Below are positions 1 to 64,000 of a DNA stretch of 64,000 nt, one piece after another. The notes under the pieces were generated by a model. It saw nothing but the letters and a program-made list of their open reading frames with translations. It was not told where the DNA came from and did not search any database. The stretch spans positions 2,175,001-2,239,000 of the forward strand of contig NZ_CP088273.1 in NCBI RefSeq assembly GCF_020731415.2. The letters run 5' to 3'. The position numbers and the translations under genes are program-made. Every line of letters begins with the position of its first letter. The first letter of the stretch is position 1. Source of the stretch: Phyllobacterium sp. T1293. Lineage in GTDB: Bacteria; Pseudomonadota; Alphaproteobacteria; Rhizobiales; Rhizobiaceae.

Positions 1-657
1 AAGACCAAGATTGAGACCATAGGAGCGCAGGGCCTGGCGGTCCGTGCGCGAGGTGGATGCGATGATGGGACCGACTTCGGCAGCCGCTGAAAACAGCGCC
101 GCGGTCTTGGCCTTGATAACAGCCAGATATTCATCTTCAGTTGTTTCTAGATTTTTTGCAGCTGCAAGCTGCATGACTTCACCTTCGGCAATCACTGAAG
201 CGGAGGTTGCCAAAACGTCAAGCGCTTCGAGCGAGCCGACATCCACCATCATCTTGAAGGCCTGACCCAGCAGGAAATCGCCAACCAGAACACTGGCCTG
301 ATTGCCCCAGATCATGCGGGCCGTGCTCTTGCCGCGGCGCAGATCGCTCTCGTCAACCACATCATCATGCAGCAGCGTTGCCGTGTGCATGAATTCGACG
401 CTGGTGGCGAGTTTGACGTGTCCATCGCCCTGATAACCGAACATGCGGGCTGCGGCGAGCGTGATCATCGGGCGCAGGCGCTTGCCGCCTGATGAGATCA
501 GATGGTTCGCCACTTCGGGAATCATCTCGACGTCAGAACCTGCCTTGGACAGGATCAATTCGTTCACATGGGCCATGTCAGCCTTGGTGAGATCGACCAG
601 CGGTTGCACTGATCCCGTGCTGTTCTTCTTATCGTCCAGACTGACAACAACGCCCAA
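1..657 (-). CDS. ispB: Polyprenyl (octaprenyl-type) diphosphate synthase, 3' part beyond window
   Basis: Trans-isoprenyl diphosphate synthase that makes the long isoprenoid tail of ubiquinone from IPP units in the cytoplasm. I translated 219 codons from a TTG start that lies 7 bases after an AGGAG ribosome site; no ATG lies near it. Visible are the GGKRLRP substrate motif (about residues 57-63) and the first aspartate-rich motif DDxxD (D98, D99, D102) followed by RRGK. The second DDxxD motif should lie past the left edge, so the gene is partial here. It is divergent from the chorismate mutase gene. The chain length (C40 or C50) cannot be read from this part, so the symbol is by family. Confidence 0.88.
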   Translation of the reverse strand, partial: MGVVVSLDDKKNSTGSVQPLVDLTKADMAHVNELILSKAGSDVEMIPEVANHLISSGGKRLRPMITLAAARMFGYQGDGHVKLATSVEFMHTATLLHDDVVDESDLRRGKSTARMIWGNQASVLVGDFLLGQAFKMMVDVGSLEALDVLATSASVIAEGEVMQLAAAKNLETTEDEYLAVIKAKTAALFSAAAEVGPIIASTSRTDRQALRSYGLNLGL

Positions 658-857
658 AACGAAACTCCTAAACTTCTCGCGTAATGCGGCGACACCTTAT
701 TTTGACAGGCTATAACCCGCAAGCGGCGAATTGGCGCGCAGAAATGGCACGGGTTACAAATTCGTGATAGGGCATCGCTATAACCTCTACGAACATTGTC
801 CACCAGTCGATGTAATGCAGATGGGGTGACCATCCTGATTTTGAAAGGATTCTTTTC

Positions 858-1433
858 ATGAAAGTCGCAACTTACAGCTTGATCGCTCTTGTTCTGGCAC
901 TGCCGAGCATCCCCGCTTTTGCCCAAACGCCGTCTTTTGACGCACTTGCACAGGCGGTCGCCGGACGGTTGCAATTTGCCGACAAGGTTGCCCTGTCAAA
1001 ATGGGATAGCGGCAAGCCGGTTGAGGACAAGGAGCAGGAAGCAAAGGTTATTGCAGGCGTGGCAGCGCTGCCCAATGCGGAAAAACTCGACCCGGCCCTT
1101 ATCCAAACCTTCTTCGCCAATCAGATCGAAGCCAACAAGCTTGTCCAATATGAGCTTCTGGCCGAATGGCACCGCAATGGCGAGGCTCCGAAAACCGAAA
1201 GACCCGATCTGGTCAAGGAAATCCGCCCTACCCTTGCCCGCTATACGGAAACGCTTGTCCATGAACTGGAAGTCGTCTCCAGCCTGCGGGGCAGCAAGGA
1301 TTGCCCTGCCGATCTGGCGAAGGCGGCTGGCAATGTGGTGAAGGCGCAAAAGCTTGATGTGCTTCACGCAATCGCACTTGATCGGGCACTGGCAGGTATA
1401 TGTGCCGCCGATACAGCTGTAAAAAAACAATAA
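858..1433 (+). CDS. aroQ: Periplasmic chorismate mutase, AroQ-gamma type
   Basis: Predicted to convert chorismate to prephenate outside the cytoplasm. The 191-residue protein starts with a signal peptide (residues 1-22, cleavage after AFA). The mature part has the all-helical AroQ pattern: R37, K43 and K48 in the first long helix, a PVEDKEQE stretch, and FFANQIEANKLVQ with E91. Two cysteines (C149, C182) could form the disulfide known in secreted members. AAAGGA precedes the ATG. No other aromatic pathway gene is adjacent, as is usual for exported mutases, whose physiological role is unclear. The family call rests on pattern recognition of the helix motifs. Confidence 0.8.
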   Translation: MKVATYSLIALVLALPSIPAFAQTPSFDALAQAVAGRLQFADKVALSKWDSGKPVEDKEQEAKVIAGVAALPNAEKLDPALIQTFFANQIEANKLVQYELLAEWHRNGEAPKTERPDLVKEIRPTLARYTETLVHELEVVSSLRGSKDCPADLAKAAGNVVKAQKLDVLHAIALDRALAGICAADTAVKKQ

Positions 1434-1481
1434 GGAGACTATATAAGAATCCTCGTAACCCCGAACGGAATGGGCACCTTC

Positions 1482-1703
1482 ATGATCGAAATCATGCGCA
1501 CGAACGACCCGGTGCTGATCTCCTTTGTCGAATCATTGTTGAAGGATGCGCGTATCAGCCATTTTATTGCGGATTCCAATATGAGCATCCTGGAAGGCTC
1601 CGTCGGTATCATCGCACGCCGCGTGCTCGTTGATGCCGACCGCGAAGAGGAAGCCCGCAAGCTGTTGAAAGATGCGTGCCTTGAACGCGAGCTGCGCGGC
1701 TGA
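1482..1703 (+). CDS. DUF2007 domain small protein
   Basis: A 73-residue protein of the DUF2007 family, sometimes labelled a putative signal-transducing protein; its function is unknown. The sequence begins MIEIMRTND and contains the typical core ADSNMSILEGSVG followed by a basic RRVLVD segment. I chose the ATG at 1482 because family members start this way; an in-frame ATG at 1470 would add four residues, and neither start has a convincing ribosome site. It ends three bases before the methyltransferase start, so the two are probably cotranscribed, an arrangement common in rhizobia. Confidence 0.78.
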   Translation: MIEIMRTNDPVLISFVESLLKDARISHFIADSNMSILEGSVGIIARRVLVDADREEEARKLLKDACLERELRG

Positions 1704-1706
1704 TCC

Positions 1707-2480
1707 ATGTCATCGATGGAAACACCCCACACGCTGGATGCATTCCATCGCGGCAGGTTCCACCTGCTCCAGCCAGCGCTGAAGGGCCATCGCTCCGGCG
1801 TTGATGCAATGGTGCTGGCCAGCACGGTGCCCAATGACTTTTCCGGGCGTGTCGCTGATCTTGGCGCCGGAGCCGGAGCTGCCGGACTTGCCGTGCTTGC
1901 CCGCTGCACCAAAGCCAGAGCAGTGCTGATCGAGCGTTCGGATTTCATGGCGGATTTCGCCCGCCGGTCTCTCGCCCTGCCCGAGAATGCGGATATTGCC
2001 GCACGGGCCGAACTTTTGCAGGCAGATGTTAGCCTGACCGGCAAGGCGCGGGTTGCAGCAGGGCTTGCCGATAACAGTTTTGACTTCGTTATCATGAACC
2101 CACCATTCAACCGTCCGACGGACCGGGCCACGCCTGATCCGGTCAAGGCGGAGGCGCATGTCATGACCGATGGCATGATGGAACAGTGGATTCGCACCGC
2201 TGCCGCCATCGTTAAACCCGGTGGCTCGCTTGCCATCATTGCCCGCCCGACTTCATTCGCTGAACTGCTGGATGCATTGCAACGGCGCTTTGGCGGGCTG
2301 GTTATCGTGCCTGTACAGCCAAGGCCGCAGGACGCAGCGATCCGCATCATTATCCGGGGTGTTCGTGGCAGCCGCGCCGGGCTGACCCTTGCCCCAGCCC
2401 TCATCATGCATCATGAGACCGGCAATGGCTTTACCGACCGCGCCATTGCCATAAACAACGGCATTACAGCACTTTTGTAG
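1707..2480 (+). CDS. TrmN6-like tRNA adenine-N6 methyltransferase
   Basis: Class I SAM-dependent methyltransferase of 257 residues. The SAM-binding motif I is DLGAGAGAAGL (residues 51-61) and the catalytic motif is NPPF (131-134), the signature of N6-adenine or glutamine methylases. Length and the N-terminal FHRGRFHLLQPALKGHRSG segment fit the YfiC/TrmN6 group that modifies A37 of tRNA1(Val). It follows the DUF2007 gene with a three-base gap and precedes the S49 peptidase gene. The exact RNA target is inference from the family. Confidence 0.82.
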   Translation: MSSMETPHTLDAFHRGRFHLLQPALKGHRSGVDAMVLASTVPNDFSGRVADLGAGAGAAGLAVLARCTKARAVLIERSDFMADFARRSLALPENADIAARAELLQADVSLTGKARVAAGLADNSFDFVIMNPPFNRPTDRATPDPVKAEAHVMTDGMMEQWIRTAAAIVKPGGSLAIIARPTSFAELLDALQRRFGGLVIVPVQPRPQDAAIRIIIRGVRGSRAGLTLAPALIMHHETGNGFTDRAIAINNGITALL

Positions 2481-2558
2481 CATTTTCGGCCCGGTGCCAT
2501 TGTGATTTCATAGGCACCGCTTACATGCGCATGACCAAAACCGCCAAAGGAGAAAGCA

Positions 2559-3416
2559 TTGGCCCGATTGATCAGAAAATTGCTGCCGCGCCGCTGGCGC
2601 CCCGATTATGTGGAGATTCCGGTGGTTCGCCTGCATGGCGCCATCATGTCTGGCGGTGGTCAATTCCGGCAAAGCCTTTCTCTGGACAGCGCCGCAGCCG
2701 TGCTTGAAAAGGCGTTTGAGGACAAGGATTCGCCCGCCGTGGCGATTTCAGTCAATTCGCCGGGTGGTTCGCCCGTGCAGTCGCGGCTGATCTACCGGCG
2801 TATCCGCGATCTGGCCGCAGAAAAGAACAAGAAGGTCTATGTCTTCGTTGAGGACGTGGCAGCTTCCGGCGGCTATATGATCGCTATTGCCGGTGACGAA
2901 ATCATTGCCGACCCATCTTCCATTGTCGGCTCGATCGGCGTGGTCTCCGCAAGTTTCGGTTTCACCGAACTCATGAAGAAAATCGGCGTGGAGCGGCGCG
3001 TCTATACCGCAGGCAAGAACAAGGCGACGCTCGATCCTTTCAAGCCTGAGAACAAGGCGGATATCGAACATGTCAAAGCGTTGCAGCTGGAAATCCACGA
3101 AACCTTCATCAATCTCGTCAAGGACCGGCGCGGCGACAAGCTGAGCGACAGTCCGGATCTTTTCACCGGCCAGTTCTGGACCGGCGTGCGCGGCGTTGAG
3201 CTTGGTCTGGTCGATGGTCTCGGCGATATGCGCTCCTACCTTCAGTCGCAATATGGCCCCAAAACCAAGCTAAAGCTGATCTCGCAACCGCGTGGCCTGT
3301 TTGGTCGCCGAATTCCTTCGACAAGCGTGCAGATTGCCGGAATTGGCACCGGTTTGGCCAATGGGCTTGTGGATGCCGCCGAAGAACGGGCGCTGTGGGC
3401 GCGTTTTGGTTTGTAA
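2559..3416 (+). CDS. S49 family signal-peptide-peptidase-like serine protease
   Basis: Half-length SppA/SohB-type protease (285 residues) that likely cleaves membrane-embedded or secreted peptides. The nucleophile serine sits in VAASGGYM (S103), preceded by the NSPGGSP loop (66-72); a lysine in AGKNKATLDPF (K153 or K155) is a candidate general base. There is no long hydrophobic N-terminal anchor; the first 15 residues are strongly basic. The start is TTG, chosen because AAAGGAG stands six bases upstream and no ATG is suitable. It ends 86 bases before a small membrane protein gene. Confidence 0.85.
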   Translation: MARLIRKLLPRRWRPDYVEIPVVRLHGAIMSGGGQFRQSLSLDSAAAVLEKAFEDKDSPAVAISVNSPGGSPVQSRLIYRRIRDLAAEKNKKVYVFVEDVAASGGYMIAIAGDEIIADPSSIVGSIGVVSASFGFTELMKKIGVERRVYTAGKNKATLDPFKPENKADIEHVKALQLEIHETFINLVKDRRGDKLSDSPDLFTGQFWTGVRGVELGLVDGLGDMRSYLQSQYGPKTKLKLISQPRGLFGRRIPSTSVQIAGIGTGLANGLVDAAEERALWARFGL

Positions 3417-3502
3417 ATCGACACAGGATTTTTTGGCAAGGCTAAAACTCCGTGCTATTGATATGAGCGAGGAATGATACCGGTAATTGAGGGTTACAGA
3501 CG

Positions 3503-3688
3503 ATGCCACAATTGATCTTTTTTGCTCTTGTCGGCGCCGCCGCCTATTACGGCTATCGTTCGTTCAAGAAGGAAGCACAGCGCGTGTCGCAACGCGTTCG
3601 CGAGGCTGAGAAAGAAGCGCAGAACCGCGCGCAGGGAACATTGGTTCAGGACCCCGAGACCGGTGAATATCGCCTGCGCAAAGATTGA
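3503..3688 (+). CDS. Small single-span membrane protein
   Basis: A 61-residue protein with one hydrophobic segment (about residues 3-17) followed by a charged, coiled-coil-like stretch rich in E, K, R and Q and a [12 protein letters not shown] tail. I recognise the type as a conserved hypothetical of Hyphomicrobiales next to ispE; no function is known. Its stop overlaps the region just before the ispE start (TGA at 3686, ATG at 3693), so translational coupling is likely. It is probably an inner-membrane protein with the charged tail in the cytoplasm. Confidence 0.7.
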
Positions 3689-3692
3689 TGCG

Positions 3693-4570
3693 ATGCTCGC
3701 CAGTTTTGACCACACAATCAGCCTGATCGCTCCGGCCAAGATCAATCTTGCACTGCATGTAACCGGCAGACGCGATGATGGCTATCACCTGCTTGACAGC
3801 CTTGTGGTCTTCGCCCGCTTCGGCGACAGGCTTGATGTAACGCAAGCAGCGGTGGATTCCTTCACCATATCAGGCCCTTACGGTGCTGATCTTCCCGGCG
3901 ATGAAAGCAATCTTGTGCTCAAGGCGCGTGATGCACTGCGCCGCCATTATCCCGAAAAGGCAACGCCCGTTGCCATTCATCTGGAAAAACATCTTCCCAT
4001 AGCATCCGGTATTGGCGGCGGCTCCAGTGACGCCGCAGCGGCCTTGCGCGCGCTGACCACCCTTTGGGGCATCGAGGCCAGCCTGACCGAATTGGCCGCG
4101 CTCGGCCTGCCGCTGGGGCGGATGTCCCTATGTGCCTGCATGGTGAAGCGCTGATCGCACGCGGCATTGGCGAAGATATCGAGCGGATCGCCGCCTTTCC
4201 GCGCCTCCCGGTGGTTCTGGTCAATAATGGCGTGACGGTTTCAACACCGCAGGTCTTTTCTGCGCTGAGCCGCCACGACAATCCTGCCCTTCCCGCCCTG
4301 CCTTTACGGATGGCTCCGGGCGATGTCTGCGCCTATCTCGGGCAAACCGATAATCATCTTTTCGCAGCAACACAAAAACTGGCTCCATCGATCAATGACA
4401 GCATGCAGGCATTGCGCGAAACCAATCCGCTGCTTGCGCGCATGTCCGGCTCAGGCGGCACCTGTTTTGCAATCTATGCCGATGATGAAACGGCGGAAGC
4501 GGCGGCAACCCGGTTGCGCCGAAACCAGCCCGATTGGTTTGTCATCGCCACCAGCACGGAAGGGAACTGA
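3693..4570 (+). pseudogene. ispE: 4-diphosphocytidyl-2-C-methyl-D-erythritol kinase, frameshifted
   Basis: GHMP-family kinase of the MEP isoprenoid pathway, phosphorylating CDP-methylerythritol. Reading from ATG 3693 gives [11 protein letters not shown] and the ATP-binding loop [18 protein letters not shown] (about residues 102-119), then near residue 142 the frame breaks and stops at 4154. The rest of the protein, from [12 protein letters not shown] through ARMSGSGGTCFA, continues in the -1 frame to the stop at 4570. Adding one G to the GGGG run at 4115-4118 restores one 292-residue protein of normal length. Because the pathway is essential in these bacteria, a sequencing or assembly error in the G run is as likely as a real mutation. 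Confidence 0.85.
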
Positions 4571-4572
4571 TC

Positions 4573-5115
4573 TTGACCCGTATTGACGAGACGCGCCCCT
4601 TTGTCCCCGTCGGCATTGCCGTTTTGACCGTTTCCGATACCCGTATACTGGATGATGATAAATCCGGCAACACGCTGGCGGATCGCATCACAGCCGCCGG
4701 TCATCGCCTTGCGGACCGCGCTATCGTCACCGATGACCGCGACAGAATACGCGATAAAGTGCTGGCATGGTCGAAGAACCCTGAGGTGGATGTGATCATC
4801 ACCACGGGTGGCACCGGCTTCACCGGCCGGGACGTAACGCCCGAAGCGCTGGAACCGATCTTCGAAAAGCGGATGGATGGCTTTTCCGAAGTGTTCCACC
4901 GCATCTCCTATGACAAGATCGGCACATCGACCATCCAGTCCCGCGCAACAGGCGGTGTGGTGAACGCCACTTTCGTATTTGTGCTGCCCGGCTCACCCGG
5001 CGCCTGCAAGGATGCCTGGGACAATATTCTGCAGTTTCAGCTCAACTATCGCCACATGCCCTGCAATTTCGTCGAGATCATGCCGCGGCTGGATGAACAC
5101 CTGAAACGCGGGTAA
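4573..5115 (+). CDS. moaB: Molybdenum cofactor biosynthesis protein B
   Basis: MoaB/Mog-fold protein of 180 residues that acts late in molybdopterin synthesis (adenylylation of molybdopterin). It has the family's TVSDTR segment near the start and the loop TTGGTGFTGRDVTPEAL with the conserved GGTG. The start is TTG at 4573, placed after a GGAAGGGAAC ribosome-site-like stretch; an upstream start would add residues out of character for the family. It begins two bases after the ispE stop, so the two are probably translated from one message. No other mo-cofactor gene is nearby. Confidence 0.9.
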   Translation: MTRIDETRPFVPVGIAVLTVSDTRILDDDKSGNTLADRITAAGHRLADRAIVTDDRDRIRDKVLAWSKNPEVDVIITTGGTGFTGRDVTPEALEPIFEKRMDGFSEVFHRISYDKIGTSTIQSRATGGVVNATFVFVLPGSPGACKDAWDNILQFQLNYRHMPCNFVEIMPRLDEHLKRG

Positions 5116-5119
5116 GAGA

Positions 5120-5626
5120 TTATTTCAACGCGCCGGGGATGATTTCCGCCCGCAGCCGCTTCATGGCGAGACCGCGCGCCAGATCGACTGCACTCTTGCC
5201 CGGTCCTGACAAGGCCATAGCCTGACGCTTCGAGATCAGCAGACCATCGGCCAGCGGATTACCCGGCGAGAAAACGCGGGCGAAGAATGGCCGCCGATGT
5301 GCATGCGAGCGGGTGAAACAGGCCGGGCCCTGCATGCGTTCCACATGGGCAGCGACCACCTCAATCCAGCCGTCAATCAGCCTTGCGCCCGGCTCAATGA
5401 ACAGAATCCAATCGCTGCGCGCGCGGCGCAGGCCGTCGATCAATGTCTGGTCCTGCAGGAAAATACACCCAGCCGCATCGGCCACCCGGTGGGTCTGATC
5501 CGTCGATCCCTGATCAATGACAATGACATCGCTCAATACGCCTTCGACGGCTCCGCCCACCAGCCCGCCGAGGGTTCTGGCCAAGGGTTCATCGGCATTT
5601 CGTGTTTCAATCAGGACTGAGATCAT
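5120..5626 (-). CDS. Small glycosyltransferase, family 2 type
   Basis: A 168-residue protein with the start of a GT-A fold: MISVLIETRNADEPLARTL at the N-terminus, then VIVIDQGSTDQT, where a D-x-G-S-T-D motif binds the nucleotide sugar. Later segments (RSDWILFIEPGARL) match the region that normally carries the DxD metal site, but here it reads EPG. It is shorter than usual family 2 enzymes and lacks a membrane anchor. The gene is convergent with moaB (four bases between stops). Sugar donor and acceptor are unknown. Confidence 0.68.
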   Translation of the reverse strand: MISVLIETRNADEPLARTLGGLVGGAVEGVLSDVIVIDQGSTDQTHRVADAAGCIFLQDQTLIDGLRRARSDWILFIEPGARLIDGWIEVVAAHVERMQGPACFTRSHAHRRPFFARVFSPGNPLADGLLISKRQAMALSGPGKSAVDLARGLAMKRLRAEIIPGALK

Positions 5627-5774
5627 TCATTTCAGTTATAGTATTATTATTGAAATTTCCATCCTACTTTTTCAATAGATTGTTCTTGCTTTGTTCTCAT
5701 AATTTGCTAGGAATACATTCATGTTGCGACGGTATGAGCGACTCACAATCGCTCCGGTCTCAAGGAGAATGTCA

Positions 5775-6926
5775 ATGAACATCATGGTGCAGGCCGATAA
5801 GGCCGCCTTCGGGCAAGGCCGGGCCGAACATGCCAATGTGCTGGTCGAGGAAGCCGGACTGCGGATCGATCATGAGCGGCGGCGCGGACGTGGCGCTGGC
5901 ATGAATCCATCCGGGCGGTTCGAACCGGAAAGCCGTCATGTCTTTGATGATGGCTGGGAGACCATTGAGGATTTGCCGCCTTTCAAAACAGAGGTGCAGA
6001 TCGAGAAGCCACGCACCATCATCACACGCAATGATTCTCCCGATGTGGGTTTCGACCGCTCGATCAATCCCTATCGTGGATGTGAGCATGGCTGCGTCTA
6101 TTGCTTTGCCCGGCCTACCCATAGCTATATGGGCATGTCTCCCGGCCTCGATTTTGAATCAAAGCTCTTTGCCAAGCCGGATGCGGCCAAAATGCTGGAT
6201 CGTGAACTGTCAAAGCCCGGCTATTCGGCCAAAACCATTGCCATTGGCACCAATACGGACCCCTATCAGCCGATTGAAAAGAAATGGCGCATCATGCGCG
6301 AGGTCCTGCAGGTGCTGGAAGAGCATCAGCATCCCGTTGGAATCGTCACGAAGTCGGCCCTGATCATGCGGGATATCGATATTCTGTCGCGCATGGCGGA
6401 AAAGGGACTGGCGAAGGTCTTTCTGTCGGTCACGTCGCTTGACGGCAAGCTTGCACGGACCATGGAGCCGCGTGCATCGACGCCGACACGGCGATTACAG
6501 GCACTGCGCGCACTCTCCGATGCGGGTGTTCCCACGGGTTCACTGGTGGCGCCCATCATTCCCGGTCTGAATGATCATGAGATCGAGCGCATTCTCGACA
6601 GTGTGTATGCCACCGGCGCACGCGAAGCTGGATATGTATTGCTGCGTCTGCCGCTGGAAGTCAGCCCGATCTTCAAGGAATGGCTCCTGCGCAACTATCC
6701 GGATCGCTACCGCCATGTGCTGTCGCTCATACGCTCCATGCGCGGCGGCAAGGACTACGATGCGGAATGGGGCAAGCGCATGCGCGGTGAAGGCCCCTAT
6801 GCCTGGCAGATTGGGCGCCGGTTTGAAATTGCTGCCAAGCGGCTCGGTCTCAATCTGGCCAAGCGCCGCCTGCGCACGGATCTGTTCGTGCCAACAGCCG
6901 GAAGCGAACAATTGTCGCTGTTTTAA
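5775..6926 (+). CDS. PA0069 family radical SAM protein
   Basis: Radical SAM enzyme of 383 residues related to the spore photoproduct lyase-like PA0069 group. The iron-sulfur motif CEHGCVYC (C103, C107, C110) follows [10 protein letters not shown], a hallmark of this group. The substrate is not known. I chose ATG 5775 because AAGGAG ends seven bases upstream; an ATG at 5721 in the same frame lacks a ribosome site. The protein ends with a basic tail and EQLSLF. It precedes rnhB by 137 bases, an order I recall from other Hyphomicrobiales. Confidence 0.86.
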
Positions 6927-7063
6927 ACATTCAATCGGGCAAGTTTCCCGGTTCCGAAACTCCGTCAGGCGACCCCCATCCCCCTGACGGAAGCCCTGAT
7001 GCCCTACCCCATCAGCATCAGGGCCTTGCAGAGAATCAGAACGAATGCGAGTCTCGCCGCAAC

Positions 7064-7723
7064 ATGGCTCGATCACGTTCTGATTCTCTGCTTCTTCCTC
7101 TCGACCCTGGCAAACCGGATTTTGTCACGGAACGCAGGCTTTTGCGCGATGGTGCGCCCTTTGTCGTCGGCATTGACGAGGCAGGTCGGGGCCCTCTGGC
7201 CGGACCGGTTGTTGCAGCGGCAGTCATTCTTGACCCCAGAAGAATTCCTGATGGCCTTGATGATTCCAAGCGCCTGACCGCCAGAAAACGGGAAGAGCTG
7301 TTCGACATTATTCTGAACACCGCCCTTGCATCCGGTATTGCCAGTGTCGCCGCGCCGTCCATCGACGCTACCGATATTCTGAAAGCCGCGCTAGAGGCTA
7401 TGCGCCGCGCCACCTGCGGCCTGTCAATACTGCCCGGCCATGCGCTTATTGATGGGCGCGACGTGCCTCGTGGCCTTCCCTGCCCCGGCACAGCCATGAT
7501 CAAGGGCGACCAGCGTTCCGTATCCATCGCTGCCGCCTCGATCCTTGCCAAGGTCAGCCGCGACCGCATGATGGCGCAGGCGGGCCGCTGCTATCCGCTC
7601 TATGGGCTTGAAACCCATGCGGGATATGGCACGGAGTTCCACCGCAATGCCATGGAAACCCACGGCCCGGTGATTGGCCTGCACCGCTTCAGCTTTGCCC
7701 CGCTGAAAAACCGGGAAGTTTAG
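7064..7723 (+). CDS. rnhB: Ribonuclease HII
   Basis: Endoribonuclease that removes ribonucleotides and RNA from RNA-DNA hybrids. The four acidic catalytic residues are visible: D38 and E39 in [14 protein letters not shown]130 in ALIDGRDVP, and D167 in [10 protein letters not shown]. Total length is 219 residues with a short N-terminal extension before the catalytic core. The start overlaps no other gene. It is the last gene before a gene-free stretch of about 1.1 kb. Confidence 0.95.
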
Positions 7724-7793
7724 GTTTTTACCGCTATTGGGCGGATGCTTGGTGCAATGCTAGTTACCAGCGTTGCGGATCATAAAGGGGATG

Positions 7794-7864
7794 GAATTTA
7801 GCTCCCTGCAACTCTCATTCTCCCTCATGGTTGTTATGTCGAACCACGAACCGGCGGCATTCAC
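7794..7864. repeat. Dispersed repeat fragment
   Basis: Contains GAATTTAGCTCCCT, then CTCCCTCATGGTTG and GAACCACGAACC followed by GGCGGCATTCACC. The same blocks recur at 33300-33345 and 39235-39320, so this is a partial copy of one repeat family. Confidence 0.65.
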
Positions 7865-7931
7865 CAGTTGCGGAATATACCTCCCCATTACCACGCCCGC
7901 TTTTGCGTCTGGCTATTGATGAGGTGGGAAA

Positions 7932-8159
7932 GACGGGCGATCCAAAGGGGAACGCGGAAGTCTTGGTATTGGTAGTCTAGTTATGCGTTCCCCGGAGATT
8001 TTCCTGTTTTGTCAAGAAAACAACCGGATCACCCGTCCCGATGACTGGTTTATCCTTTTGAGATAAAACCTTTCCCCTGCAGGGTTAACAGCCCCGCAGG
8101 TGAAATCACCGATCCTTTCCTGACTTCAGAAGGTTTCCGGAGCATTCCCGCCGGAAAGG
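7932..8159 (-). ncRNA. Candidate structured RNA
   Basis: Seen directly: a 12-bp helix pairs 7932-7943 with 8026-8037 and encloses a 9-bp helix (7947-7955 with 7985-7993) and a small TTTTC/GAAAA hairpin, giving a three-way junction. Further hairpins follow (GGTTTATC/GATAAAACC near 8047, CCTGC/GCAGG near 8077, TTTCCGG/CCGGAAA near 8133). The single mismatch in the long helix is C-A on the plus strand but G-U on the minus strand, which favours minus-strand transcription. I could not match it to a known RNA family, so function and ends are open. Confidence 0.4.
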
Positions 8160-8232
8160 ACACCATCAGAATAAGCGAGGTGAGATGGTGTTGGATAAGT
8201 TGGCACGATTTTTTTGAAAATGGGTGGTTGCA

Positions 8233-8700
8233 GCGATTGTTGTGCGCCCTTCGACAAGCTCAGGATGAGGGAGAGGGAGGGCTGCAAAGATAATCGCCGA
8301 CATTTCAGATCACAGGTGTTGCAGCGCAAAGGTTGCAGAATATAGCTCCCGACATCTCAATCCGCTCCGTCATCACCTCAACCCCCTCCGTCATCCTCGG
8401 GCTTGACCCGAGGACCCACGACAAAGGGGAAGGAAGGAACGACTACAATTTTTCGTGCTTCTCGATCATGGTCCTCGGGTCATCCTCGGGTTAAACCCGA
8501 GGACTGAGGATGAGGGAGAGGGAGGGGTTGCAGGGAGCCAAGTTCTGCAACCTTTTGCACTGCAATCTCTGCGACTAGCATTGCAGCCAACACTCTCCCT
8601 CATCCTGAGCCTGTCGAAGGGGCGACAATGGTCGTGCAACCCATCCATGTCCCTCATCCTGAGCCTGTCGAAGGGCGCATAAGTGATCTTGCAACCACGT
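8233..8700. repeat. Composite block of palindromic repeats
   Basis: Three copies of the arm CCTTCGACAAGCTCAGGATG or its near-inverse (8247-8270, 8594-8622, 8650-8677) and two copies of the self-complementary arm TCCTCGGGCTTGACCCGAGG (near 8393 and 8482) surround a core with GATAATCGCC and GTTGCAG. Arms of both kinds recur elsewhere in the window. Widespread extragenic palindromes of this sort are known in alphaproteobacteria. Confidence 0.75.
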
Positions 8701-8783
8701 GCTTCATGCTTCAACGCGCTGAAATAGCGAACTATCTCTGGGTGATGGCACATCCATCGTGAGAAGTAAGCTAACTGGAGGCC

Positions 8784-8811
8784 AAAAGAAAAAGCCGCCT
8801 TGCGGCGGCTT
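8784..8811 (-). terminator. Terminator of the atp operon
   Basis: On the minus strand AAGCCGCCGCAAGGCGGC forms a GC-rich hairpin followed by TTTTTCTTTT, a classic Rho-independent terminator directly after the last F0 gene. Confidence 0.88.
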
Positions 8812-8834
8812 GATCCAGTTCCATTTGCCTGAAA

Positions 8835-9314
8835 TCAATTCAGGCGGGATTTGACTTCGCTCAGCGACGACTTGAACAGGTCTGCCGATGTCTTGGCATC
8901 AACCTTGTCCTTCAGGAGGCGGCTGGCGGCGGCAACAGCGATATCAACTGCCGAAGCGCGAACTTCGTTGACTGCCTCTGTCTCGGCCTGGGCGATCTTC
9001 TGCTCGGCGAGCTTGTTGCGGCGGGCAACATATTCCTCGGTCTTCTGCTTGGTTTCCTCAAGGATGGCGTGGGCTTCGCGCTGCGCTGCGGCAACGATCT
9101 CGCCAGCTTCCTTTTCGGCTTCCTTGCGCTTGCGCTGATATTCAGCCAGCAGGGACTGTGCCTCTTCGCGCAGGCGACGGGCTTCTTCCAGCTCGTCGCG
9201 GATACGGTCAGCGCGGCCATCAAGCGACTTGCCGACAGTGCCCGGAACCTTCAGGTAAACCAGCAGTGCCAGGAAAATGACCAGACCAACCAGAGCCCAA
9301 AATGTTGCGTCCAT
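8835..9314 (-). CDS. atpF: F0F1 ATP synthase subunit b
   Basis: Peripheral stalk subunit joining F0 to F1 in the inner membrane. The 159-residue protein has one N-terminal membrane span (about residues 5-20, FWALVGLVIFLALLVYL) and then a long charged coiled coil rich in E, K, R and A up to the C-terminus, as expected. It is the last gene of the operon, 11 bases after the b' gene, and a strong terminator follows. The a, c, b', b order without F1 genes is the alphaproteobacterial arrangement. Confidence 0.95.
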   Translation of the reverse strand: MDATFWALVGLVIFLALLVYLKVPGTVGKSLDGRADRIRDELEEARRLREEAQSLLAEYQRKRKEAEKEAGEIVAAAQREAHAILEETKQKTEEYVARRNKLAEQKIAQAETEAVNEVRASAVDIAVAAASRLLKDKVDAKTSADLFKSSLSEVKSRLN

Positions 9315-9325
9315 GATGGTTCTCC

Positions 9326-9952
9326 TTAGCCGCGCACGGCTTTGACCGCAGCGGTAACACTTGCCTTGTCGACAGTTCCACCCACGATCTTCTTGACGAT
9401 TTCTGTCGCCGTTTCTTCGGCGATAGCACCGACGCCAGCCATTGCCTTGTCCTTGATGGATGCAATGCTTGCTTCGGCATCAGCCAGCTTCTTTTCCAGG
9501 GCAGCAGATATTTGTGCAGTTTCTGCATCCGCCTTTGCCTTGGATTCGTCACGGGCCGTCTGGGCAATGCTGCCAGCCTTTTGCTTGGCTTCAGCAAGTT
9601 CCTGTTCGTAGGCGGCCAGCGCCTCATCCGATTCCTGCTTCATGCGGGCAGCCTGATCAAGATCGGTGGCGATACGATCGCGGCGCGTCTCGATGATGCC
9701 GCCGATACGCGGCAGAACCACGCGCGACAGGAACAGATAGAAAAATGCAAATGTCAGTGCCAGCCAGAGCAGCTGTGAAGCAAAGTGGCTGGAGTCAAAG
9801 GGCGGGAAAACACCTTTATGCGCCACACCCGTTTCGGAGTGGGTCGCGGTACCGTGAGCATCAGGCGCGGCACCCGGTGCAGCCGTTTCGGCATGCGCAG
9901 GTGTCTCGTTCTGAGCGGTTGTGGATGCGGCTTGAGCCGAAGACACAAACAT
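9326..9952 (-). CDS. atpF2: F0F1 ATP synthase subunit b'
   Basis: Second peripheral stalk subunit, found in photosynthetic and related alphaproteobacteria, pairing with b as a heterodimer. It begins [10 protein letters not shown] and has an acidic, alanine-rich N-terminal extension, then a membrane span at [20 protein letters not shown] followed by [29 protein letters not shown] coiled coil. I chose the ATG at 9952 because AAGGGG lies seven bases upstream; an in-frame start at 9976 adds eight residues. The resemblance to the Brucella protein is strong from memory. Confidence 0.93.
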
Positions 9953-10046
9953 ATGTTGTCCCCTTGGTTCGGGCATTTCCCGAGCTACTGACTATAAATA
10001 TTATACTGGCCGCGCAAAGCGCAGCCAGTATTGGGTTGTTTGCTGA

Positions 10047-10274
10047 TTAAACAGCGAACAGAAGCAGCAGAGCGATGAGCAGCGAGAAGATGCCCAGAGC
10101 TTCGGTAACGGCGAAGCCGAATACCAGACGGCCGAACTGGCCATCAGCTGCGGATGGGTTGCGCAATGCACCGGAGAGGTAGCTGCCGAAAATGTTGCCA
10201 AGGCCGAGGGCCGTTCCGGCCATACCAAAGCAGGCGAGACCTGCACCGATGTACTTTGCTGCTACGGGATCCAT
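10047..10274 (-). CDS. atpE: F0F1 ATP synthase subunit c
   Basis: Proteolipid that forms the rotating c-ring. The 75 residues make two hydrophobic helices joined by a polar loop with RNPSA. The essential proton-carrying carboxylate is E58 in FAVTEALG, and glycine-rich packing residues ([11 protein letters not shown]) lie in helix 1. An AAGGAG-type site precedes the ATG. It lies between atpB and the b' gene. Confidence 0.97.
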
Positions 10275-10345
10275 GTTAAACTCCTTTGGATAGAATAGTC
10301 ATTGATAGATTGCGTTTGGCGGAGCACCGCCGGCGAAGTTCTTTC

Positions 10346-11098
10346 TTAGTGACCGCCAGGATGCACTGCGTCATTCAGGTACATGCATGCCAGCACCGTG
10401 AAGACGTAGGCCTGCAGGAAAGCCACCAGGAATTCGAGACCGGTCAGGGCGACCGTCATGGCGAGCGGCAGAATCGCGCCGCCGACACCGGCAGCTCCGA
10501 ACGCGCTCAGCGACACCACGAAACCAGCAAAGACTTTTAGCGTAATGTGGCCAGCAAGCATGTTGGCGAAAAGACGAACTGAAAGGCTGATCGGGCGGGA
10601 TAGGAAGGAAATGATCTCGATGGGTACCACGAGAATCAGCAGCGGTGCCGGCACGCCGGATGGTACGAAAACACCGAGGAATTTGAAGCCGTGCTTGGCA
10701 AAGCCGTAAACGAGAACCGTGCCGATAACGAGGATCGCAAGGGCGAATGTCACGATAATCTGGCTGGTGATCGTATAGAAATAGGGGAACATGCCAAGCA
10801 TGTTGGCGGTGAGCACGAACATGAAAAGCGAGAAAACAAACGGGAAGAACTTCATCCCGGCAGTACCGGCCGAATCACGCAGCGTTGATGCCACGAATTC
10901 ATAGGCCATCTCGGAAACCGACTGCAGACGGGTCGGGATCAGGCCGCGATTGGATGAGGTGAGATAAAGAAACGCCGATGCCACCGCAACCGTCGCAACC
11001 ATGAAGGCTGACGAATTGGTGAAGGACAGATCAATTCCACCGACATCAATGGGAATCCATCGTGCAATCTGGAATTGATGGATCGGATCGTTGGCCAC
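10346..11098 (-). CDS. atpB: F0F1 ATP synthase subunit a
   Basis: Integral membrane stator that forms the two proton half-channels against the c-ring. The 250-residue protein has about five or six hydrophobic segments. The essential arginine lies in [13 protein letters not shown], and the C-terminal helix [16 protein letters not shown] is typical. It is the second gene of the operon, 35 bases after atpI and 71 bases before atpE. Confidence 0.96.
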
Positions 11099-11133
11099 GC
11101 TAACCTCGTCTATATCGTTCCATGCCCGCAGGC

Positions 11134-11550
11134 TTATTCCGGTTTCTCACGGTCCTTGCTCTCGTCAAGCTCAAAACCGCGGTTCTCCGCCACACGTCCT
11201 GCAGAGCGCAGGATGTTCAGCGTTCCGGCACAAAAACCCAGAAGGAGCAGAATAATCAGCCCCCAGGGTGAAGTACCCAAAAATCGGTCAGCTAACCAGC
11301 CCAACCCCGCACCAACCAGAACGCCCGCGATAAATTCGCTCGACAATTTCATGGCCTGCGCGACACCGGAGGCGGCCCCCGTCCCCTCGTCCTTCGAACT
11401 GGCCTTCCGGCCCACCCCTTTTGAAGCAAGCTTTGCTTCAAGATCGCGGCGGCGGTTTTCCAGCTCGACTGAAGTCAGCGGCTTTCCAGCATCCGGCGTA
11501 TTACCGACAGAACCTGACTGATCGGGTTCATTTCCCGTGGTCAATGGCAT
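11134..11550 (-). CDS. atpI: ATP synthase accessory protein AtpI/AtpZ
   Basis: Small membrane protein that heads the F0 operon and is thought to help c-ring assembly or Mg2+ supply. The first 70 residues are hydrophilic ([14 protein letters not shown]), followed by two membrane spans: [20 protein letters not shown] and [19 protein letters not shown]. The start is uncertain: ATG 11550 has AAAGGAC almost touching it, and a GTG at 11580 would add ten residues without a ribosome site. Confidence 0.85.
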
Positions 11551-11945
11551 GTCCTTTACACGCTGAATGCAGGGCTTCACCCCCGCTTCGAAGTCGCGCG
11601 CAACATATTGTTACGATCCTCGCTAGTCAAGGCGCAGAAGCAGGACTCTTAAAGGTAATTTTCGCGGGAAATATCAATACCTTAGGTAAATATGACTTTA
11701 TGTCTCACCTCTGAGGCCAAGAATCGCCCGCGAATCCTGTGGATGAGGCACGCAATAGACAGACATCTGGAAGCAAATCCGGTCGGGCGATGAAGCAGAT
11801 TCCGATCGCTCAAAACAGCCGGGCGCAACCCTGCGTTTCTTGCGGCTCGAGGCAAACCAAACAATAAAGGACAATGCATGAATACATTTTGAGGGCAAAG
11901 CAGAAAATACCGATCCAGCCGGTGTATCGGGACGATGGGCCTCCC

Positions 11946-11999
11946 CCATCAGAACAATCCAAAAAAATCGCGTCGATTTTTCTGGATTGTTCTTGATGG
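11946..11999. repeat. Long near-perfect inverted repeat
   Basis: The left arm (11946-11970) and right arm (11974-11999) pair over about 25 bp with one mismatch and one bulged base, around a three-base CGT loop. The arms are AT-rich, with GAACAATCCA at the core. No U-tract follows on either side, so it is not an ordinary terminator. Confidence 0.75.
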
Positions 12000-12069
12000 C
12001 AATGGCCTTGCCCTCAAACTTGGAGGTGAACTATGTGGTATCTGCCATTTAGTATCACCCTGATATTGA

Positions 12070-12107
12070 AAAGAACCCGGACCAGTTGGTCGCTGACAAT
12101 CCGGGTT
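12070..12107 (-). terminator. Terminator-like hairpin after the SleB-type gene
   Basis: On the minus strand GAACCCGGA pairs with TCCGGGTTC over nine bases across an 18-base loop and is followed by TTTTC. It lies about 90 bases past the stop of the cell wall hydrolase gene. Confidence 0.6.
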
Positions 12108-12198
12108 CAATTCACATAACAGGAAGGAGGGGTGGGCGAGAGCCTGCCCCTCACTCCAAGAACAATAATAGCAGCTTTTGCTCAGCTTCCAAGGGGTA

Positions 12199-13389
12199 TC
12201 AAATCCAACCACCGCCATAGGTGCGGTAGAATACGTGCTGGCCGATCTTGTCGACCCGTTTCATCGTGCGCGCCCAGTTCGGACGAACATAGATAGCATG
12301 ATAATGGGTCGCGGAACCAACTTCCGGCAGGAAAATACGCCCTGCCGTGACAGCCATGGCGATCTCCTGCGCCATTTTCCAATATCTTGGCTCTGTTACC
12401 ACCAGTTTGCGGCCTTCACAGGCGAAGGAGAACTGGCAACGATTGATCCAGTCATCGTTCTGGTAGACGACGCCGCAAATGGTCTTGGGATAAGCAGGGT
12501 TGCGGACGCGATTGAGAATAACCTGTGCAACGGCGGCCTGACCTTTGAGGCTCTCGCTTCTTGCCTCAAAATAAATGCCTGTCGCCAGGCATTTTTGTTC
12601 TTCCTTGGTGAAAACAACGGGGGGCAGCGGTGATGCCAGCCAGGCATGGTCGCCTGCGCCAAGTTGCGGAATGAACCGGCCGGGCTGCTTTGGCTCGTTA
12701 AGAATGTTGTCGAAGGGCGACGTCTTGGCATAATCGGGTTGAGCCGGAGCATAGCCGAGCGCCAGGACATCCGGTGTGTTGCTGGTAATCAGGCTTGCCA
12801 GCATTGGCGAGACCTGCGGGTCAGCCTTGGCGGGGGCGCGATTATGAAAAGCCAGCGCAATCTGGATTTCCTTGCCGGCGATTTTCGGTTTGGCGAAGGC
12901 CATCTCGACCTCAACGCCGTGGGTCGGGCGGATCAGCATGCTTGAACGCTGCAGGATCGAACCCGCGCTGAATGCCTTTGGCGGCGCTTTCTTGCTGATG
13001 GTGACGATACGTCCCTGCTTTTCAGCGCGGTTGATACGTTCTTCATCGGGCGTTGCGCCGGGAGATTTCTGGGTGCCGTTGACAACGACAGGGCCAATGC
13101 CCGGAACATTGACACCACTTGCCGGAATGCCTGACGTGATGGCCCTGTCATCAACAAAGGTCATATTGGCCTTCTGGATGGAACCGGCAGGCGAATTTTC
13201 CAGATAGGCAGTCCAGCGCCCTTTGCCGGATTCGACGCCCGACAACATGCTGGCCATATCCTGATATGCAATGACGGTCGGCGAGAATAGATAAATCGCC
13301 GTGCCGATGACCACCGGACCGATGAAATTCCTGTTTGTCCGATTCTTTCGCCGGGAACTCGATGCCCGAAAAAACTCAGAGAAACGCAC
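12199..13389 (-). CDS. SleB-type cell wall hydrolase (Hydrolase_2 domain)
   Basis: Predicted inner-membrane-anchored peptidoglycan hydrolase of 396 residues. A basic N-terminus precedes one membrane span (FIGPVVIGTAIYLFSPTVIAY), then a long variable periplasmic linker. The C-terminal 140 residues form the SleB-like domain with the conserved E in IYFEARSE, QAAVAQVILNRV and CQFSFACEG. The start is not certain: GTG 13389 gives a natural N-terminus (MRFSEFF), while an upstream TTG at 13428 adds 13 residues. The bond cleaved is not shown by the sequence. Confidence 0.82.
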   Translation of the reverse strand: MRFSEFFRASSSRRKNRTNRNFIGPVVIGTAIYLFSPTVIAYQDMASMLSGVESGKGRWTAYLENSPAGSIQKANMTFVDDRAITSGIPASGVNVPGIGPVVVNGTQKSPGATPDEERINRAEKQGRIVTISKKAPPKAFSAGSILQRSSMLIRPTHGVEVEMAFAKPKIAGKEIQIALAFHNRAPAKADPQVSPMLASLITSNTPDVLALGYAPAQPDYAKTSPFDNILNEPKQPGRFIPQLGAGDHAWLASPLPPVVFTKEEQKCLATGIYFEARSESLKGQAAVAQVILNRVRNPAYPKTICGVVYQNDDWINRCQFSFACEGRKLVVTEPRYWKMAQEIAMAVTAGRIFLPEVGSATHYHAIYVRPNWARTMKRVDKIGQHVFYRTYGGGWI

Positions 13390-13515
13390 GCGAATACCCC
13401 ACTCACAACCGAACAATACTGGTTGCAAAAATGAAGCATTAACCTTGATGGAGAGTTAACGATCGCCGCAAAAAGAACGTAGCGGGTTGTGTTGTGCGGG
13501 CCGCCTCAAATGCAA

Positions 13516-13544
13516 ACCGCCCTCGTGCAGGACACGAAGGCGGT
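13516..13544 (-). terminator. Terminator after der
   Basis: ACCGCCTTCGTG and CACGAGGGCGGT on the minus strand form a 12-bp hairpin with G-U pairs, 23 bases after the der stop, followed by TTTGCATTT. Confidence 0.7.
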
Positions 13545-13567
13545 AAAATTCGTTGCGTCGAAAGTTT

Positions 13568-15040
13568 TCAGCGCTTCTTTTTTGCGCGCCCGGCAAACGG
13601 GTTGTCTGACGTGCGCAAGACCACACGCAGCGGCACACCGGGCATCTCGAATGTCTCGCGCAGACCATTTGTCAGGTAGCGAACATAGGATGTCGGGAAC
13701 GCCTCGGGGCGCGAGCACGAGATGACAAAGCCCGGCGGACGGGTTTTCACCTGCGTGATGTATTTGATCTTGAGACGGCGACCAGCCACAGCCGGCGGCG
13801 GATGATGGGTCGTCACACCTTCCATCCAGCGGTTGAGACGCCCGGTGGAAATGCGGCGGTTCCAGATTTCATCGGTGGTCGCCACTGCAGCCATCAACTT
13901 GTCGATACCCTGATTGCGCTCGCCCGAGATCGGCACGGCGCGAATACCACGAATTTGCGGCAGCAGCCGTTCAGTCTTTTCACGCAGATCAGCCAGAACC
14001 ATCTGGCGGTTTTCCACCAGATCCCATTTGTTGAAGGCGATAATCGGCGCACGGCCTTCACGGATAATCAGATCGGCAATCTGCAAATCCTGCTTCTCGA
14101 AGGGGATCGTCGCATCAAGCACGATGATGACCACCTCGGCAAAGCGGATGGCGCGCAATGCATCGCCCACGGAAAGCTTTTCGAGCTTGCCCTGAACGCG
14201 CGATTTGCGGCGCAAACCTGCGGTGTCAAACAGCTTGATCTTCCGGCCATTCCATTCCCAGTCAACGGAAATGGAATCGCGCGTGATACCGGCCTCCGGT
14301 CCAGTCAGCAGACGGTCCTCACCCAGCATCGTGTTGACGAGTGTTGATTTACCGGCGTTCGGGCGACCAACAATGGCAATGCGCAGCGGCTTGGTGGAAT
14401 CATAGGCTGGAATGTCTTCGGCATCCGGGTCGTCGATATCATCGCCGATCAGATCGTCTTTTGGACCAGCCACTGCCGGAATGGTGACAGCGACAGCATC
14501 GCTGACAGGGTCTTTGATCTCGTATTCATCCGGGAAAACGCGCTCTTCGCCCATGGCGGCGACAATCACATCACGCAGATCCGGAAAGCCCTGCCCGTGC
14601 TCCGCTGAAATCGGGCATGGTTCGCCCAGACCAAGCTGATAGGAATCATACATGCCGGATTCGGCGCCGCGCGCCTCGGCCTTGTTGGCAACCAGAATAA
14701 CCGGCTTGCTCGAGCGGCGGACGAGATCGGCGAAAGTCACATCGGCAGGCGTGATGCCCGCTTTTGCATCGACAATAAACAGAATGAGATCAGCTTCGCC
14801 AATCGCCAGTTCCGTCTGCGCGCGCATACGACCTTCCAGCGAATCGCTGGCAACTTCTTCAAGACCGGCGGTGTCGATAACATCGAACTTCAGGTCATAA
14901 AGCTTGGCGGCATGAACGCGGCGGTCGCGCGTTACGCCCGGCAGATCATCCACCAGCGCGATCTTGCGACCGACAAGCCTGTTGAACAGGGTGGACTTAC
15001 CGACATTCGGACGGCCGATAATGGCGAGGGTGAAACTCAA
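13568..15040 (-). CDS. der: Ribosome biogenesis GTPase Der
   Basis: Essential tandem GTPase needed for assembly of the 50S subunit. Two G domains are plain: GRPNVGKST (about residues 8-16) with DTAGLEE and NKAE, and GRPNAGKST (about 211-219) with DTAGLRRKS and NKWD. The C-terminal KH-like domain and a basic RAKKKR tail complete 490 residues, the normal length. The gene follows the TPR protein with a 17-base gap on the same strand, a common pairing in alphaproteobacteria. Confidence 0.97.
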
Positions 15041-15057
15041 AGACTCAAATTCCTGTG

Positions 15058-15738
15058 TTAACCGGCTGCAGCAGCAGGTGCTGCGCCAGTGCTGCGAAGC
15101 ATGTCGAGCATTGTGTCGGCAAACTGGCGAATATTGGCGGGCGCTGCCTGATCATCGGAAATCTGCTTGAACAGCTTTTCCGCGTCCGCGCCGCGACCGG
15201 CTTTCCATGCGGCAAGGCCAAGAGCCTCCCGAGCGGTATGGCGCATTGGATTGCTGCTTGATGACAGGGATTCGACCCGGCTTGCAACATCATCATAGGT
15301 GCCCGTATCGAGAAGCAGCAATGCAGCACGCAGCTTTGCCAGATCGCGAATGGACTGGGGAACGGACGTATCGGCAGAAACCTTGTCAAAGGCCGCAACA
15401 GCCGCCGCAGGATCACCCTTTTGCGCCTGCACACCGGCAGCGCGCATCCGCGCCAGCACCGGATAGGCGCCGTAACCAGTCTTCTCAAGTTCATCCAGTG
15501 TCTTCAACGCTTCGTCATTCTTGCCATCACGGACAAGGTTGAGCGCGGCGAGAAACTGATCGCCGGATTTCGAAGCCTGTTTTTCCGTCCAGTATTCATA
15601 AAAGGCGAAAACGCCCGTGCCGACGACAAGCGCAACAGCGGCGCCAATCAACAGGCCGCCAAACCGCTTCCAGAACGCCCGCATCTTGTCGGAGCGCAGT
15701 TCCTCATTTACCTCACGGAAAAAGCCGTCGTCAGTCAT
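15058..15738 (-). CDS. TPR-containing membrane protein (YfgM-like)
   Basis: A 226-residue protein with a short cytoplasmic N-terminus, one membrane span ([21 protein letters not shown], about 27-47) and a periplasmic or cytoplasmic domain built from tetratricopeptide-like helices. It matches the YfgM type, which in enterics works with BamB/PpiD and the SecYEG translocon and, as here, lies directly before der. The C-terminus is alanine-rich. The function in this organism is inferred from context only. Confidence 0.75.
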
Positions 15739-15891
15739 AGTGCCTCATTGGTGCCCTTGGGGGCCTGCCATTAAATGAATTGCAGATGCGCGAAGCAGCT
15801 TTCGCCACTCCGCGCATATAGTCAGAGCGCTTTTAGTCGGAAAATCCTTGAGATGTAAGGGCTAAGTGAAAAATAGCCCTTCGTCAGCTGT

Positions 15892-16473
15892 TTAAAGTGG
15901 TGATACGCCGATTAACCAGGCATGCAATTTCCACACAAACAGGATGTAGAGCACCACACCGGCGACAATGGCCATGATGTCGTTCGAGACTGGACCGGGC
16001 ACGATCACCGGTTGGGCAAAGCCAGCCCGTTGTTGCCGTTTGATCGCGATACGGTCAACCACGGCCCAAACGAGGAATGACAGAAACAGGATGAGCGATG
16101 CCAGATCGCCATTGGCCAGAAGATGGGCAAGTGCCCAGATTTTCACAGCAATCAACATGGGATGCTTGAGGATAGGCTTCAACTTGCCCGGCCTGAAATT
16201 GGAAATCATCAGCGAGATGAACGAAAACAGCATCAGGAGCAGGGTGATATGCTTCACCCAGACAGGCGGCTCATAGATAAACAGAGAATAGGGCCGCGCC
16301 AGAACATAACCCCATATGATGAGTACCAGCCCGACAAAGGAAATGGCCGAATAAAAACCTTTCCACTTGCCCTCGCCCCACGCAGCGATTTTGTCCAAGC
16401 GCCATTGTGGCGCAGCAATACGGACCGAATGAATTCCCAGAAAGACGACAATACCCAGAATCAAAACAAGCAT
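15892..16473 (-). CDS. NnrU family membrane protein
   Basis: Multi-span inner-membrane protein of 193 residues resembling NnrU, a protein linked to nitrite/nitric oxide reduction gene sets and distantly related to methyltransferase-like membrane proteins. Five or six hydrophobic helices are visible, with the loop FRPGKLKPILKHPMLIAVKIWALAHLLANGD, which carries the conserved HP and H of the family. I chose ATG 16473 because GGGGGAG lies six bases upstream. No denitrification gene is adjacent, so a role there is unsupported. Confidence 0.8.
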   Translation of the reverse strand: MLVLILGIVVFLGIHSVRIAAPQWRLDKIAAWGEGKWKGFYSAISFVGLVLIIWGYVLARPYSLFIYEPPVWVKHITLLLMLFSFISLMISNFRPGKLKPILKHPMLIAVKIWALAHLLANGDLASLILFLSFLVWAVVDRIAIKRQQRAGFAQPVIVPGPVSNDIMAIVAGVVLYILFVWKLHAWLIGVSPL

Positions 16474-16621
16474 GACCGCTCCCCCTTGGCTGGCGGCAGA
16501 GTATAGCGGCTTTAGAACAGTTCCAAGACGGGCGCTTGCGGTGGATCGACGCGTCCGATCATCGCCACAATTCACCTGTAGCGAGGGGTATCTCTCTCAT
16601 TGGTTGTGTTGTGCCTGCATT

Positions 16622-17659
16622 ATGCGTCTGATTTCCAGTATCATTGCTGCGTCCCTAGCCGTTTCGGTGTGCATTCCTGCTTATGCTGGTGATCCGGAAT
16701 TGCGTGGTTCCATGGGTAGCAAGCCGCAATATGTACTGATCTCTTTCGATAATTCGGGCAGCAATGCCCTGTGGGAGCGCAGCCGGGCGCTGGCCGAACG
16801 CTCCAATGCAAAGTTCACCTATTTTCTCTCCTGCGTGTTTCTGATCGACCGCAGCGACCGCAAATCCTATCAGGCACCGGGCGAAAGCTTTGGCCGCTCC
16901 AATATCGGCTATGCCGCGTCGAAGGATGATATTGCCAAGCGGCTCGACAATATCTGGCGGGCGCGCAATGAGGGCAACGAGATTGCCAGCCATGCCTGCG
17001 GCCATTTTGACGGACGCACATGGAGCAAGGCAGATTGGGAACGCGAGTTCACAACCTACAAGCAGGTGCTGCGCACGGCATGGGCAAAATATGGCAGCGA
17101 TCCGGAGCCGGAGGGCTGGAAGGCGTTTGTCGACAAGGAAGTGCGCGGCTTTCGCGCGCCCTATCTTTCCAGCAGCCCCGCTTTGCTGTCAGCCTTGAAG
17201 GATATGGGTTACGCCTTTGATGCCAGCAGCGTTTCCAAGGGTCCGGCGCTGCCTGTACATGCGGGCGGACTTTATCAGTTCGCATTGCCGACCATTAGCG
17301 AAGGCCCGGAACATCGGCCTGTTGTTGCCATGGACTACAATATGTTCGTGCGTCACTCCGGTGGTTTTGAGCGAGCGGATCATCTCAATGAATTTGAAAA
17401 CCGCGCCTATGATGCATTCAAGGGTGCGTTTGAGCGCCAGTACAAGGGCGAGCGCATCCCCTTTCAGATCGGCATTCACTTCACGCTGATGAATGGCGAT
17501 GCCTATTGGCGCGCACTGGAACGTTTTACTGCTGAAGTATGCACCAAGCCGGATGTCCGCTGCACGACCTATAGCGATTACCTAAGACAAACAGGCGCCG
17601 AAGCGCCTGTTGCAGTTGTTCCGGCAGCAAGCCGGAATGCAACGGGCAGCGGCATCTGA
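16622..17659 (+). CDS. Exported polysaccharide deacetylase-family protein
   Basis: NodB-homology protein of 345 residues with a signal peptide (1-22, ending AYA). The metal-site motif HACGH is present in NEIASHACGHFDG, and RAPY of motif 3 is in VRGFRAPYLSSS. Motif 1 reads SFDNSGS instead of TFDDG, so the first aspartate is kept but the second, a metal ligand, is asparagine. An upstream in-frame start at 16472 overlaps the NnrU gene and puts 50 atypical residues before the signal peptide, so I use ATG 16622. Substrate unknown. Confidence 0.78.
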   Translation: MRLISSIIAASLAVSVCIPAYAGDPELRGSMGSKPQYVLISFDNSGSNALWERSRALAERSNAKFTYFLSCVFLIDRSDRKSYQAPGESFGRSNIGYAASKDDIAKRLDNIWRARNEGNEIASHACGHFDGRTWSKADWEREFTTYKQVLRTAWAKYGSDPEPEGWKAFVDKEVRGFRAPYLSSSPALLSALKDMGYAFDASSVSKGPALPVHAGGLYQFALPTISEGPEHRPVVAMDYNMFVRHSGGFERADHLNEFENRAYDAFKGAFERQYKGERIPFQIGIHFTLMNGDAYWRALERFTAEVCTKPDVRCTTYSDYLRQTGAEAPVAVVPAASRNATGSGI

Positions 17660-17679
17660 CCGCCACCCGTTTTTTTGGC

Positions 17680-18930
17680 TTAGTGTTCGACACCTGTTTC
17701 CATGAAATGCTGATCGATGGTTGGCAGCGGTTCACCTTCCAATGTCGCTTCGAAGGCTCTCAAACGTTTATAGATAGAAATAAGCTCAACAATCGTGGGC
17801 CACGCAGTTACCAGATATTGGAATGAGTTGCTGACTTGGCTGAACGCAGTTGAAATCTGCTGCCAAAGCCCCATGGTCAATTTTCCAGCCACGATGCTTG
17901 GGATGAGAATGATATCAAGAATGAGCCCATCTGCCTGTCCATAAAAGCTTCTTGCAATGTTGAAATAGGCATAGTGGAAATAGAGCCGGAAATAGTTCTT
18001 CCGGACATTTCGGAAGAGTTCCGCGAGTGTTAAGGGCTCGGCACGTGTTTCATCATCCTCGCCAAACACCAGTTCCTTTCTATATGCCGCTTCCACACGC
18101 TGCTTTTTGAATTCCAGTCCAGGGAGCTTAATTCCGACAACTGCAAGCAGAAGAGTGCCGAGCAATGACCAAACGATCGACAAAACCACTAATGAATAAG
18201 GGATCTGCCCGATAATCGGAACTTCTGTGACATGGTGAGAAAGCTGTGCGAGCAAGGGCATAAACGCAATCAAATTCATCACGGCTTGAATGAGACTTAC
18301 ACCAAGCGCTTCAACTATCGTTGAAAAGCGCATTGTGTCTTCCTGAACACGCTGCGATGCACCTTCGATGTGGCGCAACTGGTTCCAGTGCTCCACATAA
18401 AACTCGTTCATCGCGGTACGCCAGCGGAATATATAATGGCTGGTAAAATAGGTGAAAATTACGCTCAACCCAATGGCAAGAAATGCAATCCCGGCAAACA
18501 ACCAATTTTGCCAATAAAACTCTGCCGCTGATACAGAGCCCGGCTTTGCAAACGCTTGTTGAAAGAAGTCCCAATAAGGGCCGCGCCAAGCGTTGATGGC
18601 AAGGTTTATCTGAACCGAAAAATAGGTATAAAATAGGATCAAGGCTGATCCAAGAACAGACCATCTTTGCCATCTATGTGGTGCATACCACATCCAAAAT
18701 GTAGCAAACACAGCAACGAAAGCTGCGAAGTAGATATAAAGCCAAAGGTATGGCTTGGATATAAATACCCCCACACCAATGATTGGCGGCGCGTTCGGAT
18801 CAGCTGGCGGCATACCGAAATAAGCACCTAGCTGTTCACCGGCAAATATCCAGAACAGGACCGCGAACAGCGACCAAAGGACTGCCGAGATAAAAAACAG
18901 CTTTGGCTTGGGGAAAAATGAGACAAACAC
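17680..18930 (-). CDS. bacA: SbmA/BacA family peptide transporter
   Basis: Proton-driven inner-membrane importer of peptides such as bleomycin and proline-rich antimicrobial peptides; in rhizobia and Brucella it matters for chronic host infection and very-long-chain fatty acids. The 416-residue protein shows the family motifs [32 protein letters not shown] and [18 protein letters not shown] [15 protein letters not shown] chose GTG 18930; an in-frame ATG at 18957 adds nine residues. The gene is visibly poorer in GC (about 45% in samples) than its neighbours. Confidence 0.92.
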
Positions 18931-19037
18931 GGTAGCAGGACCCTCGCATAAACACACAAATCAGGGTTGATTTGATGTGAGTCTACCACCAGGAATAGGG
19001 CAAAGGTTGTATGACAGCAATTAAATTGCTGTAATCT

Positions 19038-20183
19038 TCACTGCCGGGAAAGATACGCAAAGACAGCCCCGATGACGAGGCTGGCAGCGGCGGCAAGCGT
19101 CGCTGTGGTGAAGTTGCCGGTGATATTGGCAAGGTATCCACCCACCAGCGGCCCGATGATCTGGCCGATACCGAAGGCGGCGGTCATGACAGCCATGACA
19201 CGGCGTGGTGATTGCGGCAGAAGTGCCCGCCCCGCCTGAAAGCCCGCTGCGGTGAGCACGATAAAGGTAAGGCCCAGCAGCACGCCGCCGAGGATCGGCC
19301 CCACAGGCAGCGGCAGGAGAACACTTGCCGCAACACCCACCGCCTGCACGAGCATGCCCAGCGCGACCACAATAAACGGGCCGACGCGGCGTAAGACCGG
19401 CGTCCACAACCATACCGAGAAAGCAGCCGTGACGCCGGTGAGAAACCAGACCAGCGCTTCCATTTCGGTACCGCCGTGGTTTGCGCGCACAATGGCAACG
19501 ATAAACGTGGCTGTGATGATGTAGCCGAAACCAAAAACCCCATAGGCGATATTGAGTTGGAGGAAGGCACGCGTCCAGCGCAGTGGTGGTTCCTTGTGAT
19601 CGGTTCCGGTGCGCACCGGCCCTTCGCGCAGCAGGTACATCACCGCGAACAGGCCAAGGAGGGAGAGGATGGCTGCTCCAAACCAGTCAAACCGCCAGCC
19701 ATAGTTTCCGGTTATCACAATCAGCACGGATGAAAGCGCGATACCCACGCCGACGCCGCCAAAATGCAATGCCTGCAAATCCTGCCGGTTGGCTGCTGCG
19801 AGATGGCTGAAAACAATGGTCGCTGACAGCACCAGCATGAAAGCGCTGGCCAAACCGGCGAGAAACCGCAAGACGATAAACTCAAGAATTGTGGTGCTGA
19901 AACCTGCGACAAGGCACAGAAGCGCGCTTATACCAAGCGAAACCAGCACGACCCGGCGTTCTCTTCCCGAGGCCCAGCCGTACCCCGCAATGATAGCACC
20001 CAGAAGATAACCGACATAATTGGCCGAAGCGATGACACCGGCGGCACCGGCAGTCAACGCAAGGTCCTTCATCATGGCAGGCAGGATGGGTGTGAAAATG
20101 AAACGCCCGATACCCATGGCAACCGCCATAGTGACAAACCCGCCAAGGGCGTAGCGAACGGGGGAAGCGCCTGAAGATGTCAT
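19038..20183 (-). CDS. YbfB/YjiJ family MFS transporter
   Basis: Major facilitator protein of 381 residues with twelve predicted membrane helices. The N-terminal RYALGGFVTMAVAMGIGRFIFTPILPAMM is characteristic of the YbfB/YjiJ group, whose substrates are unknown. LGAIIAGYGWASGRERR between helices 2 and 3 is the MFS loop motif. ATG 20183 gives the family's usual N-terminus; ATG 20213 in frame adds ten residues and neither has a ribosome site I trust. Confidence 0.82.
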   Translation of the reverse strand: MTSSGASPVRYALGGFVTMAVAMGIGRFIFTPILPAMMKDLALTAGAAGVIASANYVGYLLGAIIAGYGWASGRERRVVLVSLGISALLCLVAGFSTTILEFIVLRFLAGLASAFMLVLSATIVFSHLAAANRQDLQALHFGGVGVGIALSSVLIVITGNYGWRFDWFGAAILSLLGLFAVMYLLREGPVRTGTDHKEPPLRWTRAFLQLNIAYGVFGFGYIITATFIVAIVRANHGGTEMEALVWFLTGVTAAFSVWLWTPVLRRVGPFIVVALGMLVQAVGVAASVLLPLPVGPILGGVLLGLTFIVLTAAGFQAGRALLPQSPRRVMAVMTAAFGIGQIIGPLVGGYLANITGNFTTATLAAAASLVIGAVFAYLSRQ

Positions 20184-20271
20184 GCCGCGGACATTATCGC
20201 TGCGATGCAGCATGACAAGACAATAAAATTGATCAACCTGTCACAGATGATGATCGATCAACCGCTATGGT

Positions 20272-20871
20272 TCAGATCGCAACGGGTGTGGCTGCGCCGC
20301 GCCTGACAATACGGTAAACGGCAGCTGGTGGGATGTTGCGAAAAGCCCGTCCGATACAAACGGCGTCCAGATCCAACTGGTCGAGCACAGACTTCGACAC
20401 CGGACAGCGAAAACCATAGGTGAACTGATAATAGGCCCCTTCGGGCCGCAGATTGCTGAATGCACCGCCAAGGATTGCTGCGACTTTCTCCTGCGTCATG
20501 CTGAGAAGCGGCAGACCGCTGACAACGGCACCAGCGGGCTGAATGTCGAAGAATTCGTGCAGGTCAAGCTGGGCAGCATCCATCTGCAGGATACGCATGC
20601 CGGGAAACCGCGATTGCAGCAATCGGGCAAATTCGGCGCCATATTCAATCAGGGTCAGATCCTTGGGGCGAACACCGCGCGCAAGCAGTGCGTCGGTGAA
20701 AACACCTGTACCGGGTCCAAGTTCAAGCACCGGTCCTGATGCAGGGGTGATTTCGCTGGTTATCAAGCGCGCAAGGGCGGCTCCCGACGGGGCAATCGCG
20801 CTGACGCGAAACGGATCGCTCAGCAAGGCCCGCATGAAAGTCCAAACGCTACCGGTCATCATAAAAATCAT
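20272..20871 (-). CDS. PmtA-like phospholipid methyltransferase
   Basis: Soluble SAM-dependent methyltransferase of 199 residues. Motif I is LELGPGTGVFTD (49-60), and the later segments SGLPLLSM and AYYQFTYGFRCPV plus the C-terminal RNIPPAAVYRIVRR match the rhizobial PmtA type that methylates phosphatidylethanolamine on the way to phosphatidylcholine. The older label for such genes is rRNA adenine methyltransferase-like. It could act on another lipid; the assignment is by motif only. Confidence 0.7.
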   Translation of the reverse strand: MIFMMTGSVWTFMRALLSDPFRVSAIAPSGAALARLITSEITPASGPVLELGPGTGVFTDALLARGVRPKDLTLIEYGAEFARLLQSRFPGMRILQMDAAQLDLHEFFDIQPAGAVVSGLPLLSMTQEKVAAILGGAFSNLRPEGAYYQFTYGFRCPVSKSVLDQLDLDAVCIGRAFRNIPPAAVYRIVRRGAATPVAI

Positions 20872-21007
20872 GCTCCAACGTTTTAGTGCATCTGCTTATG
20901 GCGCCAATATTGTGGGAAGATTGCGGTAGGGCCCGAACCCTAACCGTCTGCGACAAAATACCCACAGGGAAATGGTTTGAACGGAACTTGGACGTATTGG
21001 CGGAAGA

Positions 21008-22378
21008 TTACGGCAGCAGAGAAGTAGCGGCAAATTTTATGATGAAACAGGCACCGCCGCCGGGCGCCTTTGTGACTATAACCTGCGCATGATGCAATTG
21101 CACGATCTCCTGTACAAGATTGAGGCCAAGGCCAACCCCGCGATCCCGGGTGTGCAGACGATGAAACGGTTCAAAGACGCGGTTTCGCTGTTCCGGTGGT
21201 ATGCCCGGCCCCTCATCCTCGACCTGAATAATCGCAGGTGCCTTGATGCGGATGGATATGGTGCCTTGGCGCCCACCATGCTGAATGGCATTCTGCACCA
21301 GATTGATGATCGCACGCTCCAGCGCTGCCTGATCGCCCCTGACAACAACACTGGGCATTTCCGGCTCCAACGACATGGCATAACCGGCGGCGATAGCCAG
21401 CGGGGCAAGGTCAGCCACAACCCTCCTGCAAAGCGCCACAAGATCAACGGCCGCAAATTGAACGCCGCTCTGGTTAAGGCGTTGCAGATCGAGCAATTGT
21501 TCGGCGAGAATGCCGAGACGGGCCACATCCTCCAGCAAACGGCCATTGGTTGGTGTGACGGGCAGAGATTCCAGCCGGGTCTGCAGAATGGCGATGGGCG
21601 TGCGCAACTCATGGGCGGCATCCAGTAGAAACCGTTTATGCCGTTCATAACCATCATCGAGGCGGCCAAGAGCATTGTTGACTGCCGTCACCAGAGGCGT
21701 GACTTCTCTGGGTACCCCGTCCAGCGGCAGACGTGTGCCGCGCTCGTCAATATTGATCCTCTCCGCCTGCGCCGCCACATGGCCAAGCGTTGCATGGGCT
21801 CTTCGGACAACAAACGGCGTCACCAAAAGCGTGCTGAGCGCCATGACGATGATGCCGGGCAGAATGATTGTTGCAAGGACAGCGCCCAATGCTGCCAGAT
21901 AAAAGCTTAACGGCACGGAGCCGCCCGGTCCTGTCAATATCTGGATCATGCCTGCCTTGGTGAATACACGCTTGAACCGGGCAGTGGAGCGTGGCGCATC
22001 GCCGAGATTCCAGCCAAACCGGGCCTGGCCGACATCGCTCAGTGCATCTCCGATACGGGCATATTCGGGCGGCACATTGCCCTGCGTCAGGGATTGGCCC
22101 TGCCCATCGCGCACCACAAACCAGAAATTCGGATTGGTGACACGCTCGCGCGTAAGGATCGGCGTTTCCTGCACAAACAATCGGCCTTCAGCGCTGCGCC
22201 CGATAGAGTCGCGCAAGGCATTGATCGTCGTATCTTCCGTGTCGATTGAGCCCAACATCCCGCTATACCAAAGCGCACACAGCACGAGCACGACGAACAA
22301 TGTCAGCATTATCGCCTGCAGGAGAACCAGCCGGCTGACAAGACGCCACTTCAAGGAGTGCGGTTTTGTATTGGCCAT
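21008..22378 (-). CDS. Sensor histidine kinase of a two-component system
   Basis: Inner-membrane kinase of 456 residues. Two membrane spans (about 15-37 and 158-190) flank a periplasmic sensor domain of some 120 residues. The phosphorylated histidine is H256 in DAAHELRTP; the ATPase part has N-box LVQNAIQHG, G1 VEDEGPGIPP and G2 VGLGLNLVQE. The ATG overlaps the stop of the response regulator by one base (TGATG), so the pair is translationally coupled. The signal sensed is not evident; the layout is QseC/PmrB-like. Confidence 0.9.
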   Translation of the reverse strand: MANTKPHSLKWRLVSRLVLLQAIMLTLFVVLVLCALWYSGMLGSIDTEDTTINALRDSIGRSAEGRLFVQETPILTRERVTNPNFWFVVRDGQGQSLTQGNVPPEYARIGDALSDVGQARFGWNLGDAPRSTARFKRVFTKAGMIQILTGPGGSVPLSFYLAALGAVLATIILPGIIVMALSTLLVTPFVVRRAHATLGHVAAQAERINIDERGTRLPLDGVPREVTPLVTAVNNALGRLDDGYERHKRFLLDAAHELRTPIAILQTRLESLPVTPTNGRLLEDVARLGILAEQLLDLQRLNQSGVQFAAVDLVALCRRVVADLAPLAIAAGYAMSLEPEMPSVVVRGDQAALERAIINLVQNAIQHGGRQGTISIRIKAPAIIQVEDEGPGIPPEQRNRVFEPFHRLHTRDRGVGLGLNLVQEIVQLHHAQVIVTKAPGGGACFIIKFAATSLLP

Positions 22379-23052
22379 CAGGAAGGGCGCTTCAGCAGAT
22401 AGCCCACGCCGCGAATGGCGTGGATTTCAACGCCCGCCCGGGACTCCGTCAGCTTGCGGCGCAGGCGGGAAACATGGGTATCCAATGCATTGGACTGGAT
22501 TTCATCATCAATACTGTAGACGGCATCTTCCAGCGAGGATCGCAACACCGTGCGCCCCATGCGCCGCAAAAGCGTTTCGAGGACAAGGAGTTCGCGGCGC
22601 GGCAGGTCAAGCCGGTTGCCGCTGATTCTGGCTTCCCGATTGATCAGATCGAAGGAAAGATTTCCCACATTCAGAAGTTCCGCCGGCATATTCGGGGGAC
22701 GGCGCAGGACGGCGCGCAGCCGCGCCAGCAATTCCTCAACGGCAAAGGGTTTGGCGAGATAGTCATCAGCTCCCTTGTCGAGACCGGATATACGATCCGC
22801 CAGTTCGCCGCGCGCGGTCAGTACAATGACCGGCACGCCCTCACCCTTCGCGCGAAGCTGCGGCACGATTGTCAGCCCATCGCCGTCGGGCAACTGCCTG
22901 TCGAGCAGAATTGCCGCATAGACATTGACCGACACGGCCTCTTCGGCCTGGGCAAGTGTTCCGACATGATCGACGACCATGTCATAGTTCTTGAGGGCTT
23001 CCCCAAGGGCAGCGGCCATTTCGAGCTCGTCTTCCACCAGCAAAATACGCAA
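22378..23052 (-). CDS. OmpR-family response regulator
   Basis: DNA-binding partner of the downstream sensor kinase. The 224-residue protein has a receiver domain with acidic pocket VEDE, phospho-acceptor D51, T79 and K101, and an OmpR-type winged-helix domain ending in HAIRGVGYLLKRP. Position 52 is arginine (DRQLPDGDG) where leucine or tryptophan is more common. It is first in the operon and divergent from the ArsR gene across about 220 bases. Confidence 0.92.
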   Translation of the reverse strand: MRILLVEDELEMAAALGEALKNYDMVVDHVGTLAQAEEAVSVNVYAAILLDRQLPDGDGLTIVPQLRAKGEGVPVIVLTARGELADRISGLDKGADDYLAKPFAVEELLARLRAVLRRPPNMPAELLNVGNLSFDLINREARISGNRLDLPRRELLVLETLLRRMGRTVLRSSLEDAVYSIDDEIQSNALDTHVSRLRRKLTESRAGVEIHAIRGVGYLLKRPS

Positions 23053-23193
23053 TATTCAGGCCCAGTCATGCACGAGGTTACAAAGGTGGCGACACAATTA
23101 TGTCATTCACATTGCACAAAGGTTGCGCTCCGCGATCAGCGGAATCCCCCTTCATTTATTCATACAACATTCCGGGCCAGCTGGCATAATTTG

Positions 23194-23217
23194 AAACTTA
23201 GGTATTGTCCTAAGTTT
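23194..23217. promoter_or_regulatory. Candidate ArsR operator
   Basis: AAACTTAGG and CCTAAGTTT form a perfect 9-bp inverted repeat around TATTGT, 58 bases before the ArsR-type gene. Size and spacing suit a dimeric winged-helix repressor. Confidence 0.55.
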
Positions 23218-23275
23218 TAAATTGCCCTATGATTGGCTTATCATCGATTAAAACCAGCCGGAAGATTCTGTCCCG

Positions 23276-23644
23276 ATGACTGCAAGAGCGGCCACCACCC
23301 TGCCTGACCCCAATATTTTGCCGATCGACGCGGTGTTTCGCGCATTGGCGGACCCTACACGCCGCCATGTGATCGAGCGGCTTAACCGAAGTCCCGCTTC
23401 GGTCAGCGAACTGGCGTCGCCCTTTGATATGGCGCTGCCGTCTTTTGTCGAACATTTACGGGTGCTGGAAGGATGCGGCCTTGTGCTTTCGCGCAAGACC
23501 GGACGCGTGCGCACCTATCAGATCGCTCCCGCCCGGTTGAAGCTGGCGGAAGACTGGCTAACGGAACAGCGGGCGCTATGGGAACGCAGGCTGGATCAAT
23601 TGGATGATTATCTCTTGACCCTCAAGGAGGAGGAAAAACCATGA
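23276..23644 (+). CDS. ArsR-family transcriptional regulator
   Basis: Winged-helix regulator of 122 residues with the family hallmark [16 protein letters not shown] and a recognition helix in [19 protein letters not shown]. No metal-binding cysteine motif (ELCVCDL type) is present, so it belongs to the non-metal ArsR branch usually paired with an SRPBCC protein. Its stop overlaps the start of the SRPBCC gene by four bases (ATGA), showing an operon. Confidence 0.9.
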
Positions 23645-24120
23645 CCCCATTGCTGAAACCTGATCCAAAACTCGACCTTGTGCTTGAACGCATTGTGGAC
23701 GTGCCCCGCGAACTCGTCTGGAAAGCATGGACAAGACCAGAGCATATCTCCAAATGGTTCACGCCCAAGCCATGGTATATTTCCGACTGTGAGATTGATC
23801 TGCGTCCGGGCGGTATTTTCCGCACCGTCATGAACTCACCCGAAGGCGAACAATCCATCATTCACGGCTGTTATCTGGACATTGTCCCGAACGAACGGCT
23901 CGTGTGGACCGACGCCCTGCTGCCCGGTTATCGTCCGTCAGCGGAACCGTTTCTGACGTCGATCCTCATGCTGGAACCACATGGAAATGGCGGTACCAAA
24001 TACACAGCCATGGCAATTCACCGGGATGAGGCAAAGCGGCAGAAGCATGAGGAAATGGGCTTTTACGACGGCTGGGGCACGGTGCTCGACCAGCTCGTGG
24101 AATATGTGAAGACGATCTAG
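23641..24120 (+). CDS. SRPBCC/AHSA1-family protein
   Basis: A 159-residue START-like fold protein of the Aha1 C-terminal type, with [20 protein letters not shown] near the N-terminus and a later [14 protein letters not shown]. These proteins bind small hydrophobic ligands; no specific substrate is known. It is fused in translation to the ArsR regulator upstream, an arrangement that suggests ligand sensing or detoxification. Its end overlaps the convergent MarR gene by four bases. Confidence 0.85.
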
Positions 24121-24587
24121 AGCCCTTCTTGCCTAGATAGAACCTCCGTTTGGTCCGCCAGTTGGCGGGCCAAATCGGCCGAGAGCAGTTTCGCAAGCCT
24201 GAACTGCGCTTCACGCCAGAGCGGAATGGCCGCTTCCAGACGCCGTGCGCCCGTCTCGGTGAGCCACACTGCCCGGCGTCGCAGGTCGGTTTCCACCATG
24301 GTGATTTCAATCAAACCCTCACGCTCCAGCGTGCGCAGATTGCGCGATAGGGTCGATTGTTCCAGCCCACTCTTCTGCGCCAATACGCCCAGCGTATCAT
24401 CCGGCAGGCTGGCGATCTGTGCCATCAGACCAATCTGCGCCGAAGTCAGGCCAAGGCCTGCCAACTCATGATCGAGAAAATTGGTGATGCGGCGCGCCGC
24501 AAGACGGCTGTTCCAGCCCGCACATGTTTCAACCAGCGCACGAGCATCGGATCGCAATGTCTTTTTCGGTTGTTTCTCAATGCTCAT
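24117..24587 (-). CDS. MarR-family transcriptional regulator
   Basis: Winged-helix regulator of 156 residues: dimerisation helices at both ends and a DNA-binding region [25 protein letters not shown] followed by the wing [17 protein letters not shown] use ATG 24587 (MSIEKQ), since the alternative ATG at 24605 would place the operator palindrome inside the coding region; no clear ribosome site supports either. Divergent from the cysteine-synthase-like gene, which it probably controls. Confidence 0.87.
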
Positions 24588-24616
24588 AGATATATGCATA
24601 TACATTATATGTATCT
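24588..24616. promoter_or_regulatory. Candidate MarR operator
   Basis: AGATATAT and ATGTATCT form arms of an inverted repeat (one mismatch) around an AT-rich centre, in the intergenic gap between the divergent MarR and cysteine-synthase-like genes. Confidence 0.45.
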
Positions 24617-24684
24617 ACATGGAAATTGAAATTTGCGCTTTCTACAGCCAGATCGGCGTTGATTGATCGCGGAGCATAGCCAGC

Positions 24685-25611
24685 ATGAACGACTTTCAAC
24701 GGAATATCCTGCACACGATTGGCAATACATCATTGCTGGCGCTGCGGAACATCGTCCCGGCAAACGGTTCGCGCATCCTGCTCAAACTTGAGAGTGAAAA
24801 CCCGACCGGCAGCATGAAAGACCGCATGGCGCTTGCCATGATCGAGGCGGCGGAGGCGGACGGGCGTCTTACCGCGAATGGCTGCGTGGTCGAATACACC
24901 GGCGGCAGCACGGGCGTTTCCTTATCCCTCGTCTGTGCGGTCAAGGGATATCCGTTGCATATCGTTACGTCAGATGCGTTTGCCCGCGAAAAGCTTGATC
25001 ACATGAAAATGCTCGGTGCCAGATTGCAAATCCTGCCCAGCGAAAGCGGCCGCATGACGGAAAAGCTGACCCGTGACATGATTGAAGCGGCGCGGATCAT
25101 TGCGGAAACAACTCCCGGCAGCTTCTGGACAGACCAGATGAACAACCGGGATCAGCTGACCGCATACCATGCCATGGCAGAGGAAATCTGCGCACAGGCC
25201 AACGGGCCGATTGACGGCTTTGTTCAAAGTGTCGGCACCGCCGCATCGCTGTGCGGCGTTGGCGAAGCCTTGCGCCGTCACAATGAACGCACCAGAATTA
25301 TTGCGGTGGAACCGGCAGAATCTCCGGTCCTGTCAGGCGGGAAAACCGGAGCCCACAAAATCGACGGGATTGGCGCGGGCTACATTGTTCCCCTTTGGCA
25401 GAACGATATAGCCGACGGGATAGAGCAGGTATCAACGGCGGAGGCCGCCGACATGACATTACGACTGGCGCGTGAAGAGGGGCTTTTTGCGGGTACATCC
25501 ACGGGAGCCAATGTCGTCGCTGCGCTGCGGCTGGCCGAAAACCTCTCCCCCGGCGCAACCATCGTTACCATTATGTGCGATACGGGAATGAAATATCTGA
25601 GCAAACACTAG
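24685..25611 (+). CDS. PLP-dependent cysteine synthase-like enzyme
   Basis: Fold-type II pyridoxal-phosphate enzyme of 308 residues. The PLP lysine is K45 in NPTGSMKDRM, and the phosphate loop GTAASLCG lies further on. The substrate loop reads YTGGSTGVSL (71-80) where true O-acetylserine sulfhydrylases have TSGNTG, so the natural substrate may differ. It stands alone, apart from sulfur genes, and faces a MarR regulator, which points to an inducible or stress role. Confidence 0.83.
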   Translation: MNDFQRNILHTIGNTSLLALRNIVPANGSRILLKLESENPTGSMKDRMALAMIEAAEADGRLTANGCVVEYTGGSTGVSLSLVCAVKGYPLHIVTSDAFAREKLDHMKMLGARLQILPSESGRMTEKLTRDMIEAARIIAETTPGSFWTDQMNNRDQLTAYHAMAEEICAQANGPIDGFVQSVGTAASLCGVGEALRRHNERTRIIAVEPAESPVLSGGKTGAHKIDGIGAGYIVPLWQNDIADGIEQVSTAEAADMTLRLAREEGLFAGTSTGANVVAALRLAENLSPGATIVTIMCDTGMKYLSKH

Positions 25612-25621
25612 AAGCAGCGCC

Positions 25622-26212
25622 TTAATGCAAGGTCCACCGCTTTAGTATGTCATACTCAGAAAGCCCGCGTTTGCTGTGGATCAGCGCAAACTCGCGGACA
25701 GTGAAGCGGATGGGCTCGATGAGCTGCTCAGCGATCCGCTTCGGGCTGTAGAGCAAGGTCAAATGCGGGGTGAATTCACCAAGTCTGCCCGGCAGACCAT
25801 TGCGGATAAGGCAAGAGCCAAGCACCGTATAAAGCTGTGTCAGCCCATTTCCTTCGCCGATCAGCACCAGCGGCTGATTGCGCCGTCCCTTCACCTCAAA
25901 ACTTCTAAGAGACGGAAATGTGACCTCAAAGGGCGGCACGGATACCGCGTCCCCTGCCCGCTTTGCTGCAAAGACGATCGAGCTGGGCAGACGTTTGAAA
26001 TCACCCAGAGCACGCAAAGAGATGTGGTAACGTTCTATCCCGATAAGACTGCTTCGTACCAGCTGGAAATCGTTGATAATGCCCGCGCGGCAGACGTCGA
26101 CAATATCGCCCACATCGACATTTGGCATGATGCCAAAGAACAACCGTTCCTGTAAATTGGGTCGCTTTGGTCTATTGGGCCAGTTGTCGCCCAGGTTCAA
26201 TTCGCCTTGCAT
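25622..26212 (-). CDS. 2'-5' RNA ligase / 2H phosphoesterase family protein
   Basis: A 196-residue 2H-family protein with both catalytic motifs: HIS (H63) in YHISLRALG and HLT (H150) in FTPHLTLLY. In related ThpR proteins these histidines hydrolyse 2',3'-cyclic phosphodiester ends of RNA. I chose ATG 26212, which has GGAGG nine bases upstream; starts at 26242 and 26287 in the same frame lack this. It is convergent with the cysteine-synthase-like gene. Confidence 0.83.
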   Translation of the reverse strand: MQGELNLGDNWPNRPKRPNLQERLFFGIMPNVDVGDIVDVCRAGIINDFQLVRSSLIGIERYHISLRALGDFKRLPSSIVFAAKRAGDAVSVPPFEVTFPSLRSFEVKGRRNQPLVLIGEGNGLTQLYTVLGSCLIRNGLPGRLGEFTPHLTLLYSPKRIAEQLIEPIRFTVREFALIHSKRGLSEYDILKRWTLH

Positions 26213-26345
26213 CTGCTCGCACCTCCCGAAATGCCCAGGCATGTTCGCCGAAATGCTCCGGCATGCCCGCTGAAATGCCTCCTGCATTTTCGATCGGCCA
26301 CACTAGAACAAATAGTGAACAATATTCAAGAGATTTCAGAAAAAA

Positions 26346-26984
26346 TCAGCGAGGCGCCGCTGCGTCGCGCGTGCCTCTGCGCACCATCGCAACAATTGTT
26401 TCATAGAGTTCGTCCTGCGCCTCTACCGGCGTTATTTCACCTGTCGCCGCCGCGTCCGACAAAGCTTCGGCAGCACCCAGCATTGCCCAAAGACCGGCGG
26501 TTGAAATTGTGCCCGATGCGGCGAATGGTGCGAGGAGCACCCGGCACTTTTCGATAAAGACAGTTTCATATTCGCGCTTCATTTTTTCCAGTTCAGGCGA
26601 ACCGGCCAGCGCTGCGATAATGCCCGGGATCTCGCGTCCCTGAACCAGTACACAGTCCACATAACACGATGCAATGACATCGGCCCTCTCTTTCAGGGTC
26701 GGCCCGCTTGCGGCAAGCGCGGCATCCATAGTGGTGGCCTGCCGGGTATCGAATTCCCGATAGAGTACGGCGAGCAACCCGCCGCGTGTGCCGAAATGGT
26801 CATAAACGACAGGCTTGGTGACATCGGACTGCTCGGCAAGCCGTCCGAGCGTCAGGGCTTCCGTCCCCTCCTCACGGATGATCCGCCACGCAACATCCAG
26901 AAGCTGGCGCTGCCGCTCCTCTCTCGATAGCCGGCGACGCGGCTGCGGACTGGGATCGTCGTCTCTTGTTTCAACGCTTGACAT
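26346..26984 (-). CDS. TetR/AcrR-family transcriptional regulator
   Basis: Repressor of 212 residues. The N-terminal helix-turn-helix is QRQLLDVAWRIIREEGTEALTLGRLAEQSDVTKPVVYDHF (about 24-63); the rest is an all-helical ligand domain without sequence motifs. It is divergent from the quinone-reductase-like gene, with an operator palindrome between them, so this enzyme is the likely target. Confidence 0.9.
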   Translation of the reverse strand: MSSVETRDDDPSPQPRRRLSREERQRQLLDVAWRIIREEGTEALTLGRLAEQSDVTKPVVYDHFGTRGGLLAVLYREFDTRQATTMDAALAASGPTLKERADVIASCYVDCVLVQGREIPGIIAALAGSPELEKMKREYETVFIEKCRVLLAPFAASGTISTAGLWAMLGAAEALSDAAATGEITPVEAQDELYETIVAMVRRGTRDAAAPR

Positions 26985-27009
26985 GCTTATATACCAAAAG
27001 TAACTTACC

Positions 27010-27026
27010 TTTAGTAGCTTACTAAA
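27010..27026. promoter_or_regulatory. Candidate TetR operator
   Basis: TTTAGTA-GCT-TACTAAA is a perfect 7-bp inverted repeat with a three-base centre, lying between the divergent TetR and NAD(P)H-oxidoreductase genes. Similar half sites (AGTAACTTAC) lie just to its left. Confidence 0.6.
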
Positions 27027-27075
27027 AGTATATAGCGTAAGCCACCCACGTGCAATCCTCTACAGGAGTTTCGTC

Positions 27076-27690
27076 ATGCATGCACTCATCGTTGTTGCGC
27101 ACCCCGAGCCTACCTCACTCAGCCATAGCATCGCGGCGCAGGTTGCCGAAGGTCTGTCTCTGTCCAGTCACACCTTTGAAATCGCCGATCTCTCAGCAGA
27201 AGCTTTTGATCCCAGATATTCGGCGGCCGACCTCGCAGTGCATCGTACACAGGCAACGCCGCCTGCCGATGTTGTCGCCGAACAGGCAAGGATCGACCGT
27301 GCCGATACGCTGGTGCTGGTGTTCCCCGTTTATTGGTGGTCCATGCCGGGTCTGCTCAAAGGATGGATCGACCGCGTATTTTCCAATGGCTGGGCTTTTG
27401 ATTTCAGCCCGGATACCGGTTCGGCAAAAAAGCTCCATCACCTCAAAGTCCATCTCATTGGCATTGGTGGCGCTGATGCGGAGATGTATACGCGGCACAA
27501 CTATCTGACTGCCATGAAGACGCAGATTGACCATGGGATATTCGATTATTGTGGCGCCCGCGTCGTGACGTCGGAACTCCTGTTTGATTCCGAGATCCGT
27601 GATACGGCGCCGTTCCTCGCAAAGGCAAGAGATATCGGGCGCGATCTCTTCAACGCAGGCGGGCAAGGTGAAGCAAACAAGGCGGCATAG
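27076..27690 (+). CDS. NAD(P)H-dependent flavin oxidoreductase (quinone reductase type)
   Basis: Flavodoxin-fold reductase of 204 residues related to NQO1, MdaB and KefF. The FMN/FAD-binding start is HALIVVAHPEPTSLSHSIA, and the second loop is VLVFPVYWWSMPGLLKGWIDRVFSNGWAF, the classic family signature. These enzymes reduce quinones or nitro compounds by two electrons with NAD(P)H in the cytoplasm. It faces the TetR gene, which suggests induction by electrophilic or quinone-like compounds. Confidence 0.88.
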   Translation: MHALIVVAHPEPTSLSHSIAAQVAEGLSLSSHTFEIADLSAEAFDPRYSAADLAVHRTQATPPADVVAEQARIDRADTLVLVFPVYWWSMPGLLKGWIDRVFSNGWAFDFSPDTGSAKKLHHLKVHLIGIGGADAEMYTRHNYLTAMKTQIDHGIFDYCGARVVTSELLFDSEIRDTAPFLAKARDIGRDLFNAGGQGEANKAA

Positions 27691-27709
27691 CTTGCGATCC
27701 GCCGCCCCG

Positions 27710-28192
27710 TCAGAGCGCGGCGATCAGTTTGCGGAGCAAAGTGTTGAGCGTTTGCTGTTCGTCTTGTGTCAGCGCCGACAGTATCCGCTCCTCATTTGCT
27801 ACATGACGGCCAATCGTCTCGTCGATCACGCGTTTACCGGCATCGGTGAGTGCAATCAGTTTGCCGCGGCGGTCGCCGGGATCGGGGCGACGCTCGACAA
27901 ATCCGGCACGCTCCAGCCGATCAAGACGATTGGTCATGCCGCCTGATGAGATCATCGCCGCTTCATAAAGCCGGGTCGGCGAGAGCAGATATGGCTCGCC
28001 GGAGCGCCTCAAGGTTGCCAGCACATCGAACTCGCCGGGCTGCAATCCCGCTTGCGCAAAAAGCGGATTCATATGATCGCGCAGCACGCGCTCGGACGCG
28101 TCAGACAGGCGGCCAAAAACCTCCATGGGCAAAGCGGGCAAATCCGGGCGCTCACGACCCCATTGTTCAACGGCGATATCCGCACGATCCAT
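27710..28192 (-). CDS. MarR-family transcriptional regulator
   Basis: A 160-residue winged-helix regulator. DNA-binding helices lie in LLSPTRLYEAAMISSGGMTNRLDRLERAGFV and the wing in RRPDPGDRRGKLIALTDAG. Its last helix is leucine-rich. It faces the glyoxalase-fold gene across about 100 bases holding a perfect palindrome. It is convergent with the quinone reductase gene (19 bases apart). Confidence 0.9.
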   Translation of the reverse strand: MDRADIAVEQWGRERPDLPALPMEVFGRLSDASERVLRDHMNPLFAQAGLQPGEFDVLATLRRSGEPYLLSPTRLYEAAMISSGGMTNRLDRLERAGFVERRPDPGDRRGKLIALTDAGKRVIDETIGRHVANEERILSALTQDEQQTLNTLLRKLIAAL

Positions 28193-28213
28193 CGCGAATT
28201 CCCTTCACACAAA

Positions 28214-28233
28214 GTATCTTGACATCAAGATAC
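28214..28233. promoter_or_regulatory. MarR-type operator palindrome
   Basis: GTATCTTGA-CA-TCAAGATAC is a perfect 9-bp inverted repeat 21 bases upstream of the MarR start. TCTTGA/TCAAGA half sites of this kind are known for several MarR proteins. Confidence 0.72.
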
Positions 28234-28297
28234 ATTCTATATAGTAACTTAATCATGGGGAATAACACAATTGGACCCCCCGCAAAAGGAGGAAGTG

Positions 28298-28711
28298 ATG
28301 AGCAAGATGATATTTGTGAACCTGCCCGTGCGCGATCTGGCCGCAGCAACGGCATTCTATGTTGCGCTGGGCGGCGAGGTAAACCCGCAATTCTCAGATG
28401 AACGCTCGACATCGGTGATGTTGTCGGACGTGATCGGGATCATGTTATTGACCCATGAGCGTTACGGTGAATTCACCAAGCGTCCGATTGGCGATGCGCG
28501 GCGCGAGAGTCAGGCCCTTATCGCGCTTAGTGTCGAAACGCGCGATGCGGTGGATGCAACGCTGGCGAAAACAACGGCTGCTGGCGGCCGTGCCGATCCC
28601 AATCCGGCACAAGACCATGGCTTTATGTTCAGCCGCAGCGTTGAAGATCCGGATGGAAATGTCTGGGAAGTCATGTGGATGGACATGGCTGCCTTTGCCC
28701 AGACGGCCTGA
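28298..28711 (+). CDS. VOC family (glyoxalase-like) protein
   Basis: Vicinal-oxygen-chelate fold protein of 137 residues, starting MSKMIFVNLPVRDLAAATAFYVALG and ending with SVEDPDGNVWEVMWMD, both typical of the group. Many relatives are glyoxalases or resistance proteins, but no substrate can be assigned. ATG 28298 is chosen because AAAGGAGG lies five bases upstream. A terminator follows, and a MarR gene faces it. Confidence 0.88.
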   Translation: MSKMIFVNLPVRDLAAATAFYVALGGEVNPQFSDERSTSVMLSDVIGIMLLTHERYGEFTKRPIGDARRESQALIALSVETRDAVDATLAKTTAAGGRADPNPAQDHGFMFSRSVEDPDGNVWEVMWMDMAAFAQTA

Positions 28712-28733
28712 TCAAGCATTGGCATATAAAAGA

Positions 28734-28762
28734 GCGTCCGGATCTCTCCGGGCGCCCTTTTT
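28734..28762 (+). terminator. Terminator after the VOC gene
   Basis: GCGTCCGG pairs with CCGGGCGC (one G-U pair) around ATCTCT and is followed by CCTTTTTC, 23 bases past the stop codon. Confidence 0.8.
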
Positions 28763-28765
28763 CAT

Positions 28766-29179
28766 TCAAGCAGGAGGCATTCTGTCGAATTTCGGTACAG
28801 CCGGATCGAGATGATCCCAGGCATATCCGGCAGCCGTCCATGAAACCAGCTGCGGTTTATAGCGGCTTGGATCATCGAGGCTTGCGGGCGTGACGATGAA
28901 CACGTCAGGCATATCAGGAAATGTCATATAGACGGATGAACCGCAGATCGGACAGAAGGAGCGTCGTTTCACGGTTCCGCCATCGCCGACGGTCTGCCAC
29001 TGCGATACGTCGCCTTCAACCTTCACTTGTGCCGCCGCAAAGGTCAGGTGCGATTGATGTCCGGTGCCGCTGTCGTGCTGACACTGGCGGCACTGACAGT
29101 CGACCATGACAGCCGGTTCACCTGAAATCTCGTAACGGATTGCGCCACAGGCGCAACCACCGGTATAGGATTTGCTCAT
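28766..29179 (-). CDS. GFA family zinc protein
   Basis: A 137-residue member of the GFA/CENP-V family (glutathione-dependent formaldehyde-activating enzyme-like). Seven of its cysteines are in place: GGCACGAIRY, DCQCRQCQ and FCPICGSSVY. They hold structural and catalytic zinc ions. Most family members have no proven activity. It is on the same strand as, and downstream of, the SRPBCC/ArsR pair, with a gap of 35 bases, so it may be cotranscribed with them. Confidence 0.87.
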   Translation of the reverse strand: MSKSYTGGCACGAIRYEISGEPAVMVDCQCRQCQHDSGTGHQSHLTFAAAQVKVEGDVSQWQTVGDGGTVKRRSFCPICGSSVYMTFPDMPDVFIVTPASLDDPSRYKPQLVSWTAAGYAWDHLDPAVPKFDRMPPA

Positions 29180-29214
29180 ATTCCCCTCCCAAATTGATAT
29201 GATTGATATGATCG

Positions 29215-29679
29215 TCAGTCCTGCTCATCGGCGATCGTGCCGATGCGCGGGAGAATCGTTCTCCAGCCCTCACTCATATTCCTGAGCGCCGTGTCGTTCT
29301 TCGGCAGCACGAAGCCGGAGTGAACAAGACGCAGGCGCGTGCCTGTCTTCGCCTTGGACAAGGTGAAGGTGACTACCGTTTCCAGTTTTGAGCCATAGCC
29401 GTCATTGCCCGCATGGCCACCCTTCCACGCATAGGCAAGCCGCTCATTCGGCACGACTTCCAACACCTCGCAGTGGATAGTGCCATCCCATGCACCTGCC
29501 GGTTTCGTCTGAAACGTGAACTGATTGCCAGCGACAGGCTCGAAACCCGCAGGTTCCATCAACCACCGGCTGATCAAATCGCCCGATGTCAGTGTTTTCC
29601 AGATCGTCTCCGGGGCGTGCGGAAAGATTTCGTCAACGACGATGGCCTGCGTATCGGACTTCACTGCAGCTTGGTTCAT
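29215..29679 (-). CDS. SRPBCC/AHSA1-family protein
   Basis: A 154-residue ligand-binding fold protein: PHAPETIWKTLTSGDLISRWLM near the start, VPNERLAYAWKGG in the middle, and a C-terminal GWRTILPRIG helix. It overlaps the ArsR gene upstream by four bases, giving a second copy in this window of the ArsR-SRPBCC module. The two SRPBCC proteins are clearly different in sequence, so this is not a local duplication of recent date. Confidence 0.85.
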   Translation of the reverse strand: MNQAAVKSDTQAIVVDEIFPHAPETIWKTLTSGDLISRWLMEPAGFEPVAGNQFTFQTKPAGAWDGTIHCEVLEVVPNERLAYAWKGGHAGNDGYGSKLETVVTFTLSKAKTGTRLRLVHSGFVLPKNDTALRNMSEGWRTILPRIGTIADEQD

Positions 29680-30005
29680 GGGTCGATTTCCTTCAGCAAG
29701 GTTCTAAGGTCCGCAAACCGCTCACGCCAGAAGACGCCGTAATGGCTCATCCAGTCGACCAGCGGCTCCAATCCCTCGGGCTGGGCACGATAATAGACAT
29801 TGCGGCCCTCAGGGCGCTCGGCAACCAGACCCGCCTGTTTCAGGGATTTGAGATGCTGGGAAATGGCGCCCTGTGTCACGCCACTTCCCCGCGTCAGTTC
29901 AACCACACTGATCTCATCGGATTTAACAATCCGCTCAAACACCGCCCGCCTTGTCGGATCGGCGAGCGTGCGCATGACATTGGTTATGGTGGCAGCTTCA
30001 ATCAT
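29676..30005 (-). CDS. ArsR-family transcriptional regulator
   Basis: Winged-helix regulator of 109 residues: MRTLADPTRRAVFERIV, then recognition helix GVTQGAISQHLKSLKQAGLVAERPEGRNVYYR. No metal-binding cysteines are present. It leads the operon with the SRPBCC gene. Alternating ACTAAT/ATTAGT half sites lie directly upstream. Confidence 0.91.
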   Translation of the reverse strand: MIEAATITNVMRTLADPTRRAVFERIVKSDEISVVELTRGSGVTQGAISQHLKSLKQAGLVAERPEGRNVYYRAQPEGLEPLVDWMSHYGVFWRERFADLRTLLKEIDP

Positions 30006-30023
30006 GAAAACAAATTAGCTGAT

Positions 30024-30037
30024 ACTAATCAATTAGT
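30024..30037. promoter_or_regulatory. Candidate ArsR operator half-site array
   Basis: ACTAAT-CA-ATTAGT is a perfect inverted repeat; ATTAGT-CAAT-ACTAAT continues the pattern to 30047. It sits 19 bases upstream of the ArsR ATG. Confidence 0.5.
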
Positions 30038-30061
30038 CAATACTAATCTATTTTTCTACTC

Positions 30062-30802
30062 TCAGAGCACATATCCGCCATCAATCGTCAGGCTGGCGCC
30101 GGTCATATAGGCAGATTCATCGCTGGCGAGATAAGCAACCAAGCCCGCGATCTCATGCGGTTGGCCAACACGCCCGAGAGGAACCAGAGATTTTACCCTC
30201 TCCAGATGATCGGCTGTCATATCGGTCTCGGTCGGTCCCGGCTGAACATTGTTGACGGTTATTGCGCGAGGCGCGAGATCAAGCGCGATACCCTTCACCA
30301 TGGTCGCCACGGCTGCCTTGGTCATCGAATAGACGCTGGAGCCGGGAAAACCGGTGCGAATGGCGGTGTTGCTGCCGATCGTGATCACGCGTCCGCCATC
30401 GGTGAGCCGAGGCGCAGCCGCCTGAATTGCCACGAACACGCCGCGCACGTTGACATCAAGCATGTGGTCGAGTTCCTCAAGGCCGAAAGTTTCAACCGAA
30501 CCCAAGCGCAGAACACCGGCATTGACCACGATAATATCAAGCCGGCCGAACCGGTCGACGGCCTGCGCAACGGCATTCTGAATTGCCCCGGCATCGGCGC
30601 TGTCGGCCTTTATGGCCAGTGCCTTGCGGCCCATCGCTTCAACAGCTTCGACGGTCTCTGCTGCCCTGTTTTCGGCGGATGCATAGGTCAGGACGACATC
30701 CGCACCCTCTTCGGCCAAACGGCGGACAATCGCTGCGCCGATCCCGCGAGATCCGCCGAAAACCATCGCGACCTTACCCAGCAATTTGAAATTCTCACTC
30801 AC
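30062..30802 (-). CDS. SDR family oxidoreductase (FabG-like)
   Basis: Short-chain dehydrogenase of 246 residues. The cofactor loop is VFGGSRGIGAA, with phenylalanine where the usual motif has threonine (TGGSRGIG). Catalysis residues are present: S in GSNTAIRTG, and the YSMTK Tyr/Lys pair. The GTG at 30802 gives the natural start MSENFKLLGK with GGAG six bases upstream; an ATG at 30814 adds four residues. The TetR gene lies just upstream on the same strand, and the same palindrome precedes both. Confidence 0.85.
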   Translation of the reverse strand: MSENFKLLGKVAMVFGGSRGIGAAIVRRLAEEGADVVLTYASAENRAAETVEAVEAMGRKALAIKADSADAGAIQNAVAQAVDRFGRLDIIVVNAGVLRLGSVETFGLEELDHMLDVNVRGVFVAIQAAAPRLTDGGRVITIGSNTAIRTGFPGSSVYSMTKAAVATMVKGIALDLAPRAITVNNVQPGPTETDMTADHLERVKSLVPLGRVGQPHEIAGLVAYLASDESAYMTGASLTIDGGYVL

Positions 30803-30815
30803 AACCATCTCCATT

Positions 30816-30837
30816 CTTGACTGATTAGTCCATAATT
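30816..30837. promoter_or_regulatory. TetR operator copy before the SDR gene
   Basis: On the minus strand TTATGGACTAATCAGTCAAG, nearly identical to the palindrome upstream of the TetR gene (31476-31497), with core GACTAATCAGTC. It lies directly before the SDR start. Confidence 0.62.
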
Positions 30838-30872
30838 AGACAAACAAAAGCGCCTTCGTGTTCAGATGGCGC

Positions 30873-31457
30873 TCAATCTATTTTAAGTCTGTTCACAGCG
30901 AAGTGTGCGAGGGCGTGCAAGGCATCAACACCCGCGCCACTGCGTGCGGCAAGCTGCAATCCGGTCATCGTCATCTGGATGAACCGGGCCGCGTCCTCGA
31001 CGTTCACAGCCGGATCGATCTCACCTCGGCTTTGGCCTTCGTGCAGACGCTCAACCAAAGAGGAAAAGAGAACAGGTACGACTTTAGCCCGAAGCTCTAC
31101 GAGTTCAGGATCATCAGCGCCAAACTCGCTGGCGGCACCCACTCCCATGCACCCCATGGCTCGCTGACTATCGTCTTCGGCAATCAAGCCAAGCAGCAGC
31201 GCTTCTATCCCGGCCAGAGGCGACGCCGGACCTTTCAGCCGCTGCAGATGACCCGATGTGGTGCCCTGCTGATAGCGTTCCAGCGCTTCAAGGTAGAGCG
31301 CCCGCTTGTCACCAAAAGCATTATACAGGCTTTGCCGGCCAATCCTCATCGCCGCAAGGAGGTCTTCCGTCGAGGTCGAAGCATAGCCTTTCGCCCAGAA
31401 AACGCGCGTAGCGCGCTCCAGTGCCAACTCCCGATCGAATTCTCTTGGTCTTGCCAT
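30873..31457 (-). CDS. TetR/AcrR-family transcriptional regulator
   Basis: A 194-residue regulator with the N-terminal MARPREFDRELALERATRVFWAKGYASTSTEDLLAAMRIGRQSLYNAFGDKRALYLEAL helix-turn-helix typical of the AcuR/YxaF-like TetR group. The ligand domain has no readable motif. The SDR gene 70 bases downstream on the same strand is the likely target, and the protein probably represses its own gene as well. Confidence 0.9.
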   Translation of the reverse strand: MARPREFDRELALERATRVFWAKGYASTSTEDLLAAMRIGRQSLYNAFGDKRALYLEALERYQQGTTSGHLQRLKGPASPLAGIEALLLGLIAEDDSQRAMGCMGVGAASEFGADDPELVELRAKVVPVLFSSLVERLHEGQSRGEIDPAVNVEDAARFIQMTMTGLQLAARSGAGVDALHALAHFAVNRLKID

Positions 31458-31475
31458 AACGGGTGGATTAACAGT

Positions 31476-31497
31476 TATGGACTAATTAGTCAATAAC
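31476..31497. promoter_or_regulatory. TetR autoregulatory operator
   Basis: TTATGGACTAATTAGTCAATAA is a 22-bp palindrome with a perfect 12-bp core (GACTAATTAGTC) ending 18 bases upstream of the TetR ATG. Confidence 0.72.
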
Positions 31498-31566
31498 TCG
31501 GTCGGCAAACTCTGTCTTTACCGGCTGTGCTCTCGCAAGCGCACAGCTTTTTCTTCGATTATGCGG

Positions 31567-33129
31567 TTATTCCCACTCGATTGTGCCCGGTGGCTTCGAC
31601 GTCACGTCATAGACAACGCGGTTGATGCCCTTGACTTCATTGATGATGCGGGTTGCCGCCTGACCGAGGAAGCTCATATCGTAGTGATAGAAATCCGCAG
31701 TCATGCCATCAACTGACGTGACCGCACGCAGGGCACAGACGAACTCATAGGTTCGGCCATCGCCCATGACGCCGACAGTCTGCACCGGCAACAACACAGC
31801 GAAAGCCTGCCAGATCACATCATAGAGACCGGCCTTGCGGATTTCGTCGAGATAAACAGCATCGGCTTCACGCAGGATTTCCAGCTTGTCGCGGGTAATA
31901 CCGCCGGGGCAACGGATCGCAAGGCCGGGACCGGGGAACGGGTGGCGGCCAATGAAACTATCGGGCAAGCCGAGTTCCTTGCCAAGAACACGTACTTCGT
32001 CCTTGAACAGTTCGCGCAATGGCTCAACCAGCTGCATGTTCATGCGTTCAGGCAAACCGCCGACATTGTGGTGTGACTTGATCGTCACCGAGGGGCCGCC
32101 GGTGAAGGAAACACTTTCGATCACATCAGGGTAAAGCGTGCCCTGAGCGAGGAAATCTGCACCGCCAAGCTTCTTGGCTTCCTCTTCGAAGACTTCGATG
32201 AAAAGACGGCCAATGGTCTTGCGCTTCTTTTCCGGGTCGGATTCGCCTTCCAGCGCGTTAATGAAACGATCCTGCGCATTCACCAGAATGAGCGGCAGGT
32301 TGTAATGTTCGCGGAACATGGCAACCACATCGGCGGCCTCGTTCTTGCGCATCAGGCCATGGTCAACGAGGATGCAGGTCAGCTGGTCGCCGACCGCTTC
32401 GTGGATGAGCAATGCCGCAACAGAGGAATCGACGCCGCCTGACAGCGCGCAGATGACTTTCTTGTCGCCAACCTGTTTGCGGATCGCAGCAACCGCCTGT
32501 TCGCGATAGGCGGACATGGTCCAGTCGCCCTTGATGCCGGCAATGCGGTGCACGAAATTCTGCAAAAGCTTGGCACCATCAGGTGTGTGTACGACTTCCG
32601 GGTGGAACTGTACGGCGTAGAATTTCTTGGCTTCGTTGGCGATGGCGGCGAAAGGCGCGCCCGTTGATGTGCCGACAACCTTGAAACCATCGGGGATGGA
32701 CACAACGCGGTCGCCATGGCTCATCCAGACCTGATGCCGTGTCCCCTTGGCCCAAACGCCATCGAACAGGGCGCATTCTTCCTGAATATCGAGGAAGGCA
32801 CGACCGAACTCGCGATGATGGCCGCTTTCGACCTTGCCGCCAAGCTGCGCGCACATGGTCTGCTCGCCATAGCAAATGCCCAGAACCGGGATGCCAGCAT
32901 CAAACACACCCTGCGGCGCGCGTGGGCTGCCGATATCGACAGTGGAATGCGGGCTGCCGGAAAGAATGACCGCTTTCGGCTGAATACGCCTGAATGCTTC
33001 GTCCGCGGATTGGAAAGGAACGATCTCGGAATAGGCACCAGCTTCGCGCACGCGGCGTGCAATCAGCTGCGTTACCTGGCTGCCGAAATCGACGATGAGG
33101 ACTGTATCGGGATGAGTGGGAGTGTTCAT
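31567..33129 (-). CDS. guaA: GMP synthase (glutamine-hydrolysing)
   Basis: Last step of GMP synthesis, converting XMP with ATP and glutamine. Domain order is normal: class I glutamine amidotransferase with C86 in GICYGEQ and the H176/E178 pair in QFHPEV, ATP pyrophosphatase with SGGVDSS (230-236), and the dimerisation domain ending PPGTIEWE. Length 520. It lies 10 kb from guaB on the same strand. Confidence 0.98.
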
Positions 33130-33247
33130 GGCGGGCCTTTAAAGCAATTGCTGAGTCGATGCAATGGGTCACTCCACCACACATCGATGCCGATGTGATT
33201 TGTTCACAATTTGGGTGGGACTGGTGTGCGCTTGGTGGTGAAACCTC

Positions 33248-33290
33248 CCTCTCGGTCATCCTCGGGCTTGACCCGAGGATGACCGAGAGG
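33248..33290. repeat. Perfect 19-bp hairpin repeat
   Basis: The arm CCTCTCGGTCATCCTCGGG and its exact complement flank a CTTGA loop. The CATCCTCGGGCTTGACCCGAGG centre is shared with repeats at 8.4 kb and 42 kb. The adjoining block to 33345 repeats CTCCCTCATGGTTG and AACCACGAACC. Confidence 0.8.
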
Positions 33291-33369
33291 GGTTGTCTTT
33301 GAATCCTCACTCTCCCTCATGGTTGTTATGTCAAACCACGAACCCAAACACCCAACACAAAACCCAATA

Positions 33370-33699
33370 TCAGCGCAAAGACCGCTCCAGCGTTGCGACA
33401 ACCCATTTGTTGAGACTTATCCCTGCCCGGCGTGCAGCGCTGGATATGGCCTTGTGCAGCACAGGTTCGGTGCGAACGACAAACTGGCCGGAAAATGGTT
33501 TCTCAGGCTCTTCACCACGCACCGCACAAAACGCCAGATAATCTTCAATGGAATCGGCCAGCGCCTGTTTCAGTTCAGAAGCGGATGTTCCCTGAAACGT
33601 TATGACATCGCGCAAGTTGATGACCTCACCATGAAAGAGGCTCGCATCTTCGTCATATTCTATAATTGCTTCATAGCCCTTGTAGTGCATCGTGCTCAT
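33370..33699 (-). CDS. hicB: HicB-family antitoxin
   Basis: A 109-residue HicB antitoxin: the N-terminal YKGYEAIIEYDEDASLFHGEVINL is the partial RNase H-like fold, and the C-terminal SGQFVVRTEPVLHKAISSAARRAGISLNKWVVATLERSL is a ribbon-helix-helix DNA-binding region. It overlaps the HicA gene by four bases. Here the toxin gene is first and the antitoxin second, the usual hicAB order. The antitoxin neutralises HicA and represses the operon. Confidence 0.9.
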   Translation of the reverse strand: MSTMHYKGYEAIIEYDEDASLFHGEVINLRDVITFQGTSASELKQALADSIEDYLAFCAVRGEEPEKPFSGQFVVRTEPVLHKAISSAARRAGISLNKWVVATLERSLR

Positions 33700-33956
33700 G
33701 GTCTTATCTCCGCTTCCAGCAGAAAACGTCTCACCGATTTCACTGCCCCTTTATCCGTTTCCTTTTGCGGGTGGGGTCGATGAAACACCGCACGAATGCC
33801 GTTCAATGCAATTCGCACCCGCGATCCCTGCCCTTCCGTGATCTCTCCTCCACAGGCGAGGATGAGAGCTTCAATATCCCGCCACCCAATACCGGCATGA
33901 ACAGGTTCGGCAAAAATGGCGGCAAGCGTCGCCTGATGCTTTCTGTTAAGCTTCAT
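33696..33956 (-). CDS. hicA: HicA-family mRNA interferase toxin
   Basis: An 86-residue toxin with the double-stranded RNA-binding-like fold. The catalytic histidine is H59 in RAVFHRPHP, and the KSVRRFL C-terminal helix is usual. HicA cleaves mRNA independently of ribosomes and stalls growth. The gene leads a two-gene operon next to the guaA gene and a palindromic repeat. AT-rich DNA precedes it, as often seen for mobile toxin-antitoxin modules. Confidence 0.86.
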   Translation of the reverse strand: MKLNRKHQATLAAIFAEPVHAGIGWRDIEALILACGGEITEGQGSRVRIALNGIRAVFHRPHPQKETDKGAVKSVRRFLLEAEIRP

Positions 33957-34010
33957 ATAATGATATCACTTTTCAGTATCAATAAAATAAAATAGCTAAA
34001 AGTTTAAATA

Positions 34011-34655
34011 TCAGAGAACGATCTTCCCACCCTCAATAGCTTCCCCCATAGCCCCCACAACTATAGCCAGCTTTTCATCAATCACGTGCAGATATTCGGT
34101 CCAATCATCAACATGGCGCAGTTCCGCCGCCCCATCGGAAATGCCGCGCAGTCCAATCAGCGGCAAGCCGAAACGCTGACAGGCGCGCAGGATGGCAAAC
34201 GTTTCCATCTCGACCATATCCGCATCGATCAGGTCGTAGGCGCTGCCCGACACAATGTTCGCGCCGGTTGAAAGCGATGCTTCCTTCACACCCGGAATAC
34301 GCAGCGGCAAAGGCACGATCACCGGCAGATCGAGAAAGGGCGTCGCACCCTTGGTAAAACCAAGCGGTGAGGCATCCATATCGCGATAGGACACGCTTGT
34401 TGCCTGATAGACTTCGGTCTGCTCCAGCGTGCGCGACCCGGCAGAGCCGAGGGAGACAACAAGATCAGGAACAATGCCGTCCTTTTCCAGCGCCGCAAGA
34501 TTGGCGGCGAGGCTGACGGCAGCTTCGACCGGACCGACGCCGGTGATCAGCGGCCGGAACAGCTTTTGCAAATGCGGCCCATATTCGGCATCCACGGCCA
34601 TGACAAAAAGCACCTGCTTGCCACCAATTGCGGCCAGTTCATAAGGCAAACTCAT
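34011..34655 (-). CDS. mtnN: MTA/SAH nucleosidase
   Basis: Cleaves 5'-methylthioadenosine and S-adenosylhomocysteine to adenine plus the ribosyl compound, recycling SAM by-products. The 214-residue protein has the catalytic loop LRGISDGAAE with the general-acid aspartate and VEMETFAIL with the ribose-binding glutamate. It is next to TspO with one base between, so the two form an operon. Confidence 0.9.
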   Translation of the reverse strand: MSLPYELAAIGGKQVLFVMAVDAEYGPHLQKLFRPLITGVGPVEAAVSLAANLAALEKDGIVPDLVVSLGSAGSRTLEQTEVYQATSVSYRDMDASPLGFTKGATPFLDLPVIVPLPLRIPGVKEASLSTGANIVSGSAYDLIDADMVEMETFAILRACQRFGLPLIGLRGISDGAAELRHVDDWTEYLHVIDEKLAIVVGAMGEAIEGGKIVL

Positions 34656-34656
34656 A

Positions 34657-35115
34657 TCAGCCTACCGGGTTGAGCAGATAAAGCGACACATTCAACAGTG
34701 TGGCAAATGCCACCCAGAGAAGGTAGGGAACGAACATGATCGCCGACGGCCGCTCCGCTTCCCACGTCACCCGGATGAAGCCGATGATCGAAACCAGCAG
34801 AAGTGCGATCACCAGCAGCGCCAATCCCATCTGCTGGAAACCGAAGAAGGTTGGCGACCACAGAAAATTCAGGACCATCTGCGCCCACCAGAATCGCTGG
34901 GCGGATGTCAGGTCAATATCCCAGACCCGCCAACCGGCGATGGCAATAAGAACATAAAGAATGGTCCAAACCGGCGGGAAAATCCAGTTGGGCGGATTGA
35001 AGGAAGGTTTTGCCAGACCGGCATACCATTCGCCCGGCAGCGTTATATAGCCGATGGCGAGACCGCCACCGATGGTGAGCACGAGAAACAACAGAAATCC
35101 TACAGACCGGGACAT
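34657..35115 (-). CDS. tspO: TspO/MBR family protein
   Basis: Membrane protein of 152 residues with five helices and the tryptophan-rich pattern SFNPPNWIFPPVWTILYVLIAIAGWRVW and WWAQMVLNFLWSPTFF. TspO proteins bind porphyrins or cholesterol-like molecules and modulate stress responses. The in-frame reading extends far upstream into the rsmB region, but ATG 35115 with AAAGG upstream gives the family length. Confidence 0.9.
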   Translation of the reverse strand: MSRSVGFLLFLVLTIGGGLAIGYITLPGEWYAGLAKPSFNPPNWIFPPVWTILYVLIAIAGWRVWDIDLTSAQRFWWAQMVLNFLWSPTFFGFQQMGLALLVIALLLVSIIGFIRVTWEAERPSAIMFVPYLLWVAFATLLNVSLYLLNPVG

Positions 35116-35158
35116 GGGTAGACCTTTCCTGCCGACAGTGTCGCGGATGGTTGTACCG

Positions 35159-36448
35159 TTATTTCTCGCGTCTGAGAACTGAAATGAAGAAGCCATCTGT
35201 CGACGTGGATAATGGCGACAGGATCGTGCTGCCATCCTTGAAGAGCGGGCCGAGATTATCGCTTGCCGATACGGCTTCCTGCCAGAGCGGAGCAGTATCC
35301 ACGGACGCATAGCCGGGATTGGCGGCAAGGAATGAAGCGACCTGTTTGCCATTCTCCGGCGCAAACAGCGAACAGGTGATATAAACCAGCCGCCCGCCCG
35401 GCTTCACATAGACCTTGGCCGCATCAAGCACTTCGCGCTGTTCCACTTCGCGCCGTTCAAGCTGCTGTTCGCTCAAACGCCATTTGGCATCGGGCCTGCG
35501 GCGCCATGTGCCTGAACCGGTGCAAGGGGCATCAACCAGAACGAGATCCATCTGGCCTTCAAGCGCGTCAAGTTCGCTGATATTGGCATGGGCCTGCGCA
35601 TTGCGCACCCCTGCCCGCTTCAGACGGTCGAAGATCGGCGCAAGGCGGGCGCGCTCCGCATCATAGGCATGAATCTGTCCCTTGTTGCCCATCTGGGCGG
35701 CAAGGGCGAGCGTTTTGCCACCGGCACCGGCGCAATAATCCAGAACCTGTTCGCCCGGCTTGGCATTACTAAGCTTTGCCGAGATCTGCGAGCCGAGATC
35801 CTGAACCTCGAAAAGACCGCGCTGGAATGCGGGCTCCGCCTGCACATTCGGGTGGCGGCCCATGGCACGCAGAGGCGGAACGCGCACAGCGGTTTCAAGT
35901 AGCGGTGCCGCATTGGCTCCGGCACGAACCAGTTCCTTCAGCACCTTCTCGCGATCAGCTTTCAGTGTGTTGACACGCAAATCCACCGGCGGGCGGTCGC
36001 TGAGTGCAGCGGCTTCACCAACCCAAGCATCGCCAAAAATCGCCTGAAAATGCGGGATGGTCCATTCCGGCACGTCGGCGCGGATATGATCCGGCGCGTC
36101 GGCAAGGTCACGCGCCTGCCAGATCGCCATGCGGTCAGCTTCCAGCGGTTCGGGCGCAAACTTGTCGCCCTCAAGCGCGGCGTTGATTTCATCAATAACC
36201 AGTTCGGCGTCGGACAGGAGCACACCAAAGGCAATATGGCGCGCTGCATCGCTGTCCATGCGCCAACCCAGCGACAATTTACGGCGCAGGGCATCATAGA
36301 CGATATTGCCGATAACAGCGCGATCCCCCGCACCGGCAAACCGGTGCGACAGGCCCCAATCCTTGAGCGCATCGGAAGCCGGGCGTTTGCGGGTCTCTAT
36401 ATCATCAAGTACTTCGATTGCCGCCTGCAGGCGTCCGCCAAGTCGCAT
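35159..36448 (-). CDS. rsmB: RsmB-family rRNA cytosine-C5 methyltransferase
   Basis: SAM-dependent methyltransferase of 429 residues that makes m5C in 16S rRNA (C967 in E. coli). An N-terminal NusB-like helical domain is followed by the Rossmann domain with DYCAGAGGKTLALA, the motif IV VDAPCTGSGTWRRRPD and the catalytic cysteine in YITCSLFAPEN. It sits in the guaB-rsmB-guaA neighbourhood common in rhizobia. Confidence 0.92.
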   Translation of the reverse strand: MRLGGRLQAAIEVLDDIETRKRPASDALKDWGLSHRFAGAGDRAVIGNIVYDALRRKLSLGWRMDSDAARHIAFGVLLSDAELVIDEINAALEGDKFAPEPLEADRMAIWQARDLADAPDHIRADVPEWTIPHFQAIFGDAWVGEAAALSDRPPVDLRVNTLKADREKVLKELVRAGANAAPLLETAVRVPPLRAMGRHPNVQAEPAFQRGLFEVQDLGSQISAKLSNAKPGEQVLDYCAGAGGKTLALAAQMGNKGQIHAYDAERARLAPIFDRLKRAGVRNAQAHANISELDALEGQMDLVLVDAPCTGSGTWRRRPDAKWRLSEQQLERREVEQREVLDAAKVYVKPGGRLVYITCSLFAPENGKQVASFLAANPGYASVDTAPLWQEAVSASDNLGPLFKDGSTILSPLSTSTDGFFISVLRREK

Positions 36449-36502
36449 GGAAATTCCTTCGTTAAATCTACCGGCATCGCATACATGGCAAAGCCAATAA
36501 AA

Positions 36503-36531
36503 GAAAGCCGGAGCATGATGCTCCGGCTTTC
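36503..36531 (-). terminator. Terminator after katA
   Basis: GAAAGCCGGAGCAT pairs perfectly with ATGCTCCGGCTTTC across a single base. On the minus strand it is followed by TTTTATTGG, 30 bases past the katA stop. Confidence 0.82.
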
Positions 36532-36562
36532 ACTTTACTCAACAAAATACGTTCAGCCGTGT

Positions 36563-38059
36563 TTACTCGGCTGCGGCGTGCTTTTCTTCATTGGAAATTG
36601 CATTGGCTTCATAACCATGCGCTTCCTTGAGTGCGGCACGCACACCAGCTTCATACTCAGGATGAACCAGCTTGAAGTGAGCCAGCTGGCGCTCAATGAT
36701 CGCACCGGGAACGCCGCCCATTGCCGCCGCGATGTTGGAGAACAGGCGCGAACGCTGACCGGCATCGAACAGATTGAACAAAGCCGTTACCTGACCATAA
36801 TCATCATTGCCGATACGATGGTTGTAACGGTCCGCACTGCCTGACAGGGCCAGTGGCGGCTCTTTTGCCGAAGGCTGCTCGACAGCACCGGAGAAGCTGT
36901 TGGGCTCGTAATAAGCATCCACATTGCCGGTCTTCTGGCCAAAGAAGTTCATCTGGCCATCCTTGTGGTAGTGATGCACAGGGCATTTTGGCTGGTTAAC
37001 CGGCAGAGCTTCGTAATGTGTACCGAGGCGATAGCGATGCGCATCCGCATAGGAGAACACGCGTGCCTGCAACATCTTGTCTGGCGAGTGGCCAATGCCG
37101 GGAACAACGTTTGACGGCGAGAAGGCTGCCTGTTCGATCTCGGCGAAATAGTTGTCGGCGTTGCGGTTAAGCTCCATGACACCGATTTCGATCGGCGGGA
37201 ATTCGCCATGCGGCCAAACCTTGGTCAGGTCGAACGGGTTGTAGGAGGTCTTCTCAGCGTCGGCTTCGCTCATGATCTGGACCTGAACGGTCCATTTCGG
37301 GAATGCGCCGCGTTCAATGCCGCCAAACAGCTCTTCCTGATAGGTTTCGCGTGACTTGCCGATGAGGGTTTCCGCTTCCGCATTGGTATAATGCTTATGG
37401 CCCTGCTGGGTCTTGAAGTGGAACTTGACCCAGAAACGTTCGCCCTGATCATTCCAGAAGGAATAAGTGTGCGAGCCGTAGCCGTTCATATACATCGGCG
37501 CGACCGGAAGGCCGCGATCCGACATCAGGATTGTAACCTGATGCAGGCTTTCCGGCGATAGCGACCAGAAATCCCACATGGCGGTGGCCGAACGCATATT
37601 GGTGCGCGGATGACGCTTCTGCGTGTGGATAAAGTCAGGGAATTTCAGCGGATCACGGACGAAGAACACGGGTGTGTTGTTGCCAACCAGATCCCAATTG
37701 CCTTCGCTGGTGTAGAATTTCAGCGCAAAACCGCGCACGTCGCGCTCGGCATCGGCAGCACCAAGTTCACCAGCAACGGTTGAGAAACGCAGCAGCAGCG
37801 GTGTTTCGGTACCTGGCTGCAGCGCCTTGGCCTTGGTATAGCGGGAAATGTCGCCAGTGATCTTCAGCGTACCGAATGCGCCCCAGCCCTTGGCGTGAAC
37901 AACACGTTCCGGGATACGTTCACGATTCTGGTGAGCAAGCTTTTCAAGCAGCTGGTAGTCGTCCAGGAGAACAGGACCGCGTTCGCCAGCAGTTCTCGAA
38001 TTCTGATTGTCTGATACCGGCGCACCGGCAGTAGTTGTCAACGTCGGACGGTCAGCCAT
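36563..38059 (-). CDS. katA: Catalase (haem, clade 3 small subunit)
   Basis: Monofunctional haem catalase that converts hydrogen peroxide to water and oxygen. The 498 residues include the distal histidine in [16 protein letters not shown], the asparagine in [15 protein letters not shown] and the proximal tyrosine in [21 protein letters not shown] precedes the ATG. It is divergent from oxyR, its usual activator. Confidence 0.97.
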
Positions 38060-38146
38060 TGGCTTCTCCCTTGAATTTCGTGTTCTGACACTATTTCAGA
38101 ATCGCAGGGCACCATGGCCCACTGCGATCTCGCCACTACCATAGAA

Positions 38147-38161
38147 CTATTCCAATCATAG
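38147..38161. promoter_or_regulatory. Candidate OxyR-binding core
   Basis: CTAT-TCCAATC-ATAG (N7 spacing) matches the two central quarters of the OxyR consensus. The outer quarters are poorly matched, so it is a candidate only. It lies between katA and oxyR. Confidence 0.5.
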
Positions 38162-38205
38162 TTTCCAATTGAATTTAGAATTATTATTGATAGGATTTGG
38201 TTATC

Positions 38206-39135
38206 ATGTTTTCAGTCCGGCAAATGCGCTATTTTGATATCCTCGCCACCACATTGCACTTTCGCAAAGCGGCGGAACTTGCGCGTATTTCACAACCCGC
38301 TCTCTCGGCGCAGATCGCCGAAATGGAACAGCGCCTCGGGACAACCCTGTTTGAGCGGACGCGCCGCACGGTCGTGCTGACCGATATGGGCAAACGGCTT
38401 CTGCCACGGGTTCGCGGCATTCTGAACGGTATCCGCTCACTGGAAGAACTCGCCTCGCAGCGGCGCGGCATTTTGCAGGGGCGCCTGCGGCTGGGGATCA
38501 TCCCGACCATTGCGCCCTATCTGTTGCCGATTCTCATCCCGGAATTGCGGGCAACCTACCCTGATTTGACCATTGAACTGCGTGAGGCGGTGACATCGAA
38601 ACTGGTCGAAGATCTGCGGCTCGGCGACCTTGATGCGCTGATCGCCGCCCTGCCGATCGACAGCGAAGGCGTGGTTGCCAAACCGCTGTTTCGGGATCGC
38701 TTTCTCATTGCCACCTCAAGCAATGATATCGACATTCTCACATCGCCCATGACGCAGGAAAACGTGGCGCTGGAGCGCCTGCTGCTGCTGGAAGAAGGCC
38801 ATTGCCTGCGCGATCAGGCCCTGGCAGTCTGCACCAGCGTCAAGCAACGGCAACTGGTCAATTATGGCGCCACCAGCATGGCAACCCTGTTGCAGATGGT
38901 CAGCCATGGCATGGGCCTGACGCTGATCCCCGAGATCGCCGTGCGCACGGAAGCCAGCCGCAACAATGTCCGCATTATTGCTTTTGCCGATCCGGAACCT
39001 TCGCGGGAGATTGGCCTGATCTGGCGCAGGCAAAGCGAGCGGCGCGATGATTTTGAAGCTCTTGCCACCACGATCATCGATTGCGGCCAGCGATTGCTGA
39101 TTTCAGCCGATGAGCTGGATTATTTGGCTGCCTGA
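38206..39135 (+). CDS. oxyR: OxyR hydrogen peroxide-sensing LysR regulator
   Basis: LysR-family activator of 309 residues. The peroxidatic and resolving cysteines are C200 and C209 in GHCLRDQALAVC, positions matching E. coli C199/C208. The N-terminal helix-turn-helix is FRKAAELARISQPALSAQIAEME. I use ATG 38206; a TTG at 38197 adds three residues. It is divergent from katA. Confidence 0.96.
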   Translation: MFSVRQMRYFDILATTLHFRKAAELARISQPALSAQIAEMEQRLGTTLFERTRRTVVLTDMGKRLLPRVRGILNGIRSLEELASQRRGILQGRLRLGIIPTIAPYLLPILIPELRATYPDLTIELREAVTSKLVEDLRLGDLDALIAALPIDSEGVVAKPLFRDRFLIATSSNDIDILTSPMTQENVALERLLLLEEGHCLRDQALAVCTSVKQRQLVNYGATSMATLLQMVSHGMGLTLIPEIAVRTEASRNNVRIIAFADPEPSREIGLIWRRQSERRDDFEALATTIIDCGQRLLISADELDYLAA

Positions 39136-39150
39136 GGGGATTGGGGAGTT

Positions 39151-39325
39151 GCGTGGTTCGTGGTTCGTGGTTCGACAAGCTCACCATAAGGGAGAGGGGT
39201 GCTGTAACGCTAATCGCAAAGGTTGCAGATCACAGAGGGCAGAATTTAGCTCCCTTTCATCATCCCTCTCCCTCATGGTGAGCTTGTCGAACCACGAACC
39301 ACGAACCGGCGGCATTCACCCCCCC
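39151..39325. repeat. Palindromic repeat element with 44-bp arms
   Basis: The arms at 39155-39198 and 39264-39307 are inverted copies over 44 bp with one mismatch (GGTTCGTGG, CGACAAGCTCACCAT and GGGAGAGGG are inside). Between them is a core with CGCTAATCGCAAAGG and GAATTTAGCTCCC that recurs in the other repeats. It lies after oxyR with no coding potential. Confidence 0.85.
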
Positions 39326-39350
39326 TCTGTCCTGTCGGCCTACCGGCGTG

Positions 39351-39776
39351 TTAAACCGGGGCAGGTATAGCCAGATGCAGCGCGAGCATGACCCAGAGAA
39401 CACCGTTGAGAATATAGCCAATGGTGAAAATGGGCTGGCGAAGTTTCAAACTGTTTGACGTGACATGCACGCATGTGTGGGCAATGCGTGCCGCCACGAA
39501 CAGCCATGCCACGATAACGGCAAGGAATGATGCGCCGTTGACCACGTAAAGTGAAATGCACACGGCATAGAACAACACGGGCAATTCATAGAGATTGATC
39601 AGATTGCGGATCACCGTAGCGCTGGCCTCTGGCTCTTTCACGGGCACCTTGAAATCGCGCGCCGATGCCTGCCCGCTGCTGACAGCTCCCATCCGGCGCA
39701 GGAAAACCAGCCCGTAAACAATGTAGATCAGCGCCGTCAGAGCGATCATTGGCCAGAAAATTGCTGTTTGCGACAT
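39351..39776 (-). CDS. MAPEG family membrane protein
   Basis: Four-helix membrane protein of 141 residues in the MAPEG superfamily (glutathione-linked membrane proteins in animals, unknown in most bacteria). Spans lie near residues 6-23, 69-84, 89-105 and 118-138, with the conserved FKVPVKEPEASATVIRNLINLYELPVLFYA segment. GGAGG precedes the ATG at 39776. In rhizobia a MAPEG gene often lies close to guaB and rsmB. Confidence 0.8.
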   Translation of the reverse strand: MSQTAIFWPMIALTALIYIVYGLVFLRRMGAVSSGQASARDFKVPVKEPEASATVIRNLINLYELPVLFYAVCISLYVVNGASFLAVIVAWLFVAARIAHTCVHVTSNSLKLRQPIFTIGYILNGVLWVMLALHLAIPAPV

Positions 39777-39831
39777 GGTTTCCTCCATCGTTGACGCATC
39801 TTACGTCTACGTTCATTTTTTCCGCAACCTG

Positions 39832-40731
39832 TCAATTCAGACCGGGAATTTCCGTCAGACTTGCGGCGAGATGATCAACAAAGGCGCGCACCTTGCGTGG
39901 CAGAAATTGCGCCGACGCATAGACCACATGCACATCCATCGGCGCATAGCCATAGGCGGGCAGAACCCTGACAAGACTGCCCTCGTCAAGAAATTGCCGG
40001 ATCAGCGGCACCTGCGCTCCGCCAATTCCCAATCCTGCGCACAGGGCCTGATTGAGCACAAAGGCATTGTTGGCGAGAAAGCTGGATTTAACCGGCACTG
40101 TGATCGCACCCTCAGGACCAATCAGGGGCACCGCCTCCCCCTGAGGCGACCAGATGAACCTGACATGCGGGTGCTCTGACAATTCCTGCGGTGTCGATGG
40201 CTTGCCGTATCGTGCAATGTAACCGGGCGAAGCCACGAGAATGCGTTCGAACGTGGCAAGTTTTCGTGCCACAAGCCCCGATGACGCCAGTGCGCCGAAG
40301 CGAATGGCGATATCGACACCCTCGGCTACCAGATCGGCAAAGCGGTCATCAAGGATGAGTTCGACGGTCAAATCCGGGTGTTGCCGCTGAAAATCGATAA
40401 GAACAGGTGCCAGATGCATCTGGCCGAACCCAACAGGTGCATGAACACGAAGATTGCCGCGAATGGCTGTGGCAAAACCGGCCACCTCCTCTTCTGCCTC
40501 CTCAACCGTTTGCAGGACATGCCGCGCCCGCTGGTAATAGGTCTCGCCGCTTTCGGTCAAGGCGAGTTGGCGGGTCGAGCGGTGCAGAAGCCGCATCTTG
40601 AGGTGGCGTTCCAGCGCAGCCACCTGCTGGCTGACTGCAGGCTGTGTGAGGCCAAGTTCCCGCGCCGCAGCCGACAGTGAGCCAAGCTCCGCCACCCGCA
40701 CAAAGGTCTTCATTGCTGTGAACCGGTCCAT
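39832..40731 (-). CDS. LysR-family transcriptional regulator
   Basis: A 299-residue regulator with N-terminal helix-turn-helix LGSLSAAARELGLTQPAVSQQVAALE and the periplasmic-binding-like effector domain. I use ATG 40731 (MDRFTAMKTF), the family's normal beginning; starts further up in the same frame add odd residues. It is divergent from the PRISE-type reductase gene and probably controls it. Confidence 0.9.
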   Translation of the reverse strand: MDRFTAMKTFVRVAELGSLSAAARELGLTQPAVSQQVAALERHLKMRLLHRSTRQLALTESGETYYQRARHVLQTVEEAEEEVAGFATAIRGNLRVHAPVGFGQMHLAPVLIDFQRQHPDLTVELILDDRFADLVAEGVDIAIRFGALASSGLVARKLATFERILVASPGYIARYGKPSTPQELSEHPHVRFIWSPQGEAVPLIGPEGAITVPVKSSFLANNAFVLNQALCAGLGIGGAQVPLIRQFLDEGSLVRVLPAYGYAPMDVHVVYASAQFLPRKVRAFVDHLAASLTEIPGLN

Positions 40732-40836
40732 GTATAACCTCAAAGATACTCTTATGAATGATATCATCACGGCTCGCCTACGCAAATAATTTCAAATGAA
40801 TGATGATTACAGCAGCAAGAAAATGGAGCTGTTGAA

Positions 40837-41895
40837 ATGACGGAGAATATCAAGAAGGCCGTGATCGTGGGTGCCAACGGCATCATCGGCGGCAATCTAA
40901 TCGCCCATCTTAAAGAACTTGGCGACTGGGAGATTGTGGGGTTATCGCGGCGGGGCGGTAAAACGGAGGGCAGGCTCAGCCATATCGTTGTCGACCTGCT
41001 CGACGCTGCAGATGCCAAGGCAAAGCTCGCGCACCTGACTGATATCACGCATATCTTTTACGCGGCCTATCAGGATCGCCCGACATGGGCCGAACTGGTG
41101 CCGCCGAACCTTGCCATGCTGGTCAATGTGGTGGGTGCAATCGAGCCTATCGCACCAGCGCTTCAGCACATCAGTCTGATGCAGGGATACAAGGTCTATG
41201 GTGCGCATCTCGGCCCATTCAAGACCCCCGCCCGCGAAAGCGACGCCAATCACATGCCGCCGGAATTCAATATCGACCAGCAGGATTTCCTTGAAGCCTT
41301 GCAGAAGGGCAAAAGCTGGACATGGTCAGCGCTGCGCCCCTCCGTGGTGGTTGGATTTGCATTGGGCAATCCGATGAACCTTGCATCGGTAATCGCGGTC
41401 TATGCCTCAATGTCGAAGGAACTTGGCATTCCCCTGCGTTTTCCGGGAAAACCGGGTGCCTGTGACAGCCTGCTTGAAATGACCGATGCCGGACTGCTCG
41501 CCCGGGCAACCGTGTTTATCGCCACCAATCCGGCCAGCGGCAATCAGGCCTATAACATCAACAATGGCGACCTGTTCCGCTGGAGTGAGATGTGGCCAAA
41601 AATTGCCAAATTCTTTGATCTCGAAGTTGCCCCGCCCCTGCCGATGTCACTGAATGTGGTGATGGCTGACAAGGAACCGCTGTGGGACAGCATGATCAGG
41701 AAACACGGTCTCGCCGTCGTGCCCTACAAGGACGTGTCCTCATGGGGATTTGGCGATGCGGTGTTCAGCTGGAATTATGATTTCTTCGCCGACGGCACAA
41801 AACTGCGCCGTGCCGGATTTCATGAGTATGTCGATACGGAAGAAATGTTTTTGCGCGTTTTCAGGGATTTGCGGGAGCGGAAGATTATTCCGTAA
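40837..41895 (+). CDS. PRISE-type extended SDR reductase
   Basis: An extended SDR of 352 residues related to progesterone 5-beta-reductase/iridoid synthase-like (PRISE) proteins. The nucleotide loop is VGANGIIGGNL (11-21) and the conserved lysine motif is GYKVYGAHLGP (K119). The second motif, normally FYY with the catalytic tyrosine, reads FNI (144-146), so the acid tyrosine seems to be absent. A role in reducing activated carbon-carbon double bonds is therefore uncertain. Faces a LysR gene. Confidence 0.8.
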   Translation: MTENIKKAVIVGANGIIGGNLIAHLKELGDWEIVGLSRRGGKTEGRLSHIVVDLLDAADAKAKLAHLTDITHIFYAAYQDRPTWAELVPPNLAMLVNVVGAIEPIAPALQHISLMQGYKVYGAHLGPFKTPARESDANHMPPEFNIDQQDFLEALQKGKSWTWSALRPSVVVGFALGNPMNLASVIAVYASMSKELGIPLRFPGKPGACDSLLEMTDAGLLARATVFIATNPASGNQAYNINNGDLFRWSEMWPKIAKFFDLEVAPPLPMSLNVVMADKEPLWDSMIRKHGLAVVPYKDVSSWGFGDAVFSWNYDFFADGTKLRRAGFHEYVDTEEMFLRVFRDLRERKIIP

Positions 41896-42226
41896 AGCTC
41901 GATTGTTGATAAGGGATCGGTATTGCAATGCCGGTTGTGCGTGGTTCACCCTTCGACAGGCTCAGGAAGCTCACCATCAGGGAGAGTGTAGGCTGCAATG
42001 ATAATCGCCAAGATTGAGGAAAAATGCAGAATTTGACTCCCCGCAACCCACTTACTCCGTCATCCTCGGGCTTGACCCGAGGACCCACAATTTAAAACAC
42101 CGAGCATCTACGTTCGTTTGAACTTCTTAACCATGGGTCCTCGGGTCAAGCCCGAGGATGACGGAGTAAGTGGGTTGCAGAGTGTTACATCCTGCAACGC
42201 AAGCGATTAGCGTTACAGCACCGCTC
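41896..42226. repeat. Palindromic repeat block with perfect 45-bp inverted arms
   Basis: From about 41938 come arms with CCTTCGACAGGCTCAGGAAG and GCTCACCATCAGGGAGAG, then the core GCAATGATAATCGCC. The inverted pair follows: 42043-42087 and 42134-42178 are exact inverted copies around a 46-base loop. The arms contain CATCCTCGGGCTTGACCCGAGG, itself self-complementary. Confidence 0.88.
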
Positions 42227-42766
42227 TCACCCCGCAAACGGCTCACCCTTCCGTCGGGGCAAATCATAATTCAGGAAAAACTCATCGAGTTGCGGCGGGG
42301 GCACGTTTGTTCCCGCCAGCATGGCATGGGCCTGACCGCGATGATGGATCTGGTGGACGAACAGATGCGACAGGACAAGCTGTAAGGGTTCCTCAGAAAC
42401 TGCGCCGTCATGCCATTCGATGGATATGATCCGGTTGAGATCCGATGCGCTCAGGCTGTCGCAAAAGGTGACAAGCTCCGTATCAAAAGCATCCTGCGCC
42501 TTTTTCAGATCAATGAGTTTGGGAAAAGGAATGTCGCCGACGAGACTGATATTCTTGCGCCCGATACCTTTGATGTCGGCCATATAGATATGGTCAACGA
42601 TAAGATTGTGGTTGAGCGTCATCTGGATCGATGGGAAGAAGCTCGTCCGCTCCTGCGCAAATTCCGCATCGGTCAGCCCGGCGCAGGCACCAAGCAGCCG
42701 GTTGTTGGACCAGGCGCTGTTACGCGCCATGGCCGAGAAGTGGTCGCGGAGGGCGTTGTCAGACAT
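42227..42766 (-). CDS. DinB family protein
   Basis: Four-helix-bundle metal protein of 179 residues. The three-histidine metal site fits H53 in TLNHNLIVDHIYM and the pair in FVHQIHHRGQAHAML. DinB-type proteins include thiol transferases and stress proteins of unclear function. It lies 16 bases after guaB on the same strand, so it may be cotranscribed with it. Confidence 0.84.
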   Translation of the reverse strand: MSDNALRDHFSAMARNSAWSNNRLLGACAGLTDAEFAQERTSFFPSIQMTLNHNLIVDHIYMADIKGIGRKNISLVGDIPFPKLIDLKKAQDAFDTELVTFCDSLSASDLNRIISIEWHDGAVSEEPLQLVLSHLFVHQIHHRGQAHAMLAGTNVPPPQLDEFFLNYDLPRRKGEPFAG

Positions 42767-42782
42767 GGCCTCCGCGCCTTTG

Positions 42783-44348
<1,566 letters not shown>

Positions 44349-44465
44349 TCAGGTGAATTGGCACGGGCTGGTAACATGGATATGTCGGTTTGGAAAGGTG
44401 GAAACGTATTTATTCTGCAATCAGTAATGCGTGATCACCCGCTAGTGGTGGTGCAGAGCCCATCC

Positions 44466-44885
44466 TCATGGCGCATAATATTGAAGTTCCTTGATCCGCG
44501 CACGCACCGCATCCACGTTCATCGCCTCGATATCCATGCTGGCCAGTGAGCCCCGGTCGGCACGCCACGGGCCATCATCGGCCTTGATCTGGGCTTCGCG
44601 CCACGCCACCCATTTGCGCTGGGCATCGCGGATCTGCTTGGCCGACTCCGCATCTACTGTTGCGAGAACCTTTTTGTAGACTTCGTTCAATTGCTTGTCA
44701 TAGGCCACGAATGCCTTGTGCGTGCAATCAACCATACCTGCGGTAGTCTGCCCCTCCGGTTTGGCCAGACATTCATTGGCGGCCTTATCGATCGGGTCGA
44801 CCTTTTCCTCCGGCGATGCGGCAAAGGCGGGGGCTGCGGCACCCAGCGTCAGCGAAACACAAAGCAAAGCGTAGAATCGTTTCAT
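44466..44885 (-). CDS. LprI-like lysozyme inhibitor domain protein
   Basis: Exported protein of 139 residues with a signal peptide (1-22, ending AFA), then a DUF1311/LprI domain marked by CLAKPEGQTTAGMVDCTHKAFVAYDKQLNEVYKKVL and RDAQRKWVAWREAQI. The two cysteines are conserved in the family. Periplasmic location is likely; lysozyme inhibition is known for a few relatives only. AAGGAGG precedes the ATG. Confidence 0.85.
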   Translation of the reverse strand: MKRFYALLCVSLTLGAAAPAFAASPEEKVDPIDKAANECLAKPEGQTTAGMVDCTHKAFVAYDKQLNEVYKKVLATVDAESAKQIRDAQRKWVAWREAQIKADDGPWRADRGSLASMDIEAMNVDAVRARIKELQYYAP

Positions 44886-45016
44886 GGCGTCCTCCTTGTC
44901 CCGGCAAACTGCCCTGTGCATCTTGGCAGGAAAAGGGCGAATTGTTGAGACTGGCCTGATGTTTTCGCCCATGTTAGGACGAAACATCCCTTCTGCTGTT
45001 TGATATTGGAAATCCA

Positions 45017-46372
45017 GTGCGCCCGATTTACCGAAAAGTTTCCGTCCTGCGCCGGTCGCGCGCCATGTGGGGCAATACCCGCGTCTGGCGACCGCGCCTT
45101 GTCTTCTGGGCGGGTGCAATCACGATCGGCGTCATCAGCGTGCTTTTTGCCAAGCTGGCTGATCTTGCCCAGCAATCATTTCATGGCGTGATCGGCACCA
45201 GCGGCTGGACCACCTATCTGCCGCTGATCATCACGCCGCTGGGTTTCATTTTCTGTGCCTATATGGCCTACAGCTTCTTTCCCAATGCACAGGGCAGCGG
45301 CATTCCGCAGGCCATTGCCGCGCGCCATCTCAACGATCACGAAGATCGTGTCAGGCTGCTGTCGCTGCGGATGGTTTTCGGCAAGATACTTCTGACTGTT
45401 GTTGGCCTGTTTTCAGGCGCCTCCATTGGCCGCGAGGGTCCAACCGTGCAGGTCGGCGCGTCGCTGATGCTGCAGGTGGCGCGCTGGGGCGGCATGGCGC
45501 AGGCGCGCGGGCTTATTCTGGCCGGTTCCGCCGCCGGTATCGCCGCAGCCTTCAACACACCGCTTGCGGGTATCGTCTTTGCCATTGAGGAAATGGGCCG
45601 CTCCTATGAGGCGCGCACCAATGGTCTGGTTCTGACCGCGGTCATTCTCTCCGGTCTGGCTGCTATCGGGCTTGTGGGCAACTACACCTATTTTGGTGAA
45701 TCGGTGGCGGCAACAACCGGCTTTTCCGACTGGCTGCTGGTTATTCTGTGTGGTGTTGGCGGTGGTGCATTCGGTGCCTGTTTCAGCGCCGGAGCGGTCA
45801 AGGCACTGCGCCGGATCAAGCGCTGGGCAGCGCCTGACCCGTTTCGCCGCACCTTGCTTCTGGCTGCGGTCTGCGGCTTTGCCGTCGCGCTGATCGGAGT
45901 GGCTTCAGGTGGAACGACCTTTGGCACGGGCTATGAGCAGGCGCGCGGCGCGGTGGAAGGCCATGCCCTGCCCTGGTATTTCTTTCTGGAGAAGCTGCTC
46001 GCCAGTTTCCTCTCCATGGTATCGGGCATTCCCGGCGGTATTTTTGCGCCGTCGCTGTCTGTCGGCGCAAGTTTTGGCAGTACCGTCGGCTTGCTCACCG
46101 GCAGCAATATCGGCCTTGCCGCTGTGCTTGGCATGGCGGGATATTTCGCCGGTGTGGTGCAAGCGCCAATGACGGCCTTTGTCATCATTCTGGAAATGAC
46201 CGGCAGCCACGACAGTGTGATCGCCCTGATGTGTACTTCGATGCTCGGCTATGGCACGGCGCGGATCATCTCGCACGAACCGCTCTACCACGCCCTGTCA
46301 CGGGTGTTCATTGCCGATACGATCCGGCGCAAGCGCGCCGAAGCTGCAGCCGCAACGCCGGAACAGCCTTAA
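45017..46372 (+). CDS. ClC-family chloride channel/antiporter
   Basis: Membrane protein of 451 residues with the signature chloride-binding loops in order: GSGIPQAI, GREGPTVQVG (gating glutamate) and GIPGGIFAPSLSVGA. Bacterial members exchange chloride for protons and aid acid resistance. I keep the GTG at 45017, with GGA six bases upstream; ATG 45065 would remove 16 residues. Its stop overlaps the stop of the convergent metallo-hydrolase by four bases. Confidence 0.92.
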   Translation: MRPIYRKVSVLRRSRAMWGNTRVWRPRLVFWAGAITIGVISVLFAKLADLAQQSFHGVIGTSGWTTYLPLIITPLGFIFCAYMAYSFFPNAQGSGIPQAIAARHLNDHEDRVRLLSLRMVFGKILLTVVGLFSGASIGREGPTVQVGASLMLQVARWGGMAQARGLILAGSAAGIAAAFNTPLAGIVFAIEEMGRSYEARTNGLVLTAVILSGLAAIGLVGNYTYFGESVAATTGFSDWLLVILCGVGGGAFGACFSAGAVKALRRIKRWAAPDPFRRTLLLAAVCGFAVALIGVASGGTTFGTGYEQARGAVEGHALPWYFFLEKLLASFLSMVSGIPGGIFAPSLSVGASFGSTVGLLTGSNIGLAAVLGMAGYFAGVVQAPMTAFVIILEMTGSHDSVIALMCTSMLGYGTARIISHEPLYHALSRVFIADTIRRKRAEAAAATPEQP

Positions 46373-47352
46373 ACGTCGAACTGATAGGTTACAGGCACAA
46401 ACCGATAGCCGCTTCCCAGCCGTTCGAGATAACCGGCTGACGGGAATGGCATGTGGTAACCGATGAATGGCACCCGGTCGGTGGCGATCATGTCGAGAAC
46501 CCGCTTGCGCGTCTCGATACCCTTGGCGCGATCCGTGTCGAAGGCAACCTCCCATTCCGGATGCTGCAAGGCAGCGACATAGTGATTGGCTGTGTCGGCT
46601 GTTAGCACCACACGCTTGCCTGCGGATTCCACGTGGAAAATCATGTGGCCGGGCGTATGTCCATAGGCGGCTTCACTGGTAATGCCTGATACGATTGCAT
46701 CGCCAGCCTTGATGAACGTGGTCTTTTCGGCCAGCGGCTTAACCTTGGCTGCAACGCCTTTGGCACCTGCTTCCGCCGGTGTGCCCGCGCGCGCCGGATC
46801 GGTCCAGAAATCATATTCGATCTGCCCGGCGATATAGCGTGCATTGGCAAAACCCGGTGTGTCGCCATTCATCAAGCCACCAATATGGTCGCCATGCATA
46901 TGGGTGATGACAACCATGCTCACCTGATCGGGCGTATAACCAGCCGCTTTCATATTGGCTTCCAGCTGGCCAAAACCATTGTCACGTCCTGCCGCACCAA
47001 AACCGGTATCGAACAGGATCAATTCAGAGCCCGTATTGATGAGCACAGGTGCAAAGCCGTTGACGAATTTTGTTTCGGGAAGAAAGTTGGCGCGCATGAG
47101 TTCGCCGACCTTTTCCTGCGACTGATCGGCCCCAAAGATAGGAAACGGCCCATCGGATGGGCGCAAGCCGTCGAGAAGCGTGGTGATTTCAAAATCACCC
47201 AGCTTGAAACGTTTGAAGCCCGGTGACTTCGCACCAGACAACGGGACCGCTGCCGTAGCAGGCTCGGATATAACCTGCGACATGGCCAGGCCTCCAGCAA
47301 TCGCGCTAGATGCAAGAAACAAGTCGCGCCGGGAAATTTCGTAAGGGGTCAT
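46369..47352 (-). CDS. Tat-exported MBL-fold metallo-hydrolase
   Basis: Metallo-beta-lactamase-fold hydrolase of 327 residues. The Tat signal SRRDLFLASSAIAGGLA (about residues 8-24) implies export of a folded, metal-loaded enzyme. The zinc motif is THMHGDHIGG, with later ligands in GHTPGH and TADTANH. It resembles the AHL-lactonase/quorum-quenching-like group but no substrate can be assigned. ATG 47352 has GGAG nine bases upstream. Confidence 0.86.
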   Translation of the reverse strand: MTPYEISRRDLFLASSAIAGGLAMSQVISEPATAAVPLSGAKSPGFKRFKLGDFEITTLLDGLRPSDGPFPIFGADQSQEKVGELMRANFLPETKFVNGFAPVLINTGSELILFDTGFGAAGRDNGFGQLEANMKAAGYTPDQVSMVVITHMHGDHIGGLMNGDTPGFANARYIAGQIEYDFWTDPARAGTPAEAGAKGVAAKVKPLAEKTTFIKAGDAIVSGITSEAAYGHTPGHMIFHVESAGKRVVLTADTANHYVAALQHPEWEVAFDTDRAKGIETRKRVLDMIATDRVPFIGYHMPFPSAGYLERLGSGYRFVPVTYQFDV

Positions 47353-47605
47353 AGGGGGCATCTCCTTCAGGCAGTCTTGGGTTCTGCGGTTGAGATTCAA
47401 GCTCGGGCAACGCGGCGGCTGGCGAGCTGTTCCGTTCTGAATAGCGGAAAATCTGATCGCGCCGGATCACATCTGATTGATCGGTGCTTGAGCACCCGCC
47501 ACACTGGTGATATCGCAGCGCCAGCAAGGGTTGTTTTTTTGAGTGTGAGTCCCGCGACGGACCCCGATTGCTGACGAAGCCCTTTACTGAGAACTGGAAT
47601 TCATT

Positions 47606-49006
47606 GTGAATCGCATTGTTCCGCTCGTGCTTGCTGTCGCCCTGTTCATGGAGCAGATGGACTCGACTGTCATATCGACGTCCCTGCCCGCCATTGCCGC
47701 AGATATCGGCACAAGTCCGATTGCCCTGAAACTGGCGCTGACAGCCTATCTCGTTTCGCTTGCGGTGTTCATTCCGGTCAGCGGCTGGATGGCCGACCGC
47801 TTTGGCGCGAAGAATGTGTTCCGCGCGGCTATCATCGTTTTCGTGCTGGGGTCGATTGCCTGCGCTGTCTCCAATTCGCTGCTGGCCTTCGTTATCTCAC
47901 GTTTCGTGCAGGGCGTCGGCGGTGCGATGATGACGCCGGTTGGGCGTCTGGTGCTTGTAAGATCGACCCCGCGCAGTGAGCTTGTCGGTGCCATGGCGTG
48001 GCTGACAGTGCCTGCTCTCGTCGGCCCGTTGCTTGGACCGCCCATTGGCGGGTTCCTGACCACCTATTTCACCTGGCACTGGATTTTCCTGATCAATGTT
48101 CCCATCGGCTTGCTCGGCATCTGGTTCGCCACGCGCTATCTGCCTGACGTGGAGACACTGATCCAGCGCAAGCTTGATGTGCCCGGTTTCTTCCTCAGCG
48201 GCATTGCCGCCTCCGGCGTCGTCTTCGGTCTTTCCGTTGTCAGTCTTCCCGCCCTGCCCGTCTGGGTTGGAATAACAACGCTCATTATCGGGCTGATCTC
48301 GACGGTGCTTTATCTCATTCATGCCAAGCGTACGCCGGAGCCGCTGCTGGCGCTTGATCTGTTCAAAAATCAGGTGTTCCGCGCATCGATATTCGGTGGA
48401 AGCCTGTTTCGCATCGGCGTGGGTGCCACACCATTCCTGCTGCCGCTGATGTTCCAGATCGGTTTTGGCATGACGCCGTTTCAATCAGGTCTGATCACCT
48501 TTGTGTCAGCTGCTGGTGCCATCGGCATGAAGCTCGTGACAAAATGGTTCTTCCGCAAGACCGGCTTCCGCAATGCGCTGATGTGGGGATCGCTCGTTGC
48601 CGCGAGTTTCATTGCCATCAATGGTTTTTTCACACCACAGACACCGACAGCGCTGATCATCGTCCTGCTTCTGGTCAGCGGCTTCTTCCGCTCACTGTTC
48701 TTCACGGGTGCCAATGCGCTTGCTTATGCTGAGGTGCCGAATGAGCAGACCAGTCTGGCAACACCGATTGCATCAGTCGCCCAGCAGATTTCCATTGCGT
48801 TAGGCGTGGCGGTGGCTGGCGGCATTCTCGAGGTTTCGACCAGCCTGCACGGCGGGCCGTTGGGACTGGCGGATTTCCACACGGCATTCTTCCTTGTGGC
48901 AGCCATATCCTCGCTGGCATTCTTCTCGTTCATGCCGATGAAGCCGGATGCGGGCGCTGAAGTGTCAGGCCATTACCCGCCCGCCAAGCCCGCACCGGCC
49001 GAATAG
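47606..49006 (+). CDS. DHA2-family drug efflux transporter
   Basis: MFS exporter of 466 residues with about 14 spans, of the EmrB/QacA type. The typical signature GWMADRFGAKNVF lies after helix 2, and ALFMEQMDSTVISTSLPAI in helix 1. Start is GTG with no strong ribosome site. It faces the metallo-hydrolase gene across 250 bases, and no membrane-fusion partner gene is adjacent, so the exporter may act alone in the inner membrane. Confidence 0.88.
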   Translation: MNRIVPLVLAVALFMEQMDSTVISTSLPAIAADIGTSPIALKLALTAYLVSLAVFIPVSGWMADRFGAKNVFRAAIIVFVLGSIACAVSNSLLAFVISRFVQGVGGAMMTPVGRLVLVRSTPRSELVGAMAWLTVPALVGPLLGPPIGGFLTTYFTWHWIFLINVPIGLLGIWFATRYLPDVETLIQRKLDVPGFFLSGIAASGVVFGLSVVSLPALPVWVGITTLIIGLISTVLYLIHAKRTPEPLLALDLFKNQVFRASIFGGSLFRIGVGATPFLLPLMFQIGFGMTPFQSGLITFVSAAGAIGMKLVTKWFFRKTGFRNALMWGSLVAASFIAINGFFTPQTPTALIIVLLLVSGFFRSLFFTGANALAYAEVPNEQTSLATPIASVAQQISIALGVAVAGGILEVSTSLHGGPLGLADFHTAFFLVAAISSLAFFSFMPMKPDAGAEVSGHYPPAKPAPAE

Positions 49007-49010
49007 AGGA

Positions 49011-49718
49011 TCAGGAACGCCCCTTGAAATCGCGGGCGAGCAGATAAAGCTCGACCGACTCGGCGCGCGATGCGGGCGGCTTGACGTGATGCACGGATTT
49101 GAAGTGCTGCTTGAGCAGCGTCAGCACTTCATTTTCCGTACCGCCCTGAAACGTCTTCGTCAGAAAATGCCCGCCGGGGCGCAGCACGGAAACCGCAAAA
49201 TCCGCCGCCACTTCGCACAGATGTGTCGTGCGGATATGGTCCGTGCGGCGGTGGCCGGTGGTTGGCGCTGCCATATCTGACAGAACGATATCCGGTTGAC
49301 CGCCGAGCGCTTCAATCAGTTTGTCCGGCGCGGCATCATCGAGAAAATCCATCTCAAGCAGCGTCACACCCGGCAAGGGATCGATATGCAGATAGTCGAT
49401 ACCAACAACCGTTGGCGCCTCTTCGGGAGAGCCGACAATACCCGCTGCAATCTGGCTCCAGCCACCGGGGGCGGCACCCAGATCGATGATGCGCTGACCC
49501 TTTTTCAGAATCTTGTAGCGGTCATCGATTTCGATCAGCTTGTAGGCGGCGCGCGAACGATAGCCATCCTGCTTGGAGCGCTGCACATAGGGATCGTTGA
49601 TATGCCGTTCCAGCCAGCGGCGTGACGATTCCTTGATCGTGCCCGCCTTCTTCTTGATCTTGGTGTGAAGGCCGCGCGTACCCGTACCGCCGCGCCCGCC
49701 TGTTGTTGTCTTAGCCAT
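49011..49718 (-). CDS. rlmE: 23S rRNA (uridine2552-2'-O)-methyltransferase
   Basis: RrmJ/FtsJ enzyme of 235 residues that methylates U2552 in the ribosomal A loop. Motif I is [14 protein letters not shown], and the catalytic K-D-K-E set is visible in [20 protein letters not shown] and [10 protein letters not shown] basic N-terminus precedes the domain. It is 20 bases downstream of the Ppx/GppA-like gene on the same strand, a usual alphaproteobacterial pair. Confidence 0.94.
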
Positions 49719-49738
49719 TGGGAAATTACGCCCCTCTT

Positions 49739-51256
49739 TTACGCGACATTGGCGCGAAACCATCGATTGCGCCACGCGCCATCGCGCGACATGAGTTCAG
49801 TCAAAATACCTTCGCGCAGGCCGCGATCGGCCACGCGCAGTTTCTGGCTGGGCCAGACATTGCGAATTGCATCAAGAATGGCGCAACCGGCAAGAACCAG
49901 ATCGGCACGATCAGCCCCGATGCACGGATTGGCAACCCGCTCGTCAAAGCTCCACGACAAAAGCCTGCTGGTCATCTCGGTTACGTCATCATTCTGCATC
50001 CAGATACCATCGATGCGGCGCCGGTCATAGCGGTCGAGCCCCAGATGGATACCGGCAAGCGTGGTCACTGTGCCTGACGTGCCAAGCAGGTGGAAATTCT
50101 GGCTGTTCACGAGATCACCAAGTTTATGACGCTCGGAGAAATCATTGAGCAGTTCCGCCACATGATTGACCATGACAGCGAAATTATCCGTCGTCACATC
50201 GCGTCCGCCAAAACGCTCGGCCAGCGTGACAACACCCACGGGCAGCGATGTCCAGGCAATGATATGTTCGGCCAGACGCGGCGAACGGCGCTCGGACACA
50301 TCAATCAGGGCAATTTCCGAGGAGCCGCCACCGATATCGAACAGGACAACCGCATCGGTTTCCCGTTCAACCAGCGTACCGCAGCCCGATACTGCAAGAC
50401 GTGCCTCGGTCTGCCGGTTGATGATCTCGAGATCAAGCCCGGTCTCGTGCTTGACCTGCCCGAGAAACTCCGCGCCATTTTCCGCCTGACGACAGGCTTC
50501 CGTGGCGATGAGGCGCGCCTTGCGCACATCGTGGTTTTCCAGCTTGTCGCGGCAGATTTTCAGCGCTTCAATGGCCCGGCTCATGGCATTGGGACTCAAA
50601 CGTCCGGTTGCACCAAGACCTTCGCCCAGACGAACAATGCGCGAAAATGCATCAATGACGCGGAACTGGCCGGGCCGCGTTGGTGTTGCCACCAACAAGC
50701 GGCAATTATTGGTGCCAAGATCGAGCGCCGCATAGAGCGGAGCGCCCGCATATTTCGGCTCGCGCCTGACATGATCCTGTTCGGCTGGCTTGGGCTGGCT
50801 CGTTTCCGCTGTCGATGCGGTTGCTACAGCTTCCGGTTGTTTGGTTCCGGAACGGCCACGACGCCTGTGCCGGTTCGGACGGCGTTTCTTGCCTGTCTTG
50901 GCCTGTGCAACGGCTTCTGTCTCCGATTGAGCCGGAGCCGTTGCCACAACAGGATTTTGCGCCGAAACAGCACCGTGTTTCGACTTGCCACGCCGACGGC
51001 GGCGCGCACGTTTCTTGGGGCTCTTGTCGAAGCGTCCTTCTTGGGAATCAGGCTGGCTCTCCTGCGTCTGTCGCGCAGAATCCCCTTGTGGCCCGGGTCC
51101 GTTCTTGGCGGGATTTGTAGTGCCATTTGACACCGAACCACCGCCAGACGCCCCTTCATTCGACGCTTTACGGGCGTCCGATTCGGGGTCTTTCAAAATC
51201 TTATCCTTCGGGCGCCGCGCGAACCTCTGGAGGACGCAGGCAAGGCGCTTGTTCAT
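49739..51256 (-). CDS. Ppx/GppA exopolyphosphatase family protein
   Basis: A 505-residue protein. Residues 1-150 are disordered, rich in K, R, S, Q and A. The Ppx/GppA actin-like domain follows: [16 protein letters not shown], the glutamate-containing [11 protein letters not shown] and [13 protein letters not shown]. Such enzymes degrade polyphosphate and/or pppGpp. ATG 51256 is used; ATG 51271 adds five residues. The long basic N-terminus may bind polyphosphate or nucleic acid (inference). Confidence 0.88.
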
Positions 51257-51379
51257 TAACGTTGAAGCCAATGTAACATTATTTGCCGAATATAAAAGTG
51301 CCTGAGGGAAATTAGCCGGTGATGACAGGGAGGAGAGCCCTGAAAGGGCCCGCTCACGGAGCAGGCCCTTTGACAGCGA

Positions 51380-51979
51380 TCAACCGAATTTAACGAGGTT
51401 ATGGATAACAAGCGGACCGCCGGGGAAACCCGCCATCTTCTCGCCCGCTGCCAGACTGCCAAGATCAAGTGCAAAGAATCCAAGCTTTTCAAACAGGGCA
51501 GCCACCTTGGCTTTGGCGTCTACGTCATCGCCCGAATAGAACAACACGCGGTGGCCGCCTTCGGCTTTCGGGTCAGCGGCAAGCAGGGCAGCGGGCAGAT
51601 GGTTGAGCGCCTTGACCAGTTTTGCTCCGGGCACGAGATCGCCAACCACTTCGCTCGACAGACGTCCTTTCAGATCAAACGGCTTGAATTCGGGTGCCTC
51701 GGTGGCATTATTGGCATTGATAACGATGCGGCCATTCCATGCGGGCAGACCGGCCAGTGCTTGCGGCAGTTTGGTCCAGTTGACGGCGATCAGAACAATA
51801 TCCGCACTTGCAGCCTGTTGCACTGTACCCGCTTTGATGGACGGCCCGATTTCACCGACCAGTTCTTTGAGTGAATCCGGTCCGCGGCTGTTGGAGAGAG
51901 TGGCTTCGATCCCGGCGCGCGCCAATGCCCGTGCAAAAGCCGAACCGATCAGTCCCGAGCCAATAATACCAATGCTCAT
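51380..51979 (-). CDS. F420-dependent NADP reductase-like protein
   Basis: Rossmann-fold protein of 199 residues with MSIGIIGSGLIGSAFARALARAG at the start and VNWTKLPQAL, VINANNATEAPE and KALNHLPAALLA segments typical of the NADP-binding FNO-like family. Organisms such as this do not usually make F420, so the real partner may be another dehydrogenase cofactor pair. AAAGGAAA precedes the ATG at 51979. Divergent from a LysR gene. Confidence 0.83.
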   Translation of the reverse strand: MSIGIIGSGLIGSAFARALARAGIEATLSNSRGPDSLKELVGEIGPSIKAGTVQQAASADIVLIAVNWTKLPQALAGLPAWNGRIVINANNATEAPEFKPFDLKGRLSSEVVGDLVPGAKLVKALNHLPAALLAADPKAEGGHRVLFYSGDDVDAKAKVAALFEKLGFFALDLGSLAAGEKMAGFPGGPLVIHNLVKFG

Positions 51980-52076
51980 GATGTTATTTCCTTTGATGTC
52001 ATGAATGCATGAAGTTGCATGGACTGAATATGGCCCGTTCATTCATTGACGATAACCGAGTAATGGCTTTAAGTAT

Positions 52077-52095
52077 TTTCAAGTATCAATTGAAA
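52077..52095. promoter_or_regulatory. Candidate LysR-binding site
   Basis: TTTCAA-N7-TTGAAA inverted repeat, eight bases before the LysR ATG and about 100 bases before the divergent reductase. Dyads such as this suit a LysR-type box. Confidence 0.4.
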
Positions 52096-52103
52096 GTACC
52101 GCC

Positions 52104-53033
52104 ATGGAAACCCTTGCCAATCTGGAGTCCTTTGTACGCAGCGCCGAGTCTGGCGGCTTCTCGGCCGCAGCGCGGGGGCTGAAACTGACACCCGCAGCGG
52201 TGAGCCGTAATGTGGCGATGCTTGAGCGCAATCTTGGCATCCGGCTGTTTCATCGCAGCACGCGAAACTTGACGTTGACGGAGGAAGGTGAGCGCTTTCT
52301 GCAGGCTATCAGGACGAACCTTGACGATCTGCAGGCAGCAATTGCCGACGTTTCAGCCCAACGCGACAAACCTTCAGGTGTGCTCAAGGTGAGCATGAGC
52401 CCGACACTCGGTATTGGCTTTGTCATGCCGTTGCTCCCTGACTTCCTCAAGCGCTTTCCGTTGATCCGACCTGAATGGCATTTCGAAAACCGGCAGGTGG
52501 ACCTGATAGGCGAAGGTTTCGATGCGGCTATCGGCGGTGGCTTCGAGCTTTTGCCCGGCATGGTGTCGCGTTCGCTTGCGAGGCTTCATCTCATTGCCGT
52601 TGCCTCACCCAGCTACATGGAGGGGCGCGTGTCTCCGAGCGATCCGGTGGAGCTTGCCAATATGGACGGAATTGTCTTGCGCCGGGACCGCACAGGACGA
52701 ATACCCGTTCGAATGCTGCGCAACAGTGCAGGAGAGGAAAAGCCGGCACATCTCAGGGAAAGGATTGTCGTCAACGATCCGGCGGCCATGCGGCAGGCAG
52801 CACTGCTTGGTCTGGGCGTTACGATTCTTTCGGCGCCGGTTGCCCAGCCCCTTCTGAAGAGCGGCAAACTCGTTCGGCTTTTGCCTGATTGGTATGTCGA
52901 TGCCGGGCCGGTGTCGATCTATTATGCCAGCCGCACATTGCTACCGGCAAAGACGCGGGTGTTCGTTGATTTTATTGCCGAGGCATTCCGGCAAGGCAGG
53001 CTGACAGAAAGCTTTGCCGGTGTTCTTGGCTGA
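52104..53033 (+). CDS. LysR-family transcriptional regulator
   Basis: A 309-residue regulator: helix-turn-helix GGFSAAARGLKLTPAAVSRNVAMLERNLGIRLFHRSTR near the start and an effector-binding domain after it. It faces the F420-reductase-like gene, its likely target. GC and codon use match neighbours. Confidence 0.9.
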   Translation: METLANLESFVRSAESGGFSAAARGLKLTPAAVSRNVAMLERNLGIRLFHRSTRNLTLTEEGERFLQAIRTNLDDLQAAIADVSAQRDKPSGVLKVSMSPTLGIGFVMPLLPDFLKRFPLIRPEWHFENRQVDLIGEGFDAAIGGGFELLPGMVSRSLARLHLIAVASPSYMEGRVSPSDPVELANMDGIVLRRDRTGRIPVRMLRNSAGEEKPAHLRERIVVNDPAAMRQAALLGLGVTILSAPVAQPLLKSGKLVRLLPDWYVDAGPVSIYYASRTLLPAKTRVFVDFIAEAFRQGRLTESFAGVLG

Positions 53034-53276
53034 AGGTGTTTCCGGACGAGACATCCGCAATTATGCCTTAAATGATGACGATTGTTTTGCTGTCGCCTTT
53101 TGGATATCCTTGGTTCAGATTTGGCTCTTCGCGGCGTCAGAGGTTCTCGACCCGCCAATCTCATTCCAGGCGGCGACGGGTTTAAACGTTGCACGAAGAC
53201 TGATCTCCGGCACCCGCCGGGATGAGAACACAGCAGGTCAGCTTTCGCTGCTTGCCACTTCCAGAGGAGGGTTGGC

Positions 53277-53543
53277 ATGTTCACGCGTACGACACATTCC
53301 ATCGTCCACTTCAACGCACCATTTGTGCTGAAGGGAGTGGACAAGACATTGCCTGCAGGGGATTACGACATCGATCACGACGAAGAACTGATTGATGGTC
53401 TGGCGAGGGTTGCCCATCGCCGCGTTGCGACCTTCATTCACGTTCCATGCCGGTCATCAAAGCTCAGTACCCGGCAGGTTTTCCCGATTGATCACTTTGA
53501 TCTGGAAGCAGCGCTTCTCGAGGATCAGTCCCGCCCCGAATAA
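53277..53543 (+). CDS. Conserved hypothetical protein
   Basis: An 88-residue soluble protein starting MFTRTTHSIVHFNAPFVLKGVDKTLPAGDYDI. I recognise it as a conserved hypothetical in rhizobia, of unknown function. The acidic patch DIDHDEELIDGL and HRRVATFIHVP are typical. AGGAGGG lies five bases before the ATG. It leads a run of four short genes. Confidence 0.75.
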   Translation: MFTRTTHSIVHFNAPFVLKGVDKTLPAGDYDIDHDEELIDGLARVAHRRVATFIHVPCRSSKLSTRQVFPIDHFDLEAALLEDQSRPE

Positions 53544-53584
53544 ATCTTCCCGTCCAGATTACAATCAACAGAAGGAGAACCACC

Positions 53585-53725
53585 ATGGCTAAAGGTCAAC
53601 AGCGCAGCAACCGTGAAGTGCGCAAACCAAAGAAGGACAAGGTTGAGGCAAAGGCCGCTGTTCCGTTTGCAAGCTCCATTGGCAAACAGACAGAGGTTAT
53701 TGGCAAGGGCAAGCCCAAGCCTTAA
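53585..53725 (+). CDS. Very small basic protein
   Basis: A 46-residue frame, too short for usual gene finders: MAKGQQRSNREVRKPKKDKVEAKAAVPFASSIG, then a lysine-rich end. The same type (MAKGQQRSNREAKKPKK) is a known hypothetical in rhizobia. AAGGAG stands eight bases before the ATG. It is strongly basic and probably unfolded or nucleic-acid-binding; function unknown. Confidence 0.75.
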   Translation: MAKGQQRSNREVRKPKKDKVEAKAAVPFASSIGKQTEVIGKGKPKP

Positions 53726-53929
53726 TGGCCTCTCTCTTACCCAACATACCATTGTTCAGGTGCGGCGCGATTGTGATGATCGCGCCGTATTGTTGCGGTG
53801 AGTTGGTTCATGGTTCGCCCATCCCCCGCAACCCGAAACACGCGTCAAGAGTAAAATTAGAACAAAACAGGAACAAATTCCTTTTCAAGGGTTCCCGCTT
53901 GTGGCATTCTTTCTGAAAAGGAGATTCCG

Positions 53930-54127
53930 ATGAACGCCATATTGAAACAACCGGAAGACGAAATTGATGAAGCCTTGGCTTACCACCAGGGAGACACGCG
54001 CGCGACGATTGCAGCGCTTCTGGCCGAGCGGGAGTTCCTGCTGCGCGAGATCGAATATGCCTCTCTGGCCATGTCCTATGGCTTTGCACGGGGCTGGACG
54101 CCGGGGCAGAACAGGAATGCACGATAG
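53930..54127 (+). CDS. Conserved hypothetical small protein
   Basis: A 65-residue frame starting MNAILKQPEDEIDEALAYHQGDTRATIAALLAERE with an amphipathic helix and a C-terminal AMSYGFARGWTPG. It matches a conserved small hypothetical of rhizobia. AAAAGGAG lies six bases before the ATG. GGAAC-N15-GGTT about 50 bases upstream is close to, but one base shorter than, the EcfG stress promoter pattern. Confidence 0.72.
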   Translation: MNAILKQPEDEIDEALAYHQGDTRATIAALLAEREFLLREIEYASLAMSYGFARGWTPGQNRNAR

Positions 54128-54165
54128 ACTTGTGGAGCCGCGCGTGCGATGATTGTGGCTCAAAA

Positions 54166-54450
54166 ATGCGAGACACGATGAAACACAGTCCAAAACAATT
54201 GCCTGAAGTTGGTGTCCGTCCGAAGCGGGTCCTTAGTCCTTCGGAACAGAAAAGTCTGGCCACAACCGCTGCCGCGTCCGCCATTATCAATGACGAGACT
54301 GCAAAGTGGGAAAACAAGACCGCACGCCTGAAGGCACTGCGGCTGGCCAAGGAAGCGGAAGAAGAAGCTGAAAACGCTTTGAAACCAGCCAAGAAGCCTG
54401 CGAAAGCCAAGGCGAAGGCAAAGGTGACGCTCGCAACCAAGGGTAAGTAA
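54166..54450 (+). CDS. Small charged protein
   Basis: A 94-residue protein, helical and lysine/glutamate-rich, ending in AKKPAKAKAKAKVTLATKGK. The region NDETAKWENKTARLKALRLAKEAEEEAEN resembles small stress-linked rhizobial proteins. ATG 54166 or 54178 are both possible; neither has a ribosome site. No known domain. Confidence 0.55.
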   Translation: MRDTMKHSPKQLPEVGVRPKRVLSPSEQKSLATTAAASAIINDETAKWENKTARLKALRLAKEAEEEAENALKPAKKPAKAKAKAKVTLATKGK

Positions 54451-54811
54451 CCCGGCAGCAATTCATACACGCATTGACGCGGTCCTTTAAGCCGCGGCCG
54501 GATCAATTTATCAGAATGCAGACGTGCTTGCCCCATGCGGAATGGTTGCCAGCCTCGCTTAAATATTGCGCAGTAAAAGCACCAAATATAGTCATTGAAT
54601 CAAGCTAAGTTTTTATAATTAAATTATTTTTTCCGGCGCAGCATTGACGAAATGATCTTCAGGCCCTATGTAAGCACCATCGGTATTTGGTAGTTTGTTT
54701 TTAGTTTTATTGCGCCAACGCGCTCTCAACGATCCTTCTTCAAAAATCGAGCTAAAACTATCGGGCGTCGCCTGGTAGGTCACCAAAACATATTCCTTGA
54801 AAGGGTTCATT
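54451..54811. other. AT-rich upstream region of cspA
   Basis: About 360 bases with no convincing gene on the plus strand, noticeably AT-rich. It should hold the csp promoter and a long 5' leader. A small antisense frame within it was not accepted as a gene. Confidence 0.6.
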
Positions 54812-55021
54812 ATGAGCACTGGAACAGTAAAGTGGTTTAATTCCACAAAGGGCTTCGGCTTCATTCAGCCAGACGATGGTTCGGCAGACGTGTTCGTTCA
54901 CATCTCCGCAGTTGAGCGCGCTGGCATGCGCAGCCTCAATGACGGTCAGAAGATCAGCTTCGAGCTGGTTCGTGACAACAAGTCCGGCAAGATGACTGCT
55001 GACCAGCTTCAGGCTGGCTGA
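54812..55021 (+). CDS. cspA: Cold-shock protein
   Basis: CspA-family RNA/ssDNA-binding protein of 69 residues with RNP1 KGFGFIQPD and RNP2 VFVHISAV. It melts RNA secondary structure and acts as a chaperone. AAAGGG stands six bases before the ATG. A terminator follows at 55087. Which of the several alphaproteobacterial paralogues it is cannot be said. Confidence 0.95.
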
Positions 55022-55086
55022 TATAATTCGTCTTCGCGGTCTTTGACCACGGATGTACTGGCACTGATAGCCAAGATGAATTTGAG

Positions 55087-55116
55087 AAGGTCGGGTTTTC
55101 CCGGCCTTTTATTTTG
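55087..55116 (+). terminator. Terminator after cspA
   Basis: AAGGTCGGG-TTTT-CCCGGCCTTTTATTTT forms a GC-rich hairpin and U-tract 65 bases past the stop. Confidence 0.82.
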
Positions 55117-55214
55117 CCTTGTTGGCAGAGGTCTTTGCATCATTGCCCGGCAAAGGTTGCAAAAATCGACGTTTTGACGACACTACGGCATGAACAACCG
55201 GTTGGAGTGCAGCC

Positions 55215-55574
55215 ATGGCAGGCAAGACATCCAAGAAGGCCGATGACGAGGCCGCAGTCCTAGAAAAAATCGCTGCAATGCGCGCACCCTATCGTGCCAT
55301 GGGCGAGCGGATTCATGCGCTTATCCTGCGCACTGAGCCAGCACTCAAGCCAAGGGTATGGTATGGCATGCCGGGATATGCAAAAGACGGCCCCGTCCTC
55401 TGCTTCTTTCGGGTCGATGAACATTTCATGACATTCGGCCTTACCGAAAAGGCACATCACGCCCGCGAGAAAGATGCAACTGATCACCTCATGGCGGCGG
55501 CTTGGTTTTTCACCGAACTGGACGCTGCAACCGAGAACAGGCTTGCAGACATCGTGCGCAAGGCCACGCGCTGA
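55215..55574 (+). CDS. DUF1801 family protein
   Basis: A 119-residue protein of the DUF1801/YdhG type: KPRVWYGMPGYAKDGPVLCFFRV, then MTFGLTEKAH. It resembles the frataxin-like fold of iron-chaperone family members but its role is unknown. It follows the csp gene by about 190 bases. Confidence 0.75.
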   Translation: MAGKTSKKADDEAAVLEKIAAMRAPYRAMGERIHALILRTEPALKPRVWYGMPGYAKDGPVLCFFRVDEHFMTFGLTEKAHHAREKDATDHLMAAAWFFTELDAATENRLADIVRKATR

Positions 55575-55726
55575 GATCGCCATCGCTTCTTCCAAGATAT
55601 TTCCGCGTATTCTTCAAGAATCCTCTGGAAAGAATTTTTGCGGCATCCCACAGTGCGAGTCACCCCTATGCTGATGTCTGCGAAGACACCGGCACAATTT
55701 GCATTGTATGAAGGAGCCCTGTGGCC

Positions 55727-56983
55727 ATGAAAGTTCTCGTTCTTGGAAGTGGCGTCGTTGGCGTCACATCTGCCTGGTATCTGGCACAGGCAGGTCACGA
55801 GGTCACTGTGGTCGACCGGCAGCCCGGACCGGCTCTGGAGACAAGCTTTGCCAATGCCGGTGAGATTTCACCCGGCTATTCATCGCCTTGGGCTGGCCCT
55901 GGCGTTCCTATCAAAGCCATCAAATGGATGTTGATGCATTTCGGCCCCCTCGTCGTGCGGCCGAAATTCGATCCCTATATGGCGCTGTGGCTGGTGCGTA
56001 TGCTGCGTAACTGCACGTCGGCACGTTATGCCCGCAACAAAATCCGCATGGTTCCCATCGCTGAATATAGCCGCGATTCACTGCGCGATCTGCGGGCTGA
56101 AACAGGCATCACCTATGACGAGCGCAGTCAGGGCACATTGCAGCTGTTCCGCAAACAGAGCCAATATGATGGCACGGGGGGCGATATCGAGGTGCTCAAG
56201 CAGTTCGGCGTGCCCTATGAACTCCTCGACCCTGCCGGTTGCATTGCGGCTGAGCCGGCGCTTGCCAATGTGCGCGAGAAATTCGTCGGTGGTCTGCGGC
56301 TGCCCGGCGATGAAACAGGCGATTGCAAGATTTTCACGGAAAAGCTGGCCGCGCTTGCGGCTGAAAAGGGCGTTACCTTCCGCTTCAACACCACCATCAC
56401 CTCAATCAATACCAGCGGCAACCGTATCGCCAGCGTTTCCACCGAGACGGAAGAACTGACAGCCGACGCCTATGTCGTCGCATTTGGCAGCTACTCGCCA
56501 TTCCTTTTGCGCCGCATCGGTGTGCCCGTTCCTGTATATCCGATCAAAGGCTATTCCATCACCGTGCCCATCGCCGATTCCGCATGCGCACCTGAATCCA
56601 CTGTCATGGATGAAACCTATAAGGTAGCGATTACGCGGCTCGGCGATCGTATTCGCGTTGGCGGCACCGCCGAAATCTCCGGTTATGACCTCACCTTGCG
56701 CGATGCCCGCAAGGCAACATTGCAGCATTCTGTCGGTGATCTTTTCCCCGGTGGCGGCGATCTGTCAAAAGCCACCTTCTGGAGCGGCCTGCGGCCGATG
56801 ACGCCTGATGGCCCGCCCATTATTGGCGGCGGCACCAAATACCAGAACCTCTTCCTGAATACCGGCCACGGCACGCTTGGCTGGACCATGTCCTGTGGTT
56901 CGGGCCGGGTATTGGCTGACATTGTGTCCGGTAAAACGCCTGACGTTGACGCATCGGAACTCGGGATCAGCCGCTACGGCTGA
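55727..56983 (+). CDS. dadA: D-amino acid dehydrogenase
   Basis: FAD enzyme of 418 residues that oxidises D-amino acids (D-alanine) to oxo acids and feeds electrons to the respiratory chain. The N-terminal FAD motif is [30 protein letters not shown], and the C-terminal [16 protein letters not shown] with the second FAD loop is typical. The ATG at 55727 is the usual start; GTG 55721 is closer to the AAGGAG. No alanine racemase gene is adjacent. Confidence 0.95.
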
Positions 56984-57000
56984 CGGTTTGGTTTACACTC

Positions 57001-57036
57001 TCTTCTGCCTGCGAAAGTTGACTTTGCGGGCAGAAG
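57001..57036 (+). terminator. Hairpin after dadA
   Basis: TCTTCTGCCTGC and GCGGGCAGAAGA pair over 12 bases (one mismatch or wobble) 17 bases past the dadA stop. The U-tract is poor, so termination is uncertain. Confidence 0.55.
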
Positions 57037-57173
57037 ACAGCGGCTTTCTCATCAAGCTAACCCATTTAAAACATTACAAATTGTTTAGGTTTGCGTTCAG
57101 TTTTCATTCATCTCGCACCTCGTAAAACTGCATGGTGTTTCAAGATAATCCCTGCAACCAACGAGGAAACAAC

Positions 57174-57500
57174 ATGAAAAAGATCGCCCTGGCAGCCCTT
57201 GCCATTTCACTGATTGCAACGCCCGCAGCCTTTGCCCAGCAGCAGCAGGGTTATGGCCACCAGCAGCAGGACCGTATGGTCAAAAAGCGTGTCATCACCG
57301 AACGCACCGTTGTGAAGAAGACGCGCTGGGTGCGTGGCCATCAGTTGCCCAACAATTACCGCCGCAATGTGGTGCGTGATTATCACCGCTATCACCTGAA
57401 GACACCGCCGCGCGGTTATCAGTGGGTCCGCGCAAACAATGACTATGTCATGGTCAGCATTGCATCCGGCATCATCGCGTCGATGATTCAGGGCCGGTAA
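57174..57500 (+). CDS. RcnB-like exported protein
   Basis: A 108-residue protein with signal peptide (1-22, ending AFA), a Q-rich segment QQQQGYGHQQQ, and a C-terminal RcnB-like region PPRGYQWVRANNDYVMVSIASGIIASM. RcnB proteins keep nickel/cobalt homeostasis in the periplasm. ATG 57174 has GAGG upstream; the metal role is by family only. Confidence 0.8.
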   Translation: MKKIALAALAISLIATPAAFAQQQQGYGHQQQDRMVKKRVITERTVVKKTRWVRGHQLPNNYRRNVVRDYHRYHLKTPPRGYQWVRANNDYVMVSIASGIIASMIQGR

Positions 57501-57570
57501 ATACATGAGCCCATCCATGTATGATCTGTAAAAGCAAAGCAGATCTACATGGGGGTTCAAAGAACCTTTT

Positions 57571-57742
57571 TGCGTGGTTCGTGGGTTCGTGGTTCGTGGT
57601 TCGACAGGCTCACCATGAGGGAGAGTGTGGATGCAACGCTAATCGCAAAGATTGCAGCACAAGCAGGGTGCAGAACTTGACTCCCTTCACCACCCCTCTT
57701 CCTCATGGTGAGCCTGTCGAACCACGAACCCCGAACCACGCA
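57571..57742. repeat. Palindromic repeat element with 30-bp perfect arms
   Basis: Arms 57591-57620 and 57701-57730 are exact inverted copies over 30 bp (GGTTCGTGG, CGACAGGCTCACCATGAGG). Outer GCGTGGTTCG repeats extend it. The core between them (CGCTAATCGCAAAGATTGCAG) is the same as in the repeat at 39.2 kb. Confidence 0.85.
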
Positions 57743-57778
57743 AAACCGTTGCCTGCAGCAGGAAAATCAATGCCTGCT

Positions 57779-59869
57779 CTAATTCACGAATACCCGGACA
57801 CTTGCGGCGCGCCCAACAGCATCAATAACGGTCAGGGTTGAATATCCCCCACCATCCGGCACCCATTGATTGTCACGGCGGCGCGAGGTTTCCGGCAGAG
57901 GCTTGCCGTTGGCCAGCCAGCGGAACGGTGCGCGCCCCCCCTGCAATTTCAGCACCAGCGGCGACAGGGCTCCGCCTGATGTTGCGCCAAGTTCGACCCG
58001 CGCACCTTCAGGCGGATAAATGATCTGCGGTGCTGGCTCACGCGTGGATGAGGCCAGAAGCCCGTTGGAGGTTCGGCTGAAACGCCGCTGGCTGATCGGC
58101 AACTCCGCCTGACTGATCCGAACGGCACCACCCGGTGCCCTTGGCAGTGGCGTAACAGGAACACCGGATTTGACAAAGCCTTCGAACAGGATCGGCGCTG
58201 CCGTCCCAAAACCGGTAATGCCCGGCACCGCGCCATTATCCGGACGACCAACCCAGACACCGAGCACGTAGCTGCCATCAAAGCCGACGGACCATGCATC
58301 GCGATAGCCATAGCTGGTACCGGTTTTATAGGCAATGCCACGCTGCGCCGCCCCAAGCGGCGGCATGACGCCCGATAGAATATCCGTCACATGCCATGCG
58401 GCAACCGGCTCGAGCAATGGCTCCGCCTCAATCGGCTGCGGCTTGCCCTGAATGCCATCCCCCAGCAACACCGGCCTGCCGCGATTGGCGAGCGCCGCAT
58501 AGAGTTGCACCAGATCTTTCAATGTAATACCGACGCCGCCAAGACCAATCGCCAGTCCCGGCTCTTCATTGGCCGGAAGGACAGGTCTTACTTCGGCCCG
58601 GCGGAAACGCACCATCAACCGCGTCGGGCCGACGGCATCAAGCAGACGGACCGCGGGCACATTTAGCGACAATTGCAGCGCCTGCCTTATGCTGACGTCA
58701 CCCTGATAGCTCATATCGAAATTGCGTGGACGATAACCGAAGAAGTCGGACGGACGATCCTCGATGATCGTTTCCTGCGACACAAGTCCATCCTCAAAGG
58801 CCAGACCATAGATGAACGGCTTCAGCGTCGATCCCGGCGAGCGCATGACGCGGGTCATATCAATCCAGCCGGAGCGGCTGGCATCAAAATAATTGGCTGA
58901 ACCCACCTCACCGACGATTTCGCCGGTACGGGCATCGGCCATCACCATGGCAATCGATACCTTTGGACCAAGCTTGCTGGCCGCGTCCTTGGCAACAGCT
59001 TCAAGCCCTTGCTGGATCGGACGGCGCAGCGTTGTCTGGTGCCTGAGAATCTGCGGCTCCTTACGCAAGGCGGCTTCCGCCAAATGCGCCGCATAAGCAG
59101 GAAGTTGCAGGCGGCGGGACGGGATGGGTATCAGCCCCGCACGTTCTGCCTCGCCCTCGCCCACCACTTTGGCAACGGCCATGCGATCCAGCACGCGCTC
59201 GCGTGCGGTCTGTGCTGCGGCAAGATTGCGGTCGGGCCGGCGCTTCTCCGGCAATTGCGGCAGAGCCACCAGCAAAGCCGATTCAGCCACCGTCAGACGA
59301 CGCGGCTCCTTGCCGAAATAGGCAAGGCTTGCCGCCCGGATACCCTCAAGATTACCGCCATAGGGGGCATGGGTGAGGTAGAGGTCAAGAATCTGCGCCT
59401 TGGTCAATCGCCGTTCGATCTGCAGGGCGCGAACCAGCTGGGCAAATTTCGCGCTGAGCGAGCGTCCTTCCCGTGGTTCGATCAGCCGTGCCAATTGCAT
59501 CGACAGGGTAGAGCCACCGGAGACAATGCGGCCATTGCTCACCAGTTGCAGCGCCGCGCGCGCCAAGGCCTGCGGATCAACGCCGCGATGCAGCCAGAAG
59601 CGTTGATCCTCATAGGCAACCAGCATACGGACAAATTGCGGATCGACATCGGCAGCGGTGGTCTGCAAGCGCCAGCGCCCTTCCGACGTGGCAAAGGCGC
59701 GGAGCAGCTGGCCATTGGCATCGACAACTTCCGGCGATACTTCCCGCGCCTGTTCCAATGGCGGCGGAAATTTCCGGTCAGCCAGATCAAGGCCAAACGC
59801 AAGCACCGTCGCCACCACCAGATTGGCGGATAGGCCGATACAAAATGTGCGCCACGTGATCATTTTCAT
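57779..59869 (-). CDS. pbpC: Penicillin-binding protein 1C
   Basis: Bifunctional peptidoglycan synthase of 696 residues. One N-terminal anchor, then glycosyltransferase motifs VAYEDQRFWLHRGVDPQALAR and GGSTLSMQLARL, then transpeptidase motifs SPGSTLKPFIYG (SxxK), YxN-like and KTGTSYG, then the C-terminal PBP1C domain. Alone among PBPs it commonly sits next to an alpha-2-macroglobulin gene, as here. Confidence 0.94.
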   Translation of the reverse strand: MKMITWRTFCIGLSANLVVATVLAFGLDLADRKFPPPLEQAREVSPEVVDANGQLLRAFATSEGRWRLQTTAADVDPQFVRMLVAYEDQRFWLHRGVDPQALARAALQLVSNGRIVSGGSTLSMQLARLIEPREGRSLSAKFAQLVRALQIERRLTKAQILDLYLTHAPYGGNLEGIRAASLAYFGKEPRRLTVAESALLVALPQLPEKRRPDRNLAAAQTARERVLDRMAVAKVVGEGEAERAGLIPIPSRRLQLPAYAAHLAEAALRKEPQILRHQTTLRRPIQQGLEAVAKDAASKLGPKVSIAMVMADARTGEIVGEVGSANYFDASRSGWIDMTRVMRSPGSTLKPFIYGLAFEDGLVSQETIIEDRPSDFFGYRPRNFDMSYQGDVSIRQALQLSLNVPAVRLLDAVGPTRLMVRFRRAEVRPVLPANEEPGLAIGLGGVGITLKDLVQLYAALANRGRPVLLGDGIQGKPQPIEAEPLLEPVAAWHVTDILSGVMPPLGAAQRGIAYKTGTSYGYRDAWSVGFDGSYVLGVWVGRPDNGAVPGITGFGTAAPILFEGFVKSGVPVTPLPRAPGGAVRISQAELPISQRRFSRTSNGLLASSTREPAPQIIYPPEGARVELGATSGGALSPLVLKLQGGRAPFRWLANGKPLPETSRRRDNQWVPDGGGYSTLTVIDAVGRAASVRVFVN

Positions 59870-59900
59870 AGCAGTCTAACTGATCGAAGCATGCGGTGCC

Positions 59901-60013
59901 TACCCTCCCCCTTGTGGGGAGGGTCGCTGCGAAGCGGCGGGGTGGGGGTAGCAAACGTGTAACATCCCCCACCCCGGACCTGCGGTCCGACCCTCCCCAC
60001 AAGGGGGAGGGTA
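59901..60013. repeat. 113-bp palindromic element with 26-bp perfect ends
   Basis: The ends 59901-59926 and 59988-60013 are exact inverted copies over 26 bp (CCCTCCCCCTTGTGGGGAGG inside). An inner pair GGGGTGGGGG/CCCCCACCCC follows, and GGACCTGCGGTCC is a further hairpin. It lies in the gap between pbpC and the macroglobulin gene. Confidence 0.85.
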
Positions 60014-60063
60014 AGGGGAGCCAATGTCTGCATGGGCTGCGCCAAGTCCATCCCTTCCCCGCC

Positions 60064-63000
60064 TTACTGTGCCGTCACGACCTCCATCCGGCCCGTTGCC
60101 GTGCGGGCGGAGAATTGCGGACGATACATGTCCTCGACGCTCGCTGCCGGATGATCATAGGTTCCCGGCGTCACGGCACGCACCACATAAGCAAGCGTGA
60201 TTTCCCTGTTGTCGCCGGTATTGCGATCAAAGGCGGCGACGAAACGATCGCTGCGGAATTCCGTATGGGCGGCTTCCACTTCGCCGATCCAGTCGAAATT
60301 CGATAGCTGCGCGCTGTTGACGAGACCCGGATTGTCGATCTCGAAACCGGCTGGCAAGAGATCGGTGATCAGCACACGCGACGGCCAGTTGTTGTTTTCA
60401 GTGACTTTGAGAACCACAACATAACGCTCGTTCTGCTTGGCTTCGCTGACATTGGCCTCAGACCCATCCAGCGTGTAATAGCTGCGCTGGATGTTGAAGC
60501 CATCACCACCCGCGGGCAAAGGCTGGGCGGGTGCAGCAACTGTCGTCACCACGGCCGATATGGCCTCAGTTGACCCATTGGTGATGCTGACAGGCTGTGC
60601 GATCAGTTCGTCACCAGTCATGCGCTGGGCATAGCCGCCCGTATGCGCCGCACCATTGATGGTGAGCTTCAGATCATTGTCGCCATTCTGAATAGCACGG
60701 GCCGCCAGCAGCATCCAGGTCTGCTCCTGCGTGCTGGTATAAAGCTTGCGCTCCCATTCCTTGGCAACAATCTGCGACAATTGCGGAATGATGGCCGGAA
60801 CCGGACGGCTTTCCGCCGCCAGTGCCAGAACCGCCGCATCATCACGCAGGGACGAACCATAATCGGAACGCACAAGGCTGACATTGGTGGCCTTGGTCGA
60901 CATTTGCAGCGAGTTGGTGAAAATGCTCTGCGAACGCTGCGCATCCCCATAAAGCGCCAGAGCAGCGGCCAGATGGGCACGCGACAATGGCGTCGGGAAT
61001 TCCGACAGCTTAGTATCGGCATAGTAGCGCAGGTCACTCACCGCCGCCTTGCGGTTGCGGGCGAGAACATAGAGTGCATAGGCAATCTGGTTGCCCTGAT
61101 CCTTGACATTCACGTCATAGCTGAGCGCGTTCTGCAGATTTTCCAGCGCCTGTACGAGCGCCTTCTCGGGCACGTCATATTTCTGCTCGCGAGCCCGTGT
61201 CAGGAAGTCCGTGACATAGGCATCAAGCCAGAGATCGCCGGAACCCGGTCCCCACAGGCCGAAACTGCCTGTCGATGACTGGTAGGACAGCACGCGGAAG
61301 ATGGCATCCTGCACCCGCTTCTGCACATCGCCATCTTCGGCAAGGCCCGATTGTTTGGCCATTTCGCTGAGATAAAGCAGCGGCATTGCACGGCTGGTGG
61401 TCTGTTCGGCGCAACCATAGGGGTAGCGGTCGAGCGTCATGAGCAGGCCCGGTATATCGAAGGCCGATGAACGCGATACGTTAAGACTGACCGATGCGCC
61501 TTGCAAAAGACTGCTCGCCAGCAATTCACGGTCGATTTTCAATGTGCTGTTGGGTGCAATCTTGATCGGATTGCGCACCGTGATCGGCAGTGATGCCGGT
61601 CTTACCGGAATATTCAACGACTGTTCCAGCGAAATGCCTGAAGCATTCGATAGTTTGACCGAGACAACGCCATCACCCGGTTCACGGCCATTGAGCGGCA
61701 ATGTCAGGTCGAACTTGCCGCCAGCCGTCAGCTTGACGGTTTGGGCAGCGGATTGCTGACCCACAGCCACTGCCTGATTGCTCGTCACCTGCAACTGATA
61801 ATCGCCTGCCGGTGCATCCGTGTTGGCGATATCAAGCCGCAGCGCGGCCTTGTCTCCGGGTGCGAGGAACTTTGGCAGGCTCGCCGTCACCACAACAGGG
61901 TCACGGATGATGACATCCTTGCTGGCATGGCCAACGCCTGATTTCGACCAGGCAACAGCCATGACGCGCGCAGTTCCGTTGAACTGCGGAATATCAAAGC
62001 TCACATTGGCTTTGCCTTCCGCATCGACCTTTACCGGGCCGGAGAAGAAAGCAACCAGTTTTTCGGTGGGTGGGCTGCCCTGCAATGGCATCTGCGCGCC
62101 ATCACCGCCTGTCCGCAATCGGCCTGCCACGCCCTGCGAGCCATCAATGAGACGGCCATAGAGATCACGGATTTCAAGGCCCAGCTGGCGCTGGCCAAAA
62201 TACCAGTTGTCGGGATTGGGCGCTTCGTAACGGGTGAGATTGAGGATACCGACATCAACGGCAGCAACCGTAACATAGGCCGTATCACCAACGCCCGCAC
62301 CGGTCACCTGAACGGGAATGTTCAGCGGCTGACGCGGCAGGGTCTTTTCTGGCGTATCCAGCTTCACCGCAAGATTGCGGTCGCCCGGATTGACACCCAG
62401 CCATTTCACGCCGATGGCGCGCATCGGCATATGGCTGTCGCGATCATTGCCCGGACGGAACAGCGTCGCCGTGACATAGGCACCGGCGCCCCAATCGGCA
62501 GTGACAGGAATTTCCACCTCGCCACCTTCCGCAGGAATGCTTGCACGCTTCGTCGTCAGCAGGTTTTCTGCGCCGACTGTCACCAGAAGTTCACCGGCAA
62601 AACGCGGCGATACTTTCAGCTTGGCCGTGTCGCCGGGGGCATAGTTCTGCTTGTCGAGCGCGATCTCAAGGCCATCAGGCGTTTCGGTCGACGTGGCGGC
62701 AACATAATATCCGGCATCGAACTCGACGCTTGATGTAGGCCCGTCCGCTTCTGCTGTTTCCACCTCAAGCCGGAAACGGCCCCACGTAACAGGGACGGAA
62801 ATCTCAGAGCCATCCGCCGTTGCATCAACAGTTCCGTTGGAGATGAGTTTTGTCGAAACGATCGGCTCATATTTCCATGAGCTTCCATCGCGATACCATT
62901 GATAGTTGCGCTGGACGCTGACAAGTTTCCAGCTCAAGCCATTCATCGCCTGTTTCTGACCATTGTTGTCAACACCGATGATGTGGAACTTGCCGACAGA

Positions 63001-64000
63001 ATTTTCGGCGAGATCGCCATCGAATTCCGGTTTGATGCCGATCTTCGAGCCTTGCGATTTCACCGGCAGGGTAAGGGTGCGCTCAATGGCACGGCCACCG
63101 GCTTCCTGCATGCGCACGACAATATTGGCATTCAGCAATTGCGTTGTCGAAGGCACTTCATTCAGCGTGACATCGAATGTCGTCTTGCCGTTCTCATCAA
63201 GCGCCTGCAAATCCTCCAGTGGAATGCGCGTGTCCTCATTGGCCTGTTCATCGGCCAGACCGAAACGATAGCCTTTGAAATTGGCATCCTCATGCGTCGG
63301 CTTGAGGCTGACTTCACCTTCAAGATTGAGACCCGCTGCCGGTGCGCCATAGAGGAAACGGCCATCAACATTAACTGGCGTCGGCGCGCCGACTGCAACC
63401 GACTTGGCCTCGCTGGTCAGGTCGAATTCGATCCTATCAGGAACGAAGTCTTCAACCATGAAGGATTTTTCGGCGATCGGCGAAGCCTTGGGGTCCGTAT
63501 AAATCTGCATGTTCCATGTGCCGCGCATGGCGTTTGCCTGCAGCACCAGATCGAGCATATGGCCGCCAAGCTCAGTACCGGCGCTGACCTTACGGCGATC
63601 TTCCACACCGTCAGGACGCTTGAAGACAAAGGTCAGCGGCAGGTTTTCAATGGCATTGGCGCTGATATCGCGGGCAAGTGCAGCAGCATGCACCGTTTCA
63701 CCGGCGCGGTATATACCGCGTTCCGTCCACGGGAGCACATCAATTGCCCCGGGGGCCGTGCGGCCGGTCACACCGCGATCCGACAGGTCAAAGCCTGCCC
63801 GCGTCATGTCAAGGAACACGTAATCCGCATCGCCATTCTTGGCGGTGATGACGGCGGGCGTCATGGCGGCAGTGCCGCGCAATAGGCCCGCGGTGAATGT
63901 CGCGCGGCCATCCGTATCGGTGATCGCAGTGCCAAGAACTTCGTTGTTCTTGGCCAGAAGCTGCAACTCAACGCCTATCAACGGTTGAGCACTTGCCAAA
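60064..64000 (-). CDS. yfhM: Alpha-2-macroglobulin family protein, 5' end beyond window
   Basis: Periplasmic protease-trapping protein. 1312 codons are present; the N-terminal part, including any lipoprotein signal, is past the right edge. The thioester motif CAEQ is seen in YPYGCAEQTTSRAM, and beta-sandwich MG domains and a helical TED domain surround it; the last residues are GRMEVVTAQ. Bacterial members pair with PBP1C as a possible defence and repair system at the cell wall. The TTG at 63999 is only the first possible start in the window and not the true start. Confidence 0.93.
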   Translation of the reverse strand, partial: LASAQPLIGVELQLLAKNNEVLGTAITDTDGRATFTAGLLRGTAAMTPAVITAKNGDADYVFLDMTRAGFDLSDRGVTGRTAPGAIDVLPWTERGIYRAGETVHAAALARDISANAIENLPLTFVFKRPDGVEDRRKVSAGTELGGHMLDLVLQANAMRGTWNMQIYTDPKASPIAEKSFMVEDFVPDRIEFDLTSEAKSVAVGAPTPVNVDGRFLYGAPAAGLNLEGEVSLKPTHEDANFKGYRFGLADEQANEDTRIPLEDLQALDENGKTTFDVTLNEVPSTTQLLNANIVVRMQEAGGRAIERTLTLPVKSQGSKIGIKPEFDGDLAENSVGKFHIIGVDNNGQKQAMNGLSWKLVSVQRNYQWYRDGSSWKYEPIVSTKLISNGTVDATADGSEISVPVTWGRFRLEVETAEADGPTSSVEFDAGYYVAATSTETPDGLEIALDKQNYAPGDTAKLKVSPRFAGELLVTVGAENLLTTKRASIPAEGGEVEIPVTADWGAGAYVTATLFRPGNDRDSHMPMRAIGVKWLGVNPGDRNLAVKLDTPEKTLPRQPLNIPVQVTGAGVGDTAYVTVAAVDVGILNLTRYEAPNPDNWYFGQRQLGLEIRDLYGRLIDGSQGVAGRLRTGGDGAQMPLQGSPPTEKLVAFFSGPVKVDAEGKANVSFDIPQFNGTARVMAVAWSKSGVGHASKDVIIRDPVVVTASLPKFLAPGDKAALRLDIANTDAPAGDYQLQVTSNQAVAVGQQSAAQTVKLTAGGKFDLTLPLNGREPGDGVVSVKLSNASGISLEQSLNIPVRPASLPITVRNPIKIAPNSTLKIDRELLASSLLQGASVSLNVSRSSAFDIPGLLMTLDRYPYGCAEQTTSRAMPLLYLSEMAKQSGLAEDGDVQKRVQDAIFRVLSYQSSTGSFGLWGPGSGDLWLDAYVTDFLTRAREQKYDVPEKALVQALENLQNALSYDVNVKDQGNQIAYALYVLARNRKAAVSDLRYYADTKLSEFPTPLSRAHLAAALALYGDAQRSQSIFTNSLQMSTKATNVSLVRSDYGSSLRDDAAVLALAAESRPVPAIIPQLSQIVAKEWERKLYTSTQEQTWMLLAARAIQNGDNDLKLTINGAAHTGGYAQRMTGDELIAQPVSITNGSTEAISAVVTTVAAPAQPLPAGGDGFNIQRSYYTLDGSEANVSEAKQNERYVVVLKVTENNNWPSRVLITDLLPAGFEIDNPGLVNSAQLSNFDWIGEVEAAHTEFRSDRFVAAFDRNTGDNREITLAYVVRAVTPGTYDHPAASVEDMYRPQFSARTATGRMEVVTAQ

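Follow-up and report, generated by a model that had tools for sequence, protein, structure and literature searches.

A single base missing from a short G run splits ispE in the Phyllobacterium sp. T1293 assembly, most likely through a deletion error in the deposited sequence

The window, a stretch of 64,000 nucleotides of the Phyllobacterium sp. T1293 genome (C1:2175001-2239000 of an assembly of 5.07 Mb in four contigs), carries on its plus strand an ispE gene that begins with the ATG at 3693, ends at 4570, and is divided between two reading frames meeting at a run of four G (Table 1). Pfam places PF00288 in the N-terminal piece and PF08544 in the C-terminal piece; both domains are present, in different frames. 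An in-frame ATG at 4130, located by eye in the second frame, lies upstream of the stop codon of the first, and translation of the C-terminal piece could restart there. Against the IspE model NF011202, the N-terminal piece matches positions 8-144 with 192.1 bits and the C-terminal piece matches positions 136-292 with 167.9 bits. Both scores fall below the curated cut-off of 204 bits and no single protein passes it, whereas the intact IspE of Phyllobacterium sp. OV277 reaches 367.6 bits. In the OV277 protein, the N-terminal piece corresponds to residues 1-143 and the C-terminal piece to residues 141-292. Identity is 92% for each, neither contains an internal stop, and no residues are lost at the junction; judged from these alignments, the match is far beyond chance. 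The pN/pS ratios against OV277 are 0.17 and 0.24, although most of this divergence may predate any break. Compared with the IspE family (NF011202/TIGR00154; PF00288 plus PF08544), the T1293 pieces thus match in the right order, whereas the assembly has two frames where the family has one.

DNA alignments with two relatives show the window to be one base shorter at the G run and otherwise free of gaps over 299 and 292 window bases; in both relatives, the G run is interrupted. The proposal of the sequence-only reading, that a single-base frameshift at the G run splits ispE, is therefore borne out by the frames themselves and by these alignments. Elsewhere in the window, a 20-base repeat motif (at most three mismatches) occurs at seven places, as against none in 100 shuffles; three copies fall within 8250-8672, in both orientations, and the others lie at 39272, 41952, 57600, and 57702.

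Table 1 Parts of the split ispE (window positions) and sites of the other mid-gene breaks (C1 positions)
Feature	Position	Strand	Remark
N-terminal ispE frame (GHMP_kinases_N)	3693..4154	+	IspE-like as far as the G run; out of frame from there to the stop at 4154
G run, site of frame loss	4115..4118	+	one base fewer than in two relatives
C-terminal ispE frame (GHMP_kinases_C)	4064..4570	+	IspE homology from about 4112 onward
smc	C1:2090472		one base missing vs G016, mid-gene
lysS	C1:2446355		one base missing vs G016, mid-gene
murJ	C1:2759998		one base missing vs G016, mid-gene
Usp gene	C1:2762795		one base missing vs G016, mid-gene
IlvD-like dehydratase gene	C1:2918678		one base missing vs G016, mid-gene

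The OV277 IspE protein was searched against 39 genomes, comprising that of T1293, 19 others of the same genus, and 19 more distant ones. While T1293 yielded two pieces, each of the 19 congeners searched gave one unbroken, stop-free match, and neither the shifted frame nor the split was present in any of them. Among the more distant genomes, 18 of 19 had one match, and the two matches of the remaining genome (G036), on different contigs, probably reflect a contig break. The best named protein match to the N-terminal piece was that of OV277 (93%). In addition, a full-length protein of 292 residues, P0001, spans the two pieces with 99% identity to either and differs from the window IspE at four residues, as counted by eye in the alignment; it ranked first in separate protein searches with the N- and C-terminal pieces (among the best 120 of 7999 matches and the best 120 of 2279, respectively). 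At the DNA level, the relative G015 shares a mean identity of 93.65% with T1293 over 342 kb aligned. The sequence-only reading had suggested a comparison with near strains; because ispE is unbroken in 19/19 congeners and P0001 is full length, the break is, as far as seen, confined to T1293.

The same reading had also entertained a real loss compensated elsewhere, by a second ispE or by mevalonate genes, a suggestion that found no backing, as searches of the T1293 genome with TIGR00154, PF00288, and PF00368 gave no substitute. TIGR00154 returned only the two pieces. PF00288 matched ispE and one other GHMP-type gene (C2:56602), which TIGR00154 did not match. The stretch surrounding this gene is 76% identical in DNA to Phyllobacterium plasmids, where the annotation reads beta-ribofuranosylaminobenzene 5'-phosphate synthase family protein, and for that reason C2:56602 was not taken as a substitute. 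Likewise, PF00368 found no match in the genome for HMG-CoA reductase, the marker by which the mevalonate pathway was rejected as compensation. Of the MEP steps searched, dxs, ispF, ispG, and ispH are unbroken. Type I DXR was not found in the genome, but this does not make a second gap in the pathway, as it is filled by two unbroken genes with a DXR type II domain (DRL_cat) and equal scores, at C1:356079-356570 and C3:437043-437534. DXR type II is the subject of a description in PMC3847144, and the domain occurs at similar strength in 9 of the 11 congeners examined, with weaker or partial matches only in the other two (G009 and G010).

We compared 1.2 Mb of the same chromosome with the relative G016, scoring high-identity splits among 1033 ORFs with a match in each direction. 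Eleven of the 1033 G016 ORFs are split in T1293 and 5 of the 1033 T1293 ORFs are split in G016 (P = 0.21). Breaks beyond the first 50 residues number six in T1293 versus one among 1033 ORFs in the G016 control, counts that alone are not significant (Fisher P = 0.12). The six affect ispE, smc, lysS, murJ, the Usp gene, and the IlvD-like dehydratase gene, with a single base missing at each break; the sole control break, in a nucleoside-hydrolase gene, also lacks one base. MurJ and LysRS are essential; some bacteria can live without smc, and loss of the Usp or the IlvD-like dehydratase may be tolerated. Neither murJ nor smc has another strong match in the T1293 genome, and lysS, encoding a class I lysyl-tRNA synthetase, is cut near the C terminus, at about residue 519 of 567. 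According to PMC8546619, MurJ acts as the flippase that moves the precursor of the cell wall across the membrane.

Over the first 400 kb, 280 G015 ORFs are full in G016; T1293 has 270 of these at full length, 3 split, and 3 partial, and lacks 4. Two of the split ORFs are smc and ispE, and the third, a methyltransferase-like gene at C1:2000004, carries an 11-base deletion relative to both relatives and is possibly a real pseudogene. In the other direction, 302 T1293 ORFs full in G016 are represented in the G015 stretch by 278 full, 1 split (111 aa), 3 partial, and 20 absent, and G015 shows splits in 3 of 290 G016 ORFs full in T1293, these with a lower identity. Completeness is 96.39 for T1293 versus at least 97 in 15 of 19 congeners, a lower value that fits an assembly error, other causes being possible.

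Outside the count of six stand the methyltransferase-like gene and four candidates whose first piece ends at residue 30-49 (C1:1982591, 2605497, 2660735, and 2945563). At these four, a start codon follows the junction by 3 to 14 residues in the G016 ORF, and they were therefore taken as over-extended starts; in the control, four of the five G016 splits were dropped because their first piece likewise stops at residue 30-49. Three of the four dropped T1293 candidates carry an extra base, and including all four would make the pattern of one missing base weaker. Both G015 and G016 have C1:1982591 at full length, and it could be a further break. With looser rules, additional split ORFs, most of them of lower identity, appear in either direction, and one extra base is present in a 104-aa ORF at C1:2339134 of T1293.

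Single-base indels as a whole are no more frequent in the T1293 assembly than in G015: 14 are specific to T1293 over about 279 kb, and 20 to G015 over about 276 kb. Of the six gaps, three are found no more than three bases from a G/C run of at least four, a context shared by 3.6% of 20,000 random positions. Short G/C runs are prone to slippage mutation, and since real slippage mutations also favor such runs, the run context cannot separate an error from a mutation. For nanopore assemblies, PMC12007338 reports false deletions, mostly after four to five equal bases, with A/T runs affected at about double the frequency of G/C runs. The T1293 breaks resemble the gene-fragmenting deletion errors of long-read bacterial assemblies described there in that one base is missing in conserved genes and three of the six sites are at runs of four to five bases. 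However, they are much rarer than in the draft example given there, and the runs of at least four are of G/C rather than mainly A/T.

Taken from the sequence comparisons, the split in ispE is very probably a residual deletion error of the assembly. T1293 would then possess an ordinary, single-copy alphaproteobacterial ispE, encoding 4-diphosphocytidyl-2-C-methyl-D-erythritol kinase of the MEP pathway, and one base would have dropped out of its short G run, most likely in sequencing or consensus calling. The base is most likely missing only in the assembly and not in the strain, and in the living strain ispE is probably a single uninterrupted and functional gene. We favor a residual deletion error as the best explanation because the joint loss of IspE, MurJ, and LysRS is unlikely in a living cell; with counts that are small and not significant alone, the weight of this explanation rests on which genes are broken. 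Three options had been listed from the sequence alone. The homopolymer error gains from the 19 intact congeneric genes, from P0001, and from the breaks in murJ, lysS, and smc, whereas a compensated loss is left with no substitute and slippage is not needed.

Slippage would nevertheless offer a way for the gene to function if the one-base difference were real, and we consider it improbable that enough IspE is made by a ribosomal -1 slip on the G run, where a Gly codon is preceded by G, or by slippage of RNA polymerase. After a backward slip of one base, the zero-frame codons would keep pairing and reading would enter the C-terminal frame, and both pieces are otherwise conserved by the pN/pS ratios given above, perhaps mostly reflecting the time before the break. 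However, the G run is only four bases long and is interrupted in the two aligned relatives, the conservation of a programmed frameshift is not seen in any of the 19 congeners, and the breaks in murJ, lysS, and smc are left unexplained. That the strain lives on low IspE from such slippage, so that ispE, an essential gene, would exist in nature as a leaky frameshift allele, is very improbable; if it were true, something similar would be needed for murJ and lysS. We assign a comparably slim chance to a real mutation, carried by all or part of the sequenced culture and rescued by intact cells or by suppression, or else born in culture. Slippage in short G/C runs and the restriction of the ispE break to the T1293 genome would agree with such an origin, but it would require mutations in several core genes at the same time, no substitute was found, and IspE (yabH) stands on the essential list of Bacillus subtilis in PMC1914294.

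It is scarcely credible that IspE functions as a kinase assembled from two polypeptides, with the second translated from the ATG at 4130. Each piece does keep one GHMP domain and the ATG precedes the stop of the first frame, but the split is absent from all 19 congeners searched, and we know of no two-piece IspE. Gene decay of the fungal-endosymbiont type was also rejected, as the Phyllobacterium endobacterium of Esteya vermicola has, according to PMC9111515, a genome of about 3.96 Mb in 306 contigs, compared with 5.07 Mb in 4 contigs for T1293.

As a probable deletion error, the ispE break has little biological interest, but it merits a flag on this assembly. It also advises caution, in that the remaining core genes of an assembly should be consulted before one broken essential gene in it is interpreted. 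If the break were real, T1293 would be an example from nature of a strain that obtains an essential kinase solely through slippage.
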